A DNA stretch of 64,000 bases from Nymphaea colorata (lineage: Eukaryota > Streptophyta > Magnoliopsida > Nymphaeales > Nymphaeaceae), in contig NC_045147.1 in NCBI RefSeq assembly GCF_008831285.2, positions 10,473,427 to 10,537,426 of the forward strand. The letters run 5' to 3'. The notes beneath the pieces were generated by a model that made no database searches, had not been told where the DNA came from, and saw only the letters and a program-made list of their open reading frames with translations. How positions within the stretch are numbered: position 1 is the stretch's first letter; each line of letters opens with the position of its first letter. Shown here one piece after another: positions 1-64,000 of the stretch. Both the position numbers and the translations under genes were made by a program.

Positions 1-1
1 T

Positions 2-1804
2 TTGTTGTGGTTTGGCCGGCAGCCAGGTTACTTCCATGAGTCGCAAGCCTACAAAATTGCTGCTCCTATCGTCCAACGGCTCATGAATCGACTAGAATCT
101 GTGGATGCTTTGCTATGTGAATTGGAGAAAATTGGCTGTGTGGTAAAAGCTTATACTTTTCTTGTTTTGATGAGGATCTCTTGGCAAGAAAGCATGTATG
201 AACTAGCAGTAGAAGCTTTTCAAGCGATGTCTAAGTTTGGGTTCATCCCGAACACCTATGCTCGGAACATGATAATTGATATCTTGTTCAAAATCGGACG
301 GCAGGATGCTGCATTGTCTATGGTCAATGATACCTACCTCCCTAATTACTTGACATATGAAATCACTATTAAGAATCTGTGTAAGCTGGGAGATGTTGAT
401 AGAGTTCAGAGGTTTATGAAAGTGGTGGTGGGCAATGGGTATTCTCCAAACTTTGCGACATACATGATGGTTGTGAACTGTTTCTGCAAGGCAAGGAGGG
501 TGGTGGATTCCTTGCCAATACTTGGCCTTATGATTACTTCTGGCCATGACATCTCTGTGTCTATCTGGAGTATCTTAATAGATGGATTCTGTAGAATTGG
601 CAGTGCTGGTAGAGCTGTTCAAATGCTGCGAGACATGGAAAAATGCGGGTGCTGCCCGAATGTCTTTACATATACGTCACTAATTAAAGGACTGTTTGAA
701 GTCCAAATGTTTGAGGAAGCATGGAATGTATGGCAGGGAATGCAATCAAAAGGGTGTGTCCCTGATCTGGTTGTTTATAATGTCCTTATTCATTCTTTCT
801 GCAAATGTGGTCAGCATAACAAGGCAGTAGCATTATTTCTTCAGATGGGCCAGAGAAACCTGAAACCGGATTCCTATACTCTTTCCTCTTTGGCGCCTAC
901 TCTAAGGCATGGTGATGACTTTGTACTGTTCAGGAGAGCAGGGATATCGCTTGATCTTGTTTGCTATAATTCACTTATGAATGCTCTCTGTAAAATGGGA
1001 TACACATCAAAGGCCTTGGAGATATACAATGATATGGTAGAAGAGGGCATTTTTCCAGACAGGTTTAGTTATGCTACTTTACTCTATTGTCTCTGCAGAG
1101 AAGGGAGAGTTAATTATGCAATTAATGTGTATTACGGACTTCTTCTTAGCAATGCTAGTCTTGATGCTCATGTTCATACTGTCTTGTTGAATGGGCTTGT
1201 AGAAGCTGGTAAGTATCATACAGCGATCAGATTGTTCAGGAAGGCTGTCACTGAGAATTGTGGACTTGATATAGTGTCTTACACGGTCATTTTGCGTGGG
1301 CTTGTTATAGCTGGTAGATTCGATGAGGCGAGCAGTTTGTTCAGCCATATGGTAGAACTTGGTTTGGTTCCTAACACATTTACATTTAATGTGTTGTTAC
1401 ATGGTTTTGCCAAGACTCGAGATACTGCTGCTGTCAAGAAAATTTTGAAAGAAATGTATGCTTTTGGGGTTGATATGGATTCTGTAACCTTCAATATACT
1501 TATTGGTTTCTTGTGTAGAATCCATCGCATGAAATCAGCTCTCCATCTATTTTCTGAAATGTGCAGCTATGGAATCAGGCCTACTAAGGCCACTTATGCA
1601 ATTATTATTGATGGGCTTTGCAAGATTGGATGGCTGGAAGATGCTTATCTCATGATTGACTATCTAGAAGAAGGAGGATTTGTTGAAGAGAACACTTATA
1701 GTGCAACTAATATTCTCCCACTTAAGTCACGCACACTGAAATCAATTCTTAGATTCAAGGAAATGGCATATTTTGAAAAGTCAGAAGTGGCAACCTTTGC
1801 ATAA
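2..1804 (+). CDS. P-class pentatricopeptide repeat protein, 5' end cut by window
   Basis: The frame is open from the first bases to a TAA at 1802-1804 (600 residues visible) with no intron. The true start lies outside the window; the first in-window ATG (83-85) is internal. About 14-15 tandem 35-residue helical repeats are visible, with typical P-class signatures such as YNVLIHSFCKCG, YNSLMNALCKMG and YAIIIDGLCKIG, and repeat ends reading PN or PD. There is no E or DYW tail. P-class PPR proteins bind organelle RNA, one base per repeat, and affect stability, splicing or translation. The organelle cannot be read because the targeting peptide is missing. The opening and overall layout resemble Arabidopsis At1g16830 (from memory). 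The gene is intact over the visible part. PPR identity is certain; the orthologue is a guess. Confidence 0.93.
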   Translation: MLWFGRQPGYFHESQAYKIAAPIVQRLMNRLESVDALLCELEKIGCVVKAYTFLVLMRISWQESMYELAVEAFQAMSKFGFIPNTYARNMIIDILFKIGRQDAALSMVNDTYLPNYLTYEITIKNLCKLGDVDRVQRFMKVVVGNGYSPNFATYMMVVNCFCKARRVVDSLPILGLMITSGHDISVSIWSILIDGFCRIGSAGRAVQMLRDMEKCGCCPNVFTYTSLIKGLFEVQMFEEAWNVWQGMQSKGCVPDLVVYNVLIHSFCKCGQHNKAVALFLQMGQRNLKPDSYTLSSLAPTLRHGDDFVLFRRAGISLDLVCYNSLMNALCKMGYTSKALEIYNDMVEEGIFPDRFSYATLLYCLCREGRVNYAINVYYGLLLSNASLDAHVHTVLLNGLVEAGKYHTAIRLFRKAVTENCGLDIVSYTVILRGLVIAGRFDEASSLFSHMVELGLVPNTFTFNVLLHGFAKTRDTAAVKKILKEMYAFGVDMDSVTFNILIGFLCRIHRMKSALHLFSEMCSYGIRPTKATYAIIIDGLCKIGWLEDAYLMIDYLEEGGFVEENTYSATNILPLKSRTLKSILRFKEMAYFEKSEVATFA

Positions 1805-3879
1805 CTTGCATATGGGCAGGTGCACACAGTCACACGTGTGTGTGCACAAATGCACATCTTGAATACGTGCTTGCATCGATCTCCATATTTCAGGTTCATT
1901 GAAGTTCAATCTAATCAAGAATGGCTTTGAAGTTGGTAAAGGAGAGCAACCATTGCCACATTTATTATGTCTTCAAGGTGGACTGAGCTTTGAATGTCCA
2001 CCAACTGAAGCTAGTGGTTGGCTGAAGAAAGCTTGTGAAGAATACGTGTCATATTTCTTGATCAGGCATGGCAACAGAACCTTATCTCATATATTATTCT
2101 GAGAATGATTTTGCTTCATGGATGATTTTTTAATGAAAATAATCTTCTGTAACAGCAAGGAATAGGATTATCAACTCTACTTACAGTGTCTTCATTCTCT
2201 CAAATAAAGTCTGCTTACCAAAATGAAGCAGGCCACTTGCAACATTTTCATGTTGAGTCTTGTATGAAATGCTGACCCTTGGACAATACTGGGCGAGGTA
2301 TGAAACATATCACATGCTTTTTCACTCCAGCACTAGAAAACATGTTTGCTACTTATTTATGCCTGCAGATTAACTTTGTCATTGATTATTTCGTTGATCA
2401 CTTTTGGTATTATTCACGTTTCCTTTCCAAATAAGTATACACGTGAAATTTACAAGGTCATTGTTTTACATTGGCATTATTCAGCCGCAGTGGAAAATGA
2501 AATGAAGAATGACTGTACAAACTTCAGCTGGTTAGAGCATTGCTTTTTCTGTCAAAAATGTGGTGAAAGAGCCAGGTAAATGGTGCTTGGAGTTTTTTGT
2601 CTGTAACTTATGCTTCAAGTAGCTAAATCAGATGTACATTGTGCTGCTTGCTTGTTCCTAGACTTGACGAAGGTTTTTGGTATTTGGACTCTTAATGTGC
2701 TAGCCGGTGCAAATTTTGCAAACTTTGCTATGCAAAATGCTGGCTTCTTCTAATAACATTTGATGAGCAAGGACCTGCCGACTGCCATCCCCTCTATAGG
2801 TGTTGATTGAAAGGATGGAGCCAGAAATCTAAATTTGGATGTAATGGAAAAAAGGATTACAATAAGTTGAATTGACTATGTGTTTACGAGTAAGAGAAAA
2901 CTGGTCAGTCATTCTATGGCATATCTTAACTTTGTCTAGTTATTGTACTTTTGAAACAATTCATAATTTATTCATTGCTGACACTGTCAAATAAAATGTC
3001 TCCGATGTAGCAGCCCTATTGTCTAACTGGCTTCAAGGGTTTTCAGGCGCACTTTGACCATGAAAGAACACTTAGATTTAGAAACTTACTCTCTCTTAGA
3101 AAAAGAGAAAAAAGAACTTCTATGTACCCTTTTTCTGGTCCAAGTCTTTACACAGAGGTGGCGTACGACTACGTCAGACCACTGTTATAGATGGCCTGTG
3201 ATTGAAAATAAGAAGGCTATTTGACAGCATTCACTAGATGGGTGATGATCTATGTAATTTAAAAAGACTAGTCAGTGCCTAGGCAGGGGCCTAGGTGGGT
3301 GAAAAATAGTAAGAGCAAAAAAGAAAAAGGCAGAGAAGATTAAGAAGAAAAAGATGATGAGAGAGAGAAAGGAGGAGAAAGAGAGGACAAAGGTGAAGAA
3401 GCAAAAAGGAGAAGAAAAACTTTTTTAATATTTTTCTTTTAAATTGGGTGCCTAGGTACTACAGCAGAGCCAAAAGGGTGGGTGCCTGGTTCTTACGCAT
3501 GCAGCATGCTTTTGACTACATATGCGATGATATACTTTTTGGAGCTGTGAACTTTTTTTAGTGTTTTTCTCTTTGCTTTTTCTCCTTTCAAAATATGTAG
3601 AAATCTTTGGAGCATTGTCTTGAGGGAATTTTATGTAAGAATGGTGATGCATCGTTCAAATTGTTGCAGTTGAAGGTTAGATGAACAATAAACACCTAGC
3701 ATTGCAATTTATTGTAAGCTAATATGCTTCACCGGACCTGCATGATAAAGAGTACACTTTTAATTGCTGGATTCACAGTCATCTTTCTGATCCGTCTACT
3801 CTTCAGACTTATTATTGAAAACAATCTTAATAGATCCTCATCAAAATCATCAATAAATACTTGCTAATTTTATACTTCA
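1805..3879. other. Spacer, no gene seen
   Basis: This holds the PPR 3' UTR and AT-rich non-coding DNA. From about 3270 to 3490 copies of GTGCCTAGGC and GGCCTAGGTG flank a GAAGA-rich core. This looks like the end motifs of a small hAT-type non-autonomous element, but no target duplication was found. No credible exon was found on either strand. Confidence 0.5.
2203..2208 (+). terminator. Candidate poly(A) signal AATAAA for the PPR gene
   Basis: An AATAAA hexamer lies about 400 bp after the PPR stop codon, in an AT-rich, T-rich context expected of a plant 3' UTR. Plant poly(A) signals are loose, so this is only a plausible end. Confidence 0.35.
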
Positions 3880-3903
3880 CATATATATATATATATATAT
3901 ATA
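3880..3903. repeat. (AT)n microsatellite
   Basis: About twelve AT units in a row. Confidence 0.9.
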
Positions 3904-3957
3904 GCATAGTTGCTCCTTTTCAAGGAGAAAATTAGTCATTTAGGTAGTGTTGGGCCC

Positions 3958-4003
3958 CCAGAATTAAGATTCTGGAATGCTAATTCCAGAATCTTAATTC
4001 TGG
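3958..4003. repeat. Perfect 46 nt hairpin
   Basis: Two 21 nt arms (3958-3978 and 3983-4003) are exact reverse complements around a GCTA loop. Each arm is itself a smaller palindrome built on CCAGAAT and ATTCTGG. Related CCAGAAT/ATTTCTGG inverted motifs recur at about 5729-5745, which suggests the two ends of a foldback-type element. No target duplication was identified. Confidence 0.85.
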
Positions 4004-5860
4004 AATGGATAGAAATGGGAAGCATAATGCCATTGTCCAAAATGGTATGACGTTTGACATTTATGGATGGGTTTCCCTGGGACCACCATCCTTTGTTTGA
4101 TGGAACCTGGAAAAGGCATATGTGTTTGATGGAGTTGGAAAAATATGAAGATACACATTTATAACCATTGAAGAGGCAATGGTTGGCTGCGTTATCAATC
4201 AGTAAAAATGTAGAAAACTTAGAACAGATAGATAAATTTTTCATGTATTCATATCTTTACCAACCTGTTCTTTCAACAGAACTTCCACAAGTAACATCTA
4301 TATGAAGAGAACACCAGAAAAGGAAGGTGAATGATAATAGAATTGGTAACAAGTTTATCTAGCATCCAGACAGAGTCAAACGTTCTCACTTTTGTGCACT
4401 TTTGTGGAGACCATGAAAAGAAGAAGATGGACGTGAAAACAGATGATAGAGAAATTTTTGCAGCAACGGCTACAGGCATACAGTTAGATGTGGGTTAGGA
4501 TAAACCTTCCTGTAACTGAAAATAATTAGCCAAGCCCAAGCTTGACTAAATCAATTATATGCACAAAACACATAAACACTGAAAATAGGACAGAGGGGAA
4601 GGGTTCAGCATCATAAAGTACAAATGCTTGAGGTAAGTGAAGGATAATAATGTGAAGCTTGGAAGGCCAGTTGGATAATTTTAAACAGGAATTGATGAAA
4701 TCCAACAATGAGAATCTGCTCTTTAACTCATACTCAGTGATGCATAAGGATAGCTAGTACAACTCCAAGGTGACAAGAAAAGCAAAAACAATAACACGGC
4801 AACCCTACCAAAAATGATTAAATTCTCACATACCTACAAATTACCACTAGACGAATTGCCTGTCCAGTTTACAACTTGATTCCAACATATTCAGCTATTG
4901 AAACCACCAAATCTAACTATGCAATCATCGATAGACTGAACACAAAATCTAACACAATTATCCGACCATAATTAGCATTGTTGTCAATGATGGTGCTGTT
5001 AAATGAAACTTCTCCAACCAAACCATAAGGAAGACAAAAAGAATACCACTAAAACTTAGAGAAGCAACCAAAAAAGGCTATCAAAGCTGGTCAAGGAACA
5101 AAAGAATTAAACCCACTTGCAGAAAAATAAAATCGTAACGTGAGACTTAAATTTGAGTTGAAAGAGACTATAAGAACCGATCAAATGCGTGCTGTTATGC
5201 TGAGTGCTTACAGGAAGAAACGAAATGGGCACCTCAAAAGAGGGGCAGATATCAAGCTTACGATGGATAGAGCAACTAACTGCAAAAAGCAAATTTTATG
5301 AAAAACCAAATGCTCTACAAATTACAATAACCACAGGAAAAAACAAAGCACCAGTACAGCAGCGTTGGCACCCAAGCAAGGTGAGGATCCGCACACCTAG
5401 TAGAGCTGGAAGTTATAACAGGTGGCAATGGAGGCCAGAGCCACAGGAGAGAAAAAGGGGGCCACGTAGCACAAACCATAGGAGCTCGAGCAACTAGGGT
5501 CTCACTACTGAGGGAGTGCAAGGATGCAGGAAACAATGGCTGCCGGCAGAGCGACAAAAGGGGGAAGAGACGCTGAGAAGAAAGAGATAGCGAGTCCTTT
5601 GCAAATGAGGAAGAAGGCAGTGATTTCACTACGAGAGAGAGAGAGAGAGGGAGAGAGAGAACAGACCCTAATGGGCAGTTTTTTTATTTGTGGATGCTCG
5701 TCCCACCCCTCTGGGTGGGATGAGCTTTCCAGAATGAAATTTCTGGATCCACGTCCAATGGTTAAAACTTCTATGATATATTTGCTGGAAAGGGATGGAG
5801 TTTGAAATTTGAGTTTTCATTCTGGGTGAACAGTGAATTTCTTGGGCATCACTATAAGTA

Positions 5861-5863
<3 letters not shown>
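4004..5863. other. Spacer, no gene seen
   Basis: AT-rich with many short out-of-frame openings and no convincing splice-linked exon. It includes a (GA)n stretch at about 5632-5660. CCAGAAT-type motifs at its right side mirror those of the hairpin at its left edge. Confidence 0.4.

Positions 5864-5919
<56 letters not shown>
5864..5919. repeat. (AT)n microsatellite, about 56 bp
   Basis: An uninterrupted run of AT units followed by ACATACAT. Confidence 0.95.
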
Positions 5920-5923
<4 letters not shown>

Positions 5924-8900
5924 CATAAAACAAATGAAACAGAAAAAGCGGTATGTGGAGTTGCAAACAGAACTTAAATGACAAAGAAAAGGAAGTTGAA
6001 CATTTGAGGTTCAGAAGTTCATAAAATTGGGCCCTGATTTTGTGCCCATGAAGGTCGACTGACTGCTGATTCAGTGAACTAGTCCATGTTTTGGCAACCA
6101 AGATATATATTGAGAAGCATTTGGGAAAAACATGGGTGAGAAAACCCTATACTGTTCATTATAAAACCAATAAACCGGAAAAAAGATGGGTTGTTGTGTG
6201 AAAGAGTTGTTAACCTCTAAAAGGTGGAACAGTTTTATGATTGCCTCTACTTTAATATGGAAGATCTTTAGTAACAAGAGAAAAGGAGTTTGATTCACAA
6301 AAAATAGGTTCTTGTGTGAAAGTATTAGAAAATTAAGTGTTCAGAAAATGAACATTAATAGAACAAGATAAGATTATGTTGAACAAGTAGACTTTTTGTA
6401 GACATGTAAGCTAAAGTCATAGTATTCTTCAAATTGAAAAGGCATGAAGAAAGTGTAAGATTTTGTGATATGAGACATTTATTTATGACCACACCCTTGT
6501 CAAAGGAGTGCCGGCATCAACGAGCACACCTTCAACCTTTACTCATTATGATCTTAAACATAGTTACAACTTGGACAGGATTACTACTGTTACATCTACA
6601 AAATACATGGAATTAAGTAAGCCAATTTTTCACATGTTTTAAAAAAATGTGTGCCCCATATTAAGCATGTTTTGATCTGGTCTCACCTGGATCCAGATCC
6701 AAACACAACCTATACCATGTTACTTCTTAGCAGAAAGAATGAAAGCATATATCAAAATGTTTGAGGAAAATAACAAACATATAATAATTTGAACCGATAG
6801 GAATTGCAAGAAATTGATTTTGTAAATATTATGTTGCTTTCTTTTTTCTAACATTTTATGAGAAGAATTGTTGATGATAAATATCATGCACATCTGTGAG
6901 CATGGAGTAAGATGAACTTGCAATTATAAGTTTTGCATAAGTACGAAGGGAAGGAACATAGGGGATTTCAGGGAAGAGGGTCAAAGACAAGAAGAGTTAA
7001 GATAAAATAAGTGATTTGGTCAACAAAGAAAAATTAAAGAAGAAGCAGAAGAGTGAAGATAGATGAATGATGTGATTTCATCACCTTTTCCTGCTGGCTC
7101 TGATTACCAAAATCTTGTAAGGAGGCAAAGAGCGTACCACTTATATCCTCCCTCTTGTATGAGGTTCTGAACTCAGTTTTAGGGGGTTGTCATAGGTTGA
7201 TGAAACTAGTCATTTTTAGTAATTTCATATAAGTTACGTGTTAATCATGATATATTGTTCAGTAGAAACATTATTACATTATATTTGGTAGATACAAAAA
7301 ATGAAAATCTGCTTTGCCTATAAGCTTCAGGAGACCAATATCAATAATGTTGGTATCAGACTGTACCAAATGTTCCCACTGGAGGAAAAGGAAGTCATAG
7401 GTAATTCTACATGTTCATCCTTGCAATCATTTACGTAATGTGAACAAATGCATCAAATTTCTTCCAAATTTTTATGTTGTTACTCTGATTGATTTTATCA
7501 ATTATTCAATTTGTCAAGTGCATTTTGTGGAATAAAAAATGAAAATGTTATTATATACACAAACTAACTAATCTACAAACATGACTGGGAACTAGTAAGT
7601 ATTGTCTATAAAGCTTCAGATGGTGATATCCACAGATGCCGGTATTTGATTGAAGTAATTGTTCCTACTTTGTCGAAAGAGCATTTCTAGTCAGACTGCA
7701 TGTCCATCCTGGAACTCATCTCCACAGTGACAAGAAGTGCACTGAATGGTTGGTTCTCCAAATTCTTTGTGCTATTGCTGACTGATTTTTGTCAGTGATT
7801 CCATTTGACATGTGCATTTATGCTCATGCATGTAATAATTGTTTGTTGCAAGCTTGAATATAAACTTATATCTTACCTTTGGTCATCAGCATTTATAGAA
7901 TTTTGGTGTCTTTTGTACTGTTACATATCTGAGTTTTGCTCCAGAAGGGTTAAAATCAGTCCTTTTAACTGGTGGACCTTCTCTAATTGGTAGAGGCTGC
8001 ACTGCAGATACTGTCTACAAAGCTATGCCACATGGGTGCAGGTTGTTGGTGCAGGTGCTGATGTTGCATTTAAAAAAAAAAAATTAGGTGTGGGTGCGCC
8101 GAAGGTATATACATATATGTGTTTGTGTGTGTATATGTGCATCATTTGTTATATAGTTAATTAACTGTTTTACATTTTAGTCATTGTAAACTTTTTGTAT
8201 TAGAGCTTGTTTAGTCATGTGTGCATTTAAAATGGTCAGTTTTGGCCCAGTTTGGCTGACCACACTGAATGTGCTGTATCAAAAAAACACCAGATTAGCA
8301 TCGACACGGGTGCGGCAGCAGTTTAGGAGCACCCATATGACATGGCTACGGAGACTGCTTTGAACAGATTCTGTCAAAATGAGAAATGTTATCGTGATCT
8401 CCTGAAGATGTTGACATTTTGTGATGTGGTTAGTTATTTGGAAGAATCTGAAGGTGGTGGGGTATGTCTCCTCCTTTTTGCTTAGTAGTTGTCTTAGGGT
8501 GTTTTTAGAGTTCTAAGGAATGTCTGTTTTATCTTGATAGGTTCCTCTTCCATCTGGGGCATATTAACTTGTAGAGTGCTGCAAAGCCTTGGTCTTTCAG
8601 CATTAGGTTCTAGTGCTGGTTTGAAACGCTTTTACCAGGAAATGGTTACTGGTAGACTGATCGCCTTTTTACAGGTTTGAGAGGGTTTGTATCCTGTTCT
8701 AGTGAAAGGGGCTACAAAGCATATAAGTTGCATCTTCCTGAAGGTTGTAAGAAATAGAAACTGCAAGTACCATCTTTTGCTCTGCTTTTCCCTTGTTACT
8801 CCTGTCACTGAATTGGAACTTTTTATTGCTTTTAAGAGAAATAAACCTATCCAAAGCTGTCAGATGAACATGGCTAAAAGGAAAACCAGGTGCTACATTG

Positions 8901-9673
8901 CCTTATTAAGAATTTTGATAGTAGTATATAAGTGGTCACACCATTGGAGTATCTTTGCAAGGTCTGAAGCCACTATGCACAGATTTTTTGAAGAGGAACA
9001 AAAACTTGTAAATTTCTATAACCAAATTCAGATAGGCCGTTTTCTGGAGTGATGTGAATTTGTGACTGTTCAGATTTAGTTAATCCCCCCACAGTAATTT
9101 TTAGACTACTTTGCTAGTGTTATTCAATTGCTCTTGCTAGCCTTTTTATGTGCATCTAATGCATCCATCTACAGGATCAGACAAACTGCCCAGAATTGTT
9201 GGAGTTTTCAAGACTCTGACGGTTTACATGGCTTGCCAAGATTTTTCGGTGGCTTTAACAAACTAAGCCAAATACTTGGATGCGAGACTTTACTGGAGAT
9301 GAGCAAGAAGAAATGTCAAGCCAAACATCTCAGTTCCTGCTCAAACCTTACCTCTTTTACGAAGTATGCATCTGCTTTCTCCTGCATTGAAGCATCACCA
9401 ATGATACATCAGTACCCAACGGCTGAATAAGAAACCTAGATTCCCATGGGATGGGTTCTAATTAACCATGGCAATTACATCCCACAGCAACTTACACAGA
9501 TCACCTCTCCTGTCTCTTCTGCCCTCTGACGGATAACCGCTGCATCAGAACCACTGCCATGACCATCACTTGGAGTTTGTCTCAGTGCTGTAACTTCTCC
9601 TGTAACTTCTCCAAGCCCATTGCCTTCACAGTTGGCATTTAGAGTTGTGGTCTACATTTTAACAAATTCTTTT
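5920..9673. other. Spacer, no gene seen; faint internal duplications
   Basis: No gene supported. Blocks at about 7318-7530 and 7610-7830 share order and content (a TATAA(A)GCTTCAG start, then later similar GATTTT and TCAATTTGTCAAGTGCATTT-like segments), consistent with an old tandem duplication. A possible third start is near 8010. The longest open stretch (8687-9052, 121 codons) reads like chance sequence: no repeats, no family features, poor composition. Confidence 0.4.
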
Positions 9674-9675
9674 GG

Positions 9676-10172
9676 GGGCCGTTTGGTAACAAGTAATATT
9701 GTGTTACTGTCTCATGAACCTGCCCCAAAAATTGGGATATACATAGAACATATCGTAACAGGTGTTTCATGCATCTGCTTTATATTTTTGGGTCAGATTC
9801 ATAAGACAATAACAATGTGTTAGTGTTGCTGAACAGCTCTTTATGGGTTGTTTGCTAGCAAGGGTATTTTGTGATTATCATATGAATCTGTCATAGTCTG
9901 CCTCAAAGATTGGAGTGTGGCAAAGATTGGAGTATGGAAGATTCATGGGCCATTTACTGGGATAGTAATGACGTTAAATAGGGCCAGATTTGGGGGGTTA
10001 TGGAAGATTCATGAGTGTGTTGCCCTATGGAGAGGGACCACCCTAATATGAGAGCAGTCACCGGGATAGTAATCACTATAAATAAGGTTGAGGGCCAGAT
10101 TCGGGGAGTTGTGGCAGATTCATGGGTCTCTTGCCCTCTGGAGAGGGATCGTCCTAATCTGCGATTAGGGCT
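9676..10172. repeat. Two sets of diverged tandem duplications
   Basis: GGGCCGTTTGGTAACAAG at about 9676 and GGGTTGTTTGCTAGCAAG at about 9844 begin two diverged copies about 170 bp apart. Directly after, two roughly 100 bp copies (about 9959-10051 and 10063-10161) share GGGATAGTAAT, GGGCCAGATT and TTGCCCT.TGGAGAGGGA. The GGGCCGTTTGGT start is typical of plant non-autonomous TIR elements, but matching ends and target duplications are not clear. Confidence 0.6.
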
Positions 10173-11539
10173 GAGTGTGTGTTTGGGGGATTCTTTCTTG
10201 TTTCTTGTTACAGGTGTGATTAAGGTAACCGGTGCATCGCTCAAGTCTGAAATTTTTTTCATTTTATTGTCCTTAAGCCAATTGGTTAAATGTAAAACAT
10301 TTAAATATAAACATGATTGTCTTCTTCCCCATGTGTGTCTTTGAAGAATGCTCCTTTTTGTGAATTGGTCAATAAATATTAGTTTGCCATCACCTACTTG
10401 AGAGCACCCCGAATCTTCAATCTTGTGAATAAGGGATTCATTTATATAAGAGACTGACAACATTTTATCAACCACTTTCTTTCATGATACAAATATACAT
10501 AAGGCCTACTTCCATGAAGGCTTCTACAGGAGCCCTTCAATAACTTGACATGGCTGGGTTGATTTATATAAGCCAACAAAGTTATTTTAGTTTGAAATTA
10601 TATGATTTCAAGGCCATTTTGTCTGAAGTAAACTTGATGTTAAACTGGACAAATAGACATAACCGCAGTTTGCAGGCATCTTAATTTGTGAATCCGTATA
10701 ATTGAAGGAGCAAATTTTGAACTGATTAAATGATTGCAATAGCGGTGGAATTGGGGTATTAACTTGGAACGCAAACAGGAAACGAAAATCAAGCATAACC
10801 TTTGTTATCTCTTAGGTGATGCTTGAATGTTTGGTTGGTTTAATGGAAATTGTTTTTAGAGAATGTTATCCATAGTGGATGTGGTAGGGCTGCCCCTGGT
10901 GCACTATCGACCAAATCTTTCATGCTTGGGGAAGATGATAAAATATCGTGTGTGTGTTTTTTCTGGGTATTTGATTCAAATGGGCACACAACAGGTTCCT
11001 GCTTGTGCACTTCAAATTTTATTTACAAAAATTTCTAATTGGTATTCTATATGTATTTGCCCCCTCAACTTTCTCATGCAAAATTGTGAACTCAACCAGC
11101 TACATATTGCATTCAGAAGCTCCAACAGCAGTTTGTTCTTTCATCCTTCCCAATAATTTAGGCTGCTCTCAAACACTTGGCCAACCGTGGTTGAACCAAG
11201 CGAGCACAGCCAAAGGCAACCATAGCAGCAAAGAAGGAGAGAGAGAGAGAAACTCCTATGGGAATTGAACCACCTAACCAGTTATACTATGCTCTTTAAG
11301 GCAAATAGAGAGAGAGAAAGAGAAAGATAAAACATGAGATGTTTATGAACCACTTGAAAATGACTTCCAATTCTATGTTAGTGCAGTGTTGAATTAACGT
11401 TATCTCCAATTTCACGTCATTTTGGATATTCATCAGATATATGTACCATTCTCAACAAGAGAAGACAAAGGAAAGAAAATAGAAAGATCATCACAAATCT
11501 AACTGTAATCCTGATTCCCAGCTTTGGAAGTATAATGCT
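10173..11539. other. Spacer, no gene seen
   Basis: AT-rich. Overlapping open stretches at 10850-11268 in several frames show no family features. Short GA-rich tracts lie at about 11240-11325. Confidence 0.4.
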
Positions 11540-11540
11540 T

Positions 11541-12097
<557 letters not shown>

Positions 12098-12179
12098 GCT
12101 GATACTAAATGAATAATATCAGGAAAAACCAGCTCATATTATATAATTAGCACAAGTAAAAGCAATTATACAAATGACA

Positions 12180-12400
12180 TCAGTATAAATCATGGGAAGA
12201 GAAAGACCCAAGAAATTTAAACCATCCACAACTTCTTCCCTCTTGTGTAGATAACAATTCTAACATCGTGAATAAATTGAAAGCACGGTTAGCCAGTTCC
12301 TCCTCCTCTTGTGTAGAAGAAACCACCGTTAGCCAGTTCCTCCTCTTCAACGATTGATTGTTAGATAGTTTTTGGGTGAGCAAAAGAGGTATTTCATCGT
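12180..12400. repeat. Short local direct repeats
   Basis: GTTAGCCAGTTCCTCCTC occurs twice (near 12290 and 12330), interleaved with copies of CTCTTGTGTAGA. This is a small scrambled duplication beside the CDC48 fragment. Confidence 0.6.
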
Positions 12401-12930
12401 ATTTTGAGTGAGCAGAAGATGTATTTCATCATACTACTTTTCTCTCGAGATTTCAATTTTACTTTTGGTGTTTCCGGATGTTGTAAGACAAAGAATTGAT
12501 AACACCGATCATCGGGAGGAAAATAAAATTACAATTATAAAAATTAAGAATTTTTTGTTGGGTAATGTATTTTTTAGATTCGGAATTAGTTTGGTCCTAC
12601 CCGAATAAGTTCGATGGACCGTTTAACTCGCCCTTGAAACAAATCCTGGCTATCCTGGCTCCTCTGCCGATGATTGTTGAAGTTTCAGAAAATGCTAAAA
12701 CCAGATGGATGGATTATGATAATTTTTTGGGGAAGCCACAGAGCAATGGTATCATGAGCTCCTATTCATATAACTAGCTTCCCCTTCTAGGTAGGATTGT
12801 CAAAATTGGATTTAGTCAGCCAATTCAAACGGGCTTGGAGAAAAAGCGAATGGGTCGATACAGATACTAAGTGATATACCTTTTATGAATAATTTCAAAT
12901 ATTTTTGAATTTTTTTTCTCTTGATTTTTG

Positions 12931-14287
12931 TATAACTTTTATGGATGTAGTATCACTTTTAATTGAATCACAGAATCTCACTAATTCAATTTCAATTTCT
13001 CACTTTTACATCCCTTTAACGCCACTTGATTCGGACCGACTCACCGAATCTTTTTGCATCACCGTCGTGCAATTCTTTTCCTTACAGCAGCTTATATGGT
13101 AATATAGGTAAGGCCTCATTTTCTTTGAAAAAGGGTGGGCCCCGGTAACTCACGGAGAAAGGCATCAAACTGACCTTGGTTAGGTCGGCCTTCTTATCCT
13201 CGTTGAGATTTTTGTTGATTCCTAAGTTCGTCGGGTTGTGCCGGAGTTGGTGCTTTTGATCGGTTCCTTCTCTCGTTCGCCTTGCAAAATTTAAAAGCGT
13301 TTGAAGATTTATATATTTCTTTGTAAATCTTTCCTTATGATGGTCTCTTATTCCTTTTTTAAGCCTTTTGCGCTTAATTCTTCTATGTTTCCTTCCTTTG
13401 ATAAGCACAGATTTAAGGTTTCATTTTGTGCATTTCGATCTTATTATTTGTCCTATTTCTTTTTCATTCATTGGTTCCTTCAAAAGTTTCTAAATCAGCT
13501 TTGATGTGCTGTTGTTGTTGTAGTCTCATCGAACCCTCTTTTGTTGCTACTCGTCCAACCACAAAAGAGGGTTCGATGAGACTACAACAACAGCAGCACA
13601 TCAAAGTCGATTTAAAAACTTTAGAAGGAACCAATAAAAAAAAATGTAAGACAAATAATAAGATCATCTAACAAAGAAATGCACAAAATGAAACCCGAAA
13701 TCTGCACAGGTCAAAGGAAGGGAACATAAAAGAATAGAGCCCATCATAAGGAAAGATTTACAAAGAAATATCTAAACCTTCAAAAGCTTTTAAATTTTGC
13801 AAGACAAACAAGCAAGAGAAACCGATAAAAAAGCACGAACTCCGGCACAATTGCAAGACGAACAAGCAAGAGAAACCGATCAAAAAGCACGAACTCCGGC
13901 ACAATTGCAAGACGAACAAGCAAGAGAAACCGATCAAAAACTGGCACAACCCAACCTAAACTTAGGAATCAACAAAAATCTCAACGAGGATAAAAAGGCC
14001 GACTTAACCAAGGTCAGTTTGATGCCTTTCTCCGTGTGTTACCACGGTTAAGTAGCCCTAGCGACCCGCGGGGCCCACCCTTTTTTCAAAGAAAATGAGG
14101 CCTTACCCATATTACCATATACGCTGCTGTAAGGAAAAGAAGGAAAAGAATTGCACAATGGTGATGCAAAAAGATTCGGTGAGTCGGTCCGAATCAAATG
14201 GCGTTAAAGCGATGTAAAAGTCAGAAATTGAAATTGATTGACTGATGTGATTCAATTAAAAGTGTTATTACATTCATAAAAGTTATA
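12931..14287. repeat. Long foldback: 614 bp and 727 bp inverted arms, 16 bp loop
   Basis: The left arm (12931-13544) is the reverse complement, with scattered differences, of the right arm (13561-14287), from the outer TATAACTTTT / AAAAGTTATA to the inner GAACCCTCTTTTGT / ACAAAAGAGGGTTC. The right arm is longer because of a 54 bp tandem expansion (13797-13945) and about 25 extra bases near 14040-14065. A transcript through it would fold into a hairpin with over 600 paired bases. Several short open frames in it have no recognisable product. It could be a foldback transposon or a one-off inverted duplication; no clear target duplication was found. Confidence 0.93.
13797..13945. repeat. 54 bp tandem repeat in the right foldback arm
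   Basis: Copies start at 13797, 13851 and 13905 (TTGCAAGAC.AACAAGCAAG...), the last one partial. The left arm has a single copy, so the amplification came after the inversion was formed. Read on the plus strand it gives a hydrophilic QDEQARETDQKARTPAQL repeat, probably not a real protein. Confidence 0.92.
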
Positions 14288-14499
14288 TAAACCTTGCAAA
14301 AACAAAATATATAAGTTAACAGCGCAATAAAATATAATAAGAGAATAGAAAGAAAGTGGACAAACTGAAGGGGAGTCACCCATCAGTAGACAAAAGACGA
14401 CAAAATGGACATCTCCTGCACAAGGCGTGCCATAGACTTGGACGATTGAGAGAGAAAAAGAAAAAAAGAGTGAAATCCACCAAATCAACATCCAATCTT

Positions 14500-14676
14500 G
14501 GATGCCTGATGTATTGTGAGAGGCTGAAAATTTTCTCTGGATGTAGAAATCTAAGGATTCTATACATATATATACCTACCTTGTCTACCCCAACTTCATT
14601 TGACAATTTAGTTTATGAAGCCAAGGTGGGAGGCCCATTGCCCTCCCTTACCAATTTGGACTTGGTATTCGACTGA
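14500..14676 (+). pseudogene. Possible leucine-rich-repeat relic
   Basis: A short frame ending at 14676 reads LKIFSGCRNLRILYIYIP and then LPSLTNLDLVFD, a spacing reminiscent of the LRR region of plant NLR disease-resistance genes. No nucleotide-binding domain or further repeats are nearby. If genuine, it is a fragment; the resemblance is weak. Confidence 0.22.
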
Positions 14677-15547
14677 ACTGTTTCCAAAAAATCATATATG
14701 AAAAAAGAAAAAACATCCCATTAAATCATCGTGCAGATTCTGATTTAAGAAGTGACATCTGAATAAATTTGTATTTAGATTTACATAACTATTTGAACTC
14801 ATTCAGATTTCTATCATATTTAACTTTTAACAAATATTCTTTATTCAATGTCCGTACATACTAAAAGTTGGTTCCCTAACATATGGTAATACAGTTCGTA
14901 TTCGGTTTAAAAGGGGAAATCAAATTCAGATTTGGATAGAAGTTCAGATGACGGATATGGTGTGGACTTTTCTTCATTTGCATTCCAACACTAAGTTCAG
15001 TAAACATCTTAAGATGTGAATATGATTGAGAGTACATCCTATTGGAATCTAATCCTTTGATATCTCTGTAATATAACAGTGCTTTAGCATTATTTTTGCG
15101 TACTTAACTATTTCACATTTAACCAATTACAATCTTGTTATCTTGTAAGCAGGAGAAGTTTTTTTTTTTTTTTTCAAAATTTTCTTAGAATGTGAAATAC
15201 AAAACTAAAATTATTAGAATAAATAGTTAAAAAAAATGGTGACTGCGTCAATTTCAGACCAACCTCAGATTTCAGATCCAATGCTATTAAACACTGTATT
15301 GAAAGATTCTAGATCCCCCTCCTTCTGGAGGCACTATATTCAGTAAAAAAGTGTTGTATTAGATTTGGATCTAAGGATCAAATTTATGATTTCATGCGAT
15401 CCAAAAAACCCAACAGGCCGGAGAACCAGGCGCATGTTATTCTTAGGTCTCTTGATCCGTCAACAAGTCTACCTGACGAATTTTATATCATTGAAATCGG
15501 GATTTGCCTCAGACGAAGAAGTAAGAATCAGGAAACTACATAAAGTG
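14677..15547. other. Spacer upstream of the ZNF598-like gene
   Basis: AT-rich DNA with a poly(T) run near 15160 and repeated ATTCAGATTT-like words typical of old transposon remains. No exon seen. Composition turns GC-rich from about 15550, probably the 5' UTR and promoter-proximal region of the next gene. I see no clear TATA box. Confidence 0.4.
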
Positions 15548-15719
15548 TGAGGGAGAGAGCGGAATCGTTGGGGTCGTGATCGTCGCCGCGGGAGAAAGGG
15601 AGGGGAATTATTGGGAGTCGTAATCGTCGCCTTCTCCGCCTTCGCCGTACGTTCTCTTCCTTCCATTCTAGCTGCCCGCCTCGCCGTCCGGCCGTTCCGA
15701 TCGCCTGAGAACAGACCAG

Positions 15720-18700
15720 ATGGACGATTGCTGTGCTGTGTGCGCGGAGCCCCTGGAATGGGTCGCCTACGGCTCCTGCGGCCACCGGGAGGTGTGCTCG
15801 ACGTGCGTCGTTCGCCTGCGTTTCGTGCTCGGCGACAAGCGCTGCTGCATCTGCAAGGTGGAATCGTCCACCGTTTTCGTCACCAAGGTACTTGCCACCC
15901 TCCTCCTTCCTTGCTTTTCCTCCCTCTCTACTGGTTTCTCTTTTTCTTCGTCTTTTGGTTTGTTTTGACCGATCTGGGTGCTCTCACCTTTCTTTTCGAT
16001 GAAATTTAGTTGAACCGATGACGTTTTACCGAGTTTTTCTTTACCTCCTTCTCCAATCTAGAACTTTTTGCGGGGCCGCCAGCAGCAATTGAGCACCTAG
16101 GGTTTCGATAGCGAGTCAGGGATTTTAGTTCGTGCTCCAGATGAAGGGTTTTAATCAAGATTCGTGATGCTTCTGTTTATTTGCCCCTTTCGTGGGTATC
16201 TCTGTGTTTCTTTTTCCTGTTTCGCGTTTTTCATTGACGTGGATGGGAGAATTTTGGTGAGGCAAAACATCAACCTTTGTCTGTCCGTGTGCTCTTTATG
16301 GGTAATTTTTCTTACCAGTTTTGCCAATGCCTTTTTTGTTATTATATTTATACGAATCTACGCAATAGGCGGCCTTTGAGCTAACGAGTACGTGAACAAT
16401 GGACGACTAAGTGTTGTTGGCACGCTGGATCAGATCATATTGGTTCACCAATGGGATTATGTTTTCGTTTATGGCCGTTAACCGTAAAAGTTAATCTGGT
16501 AAGCTTATAGTTTATTCGATTTGGGACAAATGCAGTAAGCTTTGGGACAGATTTGTCTCAACATAATATTATAATAATAATCAGTTTATACTGGTCTGCT
16601 TTTACTTGTGCTTTTTTTTCAATGCTAACTGCTTTTTGATTTCATGTCTCATCGGCAGGCCATGGGAGACTATACTAGAGTGTTCAATGATTTTAGCATG
16701 TTTCCTGCTGGTAACAATGAGGGTCAAGTTGGTTCGTATTGGTTCCACGAGGACACACAGGCATACTTTGATGATCTGGATCACTACAAGATGATCAAAG
16801 CTATGTGCAGACTTTCTTGTAGTATATGTGATGCACGAGGAGCGGAAGCTCAAGGGAACGAAGCTTCAAAAAGAAAGGAAAAGTTTAGAAACATTGATCA
16901 ATTGAAGAGACATTTGTTTCATAGGCACAAAACTTTCATGTGTGACCTATGTTTGGAAGGAAGGAAGGTTAGTCGTCTCTGAATGTAATGTTCTCCATTG
17001 TGAAAACTCTGATGTCCTTGTCAACATATATCTTGCACAGTTTTCACAGTTATGCATTGAAGACTATTTTTTAGTGTGCTCATCTTTTAAGCCTCATACA
17101 ATGTCTTGTTAGTGGTGCATGTTCAATCTACAATTCCTTGCTATTACCATTTTCATAAATACCATGATGAGATTGTTCAGTTGCATCCTAAAATATTTCT
17201 TCAATGTTAATTTCTTTGCTGATCAGAGTTTAGGTCACTTTTCCCCTAAAGAATACTGGTATGTATCTAGTGGACTTAGTTGGTTTCTAGTAGTCACATT
17301 TGTTTTTTTAATATGATGAACTTTTTATTTCCTAACTTTTTGGATTGTGAAACTCTAACAATGTGGTGCATGCGATTACTAATTACAGTTTGTTTTCATT
17401 ATGTAAGGTGAATTATTGGTGTTTTGCAGTTTTGTATGGTCTGTGTGAAAGTCAAAGGAGTCTAGTATATAAAATTATTTCAAAATTCATCACATCACTA
17501 CTGTAATTTGCAGATAGATTTGCTTGAGCTTGCTAGAGCCTAAAGTTTCTTTTGTCTGTCCTTATTACGCTTTTGATTGTTAGTATGCTTACTACCTCAT
17601 TATGTTTAATTGATGACTTTTTGCTTCACCGATTCGCCATATAATGAGCCTCAACTTGTCATTTTCTAGTTAAAGTTCATAATTTTTTTTTAATAGACAG
17701 TTCAATGAAGTAATTATTGTATAAGGTGGGTGCAATACATTCTGGTCCTTATGCATTTTTTAACTTCATTGTTAACTTCTTGTGTTAGCGAAGGTATTTA
17801 TGCAGTCCTGGCTCTGACGGTAATTGGGCTTGATGAGCAGACTTGCCTGAACAAAATAGTAAGGTATGATCTGATTGAATTGGTATATTTGGATGTCTGG
17901 AGCTTGAAACTTTCAATCCCCAGCCCAAGCTCCGCGGACATGTATGGACAACATTTCACATGGTTTGTAGGACCATGTTCTTTTGCTAAGTGGGGCAATG
18001 GTGTCGGCCTAGGCACAGAAAGCACAAAGCTGGATCTTGGGATAGCTGTCCAGGCAAGCTTGGAGCATGGGCAAAACATGACCACCCCTAGTCACCTAGT
18101 GGGGCACAGTGTTGGCTGCAGGGGCATCATTGATAGATTAGAAAAGGATGAGAAGGATCACTTGAATGACAGTGATAGATTATTGCTTAAATACTTCACA
18201 AATGTGGAACAAACAGTCTGATGGTGATATACTAAGAGTCTAAGTCAAGACACTCTTAGTCAATGTTGTAAAAAGCGTATCGTAAGCCGTATCGGTCTGG
18301 CTTTAAGATATGCTATATCGTAAAATATCGTAACGTATCGTTTTTAATAAATCAGAAAAATAGGAAAAAAATTCAAAAAATTCATCAATAATCAGTAAAA
18401 AACAAGAATAATATGTTCTTCATAAAAAACACATAGATTTATAAGTCATAAGGTCCATAAGTCTATGAGATACCACATCAAAAAACAAGTTTTAGATGTT
18501 ATGTATTACATCACAAGATGATAATGAAATTATGAAAATGTTCAATGTCAATACATATAAAATGAAAGCACTCTCGACTCTCATTCATAATCTTTATCAT
18601 ATTCATTCTCATCCTCATCTCCATCTTCTTCTTCATTTTCATCTTCACGATTTAAAAAAACCTCTTTCCTCCCAACGAGAATCAGCCACCCACGCACAAA

Positions 18701-21700
18701 TCCATGGTTTAATCGATGATTTCATTTTGAAAATCGATGATTTAACAATGGAAATCGATAATTTCCCTCCACGGCGGCACAATCTCTAGGTTAAAAATGA
18801 AGAAGGGCTGGGTTTTTATAAAAAAAAACTCGAAAAGTGGGGTTCCAGTCCATTTTTTGAAATCAGCCCGTATCGTACGATACGGGGCATGTATCGTATC
18901 ATATTTTGTAAAAGATACGTATTGTATCGTACGTATCGGCCCCGTATCATACGTATTGTACAACACTGCTCTTAGTAGTTTCTTTAGAAAAATACACTAT
19001 GACTGAACATATTTACAGAAAATAGGTGTAAATGTACCAGTTGCATGAATGTACCGTCAACTTGGGTGATTCTGCAGTTTTCACTTTTCAGTGTGGCAGC
19101 CATCACCCAAAAAAAAAAAAGAACCATAAAAGGAGGTGGAGGAGCAAGGAAGCGGTGGAGGTGGGAGAAGGAGGATGAGGATGTGGATAAAGAGGAGGTG
19201 AAGGAGATGTACCTAGCTTGCAGCAGGAGAGGAAGATGCATGACTGACTTAGGTGGAAGAGTTCGGGTTTTTATGCCACATAAAGTTTTTTTTTGTTTGA
19301 AACCTTGATATTGTTATAATTTCCAAAAAGATACTAATTTTACAAAAGTTCTTAACTTCCTACCTTCTTACTTTTAACTTTTAAGTTATCTTTTATTACA
19401 ATAAGAGGCTTATTTTACAGTTTATGAAATGATTATCTTTACATGTGTTTTAACTTTTTCACAAACACAGGTGTATGTGTGCATGTGCGTATGTGTGTGT
19501 ATAAAACGCTGCACCTATACACAAGCTTTTTTTGGAAAGTGCTGCATCTGCACCTGGCACTCATGTGACATGAGATAAAAATGGTAGGATTCCAGGCTTA
19601 TAGAGAAAAGTTGAGTTGACATTGTGCTCTTGGTCACTTGTTCAATACTTCCTATCAGCAAGTTCTATGGGCCTCAATCACATTAAATCTGGTTGGAGGA
19701 CATTTTTATTTCACGAACTGTGTTTGTTCTCATGTGTCTCAGCCCTCTATACATGTTTAGGCATTATGTAGGTGACTTAGAATTCAGGCTAGATCCAAAA
19801 ATTGTGTATCCAAATCAGAATTTGGTCCCAGCTTATTTGTTCCTTGCAGGGATACCATCTTCCTTATTGGGGCATTTAGTAACGGGAACATAATTTTTTT
19901 GACAAATTGAGGCAACATTAACACACTATTCATGTTATCTAATGCCTCCTAAATGATAATTCTCTGCACAAGCGAGCAACCTTAAGAGTATATTTGCTTT
20001 GCCGTGCGATTAGATGCTTGAAATGTGTGCAGATGAGGATTTTGTGAAGATTAAGGTTGTCTCTAATCAGAAGTGCTGGCTCAATCAGTTAATGGCGGGT
20101 CTGGAAGGCAGGAGTTTTTTCTCCAAGTAGATAAACTGTGGATAAAATGATTTGCTAACAAAATATTTGCTGCGAAAGACCTCCCTGCAAGGGAGGTGGT
20201 TAACAGGTTTTGATTCCTGGTAATTCCGAGAAAAAAATGTATAGGTGCTATTTTCCTTACGAGTATGGAATTGCAAACACTTCTTATGCTCTACAAGTGC
20301 AACACTTTGTTTTGCACTCAAAATTAAAGTTGATCCATGTCGTATTTTCTGGATTTGAGTACTAGTAAGACTGATCTCTTCATATCAAACATTACATCAA
20401 GGGATGATGTTCAATTCTCAAGTGTCCAGGCAAGTAAAGGGAGTGTGGTCACCTTCAACTACCGATGTCATCGACATGGGCACGAAATGGATTTGAGTCA
20501 AATTAGTGGCCAACTAATTAAGCGGGTGATTCAAGAGTGTCAATTGTTACTTTTTTTATTTTAAGTGATTTTGTTATATCTATGCACTTATTTTTTAAGT
20601 AAAAAATTTATTATTATTTTTATCAACTCATTGCTGATTCTGCTGAATTGTTGGGTGAGTGATTCAATTTCAAAAGCGATTCTAACTCAAAACTTATGGT
20701 GTCTGTACAATGAATATGGTAATAAAATCAGGTTAGAAGAAGACTCTAGCTTCTTTTGGCCTCCAAATGTTTTTTTCTCTTTTAGGTGAGCGGAAGAGTA
20801 TTTTTTAGGGGCAAGACATATAACCTGCTAAATTAGAAGTTGATTTTTTACTTTGAAGTGTATGATTATTATTATTATTATTTTTAACTGAGATACTCTT
20901 ATACTTCCAACACTTGAACAGACGATATATTCTTTAACTCGACGTGTCACGCTTGCTATCATTTACAGTTTTGAAAAATAATACACTGAATATGACAGCA
21001 ACCATCAGATTTAAACTTTAAACGGATTGAGTGTAAGCTAATTTGCCGCCCGGTTGGTTATGCCTCTTGAGACCTGCCGTGTGTTGTTTTTATTTAACAA
21101 TTTAAGAAAGAAATTGTAGGTAATGGGGAACTCACAAAACAACCGATAAAGTTAATATTGAGCTGCTTCGTGAAAAGAATCATGTGGTGAATTCTCCCAC
21201 CTTATTGGTTACAGTAATAGTGAGGTAGGACGGATCAAAAGACAGTCTCCTCAAGGAGCATAGTGCAAATGGATGGGTCGCGGGCATATGGGCAGCATGT
21301 CTCTAGTTGAATCTCATGGACGTTATGTCACTGTGTTAAAATTTAAACTTGGGGTGGGAGCTTTGTACAAGCTGACAGACACTAAGCCTACAGTGAGGCA
21401 CCCACATCTCTAGACCCTGGGGCAAGGAGAAGGGAGGGAGTTTTGACTTTCATTCAGGCAGTGGGTCACTCCTTGGCGTCCCTTACACTGCCCATGTTTG
21501 TAATACAGATCTTTCTGATGATACTTAATTTTCTTTTTCTTTTCTCTCTCTGAATGATTCAGATTTACCTTTGCCTTTAGTTCCATCTTCTCTTATGTGC
21601 AAATTCCCATTTCAATTCATAATGTCATTATTATTAGATCCGACTCTGATGCGAATATCATTTTTCATCATTGGAGATGTAGCAAGAGAAAGGTTTCTTG

Positions 21701-21890
21701 CTGGCAATGCAAGTCTATTTGGTAATGGTTAGTGGTTACTGATACGTGCATGTGCATGCTCATCTGTACTTATACCAATAAAATTTTTAGTTCACTATAT
21801 ATCAGTTGTCTTCTTTTGCACATCATCATCTTTCTCTCTGATGCTTAACCATAAACCTTTTGTTTTTTTGGTGCTAGTGCCCACATGCAC

Positions 21891-21957
<67 letters not shown>

Positions 21958-24900
21958 TAGTGCATAGATGGCTGTAATGGAGTAGGTGTTGTCATGATTC
22001 GTTGTGTCTTAATGAATAAAGAAAGCAATGGAATTCGATGAAGTCCTATCTTTTGATCTTTTAGCTGGTTTAATAGAAATTCATGTGGGCCACGTGGGGA
22101 CTATTAGAATTACCTGATGGATTTGGTTACATTACTGAAGCCACTTTTTTATTCTGAAACAGGTTTTTATCTGTGAGCAAAAGCTTTATTCAAGAGCTCA
22201 GTTGAATCAACACATGAGTACTGGTGACTCTGAAGTAGATGGCAGTGAAAGCGATAGGGGTGGATTTTCAGGTCACCCTATGTGTGATTTCTGCAGAAAA
22301 AGATTTTATGGGGATAACGAGCTGTACTTGCATATGTCTACGGAACATTATACTTGCCATATATGTCAAAGGTTCACTCTTTGTTCTGTAAATTCATGGC
22401 TTTTTTTTGCTTATTTCATTTTTTAACAAAATTTTCCCCTTTGAAACTTCAGAATGCATCCAGGGCAGTATGACTACTATAAAAACTATGATGATTTGGA
22501 GGCAAGTGTTTGAATATTTGAAGTTACATATCTTTGGTTTTCTTAATTTTTTCTGAGCTTTTGTCTGAGATGCTGAGGTCTTAATATCCTCAAAAATCTC
22601 TTTCTTATTAATTTACAGATGCATTTTCGAAGAGAGCATTTTCTTTGTGAAGATGATGCATGCCTTGAGAAGAAATTTGTTGTGTTTGCGTCTGAGTCTG
22701 AAATGAAGGTATGTTTCTTATCTTTATCTTGATGGTATTTTAAGCATGCAATGCTATATCTTGCTGAGGATACATGTTGTATCACAAGATATTTGTACTC
22801 AGTCATCTTAATAGTGCGCACTGATTATCTTGTATCTTTCTTTCATTCTAGAGGCATAATGCTCTTGAACATGGTGGTCGTATGTCTCGTTCCAAGCGCA
22901 ATGCAGTACTTCAGGTGTGTACGTGGTTCATGAGAACTGATCCAACAGATGTTTAGTTTGTTATTTGCTTGGAATTCTGATATTATTGGATAAGCATAAT
23001 CATAGTTGGTTTTCTTTTAAGCAATGAGAATTTTTATGCTTTTGGATATAGATACTTGTCTCGAGAAAATTTAACTTTAAATCACATTGAGAAGCTAGTT
23101 TACTATGAAGTGGCCTCCCTGTGTTATGGTGCTTCCCTTGGAGGTATGATACTGTTTCATAAGGAAAGAGCCCTTTCAGTCCACTGTGTCAAATTCCTCA
23201 CGGATAGCCTGTTACCCTCTAGGAAAGGAGGAACTAAACATCAAGGCAATATGTAGCCTTCCATACTTTTCAGTGTAATAACAGCTAGACTCCCAATGTT
23301 TTGCCAAAAGTGCTGGGCCGCACCCTTTTTTCCTATTTTTGTCAAAAAGGGCCTGAAAAGTATTCCCCTTTGGCTACTTCTTTACTTATTTTCTAGTCAA
23401 AAATTGGATGAGGGGAAAACTTTTGTATAAACTAAACTACCTCCTTTTTTAGGACTGCTCCTCATTTAATTAAACATGAAAAAAGTCTTGTTTTTTTCTA
23501 CCAATCAAACATGGTGAAACTTTGCTAGACAAAAAAAATTGTCTAGAAAAGTTTTGCTATGCAAAATTTTTGCCTCTGAATAATTGGTCTGGAAAGAGAA
23601 CATCAGAGGAAATTCTAGTAGGAGCTCTGTTACTTGTGGAGCTGTTTATGTCCAAGACTAGAAGGCTGTGGTTTCTTGTTATTATTCCTTGTGTAATAAC
23701 TATCGGGGAACTCTTTAAAAAATTCATTTGTTTCTGAGATTATGGTGGCATTTTTCTTTCAGATACCAACTAGCTTCCGCTACCGACGAAGTAACGAACA
23801 TGACTTTCGGCGAAGAAGAGGTCGAGGATACATGTCTGATCAGCAACTTCCAGTTGCTAGTGAAGCAAGCATGGAAATGAGAAACCTGGAAAATGCACTT
23901 GTTCAATCATCTGCTGCACAGGCAGGGCCAAATAATATCGAAGCAGAAGAAAGTTTAGTTATACCGTTTGAGTTGTTGGCAACCTCATCTGATGTCGAAT
24001 CACAACTGGTATCTTCCAGGTATCTTGAGGCCCTCAACCAAAGATCAAGGAATGGAGCTCTTGAAGAGTCTTCCTTCCCTCCACTCCCTGCAGTGCAAGC
24101 TAATAATGTACAAAACCAAAAAATGTCAACTCGGAGTTCCATGGCTGCTCGTCTTCGCAATAAAGGACGTGTAACCGTTCTGAACTCTGCGCAGAGAAGA
24201 CCACCTATGGTTTCTTCGGCTACTACACCAGTTCTGAGTTCTGCTCCGGCAAGGACATCGGTGAATCCTGGACATGCATCATCTAATTTTTCTGGTTCCT
24301 CATGGGAATCAAGTGGCGGTGGTAGTTCCAGCCATTTGGTAGCCACAACAAAAATTGCTAGAGCACCTGCAAATTCTTCGGTGTCTCCTGTTTCACTGCA
24401 GTCTTCCATCTCTAGCAACCAAATGCCTCAAAGTAGTGGGCCCTTGCTTGAAGTGGAGGACATACAAGCTGCTAACAGATCTTTGGTGGAGAAGATTCGT
24501 GCTGGTTTGGATTTCAATGTGGAGAAATATGCTTCGTTCAGAGAAATATCTGCTCAATACCGGCAAGGTCAGATTGATACAAAGAGTTATTTGACGCATG
24601 TCCAGCAGTTTGGTTTATCTCATCTGGTTCTTGAACTTGCACGCCTCTGTCCTGACCCACACAAACAGAGGGAGCTTTTGGATGTCTATAATGCCAGTTT
24701 GAAGAATAATGGGATGCCTCAAGAAGCTGGTCAGGGGACAAAAAAACAGAGTTCAGGGTATGGTGGTAGATCTGTTAAGGGGAAGGCTCCAGTAATTAAT
24801 GAGGCTGGGAACAGTAGTAACTCACAAAGTTTGTTAGCAGATGGTTTTATTGAAACAGTTAGGAAATTACAGTCCTCTATGCCACAAGAAGAGGGAGCTG

Positions 24901-25397
24901 AGGTGCTGACAAAAGATGGATATCGATCTTCCAAAGCAAAGGAAAAGATTGTGCCAGTTGAATGTCGAATAGGGCCCAGTACCGTAAATGAGCAGTCTAG
25001 TGTTCCTAGCAGACAAGGTGATTCTTTCCGGGCAGATCAACTGCGTGCTTCAGATACTGGTGATAAGTGGTCGTGTAGTTTATGTACTCTGTTAAATGAG
25101 AGTATGAACACAAGATGTTCTGCATGTGGCATGGCAAAAGGTGCATCAACTTCAAATTCTGGTGATACAGGAACAAGCAAGGGAAAGCGGAAAACTTCAA
25201 AATTTCATAGAGTTCGACTTGGTGATGGTTCATCCGCAGCACTTCTTGATCTGCGGCAGCCAGAACATTCTCCAAGGCACCAGGCGGAGACTGTGTCTGA
25301 TAAAGGTGGTGGCAAAAACCTTCCTGTTCGTGGGGTTTGGAGGAATGGTGGAGGACAGAGGCTGATGGCTACGACTCTGAAACAACCGTCCAAATGA
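15720..25397 (+). CDS. HEL2: ZNF598/Hel2-type RING and zinc-finger E3 ubiquitin ligase, 7 exons, 840 aa
   Basis: Exons 15720-15887, 16659-16967, 22163-22371, 22453-22501, 22619-22708, 22852-22914 and 23763-25397 join in phase. Residues 1-56 form a C3HC4 RING (CAVC, CGHREVCSTC, RCCIC). Residues about 90-290 hold C2H2-type fingers (CSIC, MCDLC, CDFC, YTCHIC, HFLCEDDAC) and then an arginine-rich stretch (FRRRRGRGY). The long C-terminal part is low complexity with a conserved helical block (about 535-610, SLVEKIRAGLDF) and a C2-C2 finger at about 730-757 (WSCSLC, RCSAC) like a RanBP2-type finger. By family, Hel2/ZNF598 detects collided ribosomes and ubiquitinates small-subunit proteins to start ribosome-associated quality control; the plant role is inferred. 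Exon 4 ends at a GC donor. Intron 2 is 5.2 kb and filled with repeats. The start fits family N-termini (MDD.CAVC). Confidence 0.93.
17730..18221 (+). other. Unexplained 163-codon open frame inside intron 2
   Basis: Begins with ATG and runs to TGA. The second half (FVGPCSFAKWGNGVGLG ... RLEKDEKDHLNDSDRLLLKY) looks more protein-like than its surroundings, while the first half is hydrophobic and AT-rich. I recognise no family. It could be an old transposon coding relic or chance. Confidence 0.15.
18261..18968. mobile_element. Complete non-autonomous hAT-like element, 708 bp
   Basis: The ends are CAATGTTGTA and TACAACACTG (imperfect terminal inverted repeats), flanked by an exact 8 bp direct repeat CTCTTAGT (18253-18260 and 18969-18976), the target duplication size of the hAT superfamily. 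Both subterminal regions are packed with GTATCG / CGATAC words, plausible transposase-binding arrays. Read on the minus strand, about 18650-18580 encodes a short acidic run (EDENEEEDGDEDE) ending at a stop, as at the C-terminus of some plant hAT transposases; this may be a remnant of the parent. No transposase core is present. Confidence 0.9.
21888..21956. repeat. (CA)n(GA)n compound microsatellite
   Basis: About 35 bp of CA units followed by about 34 bp of GA units, in intron 2 of the ZNF598-like gene. Confidence 0.95.
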
Positions 25398-28300
25398 TGT
25401 TCAGTGGCTTCATTCTGGAATTCAGATGCTGACGTGCACTGATGGCCCGTGCCATCTTTGCCCTAGATCTCGCTTTGGCTGCAATCGGGGTTGCAACAAG
25501 GAAACATGGACCAAGAGTTAATGATAGACGGTGAAGCGAATGGGGCATGGCAGAATGGTCTGCGGTGTTTATTTTTTGGGTCGGTTCTGCCTGTTTGTCC
25601 CCAGTAAGAGATTCTATTTTCTTAAGGATTTTCTGTGATTTCCGGTGGTTTAATTTGGTCATATTTGCTACCATTATGATCGGAATTTACTGCACCGTCA
25701 ATGTTTGACTTCGGAATATTTATCTTGTGAAATAGTGGGGAGTATGAAAATTAAGTTGAGAAGGTGGTTGTCGATAAGAGCGGGATTATTTTGGGTTTTT
25801 TTGATAGATATGTACACTTTATCTTATTCTAAATGAGAATCAGAAAGGAAGTATGACGCTCATTGCAGCTTTCTTGGTAGATTTTTGAACGTGTTTACGC
25901 CTGGTTTAGTGTTCGTCGTCATGGTTGGGTACTCTATTGGGGTCTTGACATTTGTAATAAAAAGAAGAATTGTTTGATGACTGTTCGAGTTTTCGCTGCT
26001 TTCGTTGTGTTCGCTCTTTTGGGTAATTACGAGATTAAGAAGCGAGCGGCAGAAGCAATGTTTGGAAAGGGGAAACCGGGAAAGGCTCTCCATGAGTGCT
26101 TGGCTTAGAAAAATCATAAGCTGGAACGAGTTAAGAACGCCTAGCTTTGGAACAAAAGAGATCGATATATTAAGATGTTCAGTCCTGTTTTTTCAATCAG
26201 AATGCATAATGTATGAAACATCCGGGAGTCGTTTCATTTGTAGTCTCAGGGCTTGGGAAGGAAAATTGCTTCAATTCTGCCTTGTCGCCGGCCTAGTCTC
26301 AACCAGTTCAGGAAGCCGGTGTGACTTCACGGTAGTATAATCGGGAACATGGATAATCGAGAGAGCAGGAGAGAGAGAAAAAATGCAATGGGTGTGCGTT
26401 AAATGGAAAGCTTGATTATTGGCAGACAACTTCTCTGCGGGACCAATGGCACCTAGGACGGGGTGAATCATGTTCTTTGAGCAACCAATATCATGTATAG
26501 TTTGACGTCGAGATCAAAAGTGCTCATTCTATATCAACCTTTAAAACCAGCCATGGCAATCCATTTGGAAACTATTAAAGGAACAGAACAACTGCTATAG
26601 CTACTCCTGTGTTCGTTTTTCTGACTATAAAAGCAGGTTTCTGACTAGGGGGGGGGACTCCATGCTCATGGAGGGTCTTCACCAAGGGCACGTTTGCTGG
26701 AACTGGATTATTCTGTAGACCGGGAATCTAAATTCAAATTAGTTGAGTCCATCAAACAAGGGGTGGACGAAAATCCCAGCATTGAAAACCTACCTGTTAG
26801 GCAATTGAGAGGAATCTCCAGCGTTGGTTGTTCCCATCAGCTTCTTCCCATTCCATCAAACAGAGAAGACTATTGACTGGAATGAAAATCTAATTTGATC
26901 ACACAGCAACAAAAAAAAAAGAATGGGGAGCAAAGTTCTCATTCCACCGACTCCTGGAAATTTCATTTCTATTCCGAAATTCCAAGGTATCAAACTTACC
27001 CAAGCAATTGACATTGCACCCGAAAACAGGTTCCACAGGGACAAGCAGGGCCCCAGGCTCCTGTCCTGAGAGGGGGAAAAGAAAAGCAAGAAAAAAGGTG
27101 CCCACCAACGGCTTTTCTGTTAGTTCTTTCTCCTCTTCCAATTGCTTGTATGACTTGAAAGTTGGCTTCTAATGCAGTTGAATAAACACAAGCAACTTTT
27201 TGAACGGGTATTAACAGCTGCTCAGGTTTCAAATTGATGCGTTTAATGGCCTCAACTGCACACAACAAAAGGTGGTTAAGTGAAAGAAATCAAAATGTCG
27301 ACGTCCTATTATATCACCGAAAGTTGAATTTCATTTAGAGTTAGAAGACTTTAACGTGCATTCATAATTTCTCAAAAATAAGAAAAGGAAGAAGAGAGCG
27401 AGTTTTTTGTCTAATCACGTTATGGTAGTGAGTGTACCCACTTGGAAGCGTGTATGCTTCAATGTGATCGGATTGTGATGGCTGGATTCAGCCTGGTCCA
27501 TTTAGTTACGGTATATGTTAAAAGACATACATACGATAAAGGCCATACTGTTGCTGAAAAAAATTATAATTTAGAGGTCCACTTGTGGGGAAATCAACAC
27601 ATTTCTTTTTTCTGCTTGAAACAACGTTCACATATTTACAATTACTAAAAACTGGGGTGAACTTAAAAGTGTACGAGGATAAGGGATGAATGTGCCCTTC
27701 CACCAAGAGCTGTCTTTCTTCTATGTAGCCGACGTCTCCTGGATGATTATAAGATGATTCAATCATTAATTAGAAAAAAAAAATATTCATTTAAAAATAA
27801 TGAAAAATATATTATTACTTAAGATTAAGAAAATTTAAAATATCTAAAAATAATAGAATAAAGAGTAGATGCCATGTCACACCCAGTGTTAGGCAATGAA
27901 TCAAATCGATTTGTGCCACCCATTCAATTTTGTTTTCCCAGCGCTGCTTGGTACAACTTACATGGCAGAATCCTCATACATACTGGCAATTTACAGGCTA
28001 ATAACTTGTGAGCATGTTACTTAACCTAGTTGACAGCCCTTTTGAGAACAGCAGTGAAAATTGGCAGGTGGAATAACAATTTTGGGTGAGCATGAGGTTA
28101 ACAATCCACCATTCATAAAAGAGGCCCGAAGACCCAACCCCCGTTTTCCCTTCCTCTATCGTTGTGGGCTGTATCAGAGTCAGCGATGGCAGAAGTGGAG
28201 CAGCAATTATCCTTGCAGATGGGTGTCATCCAATGACAATCATCCCCTTTTGGCAAAGAAAAGGGCCACTCCGTAAACAAGTGACAAACATTTTGGAGCC

Positions 28301-28989
28301 TACAATTGAGGCCAAGCATTTAGACTGATTTGGCTTGGAAATCTTTCTTGAATCTAGAGAACATGGGAAAAAAGTACTCCGATGGAATGTGGGTGGCAAA
28401 TGGGAAGGGCGTTTGTGAGGTAAAGTGATGAAGAATTTGAAGTTTCAACATCATGGATGTTGGTTAAGCTGATTAACTTGGTAAGCCAAGACGAATGAGA
28501 AACTGAAAATATAGAATAGCTGGAATAATGCAAGTTTCCTCTGCCCTGGAAGAACATGGAATAAGGCTTCAGATTGGAATTGGTGGTACAAAGAAAACTA
28601 AGCAGTGGTGGCTCAAACAGTGTGCAGAAGAAAATAGAGTTGTCGCAAGATCTGAATTTATGCATAAACATGCCAAAGAAAGCAGAGGGACAACCCTGTG
28701 TGCTCGAGGAGTCACAACTAGTATCCCAGACCCTGCGTCCTATGACTGCTTTAGTGGTGCTACAGGGAGTTGATGCTCAAGGACTCGAGACATTAGTGCC
28801 CATCAAACTGCCCGTTCCCTGCTCCGACCCCACTCAACCAACCTCCTCGGTTCTTCACATAAACGTCCGGAGGTAGTGACAAGGCCACAAAGTAATGCTC
28901 TACTTCTTGCAGACAAGGAGCAACTTCCTTGGCAAATTAATGGAAAGAGAATATGTTTGCACCAAGTTTGACAAAATCTTGATGAGTTA
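25398..28989. other. Spacer between ZNF598-like and DYW PPR genes
   Basis: The first few hundred bases are the 3' UTR of the upstream gene and the last few hundred the 3' UTR of the minus-strand PPR gene. A G9 run lies at about 26649. On the minus strand 27257-27160 looks exon-like (acceptor TGTGCAG, then EAIKRINLKPEQLL), but it could not be linked to a gene. Confidence 0.45.
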
Positions 28990-31851
28990 TTACCAGTATT
29001 CACCACAAGAACAGACTCCATTCTTGAATGAGTGAAATCTATTTCCATCTCTAATAATGATATCTCTGTCAACCAAAATGCTGACAAATCTTATGAAAGA
29101 ATGACAGTCACTACAGATGCGCAAATTCTTAATTACACGAATGGCAGCTGAATGTGGCGCATGAAGCAAGCCAAAGGCAAGTGCAAGCCTTTCACTATGA
29201 TACGAGTTCTGCTTTCTGTCGGTACCCTCATATCCCAACTTCCTCACATCCACATTCAATTTCTCCAACTTCGCATGCATCTCAGCTGTCTGGGGATGAA
29301 ACCTGTCACCAGATGTGAAATGATACAGCTTATTCCTTATCTCTATCCAGCTTTGTCCAGGATTTTTCTTTAAACCTCTCTGTTTCAACATTAATCGCAC
29401 GCTGTTAGCAGAATCCGACTTTGCAGCATCATCATACATGTTAGCCAGCAACACATAAGTTGCTGGGTCAGTGGGATCTAACTCGAGAGCGCGGCCTGCT
29501 GCATACTCTCCTAAACCTACATTCTTATGCAATTTACAGGAACTCAATAAAGTTTTATATAAAAGTGCATCAGGTCTGAAAGGCATGCTTTCTGTAAGCT
29601 CAGCTGCAGATTCAAGAAACCCAGCACGGCCAAGAAGATCAACCATGCATACATAATGATCCAACGTCGCTGTGACCTTGTGAATTTCATGCATCTGCTT
29701 GAAAATTTGACGACCTCTCTCAACCAATCCACCATGACTGCAAGCATATAGAGCCAACAAAAAGGTAACATCATCAGGGTTCAGACCTACCAGTTGCATC
29801 TCTTCAAAACAATGAAGGGCACTGGCGAACTGCCCATTTGAGGCCATACCAGCCATCAATGCATTCCATGATACAACATTTGGATTGGGGATCAATGTAA
29901 ACATTCTCTGGCTATCCCTCGTGTTTCCACACTTGCCATACATGTCAACCAGGCTGTTTCCTACAGAAATCCAGTGCTCGAACCCTGTCTTTACAGCACA
30001 GCAGTGGATTTGCTTTCCTGCCTCCAGTGCTGGCAAACCAGCAGAAGCAGATAAAAAGGTTGCTAAGCAAAAATTATCTACTCGGACGTTATCATCTAGC
30101 AAAACATGCATAACATCGAGAGCCTCTAAATGATGACCCAAATGGTTGTTTCCTTTTGCCAAGCTTGTATAAGTAACCACATCTCTATCTGCCATTGTCT
30201 TGGTAATACTCCAAGCATCCTCCATCATCCCGAATCTTGCATAAACATCAACTAGTGAATTTCCAACAGCAATATCTGCATCAGCACCACTCTTGATTAT
30301 GCAACCATGAAACCTTCCCACTTGGTCTAGTTTGCTGGAGCAAGCCTTAAGCAAGCTAGCAAACGTGGATGAAGTTGCCTGAATTCCAGCTGCTTGCATA
30401 TAATTAAATGCTTGAACAGCTTCACGTTCTTGGTTATGTATGGCGAAGCCAGTAATGAGAGATGTCCACAAGATGACGTCAGGTGTAGGTACTTCTTTGA
30501 AAAGAGATAAAGCATCTTCAGATCTCAAGCATTTCATGTACATGTCAACAAGTGCATTCACAACAGAAGCATTCTCTTGTAGGCCTACCTTCCATACACG
30601 TGAATGGATTAGCATTCCAAACTCCAGTAGTGGAATGCATGAGCAGGCCTTAAGGATGCCTGCATAAGTGTAGGAATTTGGGGATACGCGAGCAGCTCCC
30701 ATGCTACAAAAAGCATCTATTGCTTCAACAAAGTTTTCAGCTTGTGTCAGCCCAGCAATCACAGTTGTCCACAAGAATGTGTCAGATTCTGGTGTTTGAT
30801 TCAAAACTTTGTTAGCTTCTTCAATCATTCCAAATTTCAAGTACGTATCAATCAGAGCAGTTTTTAAAACCAAATTAAGTTTAATGCCCAGAAGAACTAT
30901 ATGAGCATGAACTGATTTAACACACTTGCGACCAAGAGAAAATGATGCCGGTAGCAGATTGACAAAAGTGAACTCATTTGGTGATATTCCCCATTCTTCC
31001 ATTTGAAGATACAACCTCAATGCCGAACTGGGGTCCTGTTCCTGAATAAATGCAGCAATCATGGTTGTACAACTGATCACATCATGAAATTGCATTTCCA
31101 AGAAAACATCATATGCCTCCACAAATTTCTCACACTTCGAATAGAAGTCAATCAAGGCACTTCCCAGAACTGTATTTGACACAAATCCACACTTTGTCAT
31201 CCATGCATGAATGTGCCTTCCATGCTCCGATGCCCCAGCAGAAGTGCAAGCACGCAAAGCACTTGCAAAAGTGAATTTGTTGGGGATCAAGCCAGAGAAA
31301 ACCATCATATCAAATAAACCAATAGCCTTCTCATTCTCTCCACACTTGACGTAAGCAGATATCATCCCAGTCCATGAAACTACATCCTTTTTAGGCATTT
31401 CATCAAACAATTTACTCGCATGGACGATGTCAAAGCATTTCACATACAGTGAAAGCAGATTATTGTTCAAAAACAGATCGTGCTCAAGCCCGAGCTTTGT
31501 AATAAGGCCATGTACAGCAACACCCACTTTCAGGGCCCTTGAATTGCATATTGAGATAAACCATAAGCAGTGTTCCCTAGAAACATAAGGAGAATGTAGA
31601 TTGCCGTTATAATGCAAAGCTGGGGAATGTTCAAAATTCTGTAATCTGCCCTTTCCATTAAATACCAGCCGCAGGTCTTGGTTGTTGGGGCTACCACTAG
31701 AAATGGAACATGGGTTTTGGTCACTAAGATGATTACTATAAGAAACAACGGTTAGCAGCCTTCTGGAATTGTTCTTACCCAATGAAAGTAGCCACAAAGG
31801 GAAGAAGGGCAACAGTTTGGGGCAACACGTATGAAATAGGATGTGACTCAT
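28990..31851 (-). CDS. PLS-class DYW pentatricopeptide repeat protein, intronless, 953 aa
   Basis: The stop is TAA (plus-strand 28990-28992). The upstream-most codon of the open frame is TTG, so I chose the first ATG (31849-31851), giving MSHILFHTCCPKLLPFF, a basic and hydrophobic start suited to organelle import. From about residue 80, triplets of P, L and S repeats run through most of the protein (SLYVKC, DVVSWTGMISAYVKCG, NSLVDMYGKCGN, NVVSWNALMAG), then E and E+ motifs (LYKTLLSSCKLHKN, GQSWIEI) and a DYW deaminase-like domain with HSE, CSDCH and the terminal CSCGEYW. These proteins mostly carry out C-to-U editing in chloroplasts or mitochondria; HSE supplies the catalytic glutamate and CSDC zinc ligands. 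It resembles Arabidopsis At5g52850 in layout (from memory). The last three residues are EYW, a tolerated variant. Confidence 0.95.
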   Translation of the reverse strand: MSHILFHTCCPKLLPFFPLWLLSLGKNNSRRLLTVVSYSNHLSDQNPCSISSGSPNNQDLRLVFNGKGRLQNFEHSPALHYNGNLHSPYVSREHCLWFISICNSRALKVGVAVHGLITKLGLEHDLFLNNNLLSLYVKCFDIVHASKLFDEMPKKDVVSWTGMISAYVKCGENEKAIGLFDMMVFSGLIPNKFTFASALRACTSAGASEHGRHIHAWMTKCGFVSNTVLGSALIDFYSKCEKFVEAYDVFLEMQFHDVISCTTMIAAFIQEQDPSSALRLYLQMEEWGISPNEFTFVNLLPASFSLGRKCVKSVHAHIVLLGIKLNLVLKTALIDTYLKFGMIEEANKVLNQTPESDTFLWTTVIAGLTQAENFVEAIDAFCSMGAARVSPNSYTYAGILKACSCIPLLEFGMLIHSRVWKVGLQENASVVNALVDMYMKCLRSEDALSLFKEVPTPDVILWTSLITGFAIHNQEREAVQAFNYMQAAGIQATSSTFASLLKACSSKLDQVGRFHGCIIKSGADADIAVGNSLVDVYARFGMMEDAWSITKTMADRDVVTYTSLAKGNNHLGHHLEALDVMHVLLDDNVRVDNFCLATFLSASAGLPALEAGKQIHCCAVKTGFEHWISVGNSLVDMYGKCGNTRDSQRMFTLIPNPNVVSWNALMAGMASNGQFASALHCFEEMQLVGLNPDDVTFLLALYACSHGGLVERGRQIFKQMHEIHKVTATLDHYVCMVDLLGRAGFLESAAELTESMPFRPDALLYKTLLSSCKLHKNVGLGEYAAGRALELDPTDPATYVLLANMYDDAAKSDSANSVRLMLKQRGLKKNPGQSWIEIRNKLYHFTSGDRFHPQTAEMHAKLEKLNVDVRKLGYEGTDRKQNSYHSERLALAFGLLHAPHSAAIRVIKNLRICSDCHSFIRFVSILVDRDIIIRDGNRFHSFKNGVCSCGEYW

Positions 31852-33799
31852 GCTAGACAGTAAACGAAGATGCAAGTTCTAACTTCTCTCCATATTGATG
31901 TCACTGACTCGATTTCGTGCAGTGGTCAGGCCATGGCTGTCAGCAGTGCGGGCATTCATGAAATAAGAACAACAGTATTTGCCCAAGTAACCAGAAAAGG
32001 TCGTGAAGGAACAAAAAGCAGCGATGCCATTTTCACCGATTGCCGAGTCGCGAGTACCCGACGGGTTTTCGAGCATGTGACTCAAGTCGGGCTGGCCCGA
32101 TCCTACTTCAGCTGGGCCCGATTCAATATGTATTACAAAATTATATTTAATATATTTTCATATACTTTTTATAAATACTTTATTCATTTAGTTTTTAGAA
32201 TCAGGTTGAGCCCGGGCTAAGTCAAGTCAGCAAAAATGTCCAGCCCTGCTTAAAAGGACTTGTATTATCACGACGGGCACACTAGCGAAGCCAGAAATTT
32301 TGGTTGAAGAAAGCACTAATTCAATAACTTTAATGTTTTTTTAGAGGAATTATTAATGTAAAGATAAATAAACTTTGTAACTGGTGTACCAACTGCACAC
32401 ACCAGCCAACATGTGGCTCGTAGGGATTACCGTCTCAGAAAAACGAAATAATAAACGCATAAAATGGTTCAATTGACACGATAAGTTGAGGTATGAGATT
32501 TTTTAAAACTGTGCATTTCTTTCTCAATTTGAAGGTTAAGTATTCAAGAGCATCTTCCGTCTGCTTGTTTCGTTATCCAATGAGGTCCTGGGAGTTCATG
32601 TTTCTAGCTCTTGGTTCACTGTTCAGTCTTGGTTAAGCCTAGTAAGTAATAGCCATCATGATGCATAGGTGTTTGCTCTTGAACAAAAGCATCGATTCCT
32701 TGAAAAAGGTGTTACAGTGGGACGGAGGTCCATTCTGACCCAGTTGCTCGGAGTAGGTCGAATCAGACCCAGTCAAGTCACAACAAAACATCTCTCTCTC
32801 CCTCTGTTCAATGTGGTCTTTCCGTTCGTTTCTCGATGCAGCTTCTTGCTTTGAAATTATGACCCACAAGTGCTCCAACTTCAAGCTACTCAACGCAAAG
32901 CAGGTTAGGAACAAATTAACGTGAAACACCAGGAGGACATTGGGGTGTAGACACTTATTCCTCCTGGTAAATGTTTCATATTAACGTGCATGTACTGGTA
33001 GAGTTTCATGTTAAAAGTGCATCCACTTGAATTCCACCACTATGGGAGGCATCCTTGTAAACAGCATGGTTGAATGCTCAGAGGTTTACGCTGCCTGCAA
33101 GCAACAAAATCGCTTGACCCAAGTGTCGCTTCCCGTATAATAAACAGAACAAGAAGCTCTTCCCTTTCTTTAACTCAAAAGTTCTTAGGTCCCAGATTGA
33201 TGGAATTCTTCTTGCAAAACTAAATTCTACAGGTCTGTAAAGGAGAGCGTCCTGAACGTCATGGAACCTGATGTATGCTAACATCGATTAGAAAACCACC
33301 AAAGTGAAAACAGAAGGCCAAGATACCTTTTTAGAAATAATACTCAAAAGAAAAAAGGAAACGGAAACCTGAAAGTCCTACAATATCTTTTTACTTCTTC
33401 AAGTTTTAGATTAGGTGAATTCTGAAACAAGACACAATTAAAGCAGAGAAGACTAACGGAAAACCTCTTATTGCTCAATTTAGAAACAAACAAGAGAACA
33501 GAAGAGTTAACACTATAAAGAACCATACACAATTCTATGACGTCCATTATTTTTCTGTTAGGGGAAGTATGTATATTTATGACTAACATGATTTTTTTCA
33601 ACATTATTTGTGTATAGTTCTGATACAGAAGATTGAGGGTGCAGTTTTAACCATTTTTTATGTGGAACCTAATCTGCACAAGTCTGATCTTACAGATTGT
33701 TCCTGTTATGCAGGTATTGATTACTAGGGTAACGCCCAGCATTTAATATACAATGGACCACCCATGAACACATTTTTACAGAACTTATGAAATGAATCA
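31852..33799. other. Spacer upstream of DYW PPR and downstream of ATG8
   Basis: It holds the promoter side of the minus-strand PPR gene and the 3' UTR of ATG8. An element remnant is at about 32070-32230 and a small imperfect hairpin at 32928-32968 (ACCAGGAGGA / TCCTCCTGGT). No gene seen. Confidence 0.45.
32070..32230. mobile_element. Remnant of a GGGCC-ended, AT-cored TIR-like element
   Basis: GGGCTGGCCCGA and GGGCCCGATTC on the left and GAGCCCGGGCTAAG on the right enclose an AT-rich core. The same design occurs at about 40990-41225. No target duplication was recognised. Confidence 0.4.
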
Positions 33800-36700
33800 T
33801 TAGCCAAACGTCTTTTCACTGCTGTAGCACACATAAAGGAAACCATCTTCATCCATGCAAGTGTCATAAATGGAACCCATCAGGCTAGCTGTAGAGAAAT
33901 ACACAGAAGTTGCATAAGTCATCAAATAAGGCTCCTTCCACTCAAATGACCTACAAAACACAACAAAAAATAAGAACAGACCAGATGAAGGCAAAGTGTC
34001 CTTGACAAACACAAATAAGGCCTTTCCAGGAGCAAGATGAAGCCGGACACTCAAGACATGGATAAATTGCCCAAAGGCCATATCACATGGGACCAAATAC
34101 CTGCCAAAAACAGAATACAGGATTAAGATGTTTCAGTTTACATGCATCTTTACAACATAAATATAGATCATGTGCGTTTCTTTTCACTATCTTTTCATCT
34201 TTTTCTTGTTCATATATGTTCTCTTTACATGCATGGTTACAGGTTTCCATTATTGTCATTATCTTTCCTGCTTTCTTTTGTGTAATCATATCCTTGAGAT
34301 GAGGTTTCGCTTCCCTCCAACTTTACTCCCCCAGTTCCAAGCATTCTCCTTAAAATTTTTTACATGAGAATCTCCTACGTTGCACGATCTCTCATAAGTT
34401 CATAACTCCTCAGCATGGAATAATGGAGTCAAAGATACAAGCCAAGTATAAACTAAGATAACTAAGATTCCCACAAAGTTTCTCAATCTCAACTACAGTT
34501 GTCCTGCCAGTGAGTCAATGACATTATGCTCTTCCTTAAAGCATCCCTCTGAACTCACAACAGATGCAAGCATTATGGAATTTTCATTCCCTACTAGAAG
34601 TGGATCATATTATGAAACAGAAAAAAAATTTAAAAAAAAAAAAAAATATTGGCTTATACAGTTATCTGTTTGTTGGATGTTCTGTTGCAAAAGGGGCTAG
34701 GACCAGATAAAACAAATGTTTGGCATGACAAGCTTGCACAGTTGCATTTTGAATCCATCAAGGATGGAGTGGAAAAAGGTAGCACATTGAAGTTCAATGA
34801 TGGATCAACTGAAGAAAAAGGATTCCCGTCTCTGGATAGCAATATGGAAAATTTGGCAAGAAAGAAATGAATGGGAAAATAAGAATTGAACGGGAAAAAA
34901 ACCAGAACTCAAAAAGTATAGGAGAATAGTGCACAGGCTGGTAAGTAATACCTGAAGTCTGACAACTTAGGAAGTTATAGTGCTCAGGTGAAGGCATAAA
35001 AGGGAGATGACAGCCTCGTCCAGATGGTTGGCTTAACTTGCACATTGTGAGTAAATATATCAAGGATGGAACCTGCGTTTTGCATTTGAGGGACTGCAGG
35101 GGAAGTTCTTCATGGGCAGGAAATATGCTTATGAAGGTGCTACAAGTGATAGATCATTGAATTGTTGGGGCAGATAATATCAACCCATAAGTGAAAGTCA
35201 AGTTGCAGCGATCATAGATATGCAGTTGGTTTGTCAAATTGCAGGCTGGCCAGGAGCAGTAATGGACTGGACATTAACGCTAATTTTCTCAAAATTTTGT
35301 ATGGCGTAAGCATTTAACTGTACTTAAATTACCTTTATGGATAGGAATACTAGCTGCATAGCTCAACAGTTAGCTCATGCTCCTCGTCCAGTGGTTCTAA
35401 ACTCTGGCAGCATATAACTCCATCATGGAGGCCTTTTTGTTAATATGTATCTATTTTAATTATTGATTTATTATTAACTTCTTAGTAGGAGTCCACCAAA
35501 CCTTGCTTGATGAAAAGAGGTTATGTTGTACTTGTATCTATTATATAGAGAAGTACCCTCACTATTATGGCCTGGAAAGTCTAACAGCCTAAAGAAACAT
35601 AAGTAGATGCATTCTGACGCTACGTCAGTTGCCAACAAAAATTATCAACTCTTTTGTCAGGGGCAGGCAGTTGAAGTTTGCAATAGAGCAGAAATCAGCT
35701 GATTCAGCTCCAACCAACAAAGGAACTTGGCTGATGACAAATCGGTGCACGACCAAAACCAGGCAAACTGCTGAGAACTTACTTTCTCTTCTCCAACTCT
35801 GGGAGGTCAGTCCTTGAATATCTTTCAACAATCACCTAAGAGACAAAAAGCCAAAAAAGAAAAGGCTAAACATGTCATGGTCTAGTCATGCATGATGACA
35901 AGAAATAGAAGATTATATACATAAAATTAAAAACTACAGATTGTTGGTGGCTGAAAGTTAATAGTTCAAGCTACGAAACACATCCAAGTTTAGAGTACTA
36001 AATGTATAACAAACAAAAATTTCCAATAATGAGATACGTCAATATAAGTGCTGAAAATTAAATAAGCATTTGAAAATAGAACGAGGAGATCACTAGAGAA
36101 GCATATAAAATCTTGCCCTGCCACTTTAGAATAATAAATGTTTTCTTGCATATGACTCCTATTGACGTCATGGTTCAGAAAATAATAAGTTGCTAACGCA
36201 GAAAACCTGGACGTGAATCTTGCAGATGCATGAAAGAAGGTGACAACTCTGAGAAAAATGCGTGTCACTGTGATTTATAAGACAAATTGACAAGGATTTC
36301 ACAAATGAGTGATACAGAATCTGTTAAAATCAACGTGCCAGACATGACTAGTTGACAACAGAAGAAGATTCCACAGTAAGACAAGATCATCTGCAAACGC
36401 AAACAACCTAGAAATTGCACTAATTCCAAAGTTATGTTCATCAAGAATGAAACAGCAAAGCCGCCAACACTTGCTTTCAGATAAATTTTTATGAGGAGCT
36501 TTCCCTCATCTTGATTAGCTGCAACTCGAGAAATAAAGGTTGGAAGGGGGCCTGCCTTTCTGCAAGGAAAACCCCAGTGCATATCATGACCAATAACAAT
36601 TTAGACAAATGATAAATCAAGCGAAGAAAAAACTTTCCCACCTCCGTCCATTAAAACAGACAGGTAATGAAATTTTCGTTAACGTTCGACACTCAAAATT

Positions 36701-37449
36701 GGTGCTTTCACAAACGTGCAAGTAATCCCAGTTTAGAGTCGACCAAACAAAAGATGAACGGAAAAGCATAAGAAAGAAATGGTTTCTATACAGGTTCCAT
36801 TCAACAAAATGAATCGCATTGGGAACAAAGGATGGCTAAGCTAAGACAAATCAAGTAATGAATTCGGGAGTGATAGCCCGCAAAACGCACATACAAAAGA
36901 AATTAAGAAACAATCCGATAGAAAAGGAGAACCATAGTAACTAGAATAACCAAAATCAGTTAAAATTAACAATTGATCTTAATGGAATTGCTACACTCAT
37001 TCAAACAGACTAAATAATCAGGAAAATCCCAGTAAATAGACAAAGTTTTCTTTAATAACCAAACTGGTTGCAATATCAACATCCGAAGCAACCAAGTCCA
37101 CAAACACAAAGGGACAATTCGCGCTGAAGTGAAATGATATGGACAAGAAAATAAAGAAGCCTGGCTCAAAGATGCTGAAAATTCACTGGATTAACGAACG
37201 GAGACCATGTATATCACAACTTTACAGCTAATGACCGAAATTTTACCGGAACTCGATCAGGATATTCAGAGAGAATTTCTTTCGATTCCGTCTTCCTCTC
37301 CTCTGCAGCCAAGAAAAGAAAAAGAATAGGAATTGGGAGCTAGCCGGAACCAAATAGAAGGGAAAGATAAGAAGAGGGAAAAAGTTACAAGAAAATCACG
37401 AGGATATACCCAAAGAGAACTCCTGCTTAAATGGTATCCGCTTCTTCAT
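33800..37449 (-). CDS. ATG8: Autophagy ubiquitin-like protein ATG8 (ATG8h/i type), 5 exons, 118 aa
   Basis: Minus-strand exons 37410-37449, 37247-37302, 35783-35835, 33982-34100 and 33800-33888 join in phase (40, 56, 53, 119 and 89 nt). The start MKKRIPFKQEFSLEER matches the ATG8 helical N-terminus. EYPDRVPVIVERYSRTDLP, KYLVPCDMAFGQF, ALFVFVKDTLP and DEDGFLYVCYSSEKTFG are diagnostic. The protein ends directly at Gly118, as in Arabidopsis ATG8h and ATG8i, so no ATG4 processing should be needed to expose the glycine that is joined to phosphatidylethanolamine. ATG8 decorates autophagosome membranes and recruits cargo receptors. Introns 2 and 3 are 1.4 and 1.7 kb; both early exons are very short. 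A tandem repeat lies about 240 bp upstream of the start. Confidence 0.96.
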
Positions 37450-37690
37450 CGATGACGACGATGATGAACGATGAGTTGATGATGATGACGGAGTGGAATG
37501 GCAGGAGTCCCTGATGCCTAATAGCATCCTTCTCCAAACGTGTGATGGTGGAAGACTCGGTTTGCTGCTTGACGGACTCTGTGTCGAATACCGTATCGTT
37601 TTTGTGATCAAATCGGTAGTTGGAAGATTGGCCGATTTTTTCTGTGGAAGAAGTCGAGAGGTCTGTTGGTGACTTGCTTTCCAGCGACGT

Positions 37691-37945
37691 AAAGTTTGGA
37701 AATTAATATACCTACTACTTCTTTTAAAGTTGTTTGTTAACTATATAAAGTTGGAAATTAATATCCCTACTTCTTTTGTTTGTTAACTATATAAAGTTTG
37801 GAAATTAATATCCCTACTTCTTTTAAAGTTGTTTGTGAACTATATAAAGTTTGGGAATTAATATCCCTACTTCTTTTGTTTGTTAACTATATAAAGTTTG
37901 GAAATTAATATCCCTACTTCTTTTAAAGTTGTTTGTTAACTATAT
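37691..37945. repeat. Higher-order tandem repeat upstream of ATG8
   Basis: Five units, 37691-37746 (56 bp), 37747-37792 (46), 37793-37845 (53), 37846-37892 (47) and 37893-37945 (53), each start AAAGTT(T)GG and end AACTATAT. Long and short units alternate; short ones lack AAAGTTG in the middle, so the array looks like an amplified dimer of about 100 bp. Each unit junction contains TATATAAA. Confidence 0.95.
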
Positions 37946-39015
37946 AAACTAAGGGGGTTAGGTCGCTAGTAGGTACCTGGTATTGGGTTCGATTCGGACC
38001 CACAATCGGGCTTATGGCTCGAAATGTTATCGGCCGGCTAAGATAGGCTCGATAAACTTGGGTGTCAAGCTTGCTAGCATTTACAATATTAAAGAATAAC
38101 ACACTTTAATGTGGCAGTGATATGAGATTTGAAAGAATAACAAACTCAAATGTGACAGTGATATGAGATTTGGACAGGTTCTTTAACAACTCGGCTCATT
38201 CTTAGGTTCAAGCCCCTAGTGCGGTGAATCTCGCATTTTTAATTTCATTCGAAAAAATATAAAATAAAAAACAAAACAGCTAACTACTTTAACAACCTTC
38301 TCCATAAAACTTTAAAAACTCGCTCAATCTTCAAGCTACTCCTTCCATATTTCTTTTTTTTTTTTTGTTATAGAAAATCGTTAATGTAATGGAGTCATAG
38401 GTAAAAGAAGAGAGGTAAATTAATCAGATCTAATAAAACCCTATACTGTATATGCATTTTATGACTAATAAAATGTCAATTTTGTCATTGGATCCAATTA
38501 TTTGAGGTTGGATTTAGATCCAGTATTGGATTGCATTGAAACCATATTGTATGTCTAATTTGATGGGAATCTTTTGAGCCGTTGATTGTAAAAAAATCGG
38601 ATGATAAAAGTTAAGTTGAAAACGTAAAAACCAAACTATTTATTCAAGCTGTATTATTTTGAAATCTTCTTCTTGTTCTTTTTTCCCATTTTTTTAAAAT
38701 ATTTTTGTCTTATTTGGGGATTCTGGACTTTGCTCTGGTTCCCAATTTGGCTTTATTTGTGATTGAGTGTACTCTTCTTATTCCTCTACCTTAAACGTTG
38801 GAGTACTTTTGCTCACATTTTTCTTCTCATAATGATGCATTCTGGATACAGTTTGGACAAGTCGGGCCTATACCAAACCCGAGTTCGTACCAGTTCCTGA
38901 CTAAGTGAGACTGTGCCTGCAAACGGATCCGAATCAGCTAAAATGCACATAAAATCGGTCTTTGATCGGATCCACTACTGTCAAAAAGAGGAAAACAGCA
39001 AATTCCATTTGAATT
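37946..39015. other. Spacer, no gene seen
   Basis: AT-rich. Near 38065-38180 a segment (GTGTCAAGCTTGCTAGCATTTACA...) is shared, in diverged form, with about 20935-21030, marking a dispersed repeat family. Two near-identical GTG(G/A)CAGTGATATGAGATTTG units sit side by side near 38112 and 38152. Confidence 0.45.
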
Positions 39016-39481
39016 CCTACCTGGTACTAGGGGTGAACAACGAGTTGAAAAGCTCGGCTCGTGAATGAGTTCGAGTCAAGTCATTTGCTTAACGAGTCGA
39101 GCACGAGTTCATGAGTTGTCTCGTTCAAATAATCGAGTTGAGTTCGAGCTCAACACGTAGCTACCCAGTCGAGCTCGAGCTTTCATCGAGTCTCGACATG
39201 AAGATGAATATCAATTCTATTCAAATGAGTTTGTCGAGCCTTAATGTTCGAGCTCAACATGTAATGATGAATATCAATTCTATTCAAATGAGTTTGTCGA
39301 GCTTTAATCGAATGAGCTCGAGCTCAATACATAACTGCCGAGTTGAGCTCGAGTTGCTTCCGTCGAGCTATTCTCGAACTCAAGCAGTGTTTAAGCTTGA
39401 GGTTTTATTAGTTGAGCCGAGCTCGAGCTAACTGAACTCGGGCTCTACTCGGCTCGTGTTCACCCATCCTACCTGGTACTA
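39016..39481. mobile_element. GAGCTC-rich TIR-like element with 14 bp flanking direct repeats
   Basis: The element body is 39030-39467 (438 bp), starting GGGGTGAACAACGAG and ending CTCGTGTTCACCCAT. It is flanked by exact copies of CCTACCTGGTACTA (39016-39029, 39468-39481). The inside is full of self-complementary GAGCTCGAGC words and contains a 63 bp direct repeat (about 39203 and 39266). There is no coding capacity. A 14 bp duplication is longer than usual for hAT (8) or Mutator (about 9) elements. Confidence 0.85.
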
Positions 39482-41900
39482 AGTTGGTCTATCGAAACTT
39501 ATTCAATTGGAATGACAAAATTATAATTTCATAGTTTTCACATTAAAAGGTGAAGGTTGGATCGGACGTGCCTTAGTAGAAAATTCATAAATTCACAGCA
39601 CAGCACCAAGAGGCAGCTTGGTGCAAGTGATTCCCCTCACCCTTTATTTTATACAAAACAATAAAGTCAGTAGGCGACCCCTTTTTTCTTCGCAAGATTC
39701 TTTTCCATTTAAAAAAAAAAAAAAACTAACTTGGATGTTTCCATTTTATTACTTTTATTAATTATTTGTCTTAATGTTTAATCAATAATATTATTTCAAC
39801 TTATATAGTGAAAATTTCATCTTGCCTTTTGCTTTTTCTTTGAGTGAGCCTTGCAAAAGGGAAAAAGAGAATCACTTACAACATGGGCAATCTTATATAA
39901 AGAGTGAAAGGAAAAAGGTTACCACTCCAAAAAGAAAAGCTTGGCAAGGGAAAAGACAAACGAATGAATTGAGTCCAATGTTGCTCGTATCGTATCGGAA
40001 CTCTCACCGCACAACGCATTGACCGATACATCATAAACAAAATAATAATAATAATAATAATAATAACAATTTTACATTGGTGCATAAAGGTAGAAATGAC
40101 CAAAGACTATCTATTAAAATAATAAAAAAACATTTTAAAAGGGCAAAAGAGGATTTAAAAAGGTGAAATGTCTAAAATGTCCACTTCCTTTATAAAAAAT
40201 TTCAAAAATGCCTCTACCCCTTTTGTGCATATTTATTGCATGCACACGATTCAATCTGGTCTTAATCATCGCATGAAAGAATAGGGTGTCATTGTCTTCC
40301 TTATTTAAACGTTTTATTTGAGATTTTTGATGAATGATAGAGAAACACAGAATGGTCAGAACTAGGTAGGGTCTTGAATTTAACACATATATTTATGAAA
40401 CACCAATCTAGCTTATATTGAAGTGAGTTCCCTTATTTTCTATTATTCGACCACATATATTTCCTATGGTGAAAAATATACACATATTTTTTCTCTTTCT
40501 TAATGATAGATCCACCTAATCGTCTGACCATCACATCCGATTCAGATATTTATTTTTTCAAAATCTAATAAAAAAAATGCATGTCCAACAAACTTGCATT
40601 TAACGAGCAGTATTGTAAAAACTGAAAAATAAAGTCGGCCATGCTACTAATTTATTGTATCGACCAACTCAGCAATTGAATATTAGCAAAATATATACAT
40701 TCAAAAATATTCAGCTGAAAGAATCAAACCGAGTTGTCACAGATTCTAGAACACTGAGAAACAAGAAAAGTCCAAAATATTTTTTAAAAAATAAATGAGC
40801 TTCTCATACGATTATTTTAGTAAGAGAAAAAGCACTTGAATGTTAGCATAGCTGGTTGGAGAGTCGAAGAGTCCCGTCAACAGTTTGATTTCTATGAATG
40901 TTAATTTTCAGTGTTCTAAATAGAGGCCCAATGACGCACTAACGACATGCAACAATGTTAATTGGAGACCCAATGACGCACTAATTAAGCTTGGGCGGTA
41001 CTCGGCCCCACTTTGGGCTGAAAAAAAAAAAAGCATTAGGGTGGGCTCGATTAAGTTCGATTCGGTTCTATAAATTTTTTTAATATATACTTTATTAATT
41101 TTTATATATAATTATAATATTTTATTATATAATTTTATATAAAATATATACATATATTTTAATATAATAGACCGGGCCGAGCTATAAGGCTGGCTCTTGG
41201 TTTCCGGTGTCAGCCTGCCCAATGCCGAGGTTTACATTACATTCCACAATCTAGCAGAGCACCAAGGAACCTGACCTGAACCTTGAGAACAATGACGGTC
41301 CGGCCAATTTTTTTCCTCCATATTTCATTATTACCATTTTCTTTCTCCCTACGAAAACCTGAGATGGACGGCGGCTAACGAAGTTCCACGTTGAAGCCTA
41401 AAATTTGATCTTAATTTAGTAAAACTCTTTGATTTTCTAAATTTCCCACACATGGCTTCCCTTTTGAATAATTACCTGTTACGGTTTTATGGGTAAATGT
41501 AGAAGGCCCTTTCCTAGCATTGGGAAAGCATGTTCCCACATTTTATTTGAGGAAATATTTTAGTAATTAATATAAAAATTTGTAAATTCTACCTTTTAGA
41601 TTTAACTATTGAAGATATTTTGACGTATGGTTTCTTCATAACATATAAGTTTCTCTGGAAAAAAAAAAAGCTGCCGTTTGCATAAAAAAATAATAAATAT
41701 ATCTGTTTTCTGAATGATGCATAAAAGATGGATCGGCGAAAATGAAATAAATAGCGACGGAGAAGAACATACTAGAATCTTATTCCAACGGATTCGGGTT
41801 CTTTGGACTCGACACGGTTCCGCCTAACACCGGTATCTCGCTCGTTGGTAGGTAAGGCGGGGGTTCGTTTCCTGGATTTTGGTGAACCCCCACACGGCCC
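39482..41900. other. Spacer upstream of CDC48, repeat-bearing
   Basis: AT-rich. It has a poly(A) run near 39710-39725, an (AAT)n run at about 40040-40068, a 42 bp-spaced direct repeat CCCAATGACGCACTAA (about 40927 and 40969) and, at about 40990-41225, a GGGC-ended element with an AT core like that at 32.1 kb. No gene seen. Confidence 0.45.
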
Positions 41901-41940
41901 ACCGTCCCTCCACCCCCCCACCCCCTTTTCCTACCTGTGC

Positions 41941-41948
41941 CTATAAAA
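41941..41948 (+). promoter_or_regulatory. Candidate TATA box of CDC48
   Basis: CTATAAAA lies 128 bp before the ATG. It is followed by a pyrimidine-rich stretch (TTCTCCCC, CTTCTTCTCC) typical of a plant core promoter and 5' UTR. A GC-rich block of C runs precedes it. It is the best-placed TATA motif in the region. Confidence 0.55.
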
Positions 41949-42075
41949 CTCTGTTTTCCTTCTCCCCGGTTTCTTCTGACCGTTCTCTTGCTTGATCTCG
42001 TCTTTCCATCTTCTTCTCCGCATTCGTTTCTGGTTTTTGTTTGCTGTCTGGGAGTAGGCCCTAGCTGCCTCAGCC

Positions 42076-48265
<6,190 letters not shown>

Positions 48266-49728
48266 GCTGTGAATACTTGGACGGATGCGACTCCAGCGAA
48301 CATTTGATCTGCAAGTCCATCCTTTTCGTGCTTTACCATCCGAGAAATTGTTCCATTCTTTCCTGAATTTTTACTTGTTGCACTCAACGCGTTTACGTTT
48401 ATTTGATGTTATACGATCACAATGAGGTGGTTGGCCCCTGTGGAATACCAACTTTCATTTAATTTGCTGTAGTGCAGGCACAAAAAGTTGGTACTGAATT
48501 TTTTTTTTTGGTTGAAATGCTACAAGTGTTGTTATCGACAGCGCCGCAATATAGTAATATACCGGCTCATGCATATCGTACTAGCGCCTTAGGTATATGT
48601 AAATTTTTGCCATTTTTTGAAATAAGCTTAAAGTGATTTTTTGTTTTTTGAATTAAAGAAGGCGATATGTAACAATTTTTATTTGTCGTTGCGTTGCATC
48701 AATGAGCAAACTAATGCAATGCTGATGCCATTTTTCACATTAGTATAGAGGATACGCATCCTTTGATTAATGAAGTCCAAGAGGAAATTTGAAGGTTTGA
48801 AACACCATTTTGTTTTCAACTCTTTAAATGGCTTTTCTTCAGTGTCTATTTTGTATAAGAAAGTGAAAACCATTAGGTGATCCCTTTACTATTCTTTTTT
48901 TTTTTTTAGAAGTAAAGCTGACTAATACCATCTCTCTTTATGCTTGCTTAATGATATAAAATTCACTTCTGTAATAAAAGTTCATTTCATCTTTTGCTTT
49001 TCGTTTGAGTGGAGTCCCTCGATGTGGTATGTTAAAAGTAAAAGGTGAATCATCACTTGCAGCCTGGGCAATCTTTTCCACTATGTTTGGATGGATAGAT
49101 GGAGGGAATGAAAAAGATACTATTATAAAATGAGAGAGGAAGGGAAACATTGGTGACGTCAGGAGAAACGAAATGAACGAAAACCATTGTAAAATTTGTT
49201 TGTATAGGAATAAAATTTGTTTGAATAAGAATAAAATGGGAAGAGAGGAATTATTAAATATTACGTTTGTCGAGTAATGAATAACTAAGTTGTGAATAGT
49301 TCATGCCCACTACCCAATAAAAACCCAAAAAATTTTCATTCTCCTTATTTTTGAACTATGTCGGGACCTAGGTAAAAACAGTACACCTATCAACTAAAGT
49401 ATCTTTATTCCATCTTTTATGGTTTAGAAGAACAGCACTTATGAAAATCTAACAGATGATATGTATATATATATATATATATATAAGAAAAATTGAAATC
49501 AGCCAATTGCTTCCATGGTCAAATAATAGTTTCTACTATTTTGTGTTGTAAAAATTATATTATGTCAATTTGTAATGTTGTTAATGCACCTTTTTTGTGA
49601 CAGTTTTAAGTGATACAAAATAAAAATTCGTCCCACGAATATATGTGTGTTTTGGTGTGCGTGTGAGTGTGTGTGAGAGAGAGATGATGAAAATTTTCAT
49701 CCCTACTTTTTCTTTGCACTTTCTCATC

Positions 49729-49762
<34 letters not shown>

Positions 49763-51999
49763 ATCATCTTTCGCATCATTATTAATCATCATTGACACAA
49801 ATTTACGTGACCGTGATTTTTTTTTTTGTTTTTTTCCTAAAGCACATTTTCTTTTTCAAAAATCGAAAATACATATAAAAGATACACCTTTACATTTTTC
49901 ATATATCAAACGAAACAAACATTGTTAATAAATGTTTGATTCTCAATAGTTCAAAGTTACAAAAATACAAACATAAACTTACATTGCTCCCACGCTACTA
50001 TCATCAGCCATGTGAAAACCATACAAAGTTTAGTGGTGTCGATGTGTCTATATTGAACATTAAGAAAATATATTAGTTCTATAAAAAATAAAGTTTAACA
50101 AATAGAACTCGTTACATCAAATTAAATGTTATGTAACCCATATCACTATGTTGTTGTGCCATAAACTGAGCAACTTAAGCCTAAAATTCTTGAAATTGCT
50201 GCCAAGATTGAAGAAACTAAACTTGTACAAGCAACTTCAATATCATCAACTCCCTATTTTGTGAATGCTATATTTTAATTATTTAGTTTATAAGTCATGC
50301 ATAGGAATATTCGTTGTGTAGCTTGTCATGCAATCTTCGAAACAAGTACCTGTTATCATCCCAAAATTTTTAAAGACTATATTCCATTTTCACTCAAACG
50401 AAATCATAAGTTATTTTATTTGAATTTAATTTTTGGACCCTAAGCCCAACCCTAAGCCCAAAACAGACTTTCATATCCATAGCTAAGTCCAATGCATGAC
50501 CATTCAATCCAAAACGAATTTCTAGACCCATATCTGAGTCCAAACCCAATGTTCAAATTCGAACGCGAGATTCAAATACGAAGTCCACCTCTCATATCTG
50601 AATTAGATCTAAAATCCAAGTTTAGATTTTTTAAATTTATGTATGCGTACCTCTTTCTTTCTTTTTTTTTTAAATTTTTTCCTTCTCTTTTTCTTTATTT
50701 CTCTCAAATTAAAGTATTTTTTTTCCATTCTTTTGAATATTTTTCTCTCAAGATCTTTTCATTTGCTGATTTCATGAAAATCAAAACTCAAGTAATTACC
50801 CAATATTAGAATCATTCTTGATAGTCTACAACCCCATTCCATTTTCAAAAAAATTTCTTTCTTCATAAAAATATTTATGATAGTTATAAAATGAGAAACT
50901 TAGGTGCATGTGATAGTGAGAATGTTTTTGGATGAATGTTATGGTAGGAATGAATGATTTGCTCTTCATCATGTATGATCAATGTATTCATATATCCACA
51001 TTCACTTAACATTACGAACGATCACAAACACCTCTGTAAGAGAACTTAAGCAAAATGAGATGGAACTCTAATTAAGTAGTAACCGGATTAGAACAAAATC
51101 TCAAACATACTTGAAGTCTGAAGAGAACACTAAGTGACTTCAAAAAGTGATTTCCAAATGTTTTCAAATGATATTTGTAAAGATTTCTCAATTTAAAATT
51201 TCTCAAATCAAAATGTTTCACAACATGAAATGATTCTTTAAAACTTTCTCAAAATCTTGAAATCTTCAATATTTTCTCAAACACTAACTGCATTTACAAT
51301 GAAAAAATGTTCAAGTTAAAACAAAATGCATAAAAAAAAACATAGCCTTTGGATTGGTTATCCTCGGTAAAGGTATCGGGAAAGTCAATCCTCGTACCAA
51401 CGGGCGAGTCCCTTTCTCTTGTTTCAAAATAAAATCTCATTTTTTTGAAGCACTCCAAAAACTAAAATATTTTTGGGGATACAAACAACACCTAAATAAT
51501 TTATTTCGTTTATCGTATATCTTTCAAACAACTTCATAAAGTGACATGTTTAATATATCTGTAACACAAATACCATTTTTTCTCTAATCAAAGGTCATTA
51601 ATGAAAGTTTAATTGCACCATTCAACAATGAAATATGCTACATTCTAAATGACTACAATCTAAGCGGTTCAAGAAAATTATAAGTTTTTAATCGTTCAAA
51701 CAATTCATCAAACACTTGTTGGGTGGCTAAAAAGACTAGAGACCAGAAACATTAAAATATTCAAAAAGCATATTCAAACTACAACCAATCAACTTAATAT
51801 TTTGCAAATAAGTATATGTGTAGCTGAATTAGACATAATAAAAAATTGACGCCGAAATCTGGCCAAAATGCACTGGAATCCAACAAAAAAATTATTTAGG
51901 AAAATTTGGGGGTTTTGGGTTTGTCTTGAGATTTTATGCTATTAATATATCAAATTAAAGTATTAAGCTCAACAGACATTCTTGCAAAGTTTCACGGCC
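48266..51999. other. Spacer downstream of CDC48, no gene seen
   Basis: It starts with the CDC48 3' UTR. The rest is AT-rich with simple repeats, e.g. (AT)n at about 49461-49485 and the inverted microsatellite at 49645-49762. Words such as CCCTAAGCCCAACCC and AACCCAATGTTC near 50440-50560 look like old retroelement DNA. No exon supported. Confidence 0.45.
49645..49762. repeat. Inverted microsatellite (TG)n(GA)n ... (CT)n(CA)n
   Basis: GTGTGTGAGAGAGAGATGATG on the left and CATCCTCTCTCTCTC...CACACACACAC on the right are reverse complements around a roughly 35 bp centre, so the two microsatellites could pair as a hairpin. Confidence 0.85.
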
Positions 52000-52005
52000 A
52001 AATAC

Positions 52006-52760
52006 TACCAGAAAACGGTTATTTTTTACTGAAAAATTTTGGATATATACCACACAAGCATGTTACAACAACCTTTTTAAGCTTCAAGCAATCCAAAAAC
52101 GATGAAAAGCACCTCCACTTGCCATAAAATCGCCGGTAGGAAGAAGAGGGAAGAGAAAATAAAAGAGGGACGAAGAATAGAAGAGAAAAAGGGTTTGTGA
52201 CGTGGTAATAACTCGGGAAAGGTTTTGTCGATGCGTGATGCTGCTTCGTTAAAAGCATACTTAAAAACATCACAAGGTTTTACTAATGTCCGGAGTCAAC
52301 ATGTTGATGGAAGTGTAGTTTTACTGACACGCAGAACAAACATTGATAATTCTTCGTCGAAAATATGTTTCATCGACGTGAGAAATGTTACAGGTCGGTA
52401 AATCTAACAACTTCTGCTAACATCCGTAGATGAATGTTTGTACGTTTCATCAGGAAAAAATTTTGATCGACTCGAGAACAGTCACGTGTCTGTAAAACTG
52501 AGCTTCTTTCAGTACTTTTATCGACCTTCGGAATAGGACGTTGGTAAAAATTGTTTTTTAGCGACGTAAGAGTTGCGGACATTGGTAAAAGGCAAACTTC
52601 AACGACATGTGTCGATGAAGGCAGCTTTTCACTGACTCTATCTCTGGATGACAGCAAAAAAATTATATTTAGCGATTGTCTTCGGGTCGTCAGTAAAAGT
52701 TGACTTTCACTTACATAAGTTTTCCATGTGTTGGTAAATCCATTTGGTTTTTTAGTGCTT
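52006..52760. mobile_element. Probable non-autonomous CACTA-like element (right end clear, left end uncertain)
   Basis: The right end reads GGTTTTTTAGTG (terminal TAGTG at 52753-52757). The preceding 500 bp carries degenerate repeats mixing TTTAGCGA, CGACGT, TCGGTAAA and TTTTACTGAC words in both orientations, as in the subterminal zones of plant CACTA transposons. The left end may be TACTACCAGAAAA at about 52006, close to the common CACTACCAGAAAA terminus but altered at the first base. The 3 bp target duplication was not confirmed. No transposase is encoded. Confidence 0.5.
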
Positions 52761-54723
52761 CTTCTGTTCCTGTGAGCACTTCTATGTTTCCCATCTTCAC
52801 CATTGACTCCGCGAACAGTGTTGCTCACACATTGCCCCTGAACTGTAACAAAGCATTCAACAATTGATCTCCGTTTTTTTTTCTGGTGAGATGCACTGGA
52901 GTTCTAGTTCAGAGTTGTATTAATCTTCTCAACTAATTGAACTGATACAAAGTTGACATGTGTTTTGTCTCCTCAAAATTACTTAGAGCTCCAAGAAATA
53001 TTCTGGGCACCATGAAGTATTGTTGTGACCATATATGGCAAGCCTCTCACCCAATAGGATCAACTTCAGATCAGTTACCTCGTGAGTGACCTTTCAGGCT
53101 ACAATGCTACTAACTAATAATCATGCACTTATTTGTGTGCAACTTTCTACTTTATCCCCTTTTGAAATTTCTAAAGTTAGAAAATCATTGAGTTTAGATT
53201 TTTGCAAAAAGTTTCCGTTGTTTAGATAGTTAATACCTCCTATAAAAGCGATTAAACCTATGGTGATCAATTACCTCATGCGGCTCTCCCTGTCCACTGC
53301 CCTACTTCTTCTTTCGGTGAGTGGGATGGAACCACTTGAAAAAGGCAGGAAAATCAAATCTTCGGGCAAAATTACACTCACCACTTGAAAAAGAGCTGAA
53401 TGGTTACGGGACATTATACCAGCATTTCGATTCCGAGTTTCACCCTATATGCCATAAGAGCATAGTGCCCCACCCGAATTAAAAGGGTAACAGTGACACC
53501 TCTTGTCACCAGCTATGCCATACAATTTATGCCAAGTCTTCAAGGTCATGATACAAACAAGTCCTTAGATCTTGATACAAAGAAGCCAAAACCATAAACC
53601 TTCAAAGACTTGCACAATTTTAAGTGCTGGAGATTTTAACAGAAACTAGGGAGAAAATAATATAGCAAAAAATGTAAACTTTTCACAAAGGCCATAGATC
53701 CTTTTTCAGATTCTGATATAATAATGTATAAGCCCCCTGAGAAGTAAACCTCCAGTTAGGCCCAAACATCATGCTGTAGACCGTTCCAATAGAAAGCAAA
53801 CCGCAATTGGATGTGAACTAAGTAGGGTGCTCAGACTTGTTTATAAAAACGGTCAACCTTTTTGAACTTAGTTTACAAAAGAGAATAGGAAAGCTAATCA
53901 AATTTGATCTACCAACAGCCTTTAGCCACTACGGATTCAAATCCAGCTTATCTAAATCCTGTCATTGCACATAATTTGGCTGTCATGGCAAATAGTTTGG
54001 CACATCATTGAGCACATACACAAGCCTAAGGGCTTGGCTAGTTGGCTACGTGTGATCTTTGCAGGTCGGACGAGCAGCTTTAGTTTGACTGGTCAGGTTC
54101 TGGGCTTGATAAGTTATCTTCAAGCAAGTCTCTATGACTTTGTTTTCCTTATTAGCTTTAAGGAAAAGCATACCACTTTTAAAAAAAAATTAAGAGGAGC
54201 ACTTCAATCGATAACATGACAGTAGTAACCAGTAAGAAAAAACAGCCATGTGAGATAGGTCTACGCCTGAGGCAAAATATAAGTTCTGAAAGGGTAGGTA
54301 CGCTTTTGTAAAATGATCCACTCCTGAGGCATGTTTCTATAAATTGTTCATAATTGAATATAAGAAAGAGCACCACTAAAATGGCAAAATTTTAGTTTAC
54401 ACATTATCATCAGCAAGGGCAAACCCCCTCCTTCAACAGCAAATGGATCGCCAATATCATCTATGTGTGGTATTTGAGGAAAACTAACAGGCAGAATTAA
54501 TATACACATTATTATCAGAAAAGTAATACTATATACAAAGAAATATCAAGACAATAAAGGACAAGAAAAGCAGAGAGTAACTTGGGAATGATGTATCCTG
54601 GAATTCGCAGAGCCACACACCAGGTCTCCACCATAGATGCATGCATGTCATTCCTTTTTTAGCTGCCACTTGTCATACGCAACAAGGGGACAAATCACTT
54701 TACCCTCCCCATGCACAGGAATA
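52761..54723. other. Spacer downstream of the At5g43822-like gene
   Basis: No gene supported. It probably includes the 3' UTR of the minus-strand gene that ends at 54724. A minus-strand stretch at about 54475-54420 (DIGDPFAVEGGG) looks exon-like in isolation, but the gene upstream already has a well-placed stop before it. Confidence 0.4.
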
Positions 54724-57700
54724 TCATCGATCAACACCGTCCATGAATATCTTGTTATAAATCAGCTGCACTGCAAACAAAGTCGTACAATTAATATTCT
54801 AGTTACTAAGAACTCCATTAGAGAAATTAACTTTTAATTTTACAGCTAAATGATTCTTCTGTAGTAGGACAACCTTGAACTCCGGGGATGTTGGGCTGGT
54901 CAGCAAGTAGATGACTGAAGGCAGTTAAATCACCTGGGCTGCTTCAACACGAAAAGGATATACTATTATGGGCATGTCAAGAAGAAACCAGTAACCTTAA
55001 GCATTTATAACGTCTGATGTCATGGCAAAGAATTAGAATCAATTCGAATGCCATACGTGAGGGATTTATGCAGATAACTTGTGGCCCAATTCACAACTGG
55101 CTTCTTGAGGACACTGTAGTTTTCACCAGTAACTTACGTGGAGTTTGCATTGAAGAATAGGGGGGGCACAAGAAAAAGGGTTTTCAAAGTAAATATCAAA
55201 AAATAGCATGAGAAACAAAAATTGGAAAGCTGCACAACCACTTTAGGAAAGCAAAGGTTGTCTCCATAAACCTCGAAGCAAGGAAAGCAAGGTTCCAACA
55301 CAGACAAGTAGGGCAAAGAAGCAGGAAACTGTAATTGGATCAGAAGATTTTGAAAAATAACCTCCTCAGGTGCTCCAAAAGGCAGAACTGAATACAGGGA
55401 CATTATCAGCAAGAATATACTGAGGTAATGTATCCGACAATAGGGGAAAGGTGCAAGTCTGCAATTAGGGCAGGAAGGAATGAAGTAAATATGAGAATTG
55501 CTTGAGGCTAAAGTAGCAAAATCCTCACTTTCTTAGGGCATGTAAAGGGATCGTCAAACATTTCAACACTCTTGCTAAAGATCCTAACATACAATGAATC
55601 ATGATTATGGATATAATGTCACATCGACAAACAACCAACCTTGAATTCCAATTTAGGGCTAAAACCACAGATGACTTCAGGTTGTACCTGTAACGAAAAT
55701 CTGTTTAGTATTCACCAAGAATAAAATTGACATAATAACAACAAAATCAGCAAAAGCAATAAAAAAGTTCAGGAATTTAGACCAACACTTAGTTAATGAT
55801 GTCAACAGTTAGCTAAGGTTTTGCTAAGCTTCCCTCTGTAATACGTTTCTAGTGCCCAAAGGTTGGGCATTTGGGAACCAGCATGATGTTGGCATCCTCC
55901 CAAAATGACACCACTCATGCTATTTTCAGTTTTGTCAGTGCTGACAGCTGACATAGCAGAAAACCTATTAACCAACAGGATCCTCCAAGTTTAACATTAT
56001 CAGCATAAAAGGGTAGGTGTGATGCCCAAATTCGCAACTAACAGCAATCACAATGTATAACATCAAAAGCTCAAGTTTCTTAGGAAGTGTATGTGAGAAA
56101 CGTGATTAGTTTCACCAGCAGAACACACATTTAAAGTGGTTTGGGGAGTTCACTTATCTGAAATCAACATAAGAAACTTATGATGCCTGGCTGTTATTTG
56201 CAGTAATTGCAGTTACTGATGTCAATGTTGGGACTTGGGCATCGAATTATTAGTTTTTTCTTACAGAAGAGTGAAGGACGTAAGAACCCATATTGCACAT
56301 GCCAAATTTGGTGTGCGTTTGTAAATATGAAAGACTTATTGGTTCGAGTATGCGAAAGCTGTTAGTATCAGCAGTACAGTGTAGATTCTATAACAAAAGG
56401 ACAGGAAAGAGAGAAAGAGAGAGAGAGTTGAAAACGAATTCAACTAAATGGAACCCATACCAAGAGTAATGGATGCCAAAAAACCACAACTCAAAGAGAA
56501 AAAGGCAGTCTAAAACTAGAAATAAGGTCCAAAGGCCAGAATGCCTTTACATGGAGACATCCATCCAAAGAGAAAAAAAGGGACTGAGAAGTCTTAAGGC
56601 TGTCCACAAAAGGAAATATTATTGTACATGAACCAGATGTGCCATCAAAAACAGCAAAGCCACATCCGCCACAGAAAATGCCAGCGTTTGGAGTGATGAA
56701 TGACCAAGGGACCAAAAGGGATATCCCATGCAAAGGGAGAAAAAGATAGAGAGACCTAACCTTCACAAAAGAATGGTGAGGGAGGCCTAAGAAGATCCAC
56801 CAAAAGAGGTGAAAAAGACAGAGAAGGGGATGGAATGGAAGAAAGTGCAACACGACCCATTAGTGCTACTGCTAAGATGGAATTTTACCCAATAAAAACA
56901 CTCCTTCTCTTGGAGCACATATATTTAAAATGCTAGGAGAACTTATTAAGAAGTGAAGGCAATAATATTATTCTGACACGTGAGAATATAGTTGAATATC
57001 AATATAATGGAATTATTACCATGGGTCCACACGGTTTTGCTTATCACCGAATGTGTAACCAATACTGAAAGGCACGCCTAACTTAATATTTTAGATGTGG
57101 TCATGAACTTCTTTCCCTTCACCTAAAGCTCCACCATCCATTTAGGAAGAATATACAGCATGATCACCAATGCTGGTATTTCTAAGATATTGCCAAACAG
57201 CTACAAATGATATTATCAGGGAAATATCACAACATTTTCAAAGTATAGCCAGCAAATAAAATATGAAATTACAACAATATCACAACATTTTCCCTATGAG
57301 GAAAAAAAAACTTTGTTTTTATTTTACATATTTTAAGTGCATACAGTTCATTTTTATTTTTCTATAACTTAAAAAATGAAAGTTCATGAATATTCCTGTA
57401 ACAAATTAGCAATAATTTCATAATTTTGTATTTTCTCTTTCATTCTTTTTACTTTCAAAATTTTGAATTCCAAAAACTTTCCAAAAAAATCAGCTTTTAG
57501 AAAATCAAGAAACACCATTCCATAAATTGCCGAGAGGCAAGAATGATAATCGTAGATGATACATTGATACGTTCGACCTGGCCTCTGTATATCAGGCTAT
57601 GTGCCATAGAATGAGACATTCTTAATGTGCCATCAAGTGGTAACATCCATATGACAAGCCCTAAATTTTAATAGGATGCAGAATGCTTGGAACTGCATTA

Positions 57701-59315
57701 AGGATCAGCCTTCCAGATTTTAGTAAAAGGTCGAGAATAACAAGCACAAAGTCCTTGGACCACTTTCTCACAAAACAAAGCTCCAACAACCACACGATAA
57801 AAAAATATTACAATTCAAAAGCATAGTACAAGAAATAAACAAACTATAAATGGGAATATTAACAGAAAAAAAAAATTACATTATTTTGCTAATACCATAT
57901 GGAAAACATGAAAGGTTTACTGACAAAATCTTACTCGAACAGATGCATTTCATGAATGGTTTTCAGACCCTCCAAGCAATCCATTATACTAGGGCCAGCT
58001 CCAACCCGAGCCTCCATTTGTTCTGAGCTTACTTTTTTGCACTCTTCTTTTAGAAGAAAATAAGCATCTTGAGAGATCTTCTCAAGGGCCTTTACAATAA
58101 CAAGGAACTCCTTCCTATTCCATGAGGGCAAGAATAGCAAAGGAACAATCAAGAAAAGTCAAACAAGGAAATTTGAGAACATGTAACTGGCATCTAAAAT
58201 GAAAATGATGCATTTAAGGCACAAAAAATAGTGATGCAACTCAATCCTAAGTACCTTAAAGAAGAAATAGAAAATTAATCGTGCAGAAAATACAGGCCCC
58301 ACAGTCCCCCTTCTTCGTTGGTCTACATAAGACATGAGGATATTATATAATTATGGTCCCAATATTGCAATCGTCCAATTTCCTAGTTATTAAATCATGA
58401 ATATACATGCCTGACAATAGACGAGGAACAGTGGTGGAAAAAATTGTTAGCCTTTTCCAATGTTCAAAGTTCATTTTGGTAAGTAAGAAAAACCGCTCCC
58501 ATTGTGAAATTAGTATAAAGACAGGATGAACAATTTAATAGTACCAGCCTACTTTTTGAATTATTTACAAAATATTTGACTGATTATACATTTTTCTGAT
58601 GAACATCAAACAGATTTTTCACCGTTCCTTTTACAATGTTCAAGAGAAATACGTTCCCCTCCTTGTTTAGCTATGTAACTCAAATAGTCTTGTTCTTTTT
58701 CTGTAAAATAGTCCTCTACCTCATGTCGCCTTCCATATCTCACACACATGCACACACATAGACACTACAATGGGAAACACGCATGGTGGCATTGTACCAT
58801 TTCAATTTCTAGTGGCGCATACTCTTAACTCTGTTTGATCTAGACATCAGATGTTGTGTGTGTTTGGGAGGGGCGGGGGTGTGTGTGGATACACCACAAG
58901 TAAGGAAACGAGCATGCAAAACTTAAAAAAGGTGTATAAACTTAAGATCAAATATAGAACTTTACATTGTACCAAGCAACGCAGAGTAATTCATTTCAAA
59001 GGACTCCAACTGTTTCACCAAAAGCTCCTTCTTAATGTCCGGATTGCCGGATAGGATTCCAAAATTATTCGGATCTTGTAGAACCTATTAACTAATTCAT
59101 TAGCGGTAGTTGCAAATAATCATATGGAACTCAAAGTTAAAAAAGAAAGAAGAGCTTGATAAACAGAATATATATTTAGTTACCGGCAGTCGTCCAATGA
59201 TGGCTGATGCATTCCCAAATTGGGTGAGAAATAGGGACTGAAGTTGCTCCCATCGATCCATTTCCTCCCTGGCCCTTTTGTACTTGCTTTGATATTTCTT
59301 CATTAGCCTCTCCAT
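54724..59315 (-). CDS. Uncharacterised At5g43822-like protein, possible plant AIRIM/C1orf109 counterpart, 6 exons, 197 aa
   Basis: Minus-strand exons 59184-59315, 58966-59084, 57935-58114, 55640-55687, 54874-54941 and 54724-54770 join in phase (132, 119, 180, 48, 68, 47 nt) at GT-AG borders. The protein begins MERLMKKYQSKYKRAREEMD, is helical with likely coiled coils (MDRWEQLQSLFLTQFGNAS), then VLQDPNNFGIL, PDIKKELLVKQLESFE, GPSIMDCLEGLKTIHEMH, YNLKSSVVLALNW and a C-terminus LLADQPNIPGVQVQLIY ending DGVDR. It matches the plant family of Arabidopsis At5g43822 (from memory), whose function is unknown to me. The order of motifs also resembles human AIRIM, an AFG2-associated ribosome maturation factor; this is my inference. 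Exon 5 could start 3 bp later (NAGNAG-like CAG), dropping one serine. The start is the first ATG in the family-like frame; a 5' UTR intron is possible. Confidence 0.85.
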
Positions 59316-59794
59316 GTGGAAAAAGATAACAATATACCGGCACCGTACGGTAGCGTTTGATGGCCCCTGGAGAAGTTTTTTGGAAAGCAATTCTTATGCT
59401 AAGATTTTCCCGAAGAGAATAATATCATCAGCTTCTTGTAGAATATCATCCATCAAAGTGGGTTAAGCCCTAGGTAAATTTATGGAAAAATAATAACTTC
59501 AGAACCATCGTAATAAAAGCTTCCAGAGAAGAGGAAAATACATAAAAGAGCAGATAAAGAACAGAATTGAAGAAAACCTCTGAGTAGCCACCTTTACGTG
59601 TTCAATTTTTGCACAATCTGTGTCGGACACAGGTCATCCAACTTGTGAAGGAAAAGATGAGTCTGCAACAAATAGATTAGATGGGTATGGATAGTTTAAT
59701 AGACCAGTTGTGTGAGTAATTGCAAGGATAGTTTAATAGACCAGTTGTGTTAGTCGTTGCAAAAGTGTAGTTTAATAGAGCAGCACGCAAATGA
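59316..59794. other. Region upstream of the At5g43822-like gene
   Basis: Promoter and 5' UTR side of the minus-strand gene. Three copies of a GATAGTTTAATAGACCAGTT-like unit with a period of about 37 bp (59690, 59727, 59765) sit directly before the LTR. No other gene seen. Confidence 0.5.
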
Positions 59795-60197
59795 TGTTGG
59801 ATAGTGACCATTGAGTCATATCCTAATATCTCGTAACTGCTGGGCAGTTACAAGATTAATCAGGAAGCCTTATCTCTATCTGGCTTTTTCCCAGAAATCT
59901 CTCCCCTAACCGCCCGCTGGGCTACGGGGAAAACTAAGGAGCTGGTTATTTAAGCCCAACATCTCTTTGTTTTAGGGTTTACTGAAAATACTGTTTACCC
60001 TAGAAGAGATCCTTAGAAGGAAACCTCTGATTCAAAACTTCAACTCTTCTTCTCCTTCTCCTTCTCCTCCCTCTTCTTTTTGCTTTGCTGTTTTAACAGG
60101 GGACTGTCGCTGCATCACTTGAACTCCAGAGCCGCTGTTGAACTTACTGCGCAGATGACAACTTGCAACTTCCGCTGCCACTTCAATTGCTCCAACA
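59795..60197 (+). mobile_element. LTR of a retrotransposon, 403 bp
   Basis: It starts TGTTGGA and ends TCCAACA, the TG...CA ends with matching inverted termini expected of an LTR. It contains a TATTTAAG promoter-like motif (about 59947) and is followed one base later by a tRNA-Met-type primer-binding site. No second LTR is visible to the right, so the element is truncated or its other end lies outside the window. It sits 480 bp upstream of the At5g43822-like start codon, in opposite orientation. Confidence 0.8.
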
Positions 60198-60198
60198 G

Positions 60199-60210
60199 TG
60201 GTATCAGACC
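60199..60210 (+). other. Primer-binding site TGGTATCAGACC
   Basis: The first ten bases match the usual plant retrotransposon primer-binding site complementary to the 3' end of initiator tRNA-Met. Its position right after the LTR fixes the LTR end. Confidence 0.85.
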
Positions 60211-61654
60211 CTTCCTTGTCGAATTCCAGTAAGTGAAATTTGATCTTGATCTTCGTGGTGCCTGTGAAGATCATACTACCTGCGTGAGCATGCTAGTCGC
60301 CTGTGTATCATGCTGTTTTAAAATTTATTTCCTGAAAATAAAGCATGCTAGGTACTGATTTGAAGTGTGAAGCACGTTAGTCCTAGTTGGGTTTTGAAAC
60401 TCTCTGGTTTCTATATTAAGTTGTTTCTCCTTGTTTTTTATTCCATCTGTGAGAAACCGAGACTAGAGTCGACCATAAAACAGAGCATGCATATCTAAGT
60501 TAAGGGCTCTGTCAGGGGATTCAAACCAACTACAGGAAATAATTGTATACCAGAACCCTCATGGAGGTCTGGCCACAGAGCTTGCTGCACAAATCTCAAG
60601 TGGGAAGACTCTGCTGTCATCCTGAACTTACTGTTACACAAAACCAAAAGAAGAAGCAGTCCGAGACTTCGTCGACAGAAAGCAGAGCCTGCTCTGCTCG
60701 ACATACAACAAACTTAAAATCAGCAAACCAATAAGAGGGAGGGAAGAAAATATAGAACCTTGCTCACTGTACACCGTTTGAGAAACTGACCCAACGGATA
60801 CCTGGAAAAGATCCGGGATTCTCCCGTCTGTCGAAACCGGAGAAACAGTCACTATTTTTTTCTTTCTTTTTCTTTGTCGGACCTCAAAAATCCTCTTTTT
60901 TAAAAAACCACGACCCCACTGCCCCTGCCTTCTCTACCGACGAGCAGAAGCAGTCGACCGACAGACTGGAAACCAGTCGTCTTCCTCATGCCGGTAGCAG
61001 AGAGGCGACTTGGCTAAAGGAGGAACACAGCAATGAACCTGCAGACTTCCTCCTGTCGTTCCTCTTTGTCTGCCGGTTCATCCCTGTCTCTGCGAAACCG
61101 GAGACTGAGGAAGACGTTATTGAAGCTCCTGTTTTTGGGAGGTTGTCTTGCTCACAATGGCAGCACAGAACGAGCGAAAGCAGAGAGGGAGGGGGCTACC
61201 CTCGCGAGAGGAAAGAGGAACTCTCGAGAGGAGAGAGAGAACGAAATCGAAAAATGAGGAAAAATCGTTCGAAAAGGGTTTCTATACTCAAAGTTAAAAA
61301 ATTACAATTCAGTCCTCCATTTCGACATTATTTTCAAAAACTTTGTTACAATGTTTATAAATTAATATCGCAACGTTTTTTCTAAACATTTTTTCAAAAA
61401 GAGGTTCCGGAAAGTTATTTTCAACAAAAACGGAAGAGTTTATACGAAATTGTTAGTGATATTGCTGAAAGGGTTCCGAAACATCATTGTGCAATTTCTG
61501 CGGAAAACCGAGATTTTTTGTGTAATTATGTACTGGTACCCTTAGACTTATTAAATATTGCCAAAGAAAGGCTCTGAAATAAAACTCGAAGAGTAAAGGG
61601 AATTCACGTTGAAAATTTAACATTGAAGTTGAGATATTTGTGCATGCTTTAGGA
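60211..61654. other. Stretch after the LTR, no intact coding sequence
   Basis: Presumably internal retroelement DNA for some distance. Two related GC-richer blocks (about 60640-60700 and 60930-61000) share AGAAGCAGTC and TCGTC.TC words, and GAAACCGGAGA recurs. I found no gag or pol motif on the plus strand. Confidence 0.4.
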
Positions 61655-61735
61655 TAATGTTGTAAAAGGCAAGAAGGCGATGTGAGGCATTGAGCCTCTA
61701 TGAGGCAAGGAAGGCGTTAATTGAAGCGTAAGCAG
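61655..61735. mobile_element. hAT-like terminal region (left end)
   Basis: TAATGTTGTAAAAGGC resembles the end of the 18.26 kb element (CAATGTTGTAAAAAGC) and is followed by repeated GAGGC and AGGCG words. It appears to be the left end of an element whose right side carries GAGGCGTACGCCTC palindromes near 64000. Confidence 0.5.
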
Positions 61736-61943
61736 ACAAATTTATAAATTATTTAATATTATAAAAATAATAACAAAATTGAAAAAAACCTACAATACTA
61801 ATCATATCAATAAATATCAATAAAGACACAACATATGCAAAATTCAACATTCTTCAATTTCTTTTTAATGATAAATTTAGAGCTCAGTGGTATCCAAGAT
61901 GCGCCAGAAACGAAGAGAGAAAAGTGGCGACCTATGTTTGGTG

Positions 61944-63705
61944 TCAATCATGGAGAGGAATAGACTTAAAGAAGAACATATCATCCATTTTATTGTGTTG
62001 TTTTAGGCATTGTCTTTTGCTTATTAATTTCAAGGACATTACAGTATTCGATGAAAAAGTATATTCTCCTCCTCGATAAGACCTTACAACTTTGATATAT
62101 CTTCCAAGTTGTCTTTCAATTTCAAATTTACATTCATTGAATTTCTCAAGTACTTCTGGCTTATACTTAATCAAATAAATATAGCCAAATCTTGAGAAGT
62201 CGTCAATAAATGTCATGAAGTATCCGAAAGGTCCACAGATATCAGTATGGATTATTTCTAGTAGTTCAGTGAGTACTTTAGACGAAAATGGTTTTCTTGC
62301 AATCTTTTCATATACACATGACTCGCATTTTATGAAATCATTTACGTTCATATCAAGTATTAAACTTTGTTGTGTTAGAGTTTTCATCTTTTTATGCTTA
62401 TATGGTTTAATCTTTCATACCATAAGTTTGCACTCACACTCATTGTACAGTCGAAATAAGCAGATATTGAAGTATTATTCATGTCATTAAGTTTGAACAT
62501 ATCATGTTCTTTTACGTATTTTCCATCGAACATGGTCTTTCCATGTTTTCCCACGATTACCTTCCCCGGAACAAAATAGACTTCAAAACTTTTCCCAGTC
62601 AGTGTGATAACAGACACCAGGTTTCTCCTCATGGAGGGGACATACAAAACCTCGTTAAGAACGACACTAGTAGCCCCGCAGTCGGTATGCCCCAATGCTC
62701 ATAACATCACAATATGAGTTGTTTCCCATGTAGACCTTATGAGTTCTCGGACTCAGTTCTTCCATGTGAATCACACATTCTTTTGTCACCGCGATGTGAT
62801 GAGTAGCTCCTGAATCAACCCATCATCTAGTCTGATCTCCATGCAAACAAACATTCTGACACTAAACAAATGACTTCTTTGTCTGAGTCCCCTTGTGGCA
62901 TCTTCCTGTTGTTATTGCCCTAACCATTGTTGTCTTTCTTATCTAAAAATTTTGTCCTGCAGTTCTTCCTAATATGTCTAGGTTTTTTGGATCTGTAGCA
63001 ATTCACTACAGTTCATTGAGATTTCTTAGTACCTGCAAAATTGTCCTTAAACTTGCCATCGTTCTGTTTTTTAAATTGTTTGGGTCTTACATTTACATGA
63101 TTACTAGTAGGTTTTTCCTCGACCATCATCAATTTTGCATTTTTTCTCTTAGTTAGGCGCTGTTGCTGAATAGCTAATAGTATAGGAAGCTTTTCTAAAG
63201 TCAGATTATCAAATTGAAGACTCAATGCAGTGACTGCCATATCCCATGAAGGTGGTATGCTGTTCAAAATGGTGCTGATCTACATGTTGTCAAATATGAC
63301 ATTCCCCATTACGGCTACATCTTTAGTCATGACCAACATCTTATTAACATGGTCCACTACACTGTTTGACTCTTTCATTTTATACGAATTGTATTCTTCT
63401 AATAGCAACTGTACGTGCATAGTAGTAGTAGTGTTGTATTTGGAGGAGATAGTATCAAACAGGACCTTGGTTGTTGGACAATCCTCAAATACCTTGATCA
63501 TGTCATCTTCCATGAAGGCTAACATGATGGTTTTAGCCATCAAGTCATCAATAGTAAATGACTCATATGCCCTTCGTTTCTCATCTGAAGGTTTATCTCC
63601 TACAATGGGGAATGGCTAGTTGATCACATAAACGAGTCTTTCCAAAGTCAAGGCCAACATAATCATACGCTTCCATGCATGAAAATTTGTCCCATTTAAT
63701 TTCTC
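61944..63705 (-). pseudogene. Broken Ty1/copia gag-pol relic
   Basis: Reading leftward on the minus strand: gag start-like LNGTNFHAWKRMIMLAL (about 63700-63650), the gag core with LLEEYNSYKM and VDHVNKML (63540-63280), a zinc knuckle with one altered cysteine position (CYRSKK...C, about 63003-62955), protease DSGATHH (about 62820-62796), then pre-integrase and integrase segments (LWYERLNHIS, CESCVYEK, IHTDICGPFG, FIDDFSRFGYIY, 62695-61944). The order gag-protease-integrase is that of Ty1/copia. Several stops and frame changes break it, reverse transcriptase and RNase H are absent, and no LTR of this element is visible. It cannot be functional. Confidence 0.88.
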
Positions 63706-63892
63706 AGGCTAATTTAGAGGCTCAAACTCTTGATGTCATTTCTAAATTAATTTCCATGACAAGTAAAGAACAATAAATAAAGAGAAAAACATCACAATGA
63801 AATACAAAAAAAAAAAAACCAACTCAAGGCATTTTTTTTAAATGCCTTGATGCATGGTGCGCACGTCCTTGAAGCGTGCACCTCATTTGGTA

Positions 63893-63999
63893 GAGGCGTA
63901 TGCCTCCATCTGTGGGACGTTCAATGCTTGAGGCGTACGCCTCAAGGACAAGAGTGCAGCAGCGATGGTAGAGTGCAGAAGGTTGGAGGCGTACGCCTC
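63893..63999. repeat. Array of GAGGCGTACGCCTC palindromes
   Basis: GAGGCGTATGCCTC at 63893-63906 and GAGGCGTACGCCTC at 63930-63943 and 63986-63999 are 14 bp near-perfect or perfect palindromes. Just left, about 63827-63850, AAGGCATTT / AAATGCCTT forms a short hairpin. This is consistent with the subterminal zone of an hAT-like element that ends beyond the window. Confidence 0.85.
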
Positions 64000-64000
64000 T

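Follow-up and report, generated by a model that had tools for sequence, protein, structure and literature searches.

A six-exon Nymphaea colorata gene of the C1orf109-like family as the probable counterpart of Arabidopsis OPENER and human AIRIM

In humans, AIRIM (C1orf109) belongs to the 55LCC complex, formed by AFG2A-AFG2B-AIRIM-CINP. Its counterpart in Arabidopsis, OPENER (OPNR, AT5G43822), was described by Wang et al. 2025, whose Dali comparisons of predicted structures matched OPNR to human C1ORF109, and OAP1 to CINP (PMC12332008). OPNR, OAP1 and OAP2 co-purify in a 1:1:1 ratio and associate with the AAA+ ATPases CIP111 and CDC48D; OPNR, OAP1 and OAP2 make up a trimer, whereas human AIRIM forms a dimer with CINP (PMC11055677, PMC12332008). 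Pull-down showed binding of RPL24C by Arabidopsis OPNR, and RPL24C, NOG1-1 and BUD20 became enriched on 60S fractions when members of the complex were lost, the complex being required for clearing assembly factors off pre-60S ribosomes (PMC12332008). The cytosolic RPL24C-YFP signal, however, fell rather than rose upon OPNR mutation, which the authors describe as opposite to their expectation, and they relied instead on NOG1-1, BUD20 and 60S proteomics (PMC12332008). At5g43822 is also listed elsewhere as OPENER, a nuclear-envelope protein that embryos need (PMC7746247).

The window analysed here, a stretch of 64,000 nt of the Nymphaea colorata genome (G000:C10:10473427-10537426, NC_045147.1), contains an AIRIM-like gene of six exons on the minus strand, running from 59315 to 54724, with all five introns bounded by GT-AG (Table 1). 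Its earliest in-frame ATG is at 59315, and the joined coding sequence of 591 nt, including the stop codon, has an open frame for a protein of 196 aa and 22.4 kDa. The initial annotation had joined the same exons by hand into a protein of 197 aa; the gene and its exon chain were confirmed, and the length is corrected to 196 aa. The motifs it had named were all found in the joined protein and in the order given, namely W22, PDIKKELLVKQL (residues 59-70), PSIMDCLEGLKTIH (125-138), YNLKSSVVLALNW (145-157) and VQLIYNKIF (182-190).

Table 1. Exons of the AIRIM-like gene of Nymphaea colorata (positions within the window)
Feature	Position	Strand	Content
Exon 1	59184..59315	-	Start codon and N-terminal helix with W22, residues 1-44; scores 31.1 bits alone against PF15011
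Exon 2	58966..59084	-	PDIKKELLVKQL segment; within the joined protein aligns to AIRIM PDLKERLRRKQL
Exon 3	57935..58114	-	Helical stretch and PSIMDCLEGLKTIH; scores 45 bits alone against PF15011
Exon 4	55640..55687	-	YNLKSSVVLALNWNS; the AIRIM alignment ends here
Exon 5	54874..54938	-	SPGDLTAFSHLLADQPNIPGVQ; splice frame links exons 4 and 6; one piece of the C9 copy is 91% identical
Exon 6	54724..54770	-	VQLIYNKIFMDGVDR and stop codon; 14-aa piece 100% identical in the C9 copy

The joined protein matches the Pfam family PF15011, "Ribosome biogenesis protein C1orf109-like", with 130.6 bits (E 6.4e-38; curated cut-off of 27 bits), the match spanning residues 7-161 and model positions 1-156 of 161. 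This was the only Pfam family matched up to E 1, and NCBIfam yielded no match. When exons 1-3 were scanned singly against Pfam, exons 1 and 3 each exceeded the cut-off and exon 2 had no match. Human AIRIM, tested with the 105 residues 61-165 of PDB 9gwj_A, also scores 130.6 bits against PF15011, which is thus common to both proteins. A phmmer search of PDB sequences up to E 10 listed two matches, both of them AIRIM chains, 9gwj_A ("AFG2-interacting ribosome maturation factor", E 0.78) and 9lgo_H ("cDNA FLJ55172", E 1), which carry an identical printed stretch in the alignment; these E-values are not significant alone, and what ties the plant protein to AIRIM is the PF15011 family model. In a Smith-Waterman comparison with the AIRIM stretch the window protein scored 63, a value that none of its 10,000 shuffled versions reached (best 61), this control being somewhat generous since the stretch had been picked by the phmmer alignment. 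In both the phmmer and the Smith-Waterman alignments the motifs PD-K-L-KQL, PS-D-LE-L-I and Y...W are collinear between the two proteins. The window protein has a tryptophan at W22, and 9lgo_H has one at residue 100, which would be W27 of AIRIM if the inter-chain offset of 73 holds there. The shared family and the collinear motifs support a sequence link between the plant protein and human AIRIM, as the initial annotation had suggested when it read the gene as a possible plant AIRIM/C1orf109 orthologue.

The initial annotation had also held that no function was known for the plant family, which is out of date, AT5G43822 being OPENER with a role in 60S maturation (PMC12332008). The AIRIM link, the plant function, the proposed mechanism and the co-immunoprecipitation of At5g43822 with AFG2/CIP111-like ATPases for which it had called were all in print in 2025, in the same article. 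The Nymphaea protein resembles Arabidopsis OPNR in size (22.4 kDa against 23 kDa; PMC12332008). Its likeness to human AIRIM lies in the Pfam family and the collinear motifs, the pairwise similarity being weak. OPNR is described as single copy in Arabidopsis (PMC12332008), whereas the Nymphaea genome has a degraded second copy in addition. Localisation, mutants and partners are known for Arabidopsis OPNR only.

Across the whole genome the PF15011 profile has two matches at E <= 0.001, both to exons of the window gene. The window gene is an intact member of the C1orf109-like family and the only PF15011-matching gene found in the genome. Of the outcomes that the initial annotation had named as counting against its reading, the lack of a profile match did not occur, and a clear plant AIRIM elsewhere was not found with this profile. 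A protein search of the genome up to E 1 gave nine matches, four to the window gene, four to contig C9 and one weak match to C1 (E 0.245). At the C9 locus (G000:C9:12485032-12486594) the matches to exon 1 are split over two frames; exons 2, 5 and 6 can still be made out, whereas exons 3 and 4 are without any alignment. The locus has three main blocks of DNA, which share 87, 94 and 92% identity with window positions 59744-58392, 57697-57584 and 55406-54400, respectively, and the similarity continues beyond the 3' end of the gene to about 53493 at 87%; together these point to a duplicated block of about 6.2 kb with internal losses. Judged from these alignments, the C9 locus is a degraded, broken second copy of the OPENER gene.

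Candidates for the partners of OPNR were also found in the same genome. A composite query for the D2 domain of AFG2-type ATPases, drawn up for this search, had its best of 47 matches at C1:1843714-1843938 (77% identity to the composite), in a frame that contains GPPGCSKT and has a first AAA+ domain in a frame upstream. Against PDB sequences, this CIP111-like exon lists AFG2A in eighth place (285.4 bits, among the best 60 of 264 matches), with VCP-like chains of archaea and CDC48A chains of plants placed higher, so the PDB rank does not single it out as AFG2-type. Another AAA+ match, at C6:3491585, was set aside as a CIP111 candidate because its frame is without the GPPGCSKT motif. A CDC48D-like query, likewise drawn up for the search, gave 83% over query positions 27-74 at C7:7956224-7956373, sixth among the 25 matches listed. 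The profile Ribosomal_L24e, to which RPL24 and RPL24C belong, has six matches in three places of the genome.

A telo box (59973) and site II words (59918, 59953) lie upstream of the start codon. Their reading as a plant promoter was dropped because the DNA from about 59793 onward is repetitive; the stretch 59793-61400, lying some 480 bases ahead of the start codon, has at least 52 genome matches (40 of 357 candidates scored). Retroelement-like frames were recognised by eye at 61944-62414, which had no match in Pfam, and at 63280-63615. On the other side, some 8 kb away from OPENER, lies a CDC48/p97-type AAA+ gene (43871-47025; AAA 165.6 bits, CDC48_2), one frame of which recurs as a 95% copy about 28 kb beyond the window (C10:10565567) and has a partial match of 83% on C12. 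A linkage of the two genes was rejected and their proximity taken as chance, since the frames are of CDC48/p97 type and the partners of OPNR are CIP111 and CDC48D. A CDC48-like fragment with an altered P-loop lies on the minus strand at 11551-11940 (77% over 47 aa to the frame 43871-44806). The window also contains a frame with a ZNF598 PAH domain (23700-25397, 84.7 bits), which suggests a ribosome quality-control ubiquitin ligase, and two long frames for PPR proteins, one at 2-1804 and one at 28990-31878 that also has a DYW deaminase domain, consistent with a land plant.

Here it is proposed that the gene is very probably OPNR, the OPENER of Nymphaea, and so corresponds to human AIRIM/C1orf109, and that its protein would act as in Arabidopsis. 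This identity is argued from the PF15011 score (130.6 bits), the place of AIRIM in the same model, the PDB list made up of AIRIM chains and the 0 of 10,000 shuffles, together with the position of the gene as the sole PF15011 gene found in the genome, the published match of OPNR to C1ORF109 and the similar masses (22.4 and 23 kDa), and also from the presence of the CIP111-like GPPGCSKT exon, the CDC48D-like exon and the three Ribosomal_L24e places. Counting against it are the AFG2A place for the CIP111-like exon (eighth, among the best 60 of 264), the fall of RPL24C-YFP in Arabidopsis and the weak direct similarity to AIRIM (phmmer E 0.78 and 1). That weak similarity, along with a comparison to Arabidopsis OPNR made through its published description, would also fit a PF15011 paralogue that does different work, with the actual plant OPNR located elsewhere in the genome; such a paralogue is improbable, because PF15011 yields no other gene (both of its matches belong to the window gene) and the remaining protein-search matches are the four of the degraded C9 copy and the weak one on C1 (E 0.245). 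The existence of a second copy means, in turn, that either one could be expendable and that the window gene itself might be the non-functional duplicate, but this is highly improbable, as all six exons of the window copy are intact, its junctions are GT-AG and its frame is open, and the damage sits in the C9 copy, with its change of frame in exon 1 and its unaligned exons 3 and 4.

As Nymphaea OPNR, the protein would work like that of Arabidopsis: the helical adaptor would present RPL24C, a placeholder, to the ATPase, and the ATPase would pull RPL24C from the cytoplasmic pre-60S particle, and this removal would allow assembly factors to be recycled and RPL24 to take its place. The published link between OPNR and C1ORF109 was made by structure (PMC12332008), whereas the Nymphaea protein is tied to C1orf109 by its Pfam family. 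It appears somewhat more probable than the contrary that plant OPNR and animal AIRIM go back to one adaptor that existed before plants and animals diverged, still recognisable by sequence, and that budding yeast lost it. In budding yeast, Drg1 touches Rlp24 directly.

The discovery is to be credited to Wang et al. 2025 (PMC12332008). What is added here is small: one further plant protein of the family together with the exons of its gene, the connection of that protein to AIRIM through a sequence family, and a second copy that is broken. For annotation, an "uncharacterised" gene can now carry a name and a function, and an AIRIM/OPENER adaptor for AFG2-type ATPases, common to plants and animals, is confirmed from raw plant sequence.
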